Assembly (NCBI GenBank): GCA_017405525.1
Contig: JAFRAH010000020.1
Location: forward strand, 1-39,563
Direction of reading: 5' to 3'
DNA: 39,563 bases
Origin: Synergistaceae bacterium
GTDB lineage: Bacteria > Synergistota > Synergistia > Synergistales > Aminobacteriaceae
Shown in pieces: positions 1 to 39,563 of this stretch (positions are counted from its first letter, which is position 1; each line of letters starts with the position of its first letter). Under the pieces are notes generated by a model. It was not told the origin of the DNA, did not search any database, and saw only the letters and a program-made list of their open reading frames with translations. The translations under genes and the position numbers were made by a program.

Positions 1-33
1 GCACAGGGCACAGGGCACAGGGCACAGGGCACA
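1..33. repeat. Tandem heptanucleotide repeat (GCACAGG)
   Basis: Four perfect copies of GCACAGG lie head to tail at 1-28, followed by a partial copy (GCACA) at 29-33. The array touches the window edge, so its true length is unknown. It sits about 150 bases upstream of the solute-binding protein gene. It has no coding meaning that I can see. Confidence 0.85.
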
Positions 34-135
34 TTATACAGATTTCCGCGCAATTGTGTCAATACTCCTTTGTTCGTAAAGTTTTGTGGTGTCAATAAAC
101 GAGATTTTACCATACTCTGAAACTTGCAGGCATTG

Positions 136-141
136 TATAAT
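136..141 (+). promoter_or_regulatory. Possible -10 box for the solute-binding protein gene
   Basis: A perfect TATAAT lies 42 bases before the start codon at 183. I find no convincing TTGACA-like -35 at 16-18 bases spacing, so this rests on the -10 alone. Confidence 0.3.
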
Positions 142-182
142 TCCCACATCCAATAAAATTTTTCACAGGAGGTTCTTTCACC

Positions 183-1364
183 ATGAAGAAACTTTTTGCT
201 GTTACCCTCATCATGGCCATGCTCGCAGGTCTCGTGTCATGTGCCTATGCATCCGATTACGTCATCCGCATATACTCGAACTCGAACTCCTCCGAACGCG
301 TTACCTGGCTCAAGAATGCGGCCAAAGCAGCAGGGTTCACAATCAGCCTTGACGACTCCACCGTCTACAAGGGCGACACAAGCGCAATCCAGCTCGCCAA
401 TGAGAACAAGGACGGCGACATCATCTTCGGGCTCAATGAAGTACGCTGGTCTCAGCTCGTTAATGGCGGCTATGAGAACATCAGGGTCATCGACTGGACT
501 CCAACATGGGCGGACAAGATAGGCGAGTACAAATACCCCGGCAAGGCTTACGGCCTCGTCATCCAGAACATCCTCATGCTCTACAGGACTGACGATCTCG
601 GCACAAAGGGCGAAAAGCTCCACTTCAAGCACTGGGCAGACATCGTGAACTGCGGCTACAAGTGGTACAGGCAGGGACGCGTCGGCGGAACCACGAACAT
701 GAACATCAACAACGCCATGCTTTACGCCTTCACCGATCCGACATCACCGGCAGGCGGTATCTCGGTCGAGGGCTGGAAGACTCTCTGGCAGTATTGCGCG
801 AAAGGCTACTACACCGGCGAGAGCTACGGGTTTGACGCGCTCAACAGGGGAAGCGTTCAGGTCAGCACGTTCTATTCGTCATCACTCTACGGGAACATTG
901 ACGCGGCGGCTCAGTCCTCAACATTCCCACTCAAAGGCACAGTCAAGCCCGAAAACTGGGATCTTGTGGAGATTGACGACGGCACCTACTACATCGCCGA
1001 ATACATCGGAGTCCTCGACAACCCCAACAGGACAGACGCACAGACAGCACTGGTCAAGCAGTTCGCCGAATGGTTCGGGAGCGCAAAGGTACAGCGTGAA
1101 TGGAGCGAGGAGTTCGACTCTTACCCCTGCAACGTTGACGCTCTCACTGACCCCGTGCCTCTCTACACACTCAAGAACTGCGCACTCACGAAGGTAGCCG
1201 GTACTGACATGACTTATGCCGAATACGTCGGAGCTCACTCGTCGGAATGGACAAACATAATGACCAACCTCGGCTTCTACTGGGCAGACAACGACAACCC
1301 TCCTGCCGAACCTGACTGGGACAATCTCGACTGGGCAACACTCACTCAGAAAGCCACGAAATAA
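183..1364 (+). CDS. Extracellular solute-binding protein of an ABC transporter
   Basis: A 393-residue exported protein that resembles family-1 (iron/thiamine/spermidine-type) periplasmic substrate-binding proteins. The N-terminus has Lys-Lys, a hydrophobic core and then LVSCAYAS. LVSC fits a lipobox, while AYA-S would fit ordinary signal peptidase I, so it could be a lipoprotein or a soluble periplasmic protein. The mature part begins with a beta strand (YVIRIYSNSN) typical of the fold and is rich in Trp and Tyr. The start is supported by AGGAGG at 168-173. No permease or ATPase gene is adjacent, so the ligand cannot be inferred. The stop codon shares one base with the start of the next gene (TAATG), which suggests translational coupling. 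Confidence 0.75.
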   Translation: MKKLFAVTLIMAMLAGLVSCAYASDYVIRIYSNSNSSERVTWLKNAAKAAGFTISLDDSTVYKGDTSAIQLANENKDGDIIFGLNEVRWSQLVNGGYENIRVIDWTPTWADKIGEYKYPGKAYGLVIQNILMLYRTDDLGTKGEKLHFKHWADIVNCGYKWYRQGRVGGTTNMNINNAMLYAFTDPTSPAGGISVEGWKTLWQYCAKGYYTGESYGFDALNRGSVQVSTFYSSSLYGNIDAAAQSSTFPLKGTVKPENWDLVEIDDGTYYIAEYIGVLDNPNRTDAQTALVKQFAEWFGSAKVQREWSEEFDSYPCNVDALTDPVPLYTLKNCALTKVAGTDMTYAEYVGAHSSEWTNIMTNLGFYWADNDNPPAEPDWDNLDWATLTQKATK

Positions 1365-2125
1365 TGCCTGAAGACATCTGCAGGGGACGAAAGCCCGTTA
1401 TAGACCTCCTCACTAAGACACCCTCACGCTGTGCAAAGCTCATCATTGCCGACAACGTGAGGCCTCCCTTCCTTGATGAACTGCTTGACTTGGCACGGAG
1501 CGTCAATGTTACGTGGCAGGTGGCAAAACCTGAAGCACTCGACAAGATTTCAGGGGGCGAGAAGCATCAGGGGGTGATATGCCGCCTGACTCAGGGGAAG
1601 ACTACGGGGCTTGACGAGTTCCTGAAGTCCCTTGAGGGCATGGCCTCGGCACTCGTTGTAGTTCTCGACCACATAGAAGACCCCCACAATCTCGGGGCGG
1701 TGATACGTTCGGCAGAGGCAGGCGGGGCATCTGGGGTAATCTACGCTAAGAGGCGTTCGGCAGTTCCCAATGACACGGTGATAAAGACGAGCGCGGGGGC
1801 ATCGCTGAGAGTCCCGTTAATCCCTGTCGCCAACATCACGAGGACAATTGAGGCACTGAAGGCCGCCAACTTCTGGACTGTCGGACTTGACGGCAAGGCT
1901 GAAGCGTCATTGTGGAGCGAGGAACTTCCGGGACGCTGCGGGCTTGTCGTTGGTGCTGAGGGTGAAGGGTTATCCCGTCTTGTGAGTGAGAGCTGCGATC
2001 TTCTCAGGAGGATACCCATAAAGCAGGAAGGTGTGAGCTCACTGAATGCTAGTGTTGCGGCGGCACTGGGAATATTCGAGTGGTCAAGGTCAAATCTGTC
2101 AAGCAAAGGAGAAATATTAAGATGA
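1364..2125 (+). CDS. rlmB: 23S rRNA 2'-O-ribose methyltransferase, RlmB/TrmH (SpoU) family
   Basis: Predicted SAM-dependent ribose methyltransferase of the SPOUT superfamily, acting on RNA in the cytoplasm. An N-terminal substrate-binding region (about 1-75, beginning with the GRKPVIDLL block) precedes the SpoU domain. All three SpoU motifs are visible: DHIEDPHNLGAVIRSAEAGG (Asn and Arg of motif 1), VVGAEGEGLS (motif 2) and GVSSLNASVAAALGIFEWSR (motif 3). At 253 residues it matches normal RlmB length. The family assignment is firm. Choosing G2251 of 23S rRNA rather than a tRNA target follows from the RlmB-like N-terminal domain and is less certain. It overlaps both neighbours by a few bases. 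Confidence 0.85.
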   Translation: MPEDICRGRKPVIDLLTKTPSRCAKLIIADNVRPPFLDELLDLARSVNVTWQVAKPEALDKISGGEKHQGVICRLTQGKTTGLDEFLKSLEGMASALVVVLDHIEDPHNLGAVIRSAEAGGASGVIYAKRRSAVPNDTVIKTSAGASLRVPLIPVANITRTIEALKAANFWTVGLDGKAEASLWSEELPGRCGLVVGAEGEGLSRLVSESCDLLRRIPIKQEGVSSLNASVAAALGIFEWSRSNLSSKGEILR

Positions 2126-2859
2126 GTGTACTGGCATTTATTCTTTGTGTCGCAATTTCTCTCTATGTCCTGAATTACCTCATCATTGGCTTGTATGTAC
2201 GTTTTAGGATTCACAAGCTGAGGAAGTCTGAGTCAGGCAGGAAGAATCTGGAGAATACCCCATCAGAGTCAGTAGTTCTACACAATAGGGGGGGGGTATT
2301 TATACGTATATGCAGGTGGCTGCTGGGAATAATTGACGGATGGGTAATGTTCAGGGTAAAACGTCTTGGGTATTTCCCCAGCCATATATACAGGGACTTC
2401 ATCCTTCGGCACGTCTACATGATGGACTTGGGGAAGAACGCAATCATATATCATGGCTTCGAGATACGTTCACCATGGAGGGTTCACATCGGAGAAGGAA
2501 CAATAATCGGCGACAATGCCATCCTTGACGGGAGAATGGGCCTCGAAATCGGAAGGAACGTAAACTTCAGCACAGGCGTTTCAATCTGGACACTGGAACA
2601 TGACCTGAACGATCCGTTTTTCGCGTGCAATGAGAAAGGCGGGACAGTTAGGATAGGAGACCGTGCATGGGTGAGTACGAGGACTATAGTTCTTCCGAGA
2701 GTCCAGATAGGTGAAGGCAGCGTAATAGCGGCAGGTGCAGTAGTAACTAAGGACTGCGACGAGTACACAGTATACGGAGGAATACCGGCAAGGAAAATAG
2801 GTGTACGCAACAGAAATTTGCAGTACCAGTTCGACGGGAAATATGTCCCGTTCTGGTAA
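2122..2859 (+). CDS. Hexapeptide-repeat (left-handed beta-helix) acyltransferase
   Basis: A 245-residue protein with an N-terminal hydrophobic segment (about 4-26), a basic linker, and a C-terminal hexapeptide-repeat acyltransferase domain of the WcaF/maltose O-acetyltransferase type. Repeats such as IGEGTIIGDNAILDG, IGDRAWVSTRTIVLP and IGEGSVIAAGAVVTKD are visible, followed by the usual YGGIPARKIG block. It probably O-acetylates a surface sugar; the substrate is unknown. I prefer the ATG at 2122 (ATGA overlap with the rlmB stop, AAAGGAG at 2105-2111) over an upstream in-frame GTG. A run of nine G (2288-2296) inside the coding region could make expression switch on and off by slippage. Confidence 0.8.
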   Translation: MSVLAFILCVAISLYVLNYLIIGLYVRFRIHKLRKSESGRKNLENTPSESVVLHNRGGVFIRICRWLLGIIDGWVMFRVKRLGYFPSHIYRDFILRHVYMMDLGKNAIIYHGFEIRSPWRVHIGEGTIIGDNAILDGRMGLEIGRNVNFSTGVSIWTLEHDLNDPFFACNEKGGTVRIGDRAWVSTRTIVLPRVQIGEGSVIAAGAVVTKDCDEYTVYGGIPARKIGVRNRNLQYQFDGKYVPFW

Positions 2860-2895
2860 GCGGTCAAGACACTGCCGGAACTAGAGGCAAAGAAA

Positions 2896-2933
2896 AAGCA
2901 CTCCCTGAAGTTTTAGAGAGTGCTTGTTTTTTT
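2896..2933 (+). terminator. Rho-independent terminator after the acyltransferase gene
   Basis: AAGCACTC (2896-2903) pairs with GAGTGCTT (2918-2925) and is followed by T7 at 2927-2933. It lies between convergent genes and may also slow transcription from the terD side, where the flanking A-rich stretch is weaker. Confidence 0.85.
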
Positions 2934-2972
2934 CCCGGACGCTTAAGCCCTATAACGTCAATAGTGCCGCCA

Positions 2973-3545
2973 CTAAAGCCCGAAATTTTCCGCAAGTGCC
3001 TGCAGGCCGCCCTTGAACCCTGAGCCCACAGCGTTGAACTTCCATTCTGAGCCGTTCCTGTAGAGTTCCCCGGCAATTATAGCCGTCTCAACGGAAAAGT
3101 CCTCGCCCAAGTCGTAGCGTATGAGCTCTTTGCCGCTTGACTCGTCAACAACCCGTATAAACGCATTCGAGACCTGCCCGAAATTCTGTTTGCGCTTGTC
3201 GGCCTCGTATATCGTTACGGTGATTGAGATCTTCTCTATGTTCGCAGGGACACGGGAAAGATCTATCTCTATCTGCTCATCATCGCCCTCACCCTCGCCC
3301 GTAAGGTTGTCGCCCATGTGTTTCACTGACCCTGAAGAGTGCTTGAGGTTGTTGAAGTAGACGAAATCTGCCTTGCTCTGAAGTTTACCGTTTCCTGAAA
3401 GCATGAACGCTGAAGCATCGAGGTCAAATGCTGCCTGTCCGTCATACTTGTTCACGTCCCAGCCAAGTCCTACTAGTACCTTTGAGAGGCCGGGATTGCC
3501 CTTTGTCAAGTCAATCTTCTGTCCTTTGGTAAGACTTATTGACAT
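2973..3545 (-). CDS. terD: TerD-family (tellurium/stress) calcium-binding protein
   Basis: A 190-residue TerD-domain protein, the usual family length. The N-terminus [16 protein letters not shown] is diagnostic, and the acidic loop [19 protein letters not shown] contains the residues that bind calcium in this family. TerD proteins belong to tellurite and general stress-response systems, usually beside terC/terZ/terE; here the gene stands alone, so its role is open. An in-frame ATG exists 23 codons upstream, but the start at 3545 has a perfect AGGAGGTG just before it and matches the family's N-terminus. The gene is divergent from gltX. Confidence 0.85.
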
Positions 3546-3679
3546 AATAACACCTCCTAGAATTTCGTTGATGATGATGATATAGAAAGTTTTTCCAGCT
3601 ATCCAGTGCATCAAATTTCATTGAGCCATGTTGACACGTAACATTCCCGGCAAAATGATATGGCTTTTTTTCGGGCGTG

Positions 3680-3685
3680 TATAAT
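3680..3685 (+). promoter_or_regulatory. Possible -10 box for gltX
   Basis: TATAAT lies 45 bases before the gltX start, in the divergent terD-gltX gap. A TTGACA at 3631-3636 is too far upstream (43 bases) to be its -35. Weak support. Confidence 0.3.
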
Positions 3686-3730
3686 TTTTCCCGGCACTAA
3701 AGACTTCACATCAGGGAGGAAAATTCTCAC

Positions 3731-5083
3731 ATGACAGAGAAAAATGATAACGTCAGGGTACGTTTTGCCCCAAGCCCAACAGGCGCGCTCCACATTGGCG
3801 GGGGACATACTGCGCTGTTCAACTGGCTCTGGGCACGCCACAACAACGGCAGGTTCATACTCAGGATTGAGGACACTGACCTTGTGCGCTCGACGAAGGA
3901 ATACGAATCCACCATCATGTCCGGGATGGTCTGGCTCGGGCTCGACTGGGACGAGGGGCCTGACATTGGCGGGAGTTGCGGGCCCTACCGTCAGTCTGAG
4001 CGTCTGGACATCTACAGGGATTACGCGAACAGGCTCGTGAATGACGGCAAGGCTTATCGTGATGGCGAGGCAATAATCTTCCGTGTCGAACCGGGACAGG
4101 ATATATCGTTCAGGGATATTGTGTACGGTCAGATTGACGTGATGAGCGACGGCCTCCGCGAAAAGGACAGCGACAAACTCAAGGATATAGTCATCATTAA
4201 GAGCGACGGAATGCCCACGTACAACTATGCTGTGGTGATAGATGACCACCTCATGAGGATAACCCACGTAATCAGGGGCGAGGATCACATCTCGAACACC
4301 CCTAAGCAGATTTTGCTTTACCGGGCTCTTGGCTGGGACGTTCCCGAATTTGCTCACCTCCCCATGATTCTCGGACGCGACAAAAAGAAGCTCAGCAAAC
4401 GGCACGGAGCTACGAGTATCTACGAGTACCGGGACATGGGCTACATGCCTGACTCAATGTTCAACTTCCTAGCGTTGTTGGGATGGTCGGCAGGTGATGA
4501 CCGGGAGATATTCACGAGGGACGAGGCGGCAGAATGGTTCGAGCTCTCACGTGTAACACGTAAGGCGGCAGTGTTCGACTTCGACAAGCTCAACTACATT
4601 AACCAGGAACACCTTAAGGCTCTTGACCCGGAGGTGAGGTTGTCGATGGTCAGGCCGTTCTGGGTTGAGGCTGGCCTTCCAGTTGAGGAGGTCGAGAAAT
4701 CGCGCGGGGTTAAGTACCTTGAGGACTCATTAACGCTAATGGCCGGACGTGGTAGAACCGCAAAAGAAATGTCGGAGTTCTCGGACTATTTCGTGTCGTT
4801 TGAGCCGGTAAAATCCCGGTGGAACGCTGAGGGTCTCGATAAGGACAAGCTGAGGGAGTTTTTCGCGGCTGTATTCGCATCCACAGAGTGGAAGGCCCCG
4901 GAACTTGAGGCTATTGCGCGGGAATGGATAGGCCAGCATGAAGGGGCAAAGATGAAGGACTATGCTATGCCCCTGAGATTTGCGCTGACGGGTATGAAGG
5001 TCAGCCCGGGAATCTTCGAGGTTGCCGAACTGATGGGACGTGAGGAGTGCCGCAAGAGGCTCGAATTTTACGGCCTTCTATAG
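3731..5083 (+). CDS. gltX: Glutamyl-tRNA synthetase
   Basis: Class I aminoacyl-tRNA synthetase that charges tRNA-Glu. The N-terminus has RFAPSPTGALHIGG, with the HIGH signature in its common HIGG form at about residues 21-24. The KMSKS-type loop appears as DKKKLSKRHG at about 217-226. The C-terminal anticodon-binding half follows. At 450 residues it is slightly shorter than typical bacterial enzymes (about 470-490). Whether it discriminates tRNA-Gln cannot be told from the sequence, and no gatCAB genes are here. The start has a GGGAGGA site about 10 bases upstream. Its last codons overlap the convergent xthA stop by 6 bases. Confidence 0.95.
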   Translation: MTEKNDNVRVRFAPSPTGALHIGGGHTALFNWLWARHNNGRFILRIEDTDLVRSTKEYESTIMSGMVWLGLDWDEGPDIGGSCGPYRQSERLDIYRDYANRLVNDGKAYRDGEAIIFRVEPGQDISFRDIVYGQIDVMSDGLREKDSDKLKDIVIIKSDGMPTYNYAVVIDDHLMRITHVIRGEDHISNTPKQILLYRALGWDVPEFAHLPMILGRDKKKLSKRHGATSIYEYRDMGYMPDSMFNFLALLGWSAGDDREIFTRDEAAEWFELSRVTRKAAVFDFDKLNYINQEHLKALDPEVRLSMVRPFWVEAGLPVEEVEKSRGVKYLEDSLTLMAGRGRTAKEMSEFSDYFVSFEPVKSRWNAEGLDKDKLREFFAAVFASTEWKAPELEAIAREWIGQHEGAKMKDYAMPLRFALTGMKVSPGIFEVAELMGREECRKRLEFYGLL

Positions 5084-5842
5084 CCTGAACTCAGCAACTA
5101 GGGGCGTGTGGTCTGAAGGACGCTCCCAAGTCCGGGGCTCAAGGTCAGGACTGCACCACATGGCCAGCTCAGCAAGTGATGGCGAGGCAAGCATGTGGTC
5201 AATCCGCCAGCCAATATTGCGGGTTAAGGCATCCTTCACGCGGTAATCATAGAACGTGTAAACCCTTGAATTTGTGTTGAACAGTCTCAGTACGTCAATG
5301 AGGCTGTTTTTTGTGTCCTTGAACGTTGAACGTATCTCATCACAGAAGCAGACGTGATTGTGTTTGTCCTCCGGGTTGGTAACGTCTTCATCTTCCGGCG
5401 CAACGTTGAGATCACCAAGCCACAGGAAGAGCCCGGAACTTTCGCGGTTAATGATTTTCTTAACCCTTGAGAGAAATTCCTTCTTCACGCCAAAATCATC
5501 GTGAGTTATGGCCTTCCCCTGCGGAACGTAAGTATTGAGGACGGTCAAGCCCCCGTGTCTCAGTGTCAGGACGCGCGAGGAAAATTCCCCGTCATCGAAA
5601 CCGAACGTAACATCAACATCACCTGCCCTGTCTTTCACGAGGACAGCAACGCCGTTATAGCTCTTTTCGCCGCGATAGTATGACCTGTAGCCCATCTCCT
5701 GAAACGCAACATCAGGGAAGAACTCATCTTTTGTCTTTGTCTCCTGCATGAAAAGCATATCGGGGCTTTTGTCCTTGAGCCAGCGTTCGAGAATTGGCAG
5801 CCTTGTCCTCACTGAATTAACGTTGAACGTCGCAATAATCAT
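5078..5842 (-). CDS. xthA: Exodeoxyribonuclease III
   Basis: A DNA repair enzyme (AP endonuclease and 3'-5' exonuclease) of the endonuclease/exonuclease/phosphatase superfamily. Catalytic motifs are all visible: the metal-binding Glu in MQETKTKDEFFP (about residue 34), GDLNVAPEDEDV (Asp144, Asn146), GWRIDHMLAS, and the C-terminal SDHTPLVAEF with the catalytic Asp-His pair at about 244-245. At 254 residues it is normal length. The start has TAGGAGTG about 11 bases upstream. It is convergent with gltX, with no terminator between the two. Confidence 0.95.
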   Translation of the reverse strand: MIIATFNVNSVRTRLPILERWLKDKSPDMLFMQETKTKDEFFPDVAFQEMGYRSYYRGEKSYNGVAVLVKDRAGDVDVTFGFDDGEFSSRVLTLRHGGLTVLNTYVPQGKAITHDDFGVKKEFLSRVKKIINRESSGLFLWLGDLNVAPEDEDVTNPEDKHNHVCFCDEIRSTFKDTKNSLIDVLRLFNTNSRVYTFYDYRVKDALTRNIGWRIDHMLASPSLAELAMWCSPDLEPRTWERPSDHTPLVAEFRL

Positions 5843-5918
5843 TCCAGAAATTCACTCCTAATCATGAACTTTAAGCCTTGTGATATTATTGCAGAAAACC
5901 AGCAGGGAGGATAACTGA

Positions 5919-6335
5919 ATGACGGAAAAAAAACACATGACCAGAACACGAGTACGTTACGGGGAGACCGACAAGATGGGAGTTGCCTATCACCCTAACT
6001 ATTTGAGCTGGTTCGAGATGGGACGTTCGGACTTATGCCGGGCAAACGGAAAGAGCTTTGCACTTTGGGAGGCTGAAGGAATATTGCTGCCTGTCGTTGA
6101 GGCACATTGCAGGTACAAATCGCCGCTCTGCTATGAGGACGAGATCATCATAGAGACAGCCGTAACGAAGCTCTCAAAGGTCAGTGTAGTTTTCTCGTGC
6201 AGGGTAATTCATGCCGACACCGGGAAGGTTGCCGCCGAAGGTTACACAAAGCACGCCTTCACATCATCGGACGGAAAATTATTGCGTGATGGTAATGCAC
6301 TTCAAGAATGGCTTGGCGGTCTTATGGTGGAGTGA
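5919..6335 (+). CDS. Acyl-CoA thioesterase, YbgC/FadM (4-hydroxybenzoyl-CoA thioesterase) family
   Basis: A 138-residue single-hotdog thioesterase. The N-terminal block RVRYGETDKMGVAYHPNYLS carries the family motif, with the catalytic Asp at about residue 18 and the downstream Tyr-His. In other bacteria relatives cleave acyl-CoA or acyl-ACP and sit with Tol-Pal or in fatty-acid metabolism; no such neighbours are seen here, so the substrate is open. The start follows GGGAGG by 9 bases. It appears to be a single-gene transcript on the plus strand between two minus-strand genes. Confidence 0.85.
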   Translation: MTEKKHMTRTRVRYGETDKMGVAYHPNYLSWFEMGRSDLCRANGKSFALWEAEGILLPVVEAHCRYKSPLCYEDEIIIETAVTKLSKVSVVFSCRVIHADTGKVAAEGYTKHAFTSSDGKLLRDGNALQEWLGGLMVE

Positions 6336-6346
6336 ACGCAAGACAC

Positions 6347-6382
6347 AAAAAATCCCTCCGGCCATGCCCAAGCCAGAGGGAT
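6347..6382 (-). terminator. Rho-independent terminator for hpf
   Basis: On the minus strand ATCCCTC (plus 6376-6382) pairs with GAGGGAT (plus 6352-6358), with an inner GGC/GCC extension, and is followed by a U6 run (plus A at 6347-6352). It lies just downstream of the hpf stop and is convergent with the thioesterase gene. Confidence 0.8.
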
Positions 6383-6396
6383 GAAGTTGCAGGGTT

Positions 6397-6927
6397 CTAT
6401 CTTACGGGTTCAATGAGGCCGTAGCTGTTTTCGCCGCGCTTGTAGACCACGTTGATTTCACCTGATGCCGCATTCTGGAACACAAAGAACGCATGACCCA
6501 CAAGCTCCATCTGCATCACTGCCTCAGCCGCCTCCATAGGATGGACTTCCACCTTCTTGACCTTGTCGATTGCCGGGGCGTTCACGTCCTGTTCTGCCTC
6601 GTCAACGCTGAACGTGAACTCCTCGCCTGCTCCGAGCTGTGCCCTGTCCTTGAGGTATGAGTTGTACTTCTTGATCCTGCGCTCAAGGTTCTTCAGGGAC
6701 TGGTCAAATGCCTTCCTAGGTTCGGGAGCGTCTTCTTCTGCCCTGAGAATTACACCGTTTGCATTGGCCGTAGTCTCGACGTTGAAGCTGCCCTTGTGAT
6801 GGGTTACGACTATCTGGCAGTTCATGATACGCTTGAAGAATTTTTCCAGCTTGGATATTTTCTTCTCCATGTAATCCTTGAGCCTGTCATCAATTTCGCA
6901 CCCGCGCTGTACAAAACGAATGTCCAT
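6397..6927 (-). CDS. hpf: Ribosome hibernation-promoting factor, long form
   Basis: A 176-residue long-form HPF/YvyD protein that binds the 30S A/P region and dimerises 70S ribosomes in stationary phase or starvation. The N-terminal HPF domain (about 1-105) starts MDIRFVQRG and contains the basic helix KKISKLEKFF. The C-terminal dimerisation domain is clear from EVHPMEAAEAVMQMELVGHA and the terminal YGLIEP block. I prefer the ATG at 6927: AGGAGG lies 11 bases upstream, and the longer GTG start would overlap that site. It lies 54 bases downstream of the AroB-like gene in the same direction. It may share that transcript, but a perfect TATAAT in the gap suggests its own promoter too. Confidence 0.92.
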   Translation of the reverse strand: MDIRFVQRGCEIDDRLKDYMEKKISKLEKFFKRIMNCQIVVTHHKGSFNVETTANANGVILRAEEDAPEPRKAFDQSLKNLERRIKKYNSYLKDRAQLGAGEEFTFSVDEAEQDVNAPAIDKVKKVEVHPMEAAEAVMQMELVGHAFFVFQNAASGEINVVYKRGENSYGLIEPVR

Positions 6928-6968
6928 TCTGATTGGCACCTCCTGAAAAGTTAAAAGCTGATGGTGAT

Positions 6969-6974
6969 ATTATA
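6969..6974 (-). promoter_or_regulatory. Possible -10 box for hpf
   Basis: On the minus strand a perfect TATAAT lies about 41 bases before the hpf ATG, in the short gap after the AroB-like gene. No good -35 is visible at normal spacing. Confidence 0.35.
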
Positions 6975-6981
6975 TTACATT

Positions 6982-8049
6982 TTATGCGCCCATGCCCGAC
7001 AAAATCACGCCTTCAAGTTCATTTGCGTCAAGTTCCTTCACCTCACAGCGTCCTATCTCCGACACAGTAACGAGCTCAAAGCTCCCGCCTGAAACCCTCC
7101 GGCCCTGAAGCATTGCCTGAGAGACTGCCTCCGCGCTGAAGTTCAGGCAGACATCAGGAAGCCCGTTCCTCCTGAGTGCGTCAAGTATCCTGTCAGCCGT
7201 CCCGGAACTGCACCAGCTCATTTTTGCCGATGCCCGTGCTGTTATGGCTATACCCTGAGACAGCGCAAGCCCATGCTGAATCTCGTAACCGCTGAGGCTC
7301 TCTATTGCGTTCCCGATTGCGTAGCCAAGGCACTTGCTCCTGACATCCGGGGTCAATCCTGCACGGTACTTTATGCAGCCCTCTATGACACGTTCAAGTT
7401 TGTTCTGGACATCTCCGCGCTCGAATATCTTGAACAATTCCTCGCCTGACATTATGGAGGTCTTGAGGCTCTCAGCAATCCCTGACCTGTACTCTTCGGG
7501 GGATAAGGTCTTGAGGCACTCAATATCACAGAGAACGAGTGAAGGACTGCAGGACATTCCGGCCATGTTCTTCCCGGAGCTCAGGTTCAGGAAGGCACTG
7601 CCCCATGCTGAGACCTCGATCATTGCCGCCAATGTCGTGGGAACGAGGACGAGCCTCACGCCGCCCATGTAGCACCCTGCCGCAAACCCCGCAGTCTCGC
7701 AGACGACACCGCCGCCCAATGCGACAACGAGGCATTTCCCGGACAGTCCGAGCCCGGCCATGTCATCGAGGAGTTTCGCCACAGTCTGGAAGTTCTTTGC
7801 CCCCTCGTGTGAGGCTATGAGGAGCTCGCAAATCCTGACGCGTGAACCTTCGGGCTTTGGGCATTCCTGGAAGTTCATGATTACTTTCTGGAGGTAGAGG
7901 CTTGAGACCTTTTCGTCCGTTACTATGAGAACTTCAGTGTACTCACCTTCTGAGAGCCTGAGCAGCTCAATTCCCAGACGCTCGATTATTCCCCGGCGTA
8001 TCCTGATGCTGTAGCCGTCTTCTCCGTTCACTTTCACATTTGCGGGCAT
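6982..8049 (-). CDS. Divergent 3-dehydroquinate synthase-like protein (active-site residues altered)
   Basis: A 355-residue protein clearly related to 3-dehydroquinate synthase (AroB, shikimate pathway). LVVALGGGVV (NAD-binding, about 107-116), VPTTL (136-140), GKN at 159-161, the metal-ligand Glu at about 193 (GIAESLK) and the last metal-ligand His at about 259 (QHG) remain. Against the canonical family it differs at key points. GGGVVGD becomes GGGVVCE; DSSVGGKTGIN becomes EVSAWGSAFLN (145-155). LGHTFGHAIE becomes LGYAIGNAIE (241-250), losing a zinc-ligand His to Tyr and a catalytic His to Asn. The DKK block near 315 becomes QGRR. It may be an inactive or repurposed homologue. Its leader contains an aromatic-rich attenuator (8072-8327), which argues that it still works in aromatic metabolism. 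Confidence 0.8.
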   Translation of the reverse strand: MPANVKVNGEDGYSIRIRRGIIERLGIELLRLSEGEYTEVLIVTDEKVSSLYLQKVIMNFQECPKPEGSRVRICELLIASHEGAKNFQTVAKLLDDMAGLGLSGKCLVVALGGGVVCETAGFAAGCYMGGVRLVLVPTTLAAMIEVSAWGSAFLNLSSGKNMAGMSCSPSLVLCDIECLKTLSPEEYRSGIAESLKTSIMSGEELFKIFERGDVQNKLERVIEGCIKYRAGLTPDVRSKCLGYAIGNAIESLSGYEIQHGLALSQGIAITARASAKMSWCSSGTADRILDALRRNGLPDVCLNFSAEAVSQAMLQGRRVSGGSFELVTVSEIGRCEVKELDANELEGVILSGMGA

Positions 8050-8071
8050 GGGTTACCTTCCTTCCTTTGGC

Positions 8072-8120
8072 AAAAAAAAGCACCTCCTGAATTTCTCTGG
8101 CTGAGTTTCAGAAGGTGCTT
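8072..8120 (-). terminator. Intrinsic terminator of the attenuator before the AroB-like gene
   Basis: On the minus strand AAGCACCTTCTGAA (8120-8107) pairs with TTCAGGAGGTGCTT (8091-8078) over 14 bp with one wobble, around a 15-base loop, followed by T8 (8079-8072). It lies about 22 bases before the AroB-like start codon and upstream of its AGGAAGGAAGG site. It therefore sits in the leader of that gene as well as behind larE. Its loop carries TCAGCCAGAG, which can pair with leader bases 8176-8167. Confidence 0.9.
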
Positions 8121-8161
8121 GCGTTCTCCGTGTATTGTGTGCTGTGATAGCTTTTCTCCCT

Positions 8162-8257
8162 TTACGTCAGCCAAAGCAATTTAACCCTCTGGAAATAGTA
8201 CCAAGGGTTAAACGTAAATCCGAAATTGACTGCTGATGAAAGGATCGAATTATTCAC
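8162..8257 (-). CDS. Aromatic-rich leader peptide (attenuator)
   Basis: A 31-codon open frame with a GTG start and TAA stop, upstream of the AroB-like gene. Eight of 31 residues are aromatic: Phe12, Phe14, Phe16, Trp19, Tyr20, Tyr21, Phe22 and Trp29, including NPWYYFQ. A GCGGAG site lies 13 bases before GTG, which is somewhat far; no other start is available in the frame. The Trp-Tyr-Tyr-Phe codons (8203-8192) fall in the loop of a 9-bp hairpin (TTTAACCCT/AGGGTTAAA). The stop codon is placed so that a terminating ribosome would cover 8176-8167. This is the layout of leader peptides such as trpL and pheL. The peptide is inferred from sequence only. Confidence 0.7.
   Translation of the reverse strand: MNNSILSSAVNFGFTFNPWYYFQRVKLLWLT
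8180..8212 (-). promoter_or_regulatory. Attenuator hairpin 1 with Trp-Tyr-Tyr-Phe codons in the loop
   Basis: TTTAACCCT (8212-8204) and AGGGTTAAA (8188-8180) form a perfect 9-bp stem. The 15-base loop starts exactly at the UGG codon of the leader peptide. Downstream, CTTTGGCTGA (8176-8167) can pair over 10 bp, with one wobble, with TCAGCCAGAG (8104-8095) in the terminator loop. That gives a plausible antiterminator when ribosomes stall at the aromatic codons. Confidence 0.7.
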
Positions 8258-8298
8258 TGCAAAAAATTATCTCCGCTAAAAATTTTTGAACTGTGAGA

Positions 8299-8327
8299 AT
8301 AATTGCACAATATCCCGCAAATGTCAA
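8299..8327 (-). promoter_or_regulatory. Promoter for the leader peptide and AroB-like gene
   Basis: On the minus strand a perfect TTGACA (8327-8322) is separated by 17 bases from AATTAT (8304-8299; 4 of 6 matches), which is preceded by a TGn extension. The -35 overlaps the TGA stop of larE. Transcription would start near 8292 and give a leader of about 240 bases. Confidence 0.7.
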
Positions 8328-9133
8328 GAAATAATAGCCTCGTTCATGCTCCCTGTCCTGTAGCCCTTGAGGTCAAGCGTAACATACGAGAACCCTAATT
8401 CCTTTAGCGTCCCGTAGATTTTCGTGCGTGCCTCCTCCTGAAGTACCCTGCCGAAATCTTCCGGGAGTAACTCAATTCTTGCCATCCTCCCGTGAATCCT
8501 CACCCTGAACTGACGGAAGCCCATAGACCTCATGAGCTCTTCAGCCTGTTCGACCATGAGCAATTTTTCCGGGGTAATCTCCTCGCCATAGACGAACCTT
8601 GAGGCAAGGCAGGCAGTAGCTGGCTTGTCCCATGTCGGAAGGCCAAGCTCCCGCGAAAGCTCCCTAACGTCTGACTTCGTGAACGAGCATTCACGCAGTG
8701 GACTCTTTATGCCCAGCTCACCGAGTGCCTTCATTCCGGGCCTGTAGTCGCCTAAGTCGTCGAGGTTTGAGCCGTCAGCAACGTGTGATGTTCCGTGCCT
8801 GTTTGCGGCCTGAAGTATCCTCGTGAAGATTGCGTGCTTGCAGATGTAGCACCTGTCGGGAGGGTTGGAGGTGAAGCCCTCAATGTCTGAAGCCTCAACG
8901 TGAAGAGTAACCTGCTTGATTCCCTCAGAGCTGCAGAATTTTGCGGCCTCGTCAGTTTCACGGCGGGCTGTGAATGACGCTGAGACTGTTACGGCAAGTG
9001 CCTTGTCCCCCAGAACGTCATGCGCAACTTTGAGCAGTAATGTGCTGTCAACGCCTCCTGAGAATGCCACTGCAACGCTCCCAAGTGAGGCAATGTATTT
9101 CCTGAGTGCCTCGTGTTTTTCCTGAATGCTCAT
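8324..9133 (-). CDS. larE: ATP-dependent sacrificial sulfur transferase LarE
   Basis: A 269-residue PP-loop enzyme that supplies sulfur, from its own cysteine or a cluster, for the nickel-pincer cofactor of lactate racemase. The PP-loop SGGVDS is at residues 25-30 in a VAVAFSGGVDSTLLL context. The block NPPDRCYICKHAIF and the segment KPATACLASRFVYG are typical; Cys175 corresponds to the sacrificial cysteine of Lactobacillus LarE. No larA, larB or larC is in the window, so the cofactor's user is unknown. The start has GGGAGGAC about 7 bases upstream. The gene lies 23 bases downstream of the tRNA-Ser terminator. Confidence 0.88.
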   Translation of the reverse strand: MSIQEKHEALRKYIASLGSVAVAFSGGVDSTLLLKVAHDVLGDKALAVTVSASFTARRETDEAAKFCSSEGIKQVTLHVEASDIEGFTSNPPDRCYICKHAIFTRILQAANRHGTSHVADGSNLDDLGDYRPGMKALGELGIKSPLRECSFTKSDVRELSRELGLPTWDKPATACLASRFVYGEEITPEKLLMVEQAEELMRSMGFRQFRVRIHGRMARIELLPEDFGRVLQEEARTKIYGTLKELGFSYVTLDLKGYRTGSMNEAIIS

Positions 9134-9156
9134 GATTTTAGTCCTCCCTCAATATA

Positions 9157-9188
9157 CGAAAAAGCCCTGCAGGTAATCTACAGGACTT
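9157..9188 (-). terminator. Rho-independent terminator of tRNA-Ser
   Basis: AAGTCCTGTAG pairs with CTGCAGGGCTT over 11 bp (two G-U wobbles) on the minus strand, followed by a T run (plus A5 at 9159-9163). It lies about 18 bases after the tRNA CCA end. Confidence 0.85.
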
Positions 9189-9205
9189 GATGATTTCGTG
9201 AATTA

Positions 9206-9293
9206 TGGCGGAGAATGGAGGATTCGAACCCCCGGAGGCTTGCACCTCAATTGATTTCAAGTCAACCGCCATCGACCACTCGGCCAATTCTCC
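9206..9293 (-). tRNA. tRNA-Ser (anticodon UGA)
   Basis: An 88-base class II tRNA including an encoded CCA end (9208-9206). The acceptor stem GGAGAAT pairs with ATTCTCC. The D-loop has the usual GGCCGAGTGGTC form, the anticodon loop CTTGAAA gives UGA (plus 9257-9259), a long variable arm is present, and the T-loop reads GGTTCGAATCC. It decodes UCA and related serine codons. Confidence 0.95.
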
Positions 9294-9307
9294 GTAAAAC
9301 AGGCGGA

Positions 9308-9316
9308 ATTATAGCA
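9308..9316 (-). promoter_or_regulatory. Extended -10 promoter of tRNA-Ser
   Basis: TGCTATAAT on the minus strand is a perfect TGn extended -10, about 15 bases before the tRNA 5' end, which fits a short tRNA leader. Confidence 0.55.
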
Positions 9317-9404
9317 CATAGTGTGAAATTTTGCACAATCCCAAATTAATCAGCGACAGAAACGCGCAAATGCCTCAAGTTCACGCACTCAGTCAATTAC
9401 AGGT

Positions 9405-9410
9405 TATAAT
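9405..9410 (+). promoter_or_regulatory. Possible -10 box upstream of the flippase-like gene
   Basis: TATAAT lies 37 bases before the preferred TTG start at 9448. Only a weak -35 candidate (TTCACG, 19 bases upstream) is present. Confidence 0.35.
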
Positions 9411-9447
9411 AATCCCCAAATTTTCACATGACGGAGGATTTATAGCC

Positions 9448-10494
9448 TTGTCCCTGAGAAAAGGTCTCATAATATTCATACTGTTAGCGTTCGGAGTGAG
9501 TGCCGTAATAATTTTTCGGAGCGTTGACGGCCACACTATACGTTCACTTCTTGCCGCCGATAAATTCAAGCTCATCATTGCCCTTCTTGCTGTTTTTGCT
9601 GCTTGGGTATGCGATTCCGGGAGGTTCTGCGCCCTTGCCTCAGCCGCACATGAACACGTCTCGTTCCCGCTGGGTATAGCCCTCACGTGGCTGAACTACT
9701 TCGGGAGTGCCGTTACCCCCATGCAGTCGGGAGGAGGGCCGTTCCAGGTCTATGCACTCTACAAGCGGGGTATACCTGTCGGGAAAGGTATAGCCATCAC
9801 GTTAATGCGGACGATGCTGACGGTGCTGATACTGACGCTCTCAGTTCCTGTAGCCTTGATGTTCGACCCTGACATTCTGGAGGGCAGCCCGTTCCTGAAG
9901 GGTCTTGTGTCTTATGTCTTCATGGTCATACTGGCAACTTGGGCATTTGTTGCGTTCACCATCATGAAACCCGAAATGGTCAAGAAACTCGCAAGGGTTA
10001 CTGTTATGTGGTTGAGACGCTTCAACTTCATGAAGTCGAACAGGACAGTGATAAAGATAGTTCAGTGGCTTGACCGTGAGATAGATAACTACATACTTAA
10101 CTTCAGGCTAGTGTTCCATTCCGGGAAGACTTGGCTTTTCATTGCGGTAATACTCTCAGTGCTTCATCTGCTATCACTGTTTACCGTTCTTCCTGTCCTG
10201 ATGTCAGCCGTTGGACTTCCCTACAGGTACGCTCAGACTATAGCGGTTCAGGCTGTGTTCATGTTCATACTGTATTTTGTGCCGACACCGGGGGCTTCGG
10301 GAGTTGCTGAGGGTGGCGGGGCATTGCTCTACTCGGTGCTTATGCCTGAGAACATGGCCGGGGTTATGGCGGTTATATGCCGTTTCTTCACTGACTATAT
10401 ATCTATTTTCATGGGAGTGGTTGTAGTTATCCGTATGCTGGGCTGGGGAGTGAGTGAGAATTTGCACAAGGGGGCTTCAGTTGAGGATGCCTGA
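9448..10494 (+). CDS. Flippase-like multi-pass membrane protein (LPG synthase TM-region/UPF0104 family)
   Basis: A 348-residue integral membrane protein with about eight hydrophobic segments. It resembles the transmembrane half of lysylphosphatidylglycerol synthase and related AglD/YbhN proteins, without the aminoacyl-transfer domain. Typical features are the WLNYFGSAVTPMQSGGGP block (about 80-100), and the PTPGASGVAEGG motif in the C-terminal half. Homologues are proposed lipid flippases; the substrate is not known. A longer in-frame ATG start at 9331 exists, but TTG at 9448 is preferred: GGAGG lies 10 bases upstream and the hydrophobic N-terminus starts there. The stop overlaps the next gene. 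Confidence 0.8.
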   Translation: MSLRKGLIIFILLAFGVSAVIIFRSVDGHTIRSLLAADKFKLIIALLAVFAAWVCDSGRFCALASAAHEHVSFPLGIALTWLNYFGSAVTPMQSGGGPFQVYALYKRGIPVGKGIAITLMRTMLTVLILTLSVPVALMFDPDILEGSPFLKGLVSYVFMVILATWAFVAFTIMKPEMVKKLARVTVMWLRRFNFMKSNRTVIKIVQWLDREIDNYILNFRLVFHSGKTWLFIAVILSVLHLLSLFTVLPVLMSAVGLPYRYAQTIAVQAVFMFILYFVPTPGASGVAEGGGALLYSVLMPENMAGVMAVICRFFTDYISIFMGVVVVIRMLGWGVSENLHKGASVEDA

Positions 10495-11056
10495 GAGAGT
10501 CCGGGGCTTCATCTTCAGGATGCGCGGGGGAATATGGACGCTCCTATTTGTGGCAATCCTCTTCATGGTTCGCGGGACAACTCCGGGGATTATCGCGCTC
10601 TCACTCGTGATTGTGTTGCTTGGGCAGTTATGGCGTTGCTGGTCTGCGGGCTCAATCGGGCTCTACAGGGGCGAGAACGTCAAGGCCCTCAAGCTGGCAG
10701 TAACCGGGTCGTATGCTCTCATGCGCAACCCGTTGTACTTCGGGAATTTCGTTATAGGCTTGGGCTGGAGCATCATTGCCGGGAAATTGGCGGTTCTGGT
10801 TTTTGCCGTGAGCTTCTGGGTTCTCTACTGCCTCGTGATTATCCCTCATGAGGAAAAATTTTTGTCCGGGAAGTTCGGCCATGAATACGAGGAATACTGC
10901 AGGAAGGTCAAACGCTTTCACCCTTCGGAACTCGACATCAACGCCCTCAAATCACCCCCTGACTTCAGCATCATAAAGCGCAGTGAGATACACACGATAA
11001 TTTCAACGCTCATCGGGACAACCATAATAATTGCTGTGTCTCTATGCTATACTTGA
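10487..11056 (+). CDS. Isoprenylcysteine carboxyl methyltransferase (ICMT)/PEMT-like membrane protein
   Basis: A 189-residue membrane protein with two N-terminal and two central hydrophobic segments plus a C-terminal one. It matches the bacterial ICMT/phospholipid methyltransferase-like family: GSYALMRNPLYFGNFVIGLG, then IIPHEEKFLSGKFGHEYEEY, the conserved SAM-binding C-terminal region. The acceptor substrate is unknown. I choose the ATG at 10487, which overlaps the preceding stop (translational coupling); a GTG 11 codons upstream is an alternative. Adjacency to the flippase-like gene suggests a role in lipid or envelope modification, as inference only. Confidence 0.75.
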   Translation: MPERVRGFIFRMRGGIWTLLFVAILFMVRGTTPGIIALSLVIVLLGQLWRCWSAGSIGLYRGENVKALKLAVTGSYALMRNPLYFGNFVIGLGWSIIAGKLAVLVFAVSFWVLYCLVIIPHEEKFLSGKFGHEYEEYCRKVKRFHPSELDINALKSPPDFSIIKRSEIHTIISTLIGTTIIIAVSLCYT

Positions 11057-11092
11057 TTGCTCACAATTACGGCAAAGGAGGCCTGAGAGTTA

Positions 11093-11752
11093 ATGTGTAC
11101 AGGACAAACAGAACCTGATACTGAAAGCGCAGGAATGAAGCAGCCTGAAGTAGCGACAATAAACGAGCTCCTTTCGGCAATATCAGAGAACGAATACCCG
11201 CAGTATATACTTGATGCACTGGGCACGGTGCAGGAATGGATGAACGATGCTACGGCCAAGCCTGACGAGCCTGACGAGGCAGACATATTCGCGTCAATAT
11301 TCGGGGATGCCTTCAGCGATGAACTGCATGGGATTGACGGACTGTTTGAGCGTCTTGAAGATGTCGGGGAATTTGCCGACGTTATACCCAACTCTAGGAC
11401 ACCCGAAGGAAAGCCTGATACTATCATAGTCAGCATTGCCCCGCCGGATTACGAGAGCGGACTCAGGACGGCTATAGATTATGCGGCGGTCTTCAACAGG
11501 CCAAATTGCCGGAGGGTCTGGATAATCAGCGACACGTTCATATTCGACGAGGTCATAAAGTTTTCGCCTCATGTTGATGCACTCTCAAAGCAGGGAATAA
11601 CATTGCGGTTTATCCTCGTAACTCCTTGGGGATGGGTTGAGCTGCCACTGAGTGGAGCAACTGCCTCAAAGCACCAGTTCTTGCTGAGGACTAAGGAGGA
11701 GCTTGACCCCAAGCCGGAGGAGAAAATCAGGAGACGAAGGAAGAAACAGTAA
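11093..11752 (+). CDS. Hypothetical protein, not recognised
   Basis: A 219-residue soluble protein with no signal peptide or membrane segment. The N-terminal half is very acidic (a DEPDEADIFASIFGDAFSDE stretch at about 58-78). The C-terminal half looks like an alternating beta/alpha fold with hydrophobic strands (VWIISDTFIF, LRFILVTPWGWVELPL) and ends in a basic tail (KIRRRRKKQ). I cannot assign a family. The start has AAAGGAGG about 12 bases upstream, and a strong terminator follows, so it is a real gene. Confidence 0.7.
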   Translation: MCTGQTEPDTESAGMKQPEVATINELLSAISENEYPQYILDALGTVQEWMNDATAKPDEPDEADIFASIFGDAFSDELHGIDGLFERLEDVGEFADVIPNSRTPEGKPDTIIVSIAPPDYESGLRTAIDYAAVFNRPNCRRVWIISDTFIFDEVIKFSPHVDALSKQGITLRFILVTPWGWVELPLSGATASKHQFLLRTKEELDPKPEEKIRRRRKKQ

Positions 11753-11760
11753 CCATAAAG

Positions 11761-11799
11761 GCAGGTCATGAGGTGAGAACTTCACGGCCTGCTTTTTTT
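11761..11799 (+). terminator. Rho-independent terminator after the hypothetical gene
   Basis: GCAGG (11761-11765) pairs with CCTGC (11788-11792), with an inner GTGA/TCAC stem, followed by T7 (11793-11799). It lies between convergent genes and may also help stop the GNAT transcript. Confidence 0.75.
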
Positions 11800-11806
11800 G
11801 TGCGTA

Positions 11807-12298
11807 CTAGTCCCGGAACTCAAGCCTCATCTGATACCAGACTGCCCCGCCATGAACTGAGCTGCTCACTCCCTCACTGATGAAGCCGAAGCCTGAATAC
11901 CACCCCATGAGCCCGGCCTTGCAGGTGAGGACGAGACCCTTGCGGCCATGTTCACGCGTGTCATGTATTGCCCGCCCGATGAGTTCACCGGCATAACCCT
12001 TCCGCCTGTATTCCGGGATAGTGTTTACCCCGAAGATCATCTGCCATTGCCCGGCCTCGTTGTGAATCTCTGCGTGTGAGTACATCTCATCCGTCAAGTC
12101 CCGTTCATCCGTGCACATCCCATCAACAAACGATATCAGCCTCCCGTCCTCGAACATGAGCCAGAAATGTGATGCATAGTGTCTCAGCCGCTCACTGAAC
12201 GTCTCACGTGTTGCCGCCTCACTTGGCGGGAAACATTCAGCCTCAACGCGCGCTATAGCATCAAGGTCATTCAGTGTTGCCGTTCGTATTGTAGTCAT
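11807..12298 (-). CDS. GNAT-family N-acetyltransferase
   Basis: A 163-residue GCN5-related acetyltransferase. The N-terminus IRTATLNDLDAIARVEAECF is the usual first strand and helix. The acetyl-CoA pyrophosphate loop is in GVNTIPEYRRKGYAGELI (about 92-108), followed by LVLTCKAGLMGWYSGFGF, similar to arylalkylamine N-acetyltransferase-like members. The substrate is unknown. It lies 9 bases downstream of the flavodoxin-fold gene and is probably cotranscribed with it. Confidence 0.85.
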   Translation of the reverse strand: MTTIRTATLNDLDAIARVEAECFPPSEAATRETFSERLRHYASHFWLMFEDGRLISFVDGMCTDERDLTDEMYSHAEIHNEAGQWQMIFGVNTIPEYRRKGYAGELIGRAIHDTREHGRKGLVLTCKAGLMGWYSGFGFISEGVSSSVHGGAVWYQMRLEFRD

Positions 12299-12307
12299 TC
12301 TGCCTAG

Positions 12308-12943
12308 CTACCGTATGAAGTTCGTGAACGTTATTTCCTCATGGACGGGCTCATGAACTCCTACCTTTTTCCCCGCCTCAATGCACTTCAGAAGGTACGC
12401 CATGTTTTCGCCGAGCGTCCTCATCGTCTGCATACCCTCAAGGTCTTTGCGAACGTCATCAGGTGTGAAGCCGTGAACTTGATTCCAGTACTGGGACGAG
12501 ACTATAGGCATGTTCTTTATCGTGAAGTACTTGTTGAGACGGTCAAACGCCGCAGTAGCTCCTCCCCTCCTGCACGACACAACGCAAGCTCCGAGCTTGT
12601 TGGCAAATTTCGATTCGTTCGCCGAACTGTCGCCGGAGAAGAAGAACCTGTCGAGGAACGCGCAAAGACTCCCTGCAGGCCCGGCGTAATACACTGGGGA
12701 ACCGATAACTATTCCGCCGAACTCGTCAAGCCTTGAGGCAAGTTCACGCACTGAGTCGTTGAAGACGCAATGACCAAGCTCCTGGCACTTGAAGCACGCT
12801 ATACAGCCCTGAATTACCTTCTTGCCGATCCAGAATATCTCGGTGTCTACTCCGTTCTTGTTGAGGCTCCCGGCTACCTCACTTAGTGCCGTGAACGTAC
12901 AACCATGCTCATTAGGTGAACCGTTAATCAGTAATACCCTCAT
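12308..12943 (-). CDS. Flavodoxin-fold NAD(P)H:FMN reductase / iron-sulfur flavoprotein-like
   Basis: A 211-residue FMN-binding protein of the NADPH-dependent FMN reductase family. The N-terminal LLINGSPNEHGCT is the FMN phosphate loop. The cysteine-containing CIACFKCQELGHCVFND (about 47-63) is typical of multimeric flavodoxin and iron-sulfur flavoproteins, and GSPVYYAGPAG (about 80-90) is the second FMN loop. It probably handles electron transfer or quinone/nitro reduction in an anaerobic cell. The start has a GGGGG run about 10 bases upstream. Confidence 0.82.
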   Translation of the reverse strand: MRVLLINGSPNEHGCTFTALSEVAGSLNKNGVDTEIFWIGKKVIQGCIACFKCQELGHCVFNDSVRELASRLDEFGGIVIGSPVYYAGPAGSLCAFLDRFFFSGDSSANESKFANKLGACVVSCRRGGATAAFDRLNKYFTIKNMPIVSSQYWNQVHGFTPDDVRKDLEGMQTMRTLGENMAYLLKCIEAGKKVGVHEPVHEEITFTNFIR

Positions 12944-13079
12944 GAATTTTTTACCCCCTGCAAAAAATTTTGGATGCCCTACATTTTACCTTAACGCAGG
13001 AAATTTTAGGCATTATTGCGGTATACTATTGAGACAATTTTTGTGGGGTGTGATTAATCATGAATACAGAGGGTAATAA

Positions 13080-14285
13080 ATGCTTACACTAGACAAAGTT
13101 TATCATGCTGCTTACGTTCTCAGGGAGTGTGCAAGGAAGACTGATCTCATCGCCGCGCCGTTACTCAGTGAGGAGCACAACCTATACTTGAAGACTGAGA
13201 ACCTTCAGGTAACAGGGAGCTTCAAGCTGAGGGGGGCATACTACAAGATCTCCCAGCTCAGTGATGAGGACAAGGCCAAAGGCATCGTAGCATGTTCAGC
13301 CGGCAATCACGCTCAGGGCGTGGCTATGGCAGCCTCACGCAAGGGCATCGCATCAACAATCTGTATGCCAGACTCCGCTCCAGTCATGAAGGTTGAGAGC
13401 ACACGAAGGCTTGGCGCAAATATCGAGCTCGTCAAGGGCGCATATGATGACGCACACGACCGGGCAGTCCATCTAGTCGAGGAGACAGGTGCGGCGTTCA
13501 TTCACCCGTATGATGATGATTACGTCATTGCGGGGCAGGCCACTATAGGGCTCGAAATTCTTGACCAGCTCGAAGATGTCGAGGCAATAATCGTTCCCAT
13601 TGGAGGGGGCGGGCTCATCTCAGGGATTGCCTTTGCGGTGAAGTCCCTCAAGCCTGACGTGAAGATTTACGGTGTCCAAGCATCAGGTGCACCGTCAATG
13701 TACAACTCGTTCCATGCCCACGAACGAAGGACACTCGACAGCGTCTCAACGTTTGCTGACGGTATAGCGGTCAAGAACCCCGGCGAAAACACCTACGGGA
13801 TAATCTCACAGTACGTTGATGATATTGTCTGCGTCTCTGAGGACGAGATAGCGGCGGCAATCCTGGCACTTATCGAGCGTCAGAAGCTCATTGCTGAAGG
13901 TGCCGGGGCTGTACCAGTTGCGGCGGCCATGTTCCATAAGCTCCCTATTGAGGGCAGGAAGACCGTCTGCATCGTCTCAGGTGGGAACATTGACGTGAAC
14001 ATACTTTCACGCGTCATAACTAGGGGCCTCATGATGACCGGGCGGAACGTGAACATGACGATTGAGCTCGTCGACAAGCCGGGACAGCTCCAGCAGGTCA
14101 GCGAGATTATTGCCTCATGCGGTGCTAATGTCGTTTCTGTCTCTTACGACCACGGAGATACGAACATGGCGATAAATTCATGTTTCCTGAAGATAGCACT
14201 AGAGACCCTCAACACCGCACAGATTGAAACGATTCGGAAGGAGCTTGCCAACGCAGGCTTCAGGATCGTAACTGAAAGAGTCTAA
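13080..14285 (+). CDS. ilvA: Threonine ammonia-lyase (threonine deaminase)
   Basis: A PLP enzyme converting threonine to 2-oxobutanoate, the first step towards isoleucine or a catabolic route. The Schiff-base Lys is in GSFKLRGA (Lys49). The Asn loop SAGNHAQGVA, the phosphate-binding GGGG at 175-178 and the SGGNIDVNIL block are all present. A single C-terminal ACT domain (about 325-401) makes it the short 400-residue type (TdcB plus ACT). Biosynthetic or catabolic use is therefore not decided. The start follows AGAGGG closely. A 10-codon open frame starting at 13060 overlaps it but shows no Ile-rich leader. It begins the ilvA-M23-glyQ-glyS run. Confidence 0.92.
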   Translation: MLTLDKVYHAAYVLRECARKTDLIAAPLLSEEHNLYLKTENLQVTGSFKLRGAYYKISQLSDEDKAKGIVACSAGNHAQGVAMAASRKGIASTICMPDSAPVMKVESTRRLGANIELVKGAYDDAHDRAVHLVEETGAAFIHPYDDDYVIAGQATIGLEILDQLEDVEAIIVPIGGGGLISGIAFAVKSLKPDVKIYGVQASGAPSMYNSFHAHERRTLDSVSTFADGIAVKNPGENTYGIISQYVDDIVCVSEDEIAAAILALIERQKLIAEGAGAVPVAAAMFHKLPIEGRKTVCIVSGGNIDVNILSRVITRGLMMTGRNVNMTIELVDKPGQLQQVSEIIASCGANVVSVSYDHGDTNMAINSCFLKIALETLNTAQIETIRKELANAGFRIVTERV

Positions 14286-14300
14286 GGAGGACTGATCAGC

Positions 14301-15782
14301 TTGAACAACTTGAAGAAGGCTTTGCTGACTGTATTTATGGTTTCACTCGTATCAGGAACAGGGTATGCGTCAAAATGGAAGGAACTAGTTTTCACCGATG
14401 ATGTCAACATGGGGCTTGCTGAGCTTAGCCAGTATTGCACACTGCATGATATTTCCGTGTCTGACGTTCTCTGGGCAAACAGCATAGACAGCGGGGACAT
14501 TAAGCCCGGCCAGTCTGTGTATCTCCCGGTGAACCAAGCCGACATGCTCGCAATATGGCAGCACAAAGGGGCATGGCAGCCCACCGCGCTCGTCCCGGTA
14601 ACCAGTGCCGCCGCCGCCAAGCGTGCCGCGAAACCCGAAGCACAGCCCGAACCTGAACCCGAACCCGAAGTGAAGGCAGAAGCGAAGCCTGAAGTACCCG
14701 TGAAGTCCGAGGCTGAAATCATGGCACAGCTCAGGGCAGAAGTCGCCGCTACCCCGGCAACTGAACCCGCAAAGCCTGAACCCGAAGTTGCCAGCACCCC
14801 GGCACCTGAAACAGTGCAAGCACCAGCACAGGCAAGAACCATAATCCCGGAAGTCAAGGCCGAACCCATAAACGTCCCGGCAAGAAAGAAATCCGCCGAG
14901 CTCGCACAGGTCAGCGTTGACATTATGGCCATGCTCAGGGCTGAGGTCAGGAACTCACCAGCAGCACCAGCTCCCGCACCAGTCGCACAGGTGAAGCCCG
15001 CACAAGTCCCGACACCTGCACAGCCTCCCGTTGTTGCGCAGAAACCAGCGGCAAAGAAGAAGTCAGCCTCCGCGAAACCTGACAGGGTATTAGCCGCCAG
15101 CACCCCCAAAAAGGCAAAGACTGAACAGGGCGGCATCATGGATCCCATCATCATACTTTCACCGAACGGAGACCCCTCAAAGGGTCCGATGAGGCTCGTA
15201 ATTTCGGGCGACAAGGTTGAAGTTGTACAGCTCCCGCAGAACGCCGCACCAAGAAGGCCGTCAATGTCTGACCTCGATTATGCGCTAGGAGCAGGACCGG
15301 GTTACCTTCCCCACTACAACCTAACGCCTAAGCCGAGAGATCCCTTCATCCTCAACATGGGCAACTTGGCCGGTAAAATGCTTTGGCCTGTCGACGGAAA
15401 AGTTTCGTCTCCTTTCGGGAGATGGCGCGGTAATCATAAGCATCAAGGTATAGATATTCCCATGCCTGCAGGTACTCCCATAAGAGCCGCAAGGAATGGT
15501 GTAGTAACCCGCACGGGCAATAACTCAACTATGGGCTTCAGAGGCTACGGGAACTTTGTCCTCATGGATCACGGCAACGGACTGCAGACGTTCTACGCTC
15601 ATTGCCTGAGTGTCGCAGTGGTTCAGGGCCAGAGAGTGATGCAGGGTCAGGTTATCGCCTACGTGGGCAACACCGGGCGTTCAACAGCGAATCACCTTCA
15701 CTTTGAGGTCCGCATAAACAGCACGAAGGTTGACCCTATACCGTACCTTGCCGGGAATGCACACCTTGCCAAGCACAAATAG
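14301..15782 (+). CDS. Secreted M23-family peptidoglycan endopeptidase with LysM-like N-terminus
   Basis: A 493-residue exported protein. Signal peptide about 1-24 (cut near GYAS). Residues about 40-80 look like a degenerate LysM domain (HDISVSDVLWANSID...IKPGQSVYLPV). Residues about 100-280 are a Pro/Ala/Glu/Lys-rich linker holding two copies of an IMAxLRAEV motif (about 140 and 207). The C-terminal LytM/M23 domain starts near 360 and has zinc ligands His381 and Asp385 (HQGIDI), His434 and HLHFE (465-467), so it should be active. It probably cuts peptidoglycan cross-links or has an EnvC/NlpD-like role. TTG start with AAGGAGG 10 bases upstream; 15 bases after ilvA. Confidence 0.88.
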   Translation: MNNLKKALLTVFMVSLVSGTGYASKWKELVFTDDVNMGLAELSQYCTLHDISVSDVLWANSIDSGDIKPGQSVYLPVNQADMLAIWQHKGAWQPTALVPVTSAAAAKRAAKPEAQPEPEPEPEVKAEAKPEVPVKSEAEIMAQLRAEVAATPATEPAKPEPEVASTPAPETVQAPAQARTIIPEVKAEPINVPARKKSAELAQVSVDIMAMLRAEVRNSPAAPAPAPVAQVKPAQVPTPAQPPVVAQKPAAKKKSASAKPDRVLAASTPKKAKTEQGGIMDPIIILSPNGDPSKGPMRLVISGDKVEVVQLPQNAAPRRPSMSDLDYALGAGPGYLPHYNLTPKPRDPFILNMGNLAGKMLWPVDGKVSSPFGRWRGNHKHQGIDIPMPAGTPIRAARNGVVTRTGNNSTMGFRGYGNFVLMDHGNGLQTFYAHCLSVAVVQGQRVMQGQVIAYVGNTGRSTANHLHFEVRINSTKVDPIPYLAGNAHLAKHK

Positions 15783-15812
15783 CATCGAAATCACGAAAGG
15801 AGCTAGCATAAC

Positions 15813-16715
15813 TTGAACTTTCAGGAAATATATTTCAGGCTCGAAAATTTCTGGTCAAAGCAGGGTTGCGTGATACAGCAGCCCTATGACATCGAGGTCG
15901 GTGCAGGAACAATGAACCCCGCAACAGCACTCCGGGTAATCGGCCCAGAACCTTGGCGCGTTGCTTACGTTGAGCCCTCAAGGAGGCCCTCAGACGGACG
16001 TTACGGCAAAAATCCCAACAGGTTACAGCATTACTATCAGTACCAGGTAATCATCAAGCCCGCCCCCGCTAACATTCAGGATCTCTACATTGAGAGCCTC
16101 GCATCACTGGGCATTAACCCGGACGAGCACGACATCAGGTTTGTTGAGGACGACTGGGAGAACCCTTCAACGGGAGCTTGGGGCTTGGGCTGGGAGGTGT
16201 GGCTTGACGGAATGGAGATCACGCAGTTCACCTACTTCCAGCAGTTGGGCGGTATCGACATGGAGAATGTACCTGCTGAGATCACCTACGGCATAGAGAG
16301 AATAGCAATGTACGTACAGAAGGCCAAGAGCGTCTATGAACTTGAGTGGGCAGGAAAAGTAACGTATGGCGACGTTCACCTTCAGGGCGAAATTGAGCAC
16401 TCTCACTATAACTTTGAGATTGCCGATACTGATATGCTGTTCAAGCTCTTCAACATGTACGAGAAAGAGGCCGGGCGTGTCCTTGATGCCGGTTATGTCC
16501 TTCCTGCGTATGATTACGTCCTGAAGAGTTCCCACACGTTCAACCTTCTTGACGCGAGAAATGCCATCAGCGTAACGGAACGTACGGGCTACATTTCGCG
16601 TGTCAGGGCACTTGCCTGCCGTTGTGCCGAAGCATACAGGAAACAGCGCGAGGAAATGCATTTCCCGTTGATGGACAAGTTCACGAACGAAACAGGGAAA
16701 TTCTTTGAGGATTAG
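15813..16715 (+). CDS. glyQ: Glycyl-tRNA synthetase alpha subunit
   Basis: The class II catalytic alpha subunit of the heterotetrameric bacterial GlyRS. The N-terminus [20 protein letters not shown] is diagnostic, followed by [16 protein letters not shown] and [20 protein letters not shown]. The full-length 300 residues match the family. The TTG start at 15813 has AAAGGAG 10 bases upstream. It lies 30 bases after the M23 gene and 15 bases before glyS, so it is cotranscribed with its partner. No T-box leader is seen. Confidence 0.96.
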
Positions 16716-16730
16716 GGGAGAAATTTTCAC

Positions 16731-18809
16731 ATGGCCATAAAGAATATATTACTTGAAATAGGCACCGAAGAAATACCATCGAGGTTTATTCCTGATGCTC
16801 TGGAGACGCTGAAGAAGAACGCCGAAGCCTCATTGTCGGCAAACAGGATAACCTTCACCGCCGCGAAGACCTATGCGACACCCCGCAGGCTCGTCCTCAT
16901 CGTAACAGGAGCAAGTGATGCCCAATCCGAACAGGTGGACATGCTGAAAGGCCCTCCCGTATCGTCATCCTACGACATGAACGGTGAGCCTACGAGGGCG
17001 GCAACAGGTTTCGCGAAGAGCAAGGGTATCAGCGTCAACGATCTCAAGGAGACAGAGATTAACGGCGTGAAGTACATAGCGGCAGAAGTCAGGCAGGAGA
17101 GCAAGAAGACGGTAGAAGTCCTCCCGGAAATCATGATGGGGCTTGTTGCTGGTCTCACTTTCCCGAAGAGCATGTACTGGGACAATTCAGGAGTTCGTTT
17201 TGCGCGGCCTGTGAGGTGGATTGTTGCACTGGCTGACGACAAGGTTATACCGTTCGAGTTCGGAGGGGTTCATTCGGGACGCAGGACTGCAGGACACCGC
17301 TTCATGGGTCATAAGGTCATCGAGATAGCCGACGCATCAGAGTTCCTTGACGTTCTCTATGACAACAACGTAATTCTTGACCAAGAGAAACGCCTCCAGA
17401 AAATGAGAACAGCTATAGCCGCACTCCAGAATGACCTTCCGGGTAATCTTGAGGTTGAGATGGATGCAAAGATACTTGAGGAGAATCTATATCTCGTTGA
17501 GTATCCTGTGCCGTTTGCCGGGACGTTTGACGAGAAATATTTGGACATTCCCGAAGAAGTACTTACCACGTCCATGAAGAAGAACCAGAAGTATCTAGCC
17601 GTCAGGAACAGGGACAAGGGCGGAAAACTGGCGAATTACTTTGTCGGTGTGAGCAACAACCTAGTGCCCAATATGGACGTTATACGTGAGGGGAACAGGA
17701 GGGTGCTTCGTGCGAGGCTTGCGGATGCCGAGTTCTTCTGGACTGAGGACAGGAAAGTACCGCTTGGCTCATACGTTGAACGCCTAAAGTCCGTAACCTA
17801 TCAGGAGAAACTTGGGAGCGTTTACGACAAGGTCATGCTGACACGAAAACTTGCCCTGTGGTTCTGTGAACGTTACGGGATGAACAACATAACATCACTT
17901 GTTGACCGCGCCGCATATCTCTCGAAGGCTGACCTCGTTACGTCAATGGTCTTTGAGTTCACGGACTTACAGGGAGTAATGGGACGTGAATACGCGAAAT
18001 GTGCCGGTGAAGACCCTCGCGTTGCCCTCGCACTCTATGAGCAGTACTTGCCGCTGACAGCCGCCGGGAAAACTCCCACCGATGACGTTGGGGCAGTCTT
18101 GGGGCTTGCCGAGAGGGTGCACATCATCACGGCCTGCCACAAGGTAGGACTTGCCCCCACGAGCACGCAGGATCCCTACGGACTGAGACGTGCCGCAAGG
18201 TGCATCAACGAGATACTTTTTGCGCGGAAGTACAATTTCGACATGGCCGAGGCAGTATCACAGTCATGCAGGATTAACGGCGTTGACGATGAGATGAAGG
18301 CAGAAATCCTTGAGTTCATGCGCCAGAGACTTCACGGGCAGTTACGCGAGAAGGGTTATGACTATGAGCTCGTAACTCTGGGTCTGAGCGTTGCGGGGAA
18401 TGTACCCTATCAGGCCATGAAGCTGATCGAGACACTGAACCGCGTTAAGTCTGAGGAATGGTTTACGGGGCTTGCCGGGTCTGCTCTGAGGGTGAAGAAC
18501 ATCCTACAGAAGAACGCCGGGGAAGTTCAGGGCGTGAAACCTGATGAGTCGTTGATGACGGTTGACGCTGAACGTGAGCTTTACGCTGAGGTGATGAGGC
18601 TTGAGGCACCTGTGCATGAGGCTGTGAGCTCCTACGACTGGGAGGGCCTCACGAAGATGCTCGCTGAGTTGTCGCCGGTTGTCGGGAAATTCTTTGATGA
18701 CGTTATGGTGATGGACAAGGACGGGAAAGTTCGTGCCAACAGGCTGGCCATTCTCACGGAATGCAGGAAGCTCTTCCTTGAGGCGGGAGACCTGAGCATA
18801 CTCTCATAG
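16731..18809 (+). CDS. glyS: Glycyl-tRNA synthetase beta subunit
   Basis: The 692-residue beta subunit that recognises tRNA-Gly for the alpha subunit. Conserved N-terminal LLEIGTEEIPSRFIPDALE, FPKSMYWDNSGVRFARPVRW and LADAEFFWTEDRK blocks are visible, with the HD-type and C-terminal anticodon-binding regions following. Length is normal. The ATG has AGGGGAG 10 bases upstream. It is the last gene of the ilvA operon, followed by a terminator. Confidence 0.96.
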   Translation: MAIKNILLEIGTEEIPSRFIPDALETLKKNAEASLSANRITFTAAKTYATPRRLVLIVTGASDAQSEQVDMLKGPPVSSSYDMNGEPTRAATGFAKSKGISVNDLKETEINGVKYIAAEVRQESKKTVEVLPEIMMGLVAGLTFPKSMYWDNSGVRFARPVRWIVALADDKVIPFEFGGVHSGRRTAGHRFMGHKVIEIADASEFLDVLYDNNVILDQEKRLQKMRTAIAALQNDLPGNLEVEMDAKILEENLYLVEYPVPFAGTFDEKYLDIPEEVLTTSMKKNQKYLAVRNRDKGGKLANYFVGVSNNLVPNMDVIREGNRRVLRARLADAEFFWTEDRKVPLGSYVERLKSVTYQEKLGSVYDKVMLTRKLALWFCERYGMNNITSLVDRAAYLSKADLVTSMVFEFTDLQGVMGREYAKCAGEDPRVALALYEQYLPLTAAGKTPTDDVGAVLGLAERVHIITACHKVGLAPTSTQDPYGLRRAARCINEILFARKYNFDMAEAVSQSCRINGVDDEMKAEILEFMRQRLHGQLREKGYDYELVTLGLSVAGNVPYQAMKLIETLNRVKSEEWFTGLAGSALRVKNILQKNAGEVQGVKPDESLMTVDAERELYAEVMRLEAPVHEAVSSYDWEGLTKMLAELSPVVGKFFDDVMVMDKDGKVRANRLAILTECRKLFLEAGDLSILS

Positions 18810-18829
18810 CAAGCAGGGAAAATATTTCG

Positions 18830-18860
18830 GCTCCTCTCAACGAACGAGGGGAGCTTTTTT
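18830..18860 (+). terminator. Rho-independent terminator after glyS
   Basis: GCTCCTCTC (18830-18838) pairs with GAGGGGAGC (18846-18854) over 9 bp including one wobble, followed by T6 at 18855-18860. Confidence 0.85.
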
Positions 18861-18868
18861 GTTGCGTG

Positions 18869-19418
18869 TTATCTGGAAAACCGTGCAGGAAGCATGAATG
18901 CCTCTATATACCTTCGGAACTTTATCATTCCCACCGTCATGACAAACGCGCTGACAGTTTCCTTCTCCGCACTTCCCATCATGTACAGCCCTCCGGCAAG
19001 CAGTGTAGATGTAACGACCAAGCCAAGCGGCCCGGCAATTGCCCAAGCTAAAGGTGAAGATAAAAGCCCGGTGAGCCAGCCTGCAGCAAATCCCAAGTAT
19101 GCAAGAATATCTATCAGCCAGCCAGAGCCAAATACGATGACGACAAGGTAGTACCCTATGTTACCCGCAAGAACAGGAAGACCGTAAGCGAGGATAGCGG
19201 CCTGCAAAGCTCCCAATACCGCCCCACCTCCCATAGCGGCAATTGTCGGAATGTCGAAGTTAATCCCGGATTCCCTCTCAAGGTTCTTCAGGAGATCCGA
19301 ACGCTGTTCATAGTTGAGCTTGTCCCATATTGCCTCAAAGTATTTCTCGGTTACAGCTTTCTCAAGCTCGAATGTGGGAAGTGCCTTCACACGCCCGGCA
19401 TCTACTTTCGATTTTTTT
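18869..19418 (-). pseudogene. YaaW/UPF0174-like membrane protein, C-terminal part after frameshift
   Basis: The downstream frame of a broken gene. From the A7 run (plus T 19412-19418) it encodes KSKVDAGRVK, then TFELEKAVTEKYFEAIWDKL, which resembles the TFEIEQQL...W block of E. coli YaaW. Three long hydrophobic stretches follow (AALQ-type segment, YYLVVIVFGSGWLIDILAYL, and a third near LLAGGLYMMG). Its own frame extends upstream to 19540, but that part is out of frame with the conserved N-terminal half. Removing one A from A7 restores a single protein of about 320 residues. It could be a sequencing error, a pseudogene or a slippage switch. Confidence 0.65.
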
Positions 19419-19832
19419 CGCAACCCACTGGACAATATCATGATAGTCGACTTTGTCATCACTGCGAAGAAGATATGTTGACTTGTTATATGCCCTCCAG
19501 ACCAGAGCCTTGCGGATTGCAGGAACTCCCAAGGCAACATTTGAGATTATCCCCTTCTCCATGGCATCAATGACAGTCTCAGGAGAAACCTCGTTGAAAC
19601 TTGAAGGCTTGAGGGATTTATCCGAGCTGAAACTCTCAATCGGCGGAAGACCCTTTAGCCTCCCGAAGTAGTCATCTTTGAGGCCGGGAAGTTCTTTCAG
19701 GGCTTGGAGCATCTGTACACGTTCCTCAAGAGTGCAGGAATAAAGGAAGTCGTTGAAGTCCCCCGGTGTTTCCTTGCGTGCTGGGGAGAATATGTAGCCT
19801 CCTTCCCCCGGAACACTTGCTGAATGTTTCAC
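19362..19832 (-). pseudogene. YaaW/UPF0174-like protein, N-terminal part before frameshift
   Basis: The upstream frame (GTG start at 19832) has a charged N-terminal region: FNDFLYSCTLEERVQMLQAL is like the first helix of YaaW-type proteins, and VDYHDIVQWVAKK is its last genuine segment before the A7 run. After that it reads about 16 unrelated codons to a stop. The function of the YaaW family is unknown. The full intended gene spans 18869-19832. A perfect TATAAT lies upstream at 19879-19874. Confidence 0.65.
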
Positions 19833-19873
19833 GAAAACACTAACCTTTCATGATAGTTTTGTGGAATGAGGGC

Positions 19874-19879
19874 ATTATA
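19874..19879 (-). promoter_or_regulatory. Possible -10 box for the YaaW-like gene
   Basis: A perfect TATAAT on the minus strand lies about 42 bases before the GTG start. A run of seven G (plus C 19892-19898) falls in the spacer/-35 region, so spacing could vary by slippage. No clear -35. Confidence 0.35.
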
Positions 19880-19922
19880 TGGGTAGTTTCGCCCCCCCAA
19901 GAGTAATAATACTGAGAAAATA

Positions 19923-21014
19923 TTAGTGTGGTGTGCTATTTTGTGCGGTGCTTGCCTGTGAGGCCTTGCCCTTGAGCCTGTATACCATCGCCAGGACTTC
20001 AGCAACTCCCCTGTAGAAGTCTTCAGGTATCTCCTCGCCAACTTCAACATTCTCATAGAGTGCCCAGGCTAGCGGCTTGTTCTCGATTATGGGGATAAGG
20101 TTTGCCTCTGCTATTTCCCTGATGCGCTGTGCAAGGTAGTCTGCACCTTTCGCGATAAGCTGAGGAGCTCCCATCACTCCGCGGTCATACTGCAAGGCTA
20201 CGGCTATGTGCGTGGGGTTGGTGATGACAACGTCGGCCTTCGGGACATCAGCCATCATTCTCTGCTTGGCCAGTTCTCGCTGTTTCTGACGTATCTTCTG
20301 CTTTATCTGCGGGTCTCCCTCCATCTGTTTATACTCGTCCTTAATTTCCTTCTTGCTCATCTTGATGGAGTTCTCAAAGTCCCACTTCTGGTAGAAGTAG
20401 TCAGCAAACGCCATCACCAAGAGCATCAGGGCTAACCTCATTGCGAGCGTCCAGAGCATGTCCCAGAACTGACGGCTGCCAATCTCTAACGGCATCTGCA
20501 TTGTTTTTGACGAGACGGGCAAATAATTCTTTATGGCGTTGTATATCATGACGGCAAATATTGCAGACTTCAGGAGACCCTTAAGGAGTTCAACCATTGA
20601 GCGCATTGATATGATCTTCTTCATGCCACTAAAAGGATTGAGCCTGTCGAATTTTGGCACGAACGGTTCACCAGTGAACGCAAACCCAACCTGAGCAATG
20701 ACCGTACAAGTCGCGAAAAGCACCACGAGCCCCCCCAATGGCAGCCACGCCGCAAAGTAGTCCTTCATGGCCTCCCACGAGACCCACGCAAACCAGCCAT
20801 CACGCAGAACTGCACCATCTCCTATTGCCCGGAACATGAACTGAATCATTCCCGTGAGAGTCCGCCAGGTCATCCCGCCCATGAGTGCAAGCCCCAAAAG
20901 TGCCGTGATGATTGCGGCGGCAGCATTGAGGTCCTTGCTGACACACACGCGGCCTTCTTCGCGGACCTTCTCGCGTTTGTGGGGGGTAGCTTCTTCGGTG
21001 CGTTCCTCAGCCAT
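19923..21014 (-). CDS. flhB: Flagellar type III export switch protein FlhB
   Basis: The membrane switch of the flagellar export gate that changes substrate from rod/hook to filament proteins. The N-terminus EERTEEATPHKREKVREEG is typical. Four hydrophobic segments fall at about 32-50, 88-112, 148-165 and 185-205. The cytoplasmic domain has the self-cleavage motif NPTH at 266-269. Normal length (363). It overlaps the fliR stop by 8 bases. It is the last gene of this flagellar run; flhA, which often follows, is absent. Confidence 0.96.
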   Translation of the reverse strand: MAEERTEEATPHKREKVREEGRVCVSKDLNAAAAIITALLGLALMGGMTWRTLTGMIQFMFRAIGDGAVLRDGWFAWVSWEAMKDYFAAWLPLGGLVVLFATCTVIAQVGFAFTGEPFVPKFDRLNPFSGMKKIISMRSMVELLKGLLKSAIFAVMIYNAIKNYLPVSSKTMQMPLEIGSRQFWDMLWTLAMRLALMLLVMAFADYFYQKWDFENSIKMSKKEIKDEYKQMEGDPQIKQKIRQKQRELAKQRMMADVPKADVVITNPTHIAVALQYDRGVMGAPQLIAKGADYLAQRIREIAEANLIPIIENKPLAWALYENVEVGEEIPEDFYRGVAEVLAMVYRLKGKASQASTAQNSTPH

Positions 21015-21804
21015 TAGGGGGTCTCCAGAATCTCAGGACACTCAACGCAAACTCTACCCAGTGCTCAAAGTTATTGCGAACGAGATCCATAATGAGGGGG
21101 ATAACCGCCGCAAGTACCATGAATCCGAGCATCACCTTCACGGGCAGGCCGACAACAAAGATATTCATCTGCGGGACAGTACGCGCAAGGAATCCCAAGC
21201 CCACATCAGACAGAACTAACGCACAGTAGAACGGTATAACCATCCTCATGGCAAGGACAAACATGCTCTGAAGCCACGTGCCTAACTGCATATCACCTGA
21301 CGGGAAAAGAGAGACCTGACCGGGCGGAACAAGTTTCAGCGTCTCAATTAGTGCCTGTATCATGATGAGGTGGCCGTTCCAGCGGAAATAAAACCACATT
21401 GCCACAAAGAAATTCAGCTGACCAAGTATTGAGGTCTCACTTTGAGTTGACGGATCCATAACCTGAGCCATCGAGAAGCCTATAGTTGTCCCGGTCTGTT
21501 CACCGGCCACACGGAGGGCATAGAGCGGCAGTGCTGAGATGAACCCTAACGCAACCCCTATCATGAGTTCACGCAAACATACGGCGGCAATGAATATCAC
21601 TTCGTCGAAATATATCATGGGTATCTCTTCGGTCTTGATTACCCCGACTGAACAGACAGTGAGCATGACAACGAACAAGTAACGGAACGGAGTCGGCGGC
21701 ATCGTTGACGTGAATACCGGCGAACTGAATACGAGGCCGATATATCGCAGGTGAAGGACTAGGTAAACTGCAAGAAGCTGTGAAGGAAGTTCAAGCCCCC
21801 GCAT
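21007..21804 (-). CDS. fliR: Flagellar export gate protein FliR
   Basis: A 265-residue membrane protein of the flagellar type III export gate. The hydrophobic N-terminus with RYIGLVFSSPVFTSTMPPTP, the central ALRVAGEQTGTTIGFSMAQV block and the C-terminal FLARTVPQMNIFVVGLPVKV match the family (SpaR/FliR). It starts 6 bases after fliQ and overlaps flhB. It forms the FliP5-FliQ4-FliR1 core with its upstream neighbours. Confidence 0.95.
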   Translation of the reverse strand: MRGLELPSQLLAVYLVLHLRYIGLVFSSPVFTSTMPPTPFRYLFVVMLTVCSVGVIKTEEIPMIYFDEVIFIAAVCLRELMIGVALGFISALPLYALRVAGEQTGTTIGFSMAQVMDPSTQSETSILGQLNFFVAMWFYFRWNGHLIMIQALIETLKLVPPGQVSLFPSGDMQLGTWLQSMFVLAMRMVIPFYCALVLSDVGLGFLARTVPQMNIFVVGLPVKVMLGFMVLAAVIPLIMDLVRNNFEHWVEFALSVLRFWRPPNG

Positions 21805-21810
21805 TTTGGG

Positions 21811-22086
21811 TTACTGTATGAAGCGTTCGAGCTGCCCGAGAATTTCGCGGGTCATTACGAGCATTCTCTGCCCTATCCACGGGGATAACAGCACTATGCA
21901 CAGGAAGACCGCCAGAATTTTGGGGATAAATATTAGCGTCTGTTCCTGAATTGATGTTGCCGTCTGCAAAATTCCTATGAACAACCCGATTATCATTGCC
22001 ACGAGCAAAATCGGGAGCGTTACGGAAATCATCGTCCATATTGCCCCGGTCATTATGTCGGGAAGGCTCAGTGCTGTAAGGTTCAC
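21811..22086 (-). CDS. fliQ: Flagellar export gate protein FliQ
   Basis: A 91-residue protein with two membrane helices, the usual FliQ form. The hydrophobic first helix (ISVTLPILLVAMIIGLFIG) is followed by the conserved ILQTATSIQEQTLIFIPKIL turn and the second helix. It lies between fliP and fliR with gaps of 18 and 6 bases. Confidence 0.93.
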   Translation of the reverse strand: MNLTALSLPDIMTGAIWTMISVTLPILLVAMIIGLFIGILQTATSIQEQTLIFIPKILAVFLCIVLLSPWIGQRMLVMTREILGQLERFIQ

Positions 22087-22104
22087 TCTGTCATCACTCT
22101 TTCT

Positions 22105-22920
22105 TTAGGGAACGTTCGTAAAGCTCTTCAGGACGCTCATTACCACCAAGTTCCAGCCGTCGGCCATGACAAACAACAAGAGCTTGAACGGAAGCGAGAT
22201 CATCATAGGCGGAAGCATCATCATACCCATAGCAAGAAGTACGCTCGACACTACCATATCGACGACAAGGAACGGAATGTATATCACTACTCCCATCTGG
22301 AAGGCAGTCTTCATTTCGCTCAACATGAACGCGGGGATTAGTATTCTCGTAGGAACTGCAGCCTGATTTGCTGGTCTCTCAGCTCCGGCCATCGAGATAA
22401 TCAGCGACAGTTCTTCCTGCCTCGTGTACCTGAACATGAAATCACGGACGGGGTTAATCGAGTTCTCCCATGCTTGGGACGCGTTGATCTGCCCGGAAAG
22501 ATAGGGGCTTAGTCCCTTCTCGTAGACCTGCGACCACGTCGGGTACATCGTGAACATCGTCAGGAAGAGCGACAGCCCGGCTATGACCTGTTGCGGCGGG
22601 GACTGCTGGAGACCTATTGCACGCTGTACGAACCCGATAACTATGATTATCCTCGTAAAACTCGTAACCATGAGGAGGATTGCCGGAACGAGGCTAAGCA
22701 CCGTCATCAGCGCGAGTATCTGGAGCGTCAGGGCAACATCACGCGGCGAGTCTACCTGCCCGACTCCGAGTGTTATTGCCGGAAGTGGAATAGTCCCGGA
22801 AAGTCCGGGGGGGCTTGGCGGCGTAAGGACTGCCCCGGAAGATACACCGTGAAGAATTAGCAGGCAGAGCAAAATCACGGGGGCAAGTATTCTAGCTGAG
22901 CGTCTCAGTCCATTTCTCAT
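22105..22920 (-). CDS. fliP: Flagellar export gate protein FliP
   Basis: A 271-residue membrane protein with a cleavable N-terminal signal-like segment (about 10-30), typical of FliP. Family blocks include LVPAILLMVTSFTRIIIVIG, ALGLQ-type QRAIGLQQSPPQQVIAGLSL, and the C-terminal AFQMGVVIYIPFLVVDMVVS and MMMLPPMMISLPFKLLLFV. The start at 22920 has AAGGTGG about 7 bases upstream and overlaps the fliO 3' end by 29 bases. Confidence 0.95.
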   Translation of the reverse strand: MRNGLRRSARILAPVILLCLLILHGVSSGAVLTPPSPPGLSGTIPLPAITLGVGQVDSPRDVALTLQILALMTVLSLVPAILLMVTSFTRIIIVIGFVQRAIGLQQSPPQQVIAGLSLFLTMFTMYPTWSQVYEKGLSPYLSGQINASQAWENSINPVRDFMFRYTRQEELSLIISMAGAERPANQAAVPTRILIPAFMLSEMKTAFQMGVVIYIPFLVVDMVVSSVLLAMGMMMLPPMMISLPFKLLLFVMADGWNLVVMSVLKSFTNVP

Positions 22921-23116
22921 AACTCCACCTTCCCATTAAGCACGTGCCATGTGAGCCCGAAACAAACGCAATGACATCTGGCCCGCAGTGAACGACAAAA
23001 AATATATCCCCGGCTGTTAGGCGCAGGGACGAAATAATTTCTACGTTCTGTGCGGATTTTCCGTTTATGCTGTGCTTCTTGAGGTACTTCACGAGGACAA
23101 CGGCACAAATGGACAT
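22892..23116 (-). CDS. fliO: FliO-like flagellar assembly protein (short; start unclear)
   Basis: A 74-residue frame between cheY and fliP, the usual place of fliO. The C-terminal part fits FliO: a basic stretch after the membrane helix (KYLKKHS), then a small beta domain IISSLRLTAGDIFFVVHCG. FliO helps FliP assemble. The first ATG, at 23116, leaves only half a membrane helix and has no ribosome binding site. Codons further upstream in frame (TDASLTAYIIRAVTALVF) would complete a good helix, but no ATG, GTG or TTG exists there. An ATC at about 23176 has AAGGTG 10 bases upstream and is a speculative start. An overlapping frame (22917-23108) is rejected. Confidence 0.65.
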   Translation of the reverse strand: MSICAVVLVKYLKKHSINGKSAQNVEIISSLRLTAGDIFFVVHCGPDVIAFVSGSHGTCLMGRWSYEKWTETLS

Positions 23117-23174
23117 GAATACCAGCGCAGTTACAGCCCGGATTATGTAGGCTGTCAGGCTTGCGTCCGTGATT

Positions 23175-23537
23175 TTATGACAGCACCTTTGTGATGGCTT
23201 CTATGACGCGCTCAGGCTGGAAGGGCTTTACGATGAAGTCATTTGCCCCGGCCTGTATCGCCTCGATTACCATGGGCTGCTGTCCCATTGCTGAGACCAT
23301 TACGACCTTCACGCTGGGATCCAGTGCCTTGATTGCCTTCACCGCATCTATTCCGTTCATCTCAGGCATCGTTATATCCATCGTGATGATGTCGGGCTTG
23401 TATTTCTGGAAGGCCGCTACTCCTGCCTTGCCATTTTCTGCTTCTGCGACGACCTCGAAGTCATTTTTTGTGAGAATATCCTTCAGCATCATGCGCATGA
23501 ATGCCGCGTCATCGACTATCAAAACTTTTTTTCCCAT
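23175..23537 (-). CDS. cheY: Chemotaxis response regulator CheY
   Basis: A stand-alone 120-residue receiver domain. The acidic pair Asp9-Asp10, the phosphorylation site Asp54 (TMDITMPEMNG), Ser82 (VSAMGQQ) and Lys104 (VKPF) are all present. Placement right after fliY and before fliO is the classical flagellar-cluster CheY, which binds the switch proteins FliM/FliY. CheA is not in the window. The 79-base gap upstream contains an extended -10 promoter candidate. Confidence 0.95.
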   Translation of the reverse strand: MGKKVLIVDDAAFMRMMLKDILTKNDFEVVAEAENGKAGVAAFQKYKPDIITMDITMPEMNGIDAVKAIKALDPSVKVVMVSAMGQQPMVIEAIQAGANDFIVKPFQPERVIEAITKVLS

Positions 23538-23592
23538 CCTGAAAACTCTCCCTCAAATGGAAATATTATATTGTTCTGGAAAATTTGACTGC

Positions 23593-23601
23593 ATTATAAC
23601 A
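23593..23601 (-). promoter_or_regulatory. Extended -10 promoter candidate before cheY
   Basis: TGTTATAAT on the minus strand is a perfect TGn extended -10, just after the fliY stop and about 56 bases before the cheY start. It could give separate expression of cheY and the export-gate genes. Confidence 0.4.
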
Positions 23602-23616
23602 CGAAACAGCATGTTT

Positions 23617-24678
23617 TTATGATGCCGCCCTTGCCGTTCCTCCGGGTACTATGTCAGTTATGCGCACCCCAAAATTCTCGTCAATCACGACAACTTCACC
23701 GTGAGCAATCAGCTTTCCGTTCACGAGAATATCAACGGGTTCACCGGCCATCTTGTCGAGTTCAACGACTGCCCCGGCAGTGAGTGCTAGAATCTCCGAG
23801 ACACTTTTGCGTGCCTTGCCGAGCTCAACCGTAACACGCACGGGTATATCAGCGATCAAGTCTATCGGGCTTGGTGCACCTCCACCGCCTGAGCCTCCCA
23901 AAGGCTGAAATGCGGCGGGCCTAACGTCAACTGCAGGGCCTGCGTTCTGTCTTCCTCCTCCCATCATTCCTCCTCCTCCCATTGGGTTATTACTTGATGA
24001 CGGAGACGGTGCAGGCTTGCCTTCAAGTGCGTCGCGCATATATCCGGCAATGTCCAGCGCATTATCGAGCGTCATGCATGTCCATATGTTGAATGGTTTG
24101 AGGCCGTCAATCACCACATTAACGGGGCTGCACCAAATCTTTTTGTCCGCTGGCTCAAGTGAGAGTGCGCGCCACTGGTCTTCACCGAGTGCTGACGTTG
24201 TGTTTTCGGGCATGAGCCTACGACCTCCAAGTAGTCCCGCAAGGCTCGTGAAGGCAGACCCTACTACCTGGCTCAGTCCTTCCTGTGCGGCGTTCCAGTA
24301 GAGATCGCTGGGTTCGGGAATTTCCGCGCCCCCTCCGCCCATCATCAGGTCAGCAAGGGTTAATGCCCCCTTCTGGTCGACAACTAGGGCAAGAGGACGG
24401 TCATCCATTCCCCCGAAGGTTGTCGAGAACAGGAACGGAAGCTCCTCGAACTTCCCGGTGAACTCCTCCTGTGTCATGACTTCAGGATTCCCCACGCTGG
24501 TAGTAACGTTTTTTCCGGCCAGCATGTTGATCACGCTGTTTTCGGCATTGGCGAACGTGTCGGCTACCTTGGCGAGCTGTTCGGCGTTCGCGTCTGAAAT
24601 TTCGTCGGCATCCCCGAAATCTCCTCCGCCTGAAAGAAGGGCGTTAATCTCATCGGGGCTTAACAGGTCATCTCCCAT
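23617..24678 (-). CDS. fliY: Flagellar motor switch phosphatase FliY (FliN-type)
   Basis: A 353-residue switch protein. The N-terminal peptide LSPDEINALLSGG (about 6-18) is the CheY-binding type motif. A CheC-like domain follows (about 45-225, GALTLADLMMGG and LYWNAAQEGLSQVVGSAF), which in FliY dephosphorylates CheY-P. A Pro/Ser/Gly/Met-rich linker (about 228-270) leads to a C-terminal SpoA (FliN) domain (IPVRVTVELGKARKSVSEIL...VNGKLIAHGEVVVIDENFG). It makes the C-ring with FliM. Confidence 0.93.
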   Translation of the reverse strand: MGDDLLSPDEINALLSGGGDFGDADEISDANAEQLAKVADTFANAENSVINMLAGKNVTTSVGNPEVMTQEEFTGKFEELPFLFSTTFGGMDDRPLALVVDQKGALTLADLMMGGGGAEIPEPSDLYWNAAQEGLSQVVGSAFTSLAGLLGGRRLMPENTTSALGEDQWRALSLEPADKKIWCSPVNVVIDGLKPFNIWTCMTLDNALDIAGYMRDALEGKPAPSPSSSNNPMGGGGMMGGGRQNAGPAVDVRPAAFQPLGGSGGGGAPSPIDLIADIPVRVTVELGKARKSVSEILALTAGAVVELDKMAGEPVDILVNGKLIAHGEVVVIDENFGVRITDIVPGGTARAAS

Positions 24679-24703
24679 TGTGTAGTATCTCTCCTTTCAT
24701 GCG

Positions 24704-25714
24704 TTATTGTTCTTCAGGTTTCGGGAGCTCCAGCGGCTCAGTGGCAAGTACCTTAGTGAGCTCAACGGCCATGTGTCCGTTCAGTGTTCCGGGACGTGCC
24801 TTGAAGCGTACCTGGTTGCCAACCCGGACATCAATATGCGAGTCCTTAAGCTCGTCAAGTTTTATCACGTCTCCGGGCTGAAGTGCATAGACATCCGCAA
24901 GTGACAGCACAGTGTGGCCAAGCTCCATAGCCAGCGGCATCTTAACCTGCATCATCGAGGCATTGAGCCATGTCTTCACCTCATCATCTGCCTTGTGGCT
25001 TGTTGATGCGAACCACTGCTGTGATGAGAGCCTGTCCATAATCGGCTCAATCAGGAAATACGGGAAGCAGAGGCTCACCATTCCCTCAACGTCCGAGACC
25101 CTGAGTTTCATTATGACGACAAGAACCATGTCGCTGGGCGAGCATATCTGCACAAAGAAAGGGTTGCTCTCCATGCTCTCGAACCTGAATCGGACATCAA
25201 CAACCGTGCTCCAACTGTCTTCAAGGAGCTCAAGTATCCTCATGATTACGCGCTCAATTACGGTCTTCTCTATGTCCGTGAGTTCCCTGACGTTGCCGGA
25301 AAATGTCCCTCGTCCTCCAAGCATACGGTCAATAATCGTGAAGACAAGAGCGGGGTTAATCTCAATGAGCATTGAGCCCTCGAACGGGTGCATCTCAATC
25401 AAGCCTATAACCGTTGGCTGTACCATGTAGTTCACGAACTCCTCATAGGCGAGCTGTTCAACCGAAGCAATTTCTGCCGAGACTATCGAGCGTATGAGTG
25501 TCGATAAAACCGTAGTCATCTGCCGTGCGAACGACTCGTGAATCATCTGGATAGCACGGAGCTGGTCTTTGCTGAACTTGTCGGGACGCTTGAAGTCGTA
25601 TACCTTGAGTTTTGCGTATTCGTCAGCCTTAGCAGCTATCTCATCAATGTTTGCGCCGCTGGAGATTGACTTCATTAACGCATCGATTGCGTCCTGTGAT
25701 AATACGTCGGGCAT
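24704..25714 (-). CDS. fliM: Flagellar motor switch protein FliM
   Basis: A 336-residue C-ring protein. The CheY-P-binding N-terminal peptide LSQDAIDALMKS is at about 5-16. The middle CheC-like domain starts at YDFKRPDKFSKDQLRAIQMI and includes MLGGRG. The C-terminal SpoA domain contains LSLADVYALQPGDVIKLDEL and the GNQVRFKARPGTLNG block. It lies 17 bases after fliL and 25 bases before fliY. Confidence 0.96.
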   Translation of the reverse strand: MPDVLSQDAIDALMKSISSGANIDEIAAKADEYAKLKVYDFKRPDKFSKDQLRAIQMIHESFARQMTTVLSTLIRSIVSAEIASVEQLAYEEFVNYMVQPTVIGLIEMHPFEGSMLIEINPALVFTIIDRMLGGRGTFSGNVRELTDIEKTVIERVIMRILELLEDSWSTVVDVRFRFESMESNPFFVQICSPSDMVLVVIMKLRVSDVEGMVSLCFPYFLIEPIMDRLSSQQWFASTSHKADDEVKTWLNASMMQVKMPLAMELGHTVLSLADVYALQPGDVIKLDELKDSHIDVRVGNQVRFKARPGTLNGHMAVELTKVLATEPLELPKPEEQ

Positions 25715-25731
25715 TTTTCCCCCTTACTCTC

Positions 25732-26187
25732 TTACTGGAGAACTATGCTCTCAAAGAGTACGTTGACTATCGGAGCCTCACCGCCAACATCGGGAAGCAT
25801 CCTGTTCAGCGACCGCTTTATGTCCCCGGCAAACTGCAATGTACCTTCCGCGCTGGTCAGGTCGTCGTATACCCTGTCCTTCACGAGCATGAAGACCTCG
25901 TTGCGTATCCTCATGAGCCAGCCGGGAGTCTGGATGAGAGCCGCCGCACCTTCCTTCTCGACGAGCTCAAGGGATAGCCCGAAGCTGATTACGTGCCTTC
26001 CTGCCCCTGCCAGGTTGCTGGTGAACTCACCGATTGAGACTATAGGGCCGGGATTCTGAATGACCTTGCCGGTGCCTATGGCGTTGTCGTCTTCCGGTGC
26101 CATTGAGCGGCCAAGAATGAGACCGCCCCCGAAACCTGCCCCGAACATTACGAGCCCTACAACTGCGAAAATCAATATGCGTTTCAT
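25732..26187 (-). CDS. fliL: Flagellar basal-body-associated protein FliL
   Basis: A 151-residue protein with one N-terminal membrane helix (about 4-26, containing GAGFGGGLILG) and a periplasmic domain. The family features GPIVSIGEFTSNLAG and the C-terminal NVLFESIVLQ are visible. FliL surrounds the MotAB stator. It is separated from motB here by the hicBA and PHP genes. Confidence 0.88.
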   Translation of the reverse strand: MKRILIFAVVGLVMFGAGFGGGLILGRSMAPEDDNAIGTGKVIQNPGPIVSIGEFTSNLAGAGRHVISFGLSLELVEKEGAAALIQTPGWLMRIRNEVFMLVKDRVYDDLTSAEGTLQFAGDIKRSLNRMLPDVGGEAPIVNVLFESIVLQ

Positions 26188-26229
26188 GAGATTTTCTTTG
26201 TCCTCCCTGTGGAAAATCTTTTTTGCTGC

Positions 26230-26946
26230 TTAATCATCGGCCTTGATGAAACTTTCAACCTTGTCTGCGTCCGTATTGAGTACAAGGCTGAGGTCAAAGC
26301 CTGAGCGTTCAATCAAATCTATAGCCAAATCAAACCTCCCGACACTGCTGGGGTCATGTGCATCTGAGCTGACGATTACCGGAACTTTGTGCCTCCCGCA
26401 AAGTTCGAGCATCCTCGCGTAATTCTCCCGGCAGTTAAGGCGGTGTTCAGGCTTCATCAATGAGCTGTTGTTCACCTCAAGGGCTACGTGGTACTTTTTG
26501 GCGGCCATGACGAGGCGTTCATAGTTCAATGGCGTGTGGTCATCGTCAGGGTGTGAGACAAAGAACACCTTCTTGTCCTTCATGCAGGAGATGAGGCAGT
26601 CAGTATTCCCTTCCGTGCCCTTGTCCGTGTAGCACTGAAGATGTATTCCGGCAATGGCATAGTCGAGTTTGTCCATGTATTTTTGCTCCAGAGATAGCGA
26701 GCCGTCATCCAGAACGTTGACCTCAGATCCGAATAGCATCCTCACTCCATAGAGCTCACGGGGTATTGCCGCAAGGTTGAGGTAGTAGAACGGGTTGACT
26801 GTTCCGGGGATTCCGGGGGCGTGCTCAGTAATGCCCAGCATAGACAGGCCACGTTCATGTGCCGAAAGTGCCATCTCACGGATTGTCCCGTAAGCATGGC
26901 CGCTTGCTATTGTGTGTGTGTGAAGGTCAGCAACTATATTCATCAT
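26230..26946 (-). CDS. PHP-domain phosphatase/hydrolase, YcdX-like
   Basis: A 238-residue PHP-fold metal hydrolase. Metal-binding motifs are DLHTHT (about 7-12), the GITEHAPG block, GSEVN, a His in FFVSHPDDD, EVNNSS, and the final SSDAHD. YcdX-type members are phosphatases or histidinol-phosphatase-like; the substrate is unknown. I start at the ATG-ATG at 26946; a longer frame begins at 26988 inside the broken hicA. It lies between hicA and fliL, in the flagellar direction, and is not a known flagellar gene. Confidence 0.82.
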   Translation of the reverse strand: MMNIVADLHTHTIASGHAYGTIREMALSAHERGLSMLGITEHAPGIPGTVNPFYYLNLAAIPRELYGVRMLFGSEVNVLDDGSLSLEQKYMDKLDYAIAGIHLQCYTDKGTEGNTDCLISCMKDKKVFFVSHPDDDHTPLNYERLVMAAKKYHVALEVNNSSLMKPEHRLNCRENYARMLELCGRHKVPVIVSSDAHDPSSVGRFDLAIDLIERSGFDLSLVLNTDADKVESFIKADD

Positions 26947-26954
26947 GATATATC

Positions 26955-27147
26955 CTAGAATATCTGCGGGATTCCTGCTTCCTTGCAAAGCTGGTTTGCC
27001 TGAATCCTGCCGAACGTGTTATGCCTCTTTATTTGGAACGTTAATTCCTTTACCGTTGCTGTAGAAGCTGTGCTTTGCTCCCTCACGCTTGAGAAAAAAT
27101 CCATGCTTCCTGAAGTGCTGGATAATATCTCTCCGTTTAACCGACAT
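26955..27147 (-). pseudogene. hicA: HicA-like toxin gene with a 1-nt frameshift
   Basis: Reading from ATG 27147 gives MSVKRRDIIQHFRKHGFF and REGAKHSFYSNGKGINVP, the HicA double-stranded-RNA-binding fold with its catalytic His, and then a premature TAA at 27019. One base further in frame the reading continues as IKRHNTFGRIQANQLCKEAG to a TAG at 26955, the normal HicA C-terminus. Removing one A at CCAAAT restores a protein of about 63 residues. It overlaps hicB by 11 bases. The toxin is probably inactive unless the shift is a sequencing error. Confidence 0.7.
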
Positions 27148-27391
27148 GCGCGAGTAATGCCCTTTCGCTTTTCTTTACAGGTATGTCTATAGTCTCAACG
27201 GTAAGAGAAACGTCAGGAATCTCCAAGCCGTCCTCTTCGTAAATATCAGCCATCTCAGCCGCGACCTCAATCAGTGAATCGCGGCAATCTTCAAGGCTCT
27301 CACCGTCTGTGATGACATTAGGCCACTCCAAAAGTTGCCCCATATACCCATAACCTTCCTCAAGTTTAGTGTAGCAAGCCGTGAACCGCAT
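27137..27391 (-). CDS. hicB: HicB-family antitoxin
   Basis: An 84-residue protein with the partial RNase-H-like HicB fold: MRFTACYTKLEEGYGYMGQL, then WPNVITDGESLEDCRDSLIE, the typical HicB consensus. It should neutralise HicA; the C-terminal DNA-binding part found in longer HicB proteins is absent. The start at 27391 has AAGGAGGGGAG upstream and is preferred to 27436, which would enter motB. It begins 13 bases after the motB stop. Confidence 0.85.
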   Translation of the reverse strand: MRFTACYTKLEEGYGYMGQLLEWPNVITDGESLEDCRDSLIEVAAEMADIYEEDGLEIPDVSLTVETIDIPVKKSERALLAHVG

Positions 27392-27404
27392 CTGTCTCCC
27401 CTCC

Positions 27405-28133
27405 TTAACGTTTCGGGTATTGCGACAAGAACACAATCTCTACTCTCCTGTTCAGTGCCCTGTGTTCGCTCGTGTCATTGGGAACAATAGGCTGTGCTGA
27501 ACTATACCCGGTAGCCTGCAACTTCACGGGGTCAAAACCTCCCTCGTGCTCCATGTAGCTGGCCACTGCCGCCGCCCTCATAGCACTAAGCCCCCAGTTG
27601 TCGCGGTAGATTCCTCCCCTGAGCACCCCTGAATCCGTATGTCCCTCGACAGCCGCAAAGGGTACTCTGTCCCGGACAAGCTCCGAAATCTTGAACAGTG
27701 CCCGGCGACCTTCTGGCCTGAGCTCCGCGCTTCCGGGCATGAACATGAACTGATCGCTGATTGAGACCGCAACACCCCGCTGGTTTATCGAGACCTGAAT
27801 ATCACGTGTCAGGTTCTCAGAGCGAAGGAATGAATTTAGCGTGTAGGCTACATGCCTTGTGTCTATCTCCACACGCTCGCTTGCACCCGGACTAGTTCCG
27901 ACTTCACCGCTCCTGTTGGGGTCTGTCGATTCCTCAGTAGTAACGCCACCCTTGAGGACACCAAGAGAGCCCCGGAGTGAGAGTAATGCTTTCTGGAACT
28001 TCTGCGAGTCAATCGAGGACATAGCGAACAACAGAATGAAGAAACACAGTATGAGCGTAACCATGTCCCCATATGTGCCCATGTAGAACGGTGCTGAAAG
28101 TCCCGGCTCTTCGGGTTTTTTCTGACGCGCCAT
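27405..28133 (-). CDS. motB: Flagellar stator protein MotB
   Basis: A 242-residue stator subunit. The N-terminal membrane helix (about 22-42) carries the proton/sodium-binding Asp23 in YGDMVTLILCFFILLFAMSS. A plug/linker region (about 45-110) precedes the OmpA-like peptidoglycan-binding domain with VEGHTDSG and RRVEIVFL. It lies 3 bases after motA. Confidence 0.94.
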   Translation of the reverse strand: MARQKKPEEPGLSAPFYMGTYGDMVTLILCFFILLFAMSSIDSQKFQKALLSLRGSLGVLKGGVTTEESTDPNRSGEVGTSPGASERVEIDTRHVAYTLNSFLRSENLTRDIQVSINQRGVAVSISDQFMFMPGSAELRPEGRRALFKISELVRDRVPFAAVEGHTDSGVLRGGIYRDNWGLSAMRAAAVASYMEHEGGFDPVKLQATGYSSAQPIVPNDTSEHRALNRRVEIVFLSQYPKR

Positions 28134-28136
28134 CGT

Positions 28137-28910
28137 TTAGCCCTCCTCCTGGTTGAAGGCTTCACGCATCGCAGGAGGAAGATAGACCTTGAGCTTCTCC
28201 TCGACTATTCGGGGGTTCTCTCCTGCCTGTATCGCCAGTATCCCCTCAACCATGAGCTCCATCGACTTCACTTCCTGTGCTGAACGTGCCGCCAGCTTCT
28301 TGCTGATGGGCGAGCCGAACATGTTGGCCATCATTGAGCCGTACATTGTCGTGATGAGTGCGACTGCCATACCGGGACCAAGCGCATTAACGTCCTGGAG
28401 GTTTCCTAACATTGCGATTAGTCCGATAAGTGTTCCTATCATTCCGAATGACGGGGCAAACTCCGTAAGATTGTCGAACACTGCCTTGTTCGCGCTGTGC
28501 CTGTCCTCAAAGTTCCCTATCTCTGTATCAAGTATCGCCCGTACAAGTTCCGGGTCTGTTCCGTCAACTACGAGCTGTATTGCCTTCCTCATGAAGTCGC
28601 TCTCAACTTCCGCAACGTCCGCCTCAAGTGAGAGGAGTCCTTCACGCCTTGCCTTCTCCGCAAAGCTCACTATCATCTGAACCATTCCGACAAGGTCAGG
28701 CTCCTTGAAGGTGAAGACATTCTTCATGCAGCCGGTCATTGCCTTGAGACGGTCGCCGGGGTTTGAGATTATTGTTGCCCCGATTGCTCCTCCGATTGTG
28801 ATCATCAGTGAGGGAACGTCAAAGTATGCCCCGATATTTCCGCCGGATGCCATTGAGGCAACGACTAGAATCCATGTCGCAAGAAATCCTATGAGACTCG
28901 TTAAATCCAA
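28137..28910 (-). CDS. motA: Flagellar stator protein MotA
   Basis: A 257-residue membrane protein with four helices. Family blocks include SGGNIGAYFDVPSLMITIGG, the cytoplasmic loop RREGLLSLEADVAEVESDFM, and FGMIGTLIGLIAMLGN near the third helix. The C-terminal tail is cytoplasmic. It forms the torque-generating channel with MotB. Confidence 0.95.
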   Translation of the reverse strand: MDLTSLIGFLATWILVVASMASGGNIGAYFDVPSLMITIGGAIGATIISNPGDRLKAMTGCMKNVFTFKEPDLVGMVQMIVSFAEKARREGLLSLEADVAEVESDFMRKAIQLVVDGTDPELVRAILDTEIGNFEDRHSANKAVFDNLTEFAPSFGMIGTLIGLIAMLGNLQDVNALGPGMAVALITTMYGSMMANMFGSPISKKLAARSAQEVKSMELMVEGILAIQAGENPRIVEEKLKVYLPPAMREAFNQEEG

Positions 28911-28931
28911 AGTATATACACCTCTGCCGTA

Positions 28932-29150
28932 TTATTCTGATTCGTCCGCTGTGTTCGCGATTATGCAGGTATAACCCGCCGCTTTCCTGAAGGCTATTAT
29001 TTTCCTGTATACGTCCTTGACCTTCTCGCGCACTACGTACCTGTGTCCGTTAAGCAGACGCAAAACAGTATCCGGCGTTACGTCAATGGTCTCTATCATG
29101 TCGGAATTGAGAAGGAATGCTTCACCGTTCAGACGATGTACTTCAATCAT
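28932..29150 (-). CDS. flbD: FlbD/SwrD-family flagellar protein
   Basis: A 72-residue protein of the FlbD family: MIEVHRLNGEAFLLNSDMIE, then TPDTVLRLLNGHRYVVREKV. Homologues in Bacillus (SwrD) raise motor torque by acting on the stator. It is the first gene of this flagellar run, immediately upstream of motA. flgE, which often precedes it, is not here. Confidence 0.9.
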   Translation of the reverse strand: MIEVHRLNGEAFLLNSDMIETIDVTPDTVLRLLNGHRYVVREKVKDVYRKIIAFRKAAGYTCIIANTADESE

Positions 29151-29205
29151 TATATTTACAACGCCAGCCCTTCGATATTAAGTTAGTTGGAATAATCAGC
29201 TCAAT

Positions 29206-29211
29206 ATTATA
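29206..29211 (-). promoter_or_regulatory. Possible -10 box for the flagellar cluster
   Basis: A perfect TATAAT on the minus strand lies about 56 bases before flbD in the divergent gap 29151-29280. No good -35 at 17 bases and no clear sigma-28 pattern. Weak support. Confidence 0.35.
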
Positions 29212-29280
29212 CGATTTTGAAGGCAAAAAGCGATAAAATAATCACACGAAAAATTTTCCCGGAGGTGCATCAATTATCTC

Positions 29281-30666
29281 ATGTCCGAAAATACCAATGA
29301 CCTTTACAGAAAAATAGACTTCCTCATAAACGGGGGGGCAGTGAAAAACCTCACCGACTACCTAACGTCCCAAGGCATAAAGGCACTCATCACTGAGCCA
29401 GGAAATCCGGGCTACCTAAACGTCATAGGAGCTTCTGACCTAGTTCCTCCGAGCCTGACTCTGAGGGATGACGTTACGGCCTTCTTCCCTTCCGGGGTGG
29501 TGCATGAGGCTTTTGCGGTCGAGTACACCGAAAAGTCCGAGACATGGCCGGGGGCATTCAGGTTCCGGGGAGCTCACTGGGAGGTTCATGTTCTTCTTGG
29601 GGGGAAGCCGGAAAATCCTGAAGCACTCGCCAAGGAACTAAAGCCTTATGCCGGGCTGGTAATGCTGTGGCAGACGTTCAAGAACATATCAGACACCGAG
29701 AAGAAATTATCCCGTCTGTCCTACATGATACTTGCCACTAAGAACACTCTAGCCTCTATCTTTGAGCCGATGCCCTTGCAGTATTTCGCCTCGTTCCTTG
29801 CTGATGTTCTGCAGGAGAGCCTTTTCCCCAAGTCAGTCGCAATTTTCAGGGATGAAGGGAGCTACCTAACTCCGTTCAGCGGGAAGGCCGACATAATTCC
29901 AGAACGTGAAGGAATTTACGCCGCCCAGATTTTGCCGCCTGCCCCCGTAATCCTGAAGACCGACAAGCCCGTTGAGGTAGTCCTTCCTGTGGCTGAGGGT
30001 GAATGCCGCCTCTTCTGCCTCATGCAGTGGGACGAGCTGCCCGACAACCAGACGATGAATTTCCTTGAGCTCTTAGGGAATCTAGCGGTCCGTGCAATCG
30101 CCATCAACAACCTCCGCGCAAAATCCCTTCAGGCTGAGGCCAGCATATCCGCCGGGGAGTTCACGGTTCTTTCGCTCTCGAACGTCCTGAAAGTTCTCAG
30201 GGGCTCAACGGACAAAGCACGCTTCATCTCACTTCTTGCCGACATATTCACGGAGCAGTCAAGAATGCCGAACTGCATACTTGCCTCGTGGAACAGCCCA
30301 CGAAAAGGTTACACCCTCGCCGAAAACAGGAAGGGGCACTTCAAGGCCGATGTTGACCCGGCATTGCTCCCGTCCCATGAAGGCGCGGTGAAGAGCTCAA
30401 ACGTCAGCGAACCATGCTATGACCTCTCAGGGAAATCACCCGATGATGTCTTCAGGTCATGGGGGCTTGCAGGCTGCCCGTGGAAGGACTCACTCAAGGA
30501 GGCAGGAGCCCGCTATATATTCCCAGTATGCGATGACAGTTCACTTGTTGGGATTATCGCATTAGGGGCTGGCAGTGAGGGAAGGGCTGCACTTGACCGC
30601 TCACAGATGGCATCACTCCAGCTTATTGCACAGTTTGCGGCCTATGAGTTCAGACGCTTCGAGTGA
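29281..30666 (+). CDS. GAF-like sensory protein without visible output domain
   Basis: A 461-residue soluble protein. No signal peptide or membrane helix is evident. Two regions look like GAF/cGMP-phosphodiesterase-type sensor domains: about 150-280 (FASFLADVLQESLFPKSVAI, VVLPVAEGECRLFCLMQW) and about 300-460 (FISLLADIFTEQSRMPNCIL, ending ALDRSQMASLQLIAQFAAYE). The latter ending is typical of the last GAF helix. The N-terminal 140 residues are not recognised. No kinase, GGDEF or HTH domain is present. A seven-G run lies in codons 17-19. GGAGGTG lies about 12 bases before the ATG. It overlaps or abuts dxs. Confidence 0.6.
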   Translation: MSENTNDLYRKIDFLINGGAVKNLTDYLTSQGIKALITEPGNPGYLNVIGASDLVPPSLTLRDDVTAFFPSGVVHEAFAVEYTEKSETWPGAFRFRGAHWEVHVLLGGKPENPEALAKELKPYAGLVMLWQTFKNISDTEKKLSRLSYMILATKNTLASIFEPMPLQYFASFLADVLQESLFPKSVAIFRDEGSYLTPFSGKADIIPEREGIYAAQILPPAPVILKTDKPVEVVLPVAEGECRLFCLMQWDELPDNQTMNFLELLGNLAVRAIAINNLRAKSLQAEASISAGEFTVLSLSNVLKVLRGSTDKARFISLLADIFTEQSRMPNCILASWNSPRKGYTLAENRKGHFKADVDPALLPSHEGAVKSSNVSEPCYDLSGKSPDDVFRSWGLAGCPWKDSLKEAGARYIFPVCDDSSLVGIIALGAGSEGRAALDRSQMASLQLIAQFAAYEFRRFE

Positions 30667-30676
30667 TCTTCATGTG

Positions 30677-32503
30677 ATGAGACTTCTGAAACCGGGATTC
30701 ACTCACGAGGATTTATTGGGGATTGACGAAAAAGAACTGCCCTTGCTTGCTGAAGAGGTGAGGGCAGTAATTGTAGACACCGTAAAGAAAAACGGCGGGC
30801 ACTTGGGCTCATCACTGGGTGTTGTCGAGCTCACTATAGCGATGCTGAAGGTCTTTGACCCGCTCAATGACAGGATAATTTTTGACGTTGGGCATCAGTC
30901 CTACCCCTACAAGATACTCACTGACAGGTTCGAGCAGTTCCACACGCTGAGGATGAAGGACGGGATTTCAGGTTTTCCCCGACGGAACGAGAGCGACTAT
31001 GACCACTTCAACACCGGGCATTCGAGCACGTCAATATCTGCGGCACTGGGTTATGCGAAGGCTAGGGATCTCCTCGGCGAAAAGAGGAACGTTATAGCCT
31101 TCATTGGGGACGCGTCATTGATTAACGGCCTAGCTTTCGAGGCGTTGAACTACGTGCAGGAGACCAAGACCCGGCTGATCATAATCCTCAACGACAACAG
31201 GCACTCAATCAGCAGCAGGGTAGGTGGCTTCTCGAACATTCTCGCGGGATTGTCGGCCAACACGTTTTACAGGAGAGGGAAGAATTTTGCCCGCCGAATC
31301 TTGGGGGTTAAGTGGGCAGGAAGGTTTGAGAGGTGCCGGGACTTCCTCAAGATGATACTCAAGCCCCGCAACATATTCGACCAGCTCGGAATAAACTACT
31401 GGGGGCCATTCGACGGCCACGACATCAGGAACACCATCAAGATACTCGAACTCGCCAAGAACTACTACAAGCCCGTGATACTCCACTTCAACACCGTAAA
31501 GGGAAAAGGATTGCCCGAAGCAGAGGCAGACCCGACGAAATATCATCAGGTTTCACCGGCAGGAGAGGTGAAGGCCCGGACATGGAGCGAGGCAGCCTCA
31601 GAGATAGCTGAAGAACTGGCCATGAAGGACGAACGGATTGTGTGTTTCACGGCGGCAATGATGACCGGGGTAAAACTGGAGAAGTTTTCGCGGTCGTTCC
31701 CTCACAGGTTCTTTGACGTTGGGATTGCTGAGAGCCACATGCTCACGATGGCGGCAGGGCTTGCGGCGGGGGGAATGAGACCTTGGGTGTTCATCTACTC
31801 GACGTTCCTACAGCGGGCAATGGATCAGCTCATGCACGACATAGCCCTCCAGAATTTACCCGTTGTGATTATGGTGGACAGGGCAGGTCTTGCAGGCTCA
31901 GACGGTGATACACACCAAGGCTTGCTCGACATTCCTTGGGGGAGGGCAGTACCTAACCTTGAGATTTACACGCCGTGCGATGAGTTATCCCTTCGTGATG
32001 CCATGCTCAAAGCCTCAGTTCATGACGGCCCTACACTGATACGTTACCCGCGCGGGAAAATCCCACCCGAAAGCCTGAGCGTTGACGTTCACGGTGAGGG
32101 TATCGCTGAGATTCACGGCGGCAGTTCGTGGGCACTGCTCGGTCATGGCTCAAGCGTGGCAACGATGCTTCAGGTCCGGGACATGGCCGGGGCTCAGGGG
32201 CTTGACGTTCCGGGAGTCTATGACGTTCGGAGGGTTAAGCCGCTTGACGTGGAGATCATGCGGGGGATTCTGGGACGTTACCGGGTTCTTGCTGTCATGG
32301 AGGAAAACTACATGCCCGGCGGACTCGGTGAGGCTGTTGCGGCCATGATTGCGGAGGGTGGCCACAAGGTGAGGCTTCTGCGCTTCGGAGTGCCTGATGT
32401 CTGCGTGAGACATGCCACACAGTCGGAACAACGGGAGCTTTACGGCCTTACTGCTGAGAACGTCATAGAGAGTTACAGGAAAATCATTGCTGATGAAGGA
32501 TAG
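30677..32503 (+). CDS. dxs: 1-deoxy-D-xylulose-5-phosphate synthase
   Basis: A thiamine-diphosphate enzyme making DXP from pyruvate and glyceraldehyde-3-phosphate, the first step of the MEP isoprenoid route. Conserved blocks: GGHLGSSLGVVELTIAM (41-57), DVGHQSYPYKILT, SGFPRRNESDYD, GHSSTSISAALGYA, DVGIAESH with the catalytic Glu, RAGLAGSDGDTHQG and LIRYPRGKIP. The ThDP motif is GDA at 144-146 where most DXS have GDG, with LNDN at about 171-174. At 608 residues it is slightly short. The start is uncertain: ATG 30677, GTG 30674 and ATG 30644 are all in frame and none has a strong binding site. tlyA follows, a common pairing. Confidence 0.9.
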   Translation: MRLLKPGFTHEDLLGIDEKELPLLAEEVRAVIVDTVKKNGGHLGSSLGVVELTIAMLKVFDPLNDRIIFDVGHQSYPYKILTDRFEQFHTLRMKDGISGFPRRNESDYDHFNTGHSSTSISAALGYAKARDLLGEKRNVIAFIGDASLINGLAFEALNYVQETKTRLIIILNDNRHSISSRVGGFSNILAGLSANTFYRRGKNFARRILGVKWAGRFERCRDFLKMILKPRNIFDQLGINYWGPFDGHDIRNTIKILELAKNYYKPVILHFNTVKGKGLPEAEADPTKYHQVSPAGEVKARTWSEAASEIAEELAMKDERIVCFTAAMMTGVKLEKFSRSFPHRFFDVGIAESHMLTMAAGLAAGGMRPWVFIYSTFLQRAMDQLMHDIALQNLPVVIMVDRAGLAGSDGDTHQGLLDIPWGRAVPNLEIYTPCDELSLRDAMLKASVHDGPTLIRYPRGKIPPESLSVDVHGEGIAEIHGGSSWALLGHGSSVATMLQVRDMAGAQGLDVPGVYDVRRVKPLDVEIMRGILGRYRVLAVMEENYMPGGLGEAVAAMIAEGGHKVRLLRFGVPDVCVRHATQSEQRELYGLTAENVIESYRKIIADEG

Positions 32504-33293
32504 GGAGAGGCTCGACAAGCTGCTGCCTGAACTCGGACTAGCTGAGACTAGGAACAGGGCTCAGGCTCTCATCATGGCGGGAAAAGTCCGGGTGAACGGC
32601 CAGGTAATCACCAAGTCCGGGGCAATGTTCGGACATGAGGCAGTAATCACACTCGATGAAGTCCCTCGATGGGCAGGAAGGGGCGCGCTGAAGTTGCTTC
32701 GGGCGTTCGAGGTCTTCGGTCTTGACGTGAAAGGCAGGACTTGCGCGGATTTCGGGGCATCCACCGGGGGCTTCACTGATGTGATGCTGGCTCATGGGGC
32801 GGCAAAAGTCTATGCTGTTGACGTGGGATATGGGCAGCTCATCTGGAGGCTTGCGAGTGATGAGAGGGTCATAGTGATGGACAGGACAAACGCAAGGTAT
32901 CTCACTCGTTCGGATTTCCCGGAGGTCATAGAGTTTGCGGGCTGTGATGTATCGTTTATATCGCTCAGGCTGATTTTGCCGGTTCTTGATGATGTCGTCC
33001 GTGATGATGCTGTGGTGTTAATCAAGCCGCAGTTCGAGGCAGGAAGGGATAAGCTATCTCATGGTGTGGTGAGGGACAAGGAGACACACATAAACGTTAT
33101 AGGGTCTGTGCTGAAGTTCATACGTGAGGAGACGAGCTTTAACGTTATAGGTCTGACTTATTCCCCGGTAAGAGGCCCTGAAGGCAATATAGAGTTTTTG
33201 TGCCACATATCCCACGCTGAAGATGATAATGAACTCAATGATAATATAGTGAATGACGTAGTGAATGAGGCTCACGAAAAAACAGAGAGGTGA
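32493..33293 (+). CDS. tlyA: TlyA-family rRNA methyltransferase (S4 + FtsJ domains)
   Basis: A 266-residue protein with an N-terminal S4 RNA-binding domain (ERLDKLLPELGLAETRNRAQ) and an FtsJ-type methyltransferase domain from about 78. The SAM loop is ADFGASTGGFTDVML, followed by DVGYGQL and LIKPQFEAGR. TlyA proteins 2'-O-methylate 16S and/or 23S rRNA in mycobacteria and others. The ATG at 32493 overlaps the dxs stop; a TTG two codons earlier is an alternative. The C-terminal tail is Asp/Asn-rich (EDDNELNDNIVND). Confidence 0.92.
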   Translation: MKDRERLDKLLPELGLAETRNRAQALIMAGKVRVNGQVITKSGAMFGHEAVITLDEVPRWAGRGALKLLRAFEVFGLDVKGRTCADFGASTGGFTDVMLAHGAAKVYAVDVGYGQLIWRLASDERVIVMDRTNARYLTRSDFPEVIEFAGCDVSFISLRLILPVLDDVVRDDAVVLIKPQFEAGRDKLSHGVVRDKETHINVIGSVLKFIREETSFNVIGLTYSPVRGPEGNIEFLCHISHAEDDNELNDNIVNDVVNEAHEKTER

Positions 33294-33303
33294 TTGACGC
33301 TTA

Positions 33304-33696
33304 ATGACACAGAATGAATTTCTCAGGCTTTGCGTTTATGGAGGACGTGATGAAATAGAGGAGGCTCTCATTTCCGGGGCAGATGTCAGCGAACCGGGAT
33401 ACATTAACGGTGCGGAAGTGCCGCCGGTTTTTGTGGCAGTCATGGAGGAGAACGCCGAGGCCGTGAAGGTGCTCATCGAGAACGGAGCAAACCCCGGAGA
33501 TGGCATCATGGCCGCAATAGTCCGAGGGAAGAAGAAGCTCCTCAAGCTCCTGGTAGACTGCGGGGCTGATGTGAACCGCCCGGACAACCAACACCGTACC
33601 CCGTTGCTTTTCGCCGTAACGTCAAACAATCCCAAGGTGCTCAAGTGGCTCATAGAGTTCGGTGCTGACGTGAACATGAAGACCGAGACAGGCTAG
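33304..33696 (+). CDS. Ankyrin-repeat protein, part 1 (cut by in-frame TAG)
   Basis: A 130-residue frame starting 10 bases after tlyA. It has three to four ankyrin repeats: AVKVLIENGANPGDGIMAAI, LLKLLVDCGADVNRPDNQHR and VLKWLIEFGADVNMKTETG, with the usual G-A-x-V-N loops. It stops at TAG 33694-33696 in the middle of a repeat (TETG-stop-SALTF), and the same frame continues as ankyrin repeats to 34629. One substitution to a sense codon would give one protein of 441 residues. TAG ends gltX, the M23 gene and dxs here, so it is not reassigned. Confidence 0.75.
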   Translation: MTQNEFLRLCVYGGRDEIEEALISGADVSEPGYINGAEVPPVFVAVMEENAEAVKVLIENGANPGDGIMAAIVRGKKKLLKLLVDCGADVNRPDNQHRTPLLFAVTSNNPKVLKWLIEFGADVNMKTETG

Positions 33697-33702
33697 TCAG
33701 CA

Positions 33703-34629
33703 TTGACCTTCACACTGCTGATGCACGACAACCCCGAGGGCAACTACAGGAAGTTCAACCCCGGAATAGTGTCCGAGCTCATGAAGGCGGGTGCGGATTA
33801 CGGGGAGGCTATGATGCTGGCCGTAAAGACCGGGAGCAGGGAGTTCATTGACCTCCTCCTAAAGAACGGTGCGGACATAAACAGGCCGTGCGATGGCGTG
33901 CAAAGTCCATTGGCGGCGGCGTTGTTCATGGGCAAGGAAGAGATAGATTCAGGCATGGTTGACTTCCTAGTCTCCTACGGTGCAAACGTGAACGAGATAA
34001 TACCCTTGGGAGACGGAACGCTTACTACCCCCCTCAACGTCTCAATCACAATGGAGAGGCCGGATATTGAGTCCCTTTTCCTTTTCAGCGATGCAAACCC
34101 GAATTTCAGGGACCCGACGGGAAGGACTGCCCTAGTCTATGCCGTCATGACCGGTGTGGAGTTCGTGAAGTTGCTGCTTGAGTACAACGCTGACCCTGAC
34201 ATACCGGACAATGACGGAAGGACCCCCCTCATGCTTGCGGCACTTGACGTAGGGACTGAGCCGGAGATACTTGAGACGCTCATACATTACGGGGCAAACG
34301 TCAACGCTCAGGACAAGGACGGAATGACGGCCTTAATCTGGACGGTTGCCGGGAGGGACAGGACACCGGGCTTTCTCATGTCGTCGCTTGTACGGACAGG
34401 GGGGCTAAGGGCTGAAGGCTGGGAGTCATGGTTTCTTCTTGCTGTGTCGTACATTGCCATGAAACGTGAGGCTCAGCTCAACAGCATAAAGCTCTTGGTT
34501 GAGCACGGGGCAGACGTGAACCTTGCGGACAAAAACGGAATGACCCCGCTAATGTGTGCAATGATGAATTATGATGACGAGGTTATAGAAATACTCACAA
34601 AGTCAGGAAAGAAAAAGAAGGAGGAATAA
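33703..34629 (+). CDS. Ankyrin-repeat protein, part 2 (same frame, after TAG)
   Basis: Continuation in the same frame, with about seven more ankyrin repeats (EFIDLLLKNGADINRPCDGV, FVKLLLEYNADPDIPDNDGR, LETLIHYGANVNAQDKDG, IKLLVEHGADVNLADKNG) ending in a Lys/Glu tail. The listed start is a TTG with no ribosome binding site, so independent translation is doubtful. Ankyrin proteins mediate protein contacts; the partner is unknown. There is no signal peptide in part 1, so the whole protein is probably cytoplasmic. Confidence 0.7.
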   Translation: MTFTLLMHDNPEGNYRKFNPGIVSELMKAGADYGEAMMLAVKTGSREFIDLLLKNGADINRPCDGVQSPLAAALFMGKEEIDSGMVDFLVSYGANVNEIIPLGDGTLTTPLNVSITMERPDIESLFLFSDANPNFRDPTGRTALVYAVMTGVEFVKLLLEYNADPDIPDNDGRTPLMLAALDVGTEPEILETLIHYGANVNAQDKDGMTALIWTVAGRDRTPGFLMSSLVRTGGLRAEGWESWFLLAVSYIAMKREAQLNSIKLLVEHGADVNLADKNGMTPLMCAMMNYDDEVIEILTKSGKKKKEE

Positions 34630-34637
34630 ATTTATTC

Positions 34638-35507
34638 ATGTTTCGTGAAACGCTTAAGAGGTGGCTGACTCCCGCAAAGTTAGGGGAGTTTGACCTCATC
34701 ATAGAACCCAACAAGACGACCTCAGATTTTCTGTTTGAGCTGATACAGTTCCGGGAGCTTTTCGTGTTCATGGCTCTGCGTGATATTCTCGTGAGGTACA
34801 AGCAGACGGTTATCGGTGTGGCATGGAGCGTAATACGTCCGCTCTTGAGCATGGTAATCTTCACGGTGATATTCGGGAGGGTTGCGAAACTTCCCAGTGA
34901 GGGGACTGTGCCGTATCCTATCATGGTATTTTCGGCGTTGCTTCCGTGGCAGTACTTCGCCAACTCAATGACCAGCAGCTCAGAGTCATTCATCAGGGCT
35001 TCAAGCATGATAAGCAAGATATATTTCCCCCGGCTCATACTCCCGACATCTTCAGTTCTGGTTAGTGCTGTGGACTTCGGAATATCCTTCGTTCTCTTGT
35101 GCCTGCTGATGCTGGTGTACAGATTTGTTCCGTCTCCCCGGATTTTACTGCTACCTGCATTCTTCATTCCTGTAACGGTTACAGCTTTGGGGATCGGATA
35201 TTTCTTCTCTGCGTTGGGCGTGAGGTACCGGGATTTCCGCCACGTAATGCCCTTCATGGTACAGTTCGGGCTCTATGTCTCACCTGTAGGATTTTCGAGC
35301 TCGGTCATTCCCGACAGATGGAGGCTACTCTACAGCCTTAACCCGATGGTGGGAGTTATTGACGGCTTCAGGTGGTGCATTCAGGGTACTTCTGTATCGC
35401 TGTACCTTCCGGGGTTCATCATCTCGCTGGTTACGTCAGTGCTGATCTTCTGGATCGGCCTGAAGTACTTCAGGAAGACCGAACGGACATTTGCCGACTA
35501 CATTTAG
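34638..35507 (+). CDS. Polysaccharide ABC transporter permease (ABC-2, Wzm/TagG-like)
   Basis: A 289-residue integral membrane protein of the ABC-2 family. The N-terminal ELIQFRELFVFMALRDILVR and YKQTVIGVAWSVIRPLLSMV are the hallmark of O-antigen/teichoic-acid exporters, followed by about six membrane helices and the SPVGFSSSVIPDRWRLLYSL region. It partners the ATPase encoded next to export a lipid-linked polysaccharide across the inner membrane. Confidence 0.9.
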   Translation: MFRETLKRWLTPAKLGEFDLIIEPNKTTSDFLFELIQFRELFVFMALRDILVRYKQTVIGVAWSVIRPLLSMVIFTVIFGRVAKLPSEGTVPYPIMVFSALLPWQYFANSMTSSSESFIRASSMISKIYFPRLILPTSSVLVSAVDFGISFVLLCLLMLVYRFVPSPRILLLPAFFIPVTVTALGIGYFFSALGVRYRDFRHVMPFMVQFGLYVSPVGFSSSVIPDRWRLLYSLNPMVGVIDGFRWCIQGTSVSLYLPGFIISLVTSVLIFWIGLKYFRKTERTFADYI

Positions 35508-35526
35508 CGGAGGGAATATATACGAC

Positions 35527-36819
35527 ATGCTAGCACTGAAAATTGAAGACTTGGGAAAAAGATATATTCTCACTCACAGGGGAAATGACAGGCTCTATGA
35601 CGTTCTGGCCAACCTCACGTCAAGGCTTGCACGCAGGATCAGGCATCCCTTTGCGGAACGATCCAAGCCAATGAACGCCGAGGAGTTCTGGGCACTTCGC
35701 AACATAACGTTCAACGTTGAGCAGGGTGAACGAATCGGCATTGTGGGGCACAACGGAGCAGGGAAATCAACACTCCTTAAGGTTCTCAGCCGCATAACTG
35801 ACCCGACAGAAGGCAGAATATCCATCAAGGGCAGGGTCTCAAGCCTCCTTGAAGTTGGCACCGGGTTTCATCCTGACCTTTCGGGCCGTGAGAATATCTA
35901 CCTCAACGCCGCAATTCTCGGAATGAGGACGAAAGAGATACGCCGGAATTTTGATGACATTGTGGATTTTGCCGGTGTCGAGAAGTTCCTGGATACCCCC
36001 GTGAAACGTTACTCAAGCGGTATGTATGTCCGTCTTGCCTTCGCGATTGCCGCACACCTGAACTCTGAGATACTGATAGTTGACGAGGTCCTTGCTGTCG
36101 GTGATATGGAGTTCCAGAAGAAATGCATGGGCAAAATGGACGAGATAAGCCGCGGTGAAGGCCGCACGATACTTTTCGTCAGCCACAACATGGGGGCAAT
36201 CCTCCAGCTCTGCAACAGGGTAATCTGTCTCGACCAGGGGAGAATGACGCTCGACACACCTGACGTGAACGAGGGCGTGGAAAAATATATGAACTTGTCC
36301 CAGCTCCAGACATCAGATGCCGAATGGAACAACCCCGGCGGAAAATTCGAGAACGATCACTTTACCCCGTTGCGTTTCGGGGTCTACAACTCAAAGGGTG
36401 AGGTCAACCTCTCATCAGTGAAGCAGGGTGATGATCTCTATGTTGAGATTGAGGGCATCGTGAAGAAACCTGAGCACGCTTTAGGTGTCGGGTACTCGCT
36501 CTACTCACAGGAAGGCGTGATGCTCTACAGGACGTTCCACGCTGACCAGACAGATACGCCGGAGGAAATCCCTACGCTTGAAGGCCATGTAGTGCTGAGG
36601 GGGCGCATTCCCCTTGAAGTCCTGAACATCGGGACAATGAGGCTTGATTTGTCCGTGATCATGAACAATACAAGATGGATAGTGCCGCCAAACGTCAGGG
36701 GCAACCCTTCGGTGTCGTTTACGGTTGAGCCGCACCTTGACAGCTCATCGCCATACAGGACAATGAAGAGGCCGGGGGTAATGATGATAAACAGTTCATG
36801 GACGCTGAAAGGAGAATGA
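35527..36819 (+). CDS. Polysaccharide ABC transporter ATPase with C-terminal sugar-binding domain (Wzt-like)
   Basis: A 430-residue protein. The ATPase domain has Walker A GHNGAGKS (74-81), signature YSSGMYVRLAFA (about 163-174) and Walker B LIVDEVLAVGD, with the switch His in SHNMG. The C-terminal part (about 265-430) is a beta-sandwich like the Wzt carbohydrate-binding domain that recognises the modified chain end in O9a-type export. The ATG at 35527 follows GGAGGG; a longer frame starting at 35491 overlaps the permease. The pair with the permease is a complete exporter. Confidence 0.92.
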   Translation: MLALKIEDLGKRYILTHRGNDRLYDVLANLTSRLARRIRHPFAERSKPMNAEEFWALRNITFNVEQGERIGIVGHNGAGKSTLLKVLSRITDPTEGRISIKGRVSSLLEVGTGFHPDLSGRENIYLNAAILGMRTKEIRRNFDDIVDFAGVEKFLDTPVKRYSSGMYVRLAFAIAAHLNSEILIVDEVLAVGDMEFQKKCMGKMDEISRGEGRTILFVSHNMGAILQLCNRVICLDQGRMTLDTPDVNEGVEKYMNLSQLQTSDAEWNNPGGKFENDHFTPLRFGVYNSKGEVNLSSVKQGDDLYVEIEGIVKKPEHALGVGYSLYSQEGVMLYRTFHADQTDTPEEIPTLEGHVVLRGRIPLEVLNIGTMRLDLSVIMNNTRWIVPPNVRGNPSVSFTVEPHLDSSSPYRTMKRPGVMMINSSWTLKGE

Positions 36820-36822
36820 GAC

Positions 36823-37914
36823 ATGAAGAAGGCACTAATCACTGGAGTAACCGGGCAGGACGGGGCATATTTGACTTCATTCCTGCTGAAGAAGGGCTAT
36901 GAAGTTCACGGCCTCAAACGGAGGAGCTCAATCTTCAACACAGCACGAATAGATGAGTTCTACAAGGACTTGCACGAGGAAGGGCATAAATTTTTCCTTC
37001 ACTATGGGGACTTGACCGACTCCTCAAATTTGATTCACACTGTCCAGACTATACAGCCTGACGAGATCTATAACCTTGCGGCACAAAGCCACGTAAGGGT
37101 TTCATTCGAGACACCAGAATACACGGCAGACTCTGACGGCATCGGGACGCTGAGGCTCCTTGAGGCAATAAGAATCTTGGGGCTTGAGGGACATACGAGG
37201 TTCTACCAGGCATCAACGAGTGAGCTTTACGGGAAAGTTCAGGAGACACCGCAGAAAGAGACAACCCCGTTCTACCCCCGAAGCCCATACGCCGCCGCAA
37301 AGCTATATGCCTACTGGATAACGGTGAACTACAGGGAAGCCTACGGGATGTTTGCGTGCAACGGAATACTCTTCAACCACGAGTCAGAGCTCAGGGGTGA
37401 GACGTTCGTTACTCGGAAGATTACCCGTGCCGCCGCAAGAATAGCACTCGGACTCCAGGACAAGACCTATCTCGGCAACCTCAATGCAAAACGAGACTGG
37501 GGACACTCAGAAGACTACGTTCGGGCAATGTGGATGATACTTCAGCAGGAGAAGCCTGAAGATTTCGTGATTGCCACAGGTGAGACGCATTCAGTCCGGG
37601 AATTTGCGGAGCTTGCGTTCAGGGAGGCAGGAATGGAGCTCGAATGGCAAGGCTCAGGTCTCGACGAGAAGGGTATAGACACAAAGACCGGCAGGGTAGT
37701 GATTGAGGTTGATCCGATGTATTTCAGGCCGACAGAAGTTGACCTGCTCCTTGGCGACCCGTCAAAGGCTGAACGAGTTTTAGGCTGGAAACGCAAAGTA
37801 ACGTTCCCCGAACTTGCCCGGCGAATGGTGAAGCATGACCTTGAAGCCTTCAGGAAGGACATACTGATACGTGATGCAGGCTACAAGGTAACGAGCGCAC
37901 TCGAAGAAGTATAG
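36823..37914 (+). CDS. gmd: GDP-mannose 4,6-dehydratase
   Basis: A short-chain dehydrogenase-type enzyme converting GDP-D-mannose to GDP-4-keto-6-deoxy-D-mannose, the precursor of GDP-fucose, rhamnose or perosamine. The N-terminal NADP loop [12 protein letters not shown] has Gly8, Gly11 and Gly14. Catalytic Thr132 and Glu134 (QASTSELYG), Tyr156 and Lys160 (YAAAK) match the family. [16 protein letters not shown] is near the usual [15 protein letters not shown]. It starts 3 bases after the exporter ATPase, which suggests a 6-deoxysugar polymer. No second enzyme (fcl, rmd or per) is seen before the convergent nuclease. Confidence 0.95.
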
Positions 37915-37922
37915 TGATTAGG

Positions 37923-37962
37923 GCGGGCAGTGTGAGGCTGGTTACTCCCCTTCACTGTCCGC
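37923..37962. other. Hairpin between convergent gmd and nuclease genes
   Basis: GCGGGCAGTG (37923-37932) pairs with CACTGTCCGC (37953-37962) over 10 bp with one wobble around a 20-base loop. No T run follows on either strand, so it is only a weak terminator candidate. It overlaps the last codons of the minus-strand gene. Confidence 0.4.
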
Positions 37963-39563
37963 ATCATTCCCGTCATCCCCGGCAACCTCACCCCTGAACT
38001 CACCCTTACGGCACAAGCTCTTTATGTGGCAGTACCTGCAGGGCCCGGAAGAATATTCAGGCTCGAACTTCCCGCGCTCAAGAACCCGGACTGCACACTC
38101 CATAGCATACTTGCCCTCACTGATGCGACCGTCCATGTCCGTATCTGGTGCCTGAGTTCCTCCCTTGCCGTCATCACACATGAACTTCGCGAAAATTCCC
38201 GCAGTCTCATGGGAAAAGGTCCCGGAGATTCTTCCGTCCTCATGGCCGAGTATGTAGACCCCCGACAAGTCATAGCCCCCGTAATTTTTCCCGAAGAGTG
38301 CCGCGTAAACCGAGAGCTGTAACCCGTGCTTGAAGACCGTTGTGTCCTTCTTCGTGTTCCAGTATTTGCCCGTGATGTCCTTCATGCCCTCGTCATAGCC
38401 GCTGCTCTTCTTGCGACCCTCCTTGTAGTCAGCGATGAACGCAAAAGGTGAACCGCCTGGCCTCCTCATGAACTCGACCCTGTCGCACTGCCCCAAGAAT
38501 GCCACGCCATCAACTGCCGCCTTCATCTGGATCTCATCCTCAAGAAGTATTCTCTCGTGGAAATATCCCGCGTCATGGAGAGCATCGATTATCCCTGCCT
38601 GGACGAGTGCCAGCCTCTCAGCCCGGAACTTCAAGCCATCAAGTCTCCGCCTGAACCTGCTATCCTTCACGAGGCCTGAGAACTTCGCGTAGTCCTCAGT
38701 CCCAAGAGCAAGGAGCTTCTTCCACTCAGATTTTGCGATCTCCTTGAACGTTGAGCCAGTTGCGGCCATGTCCTCACGGTATGATGACCAGACGCACTGC
38801 CAGTATTTATGGAGCATGTTGCCTTGTTCGGTGGCTGAAAATAGCTGGGTGTCGGGCTGGTAGAGTTCTGCCTGCCTCTTCTGCCACCACATGAACGGGC
38901 AGCCCAAGAGCTCCTGGATGTCGCTTGCCCCAACAGAGTCAGCCTTGCCGGTGATGCAGGGGACTTCACGGGGGATTCTCGCGGTTTCGTCCGGGTCAAT
39001 CGCAGGGAACGTGAAACCGTCAGAGCCAAGAAGTATGTTTATGCCCTCAGAGCTTAGAGCCTCCATCTTCCAGCCGGGCATGTCGTCAAGGAATTTCCCC
39101 ACGAACGGCGACTCTCCTACAGGCCTTCCCTCAGAGTCAAGCAACGGGCGGGATATTACCGTGAGTTTTTCGCCGGTCTGAATGAGCCTCCTGAAGAGTG
39201 CCTCGCGCTGGTCTGCCTTCTCCTTCGTGCGCGGAAGATAGGCCTCGTACTCACGGAGCTTCTCGCGTTCCTCGTTGCCGAGAAGTGGGGAGCTCTTCAT
39301 GTTGGGCGACCATAATTTCTGGGTTATCCCGGCCATGATCCACACGCTGAATGACGCAAGGACAGGCGGCGTTCCCGTGAAGACACGCACCGAGTCCGAG
39401 AGCTGTACGGGTGCCCTGATGTGTGAGTTCCTGCACCACTCTTCGAGGAAGTCATAGGCATCATCACCTTCAAGCCTCTTATCCTGCACACGTCCCAAGT
39501 CAGGAAGAAGCTCAGTGAGGGCTAATACTTTCTCGCCTACTGTCTGGATTGCGCTGGCTGTGA
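37942..39563 (-). CDS. PD-(D/E)XK nuclease, AddB/RecB-like C-terminal part (5' end outside window)
   Basis: The frame stays open to the right edge, so the true start lies beyond 39563; the TTG at 39498 is only the first possible start inside the window. The visible 540 residues look like the C-terminal half of an AddB-type helicase-nuclease subunit. Nuclease motifs: GQCDRVEF...FIADYKEG (Asp and Lys of D-(D/E)xK) and the Gln-containing HGLQLSVYAALFG. A cysteine set (LLGCPFMWW plus GPCRYCHIKSLCR) fits the AddB iron-sulfur cluster. It would act in double-strand break repair. An addA partner is not in the window. The C-terminal tail is acidic. Confidence 0.8.
   Translation of the reverse strand, partial: TASAIQTVGEKVLALTELLPDLGRVQDKRLEGDDAYDFLEEWCRNSHIRAPVQLSDSVRVFTGTPPVLASFSVWIMAGITQKLWSPNMKSSPLLGNEEREKLREYEAYLPRTKEKADQREALFRRLIQTGEKLTVISRPLLDSEGRPVGESPFVGKFLDDMPGWKMEALSSEGINILLGSDGFTFPAIDPDETARIPREVPCITGKADSVGASDIQELLGCPFMWWQKRQAELYQPDTQLFSATEQGNMLHKYWQCVWSSYREDMAATGSTFKEIAKSEWKKLLALGTEDYAKFSGLVKDSRFRRRLDGLKFRAERLALVQAGIIDALHDAGYFHERILLEDEIQMKAAVDGVAFLGQCDRVEFMRRPGGSPFAFIADYKEGRKKSSGYDEGMKDITGKYWNTKKDTTVFKHGLQLSVYAALFGKNYGGYDLSGVYILGHEDGRISGTFSHETAGIFAKFMCDDGKGGTQAPDTDMDGRISEGKYAMECAVRVLERGKFEPEYSSGPCRYCHIKSLCRKGEFRGEVAGDDGNDADSEGE

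Follow-up and report, generated by a model that had tools for sequence, protein, structure and literature searches.

An aromatic-codon-rich reading frame precedes a gene for a dehydroquinate synthase (DHQS)-like protein, AroB-like hereafter, in a Synergistaceae bacterium. Is this frame the leader of an attenuator, and what would be left for it to control in a genome from which aromatic pathway genes are missing? An earlier note on the window, that is, the whole 39,563-nt stretch of DNA analysed, had described five parts of an attenuator: a promoter, a leader ORF, a hairpin, a 10-bp complementarity and a terminator. All five were found on the minus strand, at the positions listed here with the downstream gene.

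8299–8327, minus strand: promoter, comprising TTGACA (8327–8322), a 17-nt spacer and an extended TG with AATTAT (8304–8299); from the sequence
8162–8257, minus strand: leader ORF with a GTG start and 31 codons, encoding VNNSILSSAVNFGFTFNPWYYFQRVKLLWLT followed by a stop; from the sequence
8226–8238, minus strand: segment R1, with a UCAGC core, in codons 7–9; from the swap test
8192–8224, minus strand: control codons Phe, Phe, Phe, Trp, Tyr, Tyr, Phe; from the pattern conserved in relatives
8179–8213, minus strand: pause hairpin around the Trp-Tyr-Tyr-Phe codons; from folds of 33 leaders, all of which form it
8167–8176, minus strand: element B, CUUUGGCUGA (CTTTGGCTGA), putative 5′ strand of the antiterminator; from swap, recoding and compensatory changes
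8156–8160, minus strand: GGGAG, putative nested antiterminator strand whose partner is the terminator 5′ arm (8114–8110); from folds lacking the 3′ arm
8095–8104, minus strand: element B′, UCAGCCAGAG (TCAGCCAGAG), terminator loop and putative 3′ strand of the antiterminator; from swap and compensatory changes
8072–8120, minus strand: intrinsic terminator, a 14-bp stem (8120–8107 with 8091–8078) and U8 (8079–8072); from sequence and fold
6982–8049, minus strand: DHQ-synthase-fold protein of 355 aa without the catalytic residues of DHQ synthase; from profile score, motifs and fold

The leader and its conservation

The promoter, as read on the minus strand, overlaps the stop codon of larE, and its hexamers and 17-nt spacer are the same in 29 of 30 orthologous leaders. 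The gap between GCGGAG and the GTG start, which the earlier note had considered a weak point, is 13 nt; this is long, yet relatives are similar. The leader ORF contains four Phe, two Tyr and two Trp codons, a composition with a chance probability of 1.3e-4 against a background of 5.1%. Elements B (8176–8167) and B′ (8104–8095) are complementary over 10 bp, and 22 nt separate the terminator from the ATG of the AroB-like gene (8049). According to folding calculations, the 231-nt leader region is more stable than 200 of 200 shuffled sequences (z = −3.2). An Rfam scan of the window returned only a tRNA at the gathering score and no leader family. Between 8040 and 8340, searched up to an E value of 10, there was nothing relevant, only two chance eukaryotic matches (E 1–4). 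The leader matched neither the T-box nor other Rfam leader families, including the Trp and Phe leaders.

We compared 33 leaders from three Synergistaceae genera and fetched 30 loci from the genus of the window (the window and 29 others). The upstream regions of all 30 fetched loci contained the leader ORF, a CTTTGGCTGA-type element and a terminator with a complementary loop. An aromatic-rich ORF of 27–35 codons was present in each of the 33 leaders, with 7–13 of these codons specifying Phe, Tyr or Trp (p = 1e-3 to 4e-9 for each leader), and the codons of the relatives followed the pattern (Y/F)F.F.F.(F/R)W(Y)..Q(R). Alignment of the upstream regions of orthologues, the check that the earlier note had proposed, thus revealed conserved aromatic codons, and the stems carried compensating changes. 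A further 29 genomes of the genus share the complete arrangement, as do the leaders of aro operons in two other genera. The upstream neighbours vary among relatives (larE, giant proteins and others), indicating that the unit is the leader itself.

Within the genus, strong matches to a covariance model of the leader were confined to genomes with the AroB-like gene and to the pathway-competent G027 and G033. The gene and the leader are both missing from G014, G016, G017, G031, G034 and G042. In the window's own genome, the leader models matched at one place only, and a second leader was rejected on this ground. Weak model matches in G001, G006, G034, G035, G024, G042, G100 and G166 were also rejected, as they were terminator-like or other hairpins with no aromatic leader before an aro gene.

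Pairing of B, B′ and the terminator

To compare native with foreign pairings, B′ was exchanged between species among 28 distinct genus leaders (5000 swaps). Native B:B′ pairs had a mean energy of −12.66 kcal/mol versus −10.32 kcal/mol for swapped pairs (z = −7.3; 0/5000). The terminator stem, serving as the positive control, yielded a z of −6.2, and unrelated segment pairs gave values near 0. Changes on both sides of the B:B′ helix occurred at five pairs versus 1.6 in shuffles. Within the genus, one position is occupied by UA, CG, GC or AU and another by GC or UA; across genera, the compensatory changes are UA/CG and GC/GU/AU. Swapping and shuffling leave the effect of shared ancestry in place, and the best guard against it is the occurrence of compensatory changes in separate genera. 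Mismatches in B:B′ were present in one leader (L008). In the terminator stem, 97.6% of cells were paired and both-sided changes were likewise found at five pairs.

Because B lies in codons, we also recoded the leaders synonymously, using the codon usage of the downstream gene. The native B:B′ pairing was far stronger than the recoded ones (z = −12.5), as was the pause hairpin (z = −10.3; 27/27), which shows selection at the codon level. An H-type pseudoknot antiterminator, formed by CAGAGG of the leader and the terminator 5′ arm, was considered and rejected: 92% of cells were kept, there was no covariation and the swap test gave a z of +0.8. Its codon-level signal is accounted for by the pause hairpin, in which the 5′ arm (CUUCUGG) is similar to the terminator arm.

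The earlier note had itself pointed out that an antiterminator pairing with the terminator loop spares the 5′ arm. The pairing with the loop was confirmed, and the difficulty is resolved by a second, nested helix on the 5′ arm. More specifically, when the region from B to the loop was folded, with the terminator 3′ arm absent, nearly all genus leaders were predicted to form B:B′ of ∼10 bp together with a helix in which the terminator 5′ arm pairs with the nucleotides that directly follow B (AAGG:CCUU or a comparable pairing). This nested helix follows the differing terminator stems of relatives (CGAGG:CCUCG, GAGG:CCUC). It is clear in five of six aro-operon leaders, the remaining one, that of G057, forming B:B′ without a clear nested helix.

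In 26 of 33 leaders, the leader stop follows the B core at a distance of 3 nt, which would place B under a ribosome that is terminating there. In L031, the stop is 13 nt before the end of B and masking is therefore less clear. R1 may also pair with B: the swap test over all leaders (z = −3.4, p = 0.0002, n = 33) provides moderate support for this pairing, which is modest inside the genus (z = −1.8 to −2.3 for the genus alone). The R1 and B′ of G033 have the identical sequence CAGTCGAA, with TTCGACTG as B.

The AroB-like protein and the aromatic pathway

The AroB-like gene is the sole aroB homologue in the window's genome, which is 99.4% complete. Its description in the earlier note as dehydroquinate-synthase-like stands as regards homology and predicted fold, and falls short as regards profile score and active site. 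Against TIGR01357, the protein scored 191.7 bits, under the curated cut-off of 305. The SVGGK, GHTxGH and DKK motifs hold catalytic and metal-binding residues of DHQ synthase, GHTxGH being the metal-ligand motif. SVGGK and GHTxGH were absent from 14 of 14 AroB-like proteins tested and DKK from 13 of 14; the protein of L031 has a DKK, but elsewhere. All three motifs were present in the canonical Synergistaceae AroB proteins (L033–L038). Synergistaceae AroB includes the AroB-like proteins as a single clade (100/100), and both Pfam domains of AroB were found in the protein of the window. Its AlphaFold model had a pLDDT of 88.7; the best PDB matches of this model were all DHQS, with TM scores of ∼0.8–0.9 to DHQS crystal structures. 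By prediction, therefore, the protein keeps the DHQ synthase fold. The gene evolves under purifying selection, with dN/dS of 0.07–0.15 over 15 pairs.

Matches to the AroB-like gene were found in 32 of 43 genus genomes, including a canonical enzyme in G024 and a contig-end fragment in G030. In G006 and G035 (L029, L030), the AroB-like protein ends at 236 aa, the leader is intact and dN/dS between the two is 0.086.

Family searches of the window's genome found DAHP synthase, EPSP synthase, chorismate synthase and prephenate dehydratase all to be missing. Chorismate synthase (aroC) is absent from 39 of 43 genus genomes, the window's included, and the four genomes that have it are all without the AroB-like gene. 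EPSP synthase exceeded the cut-off in three of 43 genomes, with a fragment in a fourth; we read the remaining matches as MurA-like in score. DAHP synthase exceeded it in two of 43, most others scoring ∼110–130 bits, as would be expected for KDO8P synthase. Prephenate dehydratase was found in three of 43. Because the genome is without these pathway enzymes, the AroB-like protein is probably not a working shikimate enzyme. Together with the lost motifs, this makes a working dehydroquinate synthase unlikely.

The leader has a different setting in relatives. In G065, G066 and G067 (genus g11) and in G057 (g8), it precedes aroF and then tyrA-aroB-aroA-aroC-pheA; in G027 and G033 it precedes tyrA-aroA-aroC-pheA, with aroK next in G027. 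These gene names were assigned partly by family searches and partly by reading protein starts, aroF from its start. The leader peptides before aro operons include MRSLNLTAAYFSNYFRFTYYWGKANFCLAGPGKD and LKNINLFAVEYFYYFSRWYCFSGLDCVRLR. As it precedes the aro operons of chorismate-making relatives, the leader appears to be the aromatic-operon attenuator of these Synergistaceae. In the relatives it is thus located on genes for the amino acids that it would sense, and a degenerate aroB is all that is left of these in the window.

Several loci merit separate mention. Although G027 (contig C75, L195) and G033 (contig C20, L194) have tyrA-aroA-aroC-pheA genes behind the leader, neither aroB nor a DAHP synthase above the cut-off was matched in them; dehydroquinate may be made in a different way, or the assemblies may be incomplete. 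In G171, a genome assigned to another family, a 3.2-kb contig (C195, L224) has a g11-like leader ahead of aroF; the contig may be misbinned or the leader transferred. Part of the aroB gene of G057 (contig C1, L043) is N in the record. Finally, another, distant aroB, in G070, is preceded by a terminator and a different short ORF containing several codons for Phe and for Trp (L039, 1178–1300); this is possibly an independent attenuator.

Proposed mechanism, alternatives and known systems

With its conserved aromatic codons and compensating stem changes in orthologous leaders, the locus is very probably what the earlier note took it for, a ribosome-mediated transcription attenuator, and one that would respond when any one of Phe, Tyr and Trp runs short. 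Under aromatic plenty, the ribosome would reach the leader stop and cover B and the nested strand, such that the terminator forms and transcription stops. When Phe, Tyr or Trp is short, the ribosome would stall in the control codons and leave B unmasked; B would then pair with B′ and the nested strand would take the terminator 5′ arm, so that no terminator forms and the downstream genes are transcribed in vivo. In an untranslated leader, R1 would sequester B and the terminator would form. We propose that this switch is ancestral to the aro operon and that, in most species of the genus, chorismate synthesis disappeared and the switch remained on a protein of the DHQ synthase fold. This protein has lost the active site and would have acquired a different role in aromatic starvation.

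The loss of the pathway also invites the view that the attenuator and the degenerate aroB are decaying remains of an aro operon with no present function. The ancestral position of the leader, the six genomes without gene and leader, and the 236-aa version in G006 and G035 are in line with such decay. However, the low dN/dS, which includes the truncated pair, the compensatory changes within the auxotroph-only set and the confidently predicted fold make it improbable. Also quite improbable is a TnaC-like arrest, in which the leader peptide itself stalls the ribosome on a free aromatic compound and the control codons matter less. Its peptide pattern is positionally conserved (SA.YF.F.F.FWY, Trp being nearly invariant in the genus), but Phe, Tyr and Trp interchange freely at most positions and other genera retain mainly the aromatic richness. 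Moreover, the conservation of the SA codons is explained by R1:B pairing and that of the QR codons by the pause hairpin. Least credible is an ordinary terminator of the upstream gene beside a chance ORF, with no regulation. Although the terminator follows larE in the window, upstream genes vary among relatives while the promoter, ORF, pairing elements and terminator persist. This conservation, with the B:B′ covariation and recoding results, all but refutes it.

Returning to the attenuator, its possible reach includes the next gene downstream.

6397–6939, minus strand: hpf, ribosome hibernation promoting factor, likely ATG at 6927; from family match and neighbourhood
6969–6979, minus strand: extended −10 element TGtaaTATAAT (ATGTAATATAAT) of what is probably an hpf promoter of its own, directly following the AroB-like stop; conserved at the majority of AroB-like loci

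In 30 of the 31 genomes that have the AroB-like gene, hpf is the following gene, in the same orientation, and lies ∼90 nt or less away in 28 of them. In genomes without the AroB-like gene, where upstream DNA was readable, hpf has its own promoter-like element and no leader; direct action on hpf as the sole target of the leader was therefore rejected. Given this and the −10 element in the window, transcriptional readthrough from the leader into hpf is possible, if unproven. We entertain, tentatively and as the less likely case, that a biosynthetic attenuator has become the starvation sensor of a module, in aromatic auxotrophs, comprising a neofunctionalised DHQ-synthase pseudoenzyme and, by readthrough, HPF. 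A literature search found nothing on HPF attenuation of such kind.

The leader resembles the trp, phe and his attenuators of Proteobacteria and the trp attenuators of Actinobacteria (PMC1262725) in its short ORF rich in regulatory codons, its pause hairpin, its antiterminator competing with an intrinsic terminator and a stop codon placed for masking the antiterminator strand. It differs from them in reading all three aromatic amino acids, in an antiterminator that combines terminator-loop pairing with a nested helix on the 5′ arm, in a sequestering segment early in the leader ORF and in matching no Rfam leader family. The earlier note recognised no precedent for leader control mixing all three aromatic amino acids on a shikimate-type gene. 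An aromatic leader on an early gene of this pathway exists in Corynebacterium glutamicum, where aroF (DAHP synthase) is preceded by the aromatic leader peptide aroR, containing Phe-Tyr-Phe, whose control of aroF is described as translational in one paper (PMC4046766, PMC7356990). Both leaders precede an early shikimate gene; the phylum and sequence differ, and aroF encodes a working enzyme, whereas the gene here probably does not. As for the protein, it shares with AroB (TIGR01357) the fold, both Pfam domains and common ancestry with Synergistaceae AroB, and differs in its score below the curated cut-off, the loss of SVGGK, GHTxGH and nearly always DKK, and genomes without the pathway. Our literature searches found no amino-acid attenuator for Synergistota and nothing on aromatic control in Fretibacterium. 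The kind of switch is thus known; three-aromatic sensing, a loop-plus-nested antiterminator and retention on a pseudoenzyme are undescribed as far as these searches reach. What is new is an apparent aromatic-operon attenuator kept, under selection, on a predicted pseudoenzyme in aromatic auxotrophs.

Overall, the locus gives Synergistota an amino-acid attenuator that is documented by comparative evidence, one that would integrate Phe, Tyr and Trp for a common-pathway operon. After the pathway was lost, selection continued to act on the sensor and on one former enzyme, and what regulators and pseudoenzymes do in such a situation becomes directly testable. With hpf as its neighbour, the locus also points to a possible connection between shortage of particular amino acids and ribosome hibernation; if true, exhaustion of aromatic amino acids would help put ribosomes to sleep.
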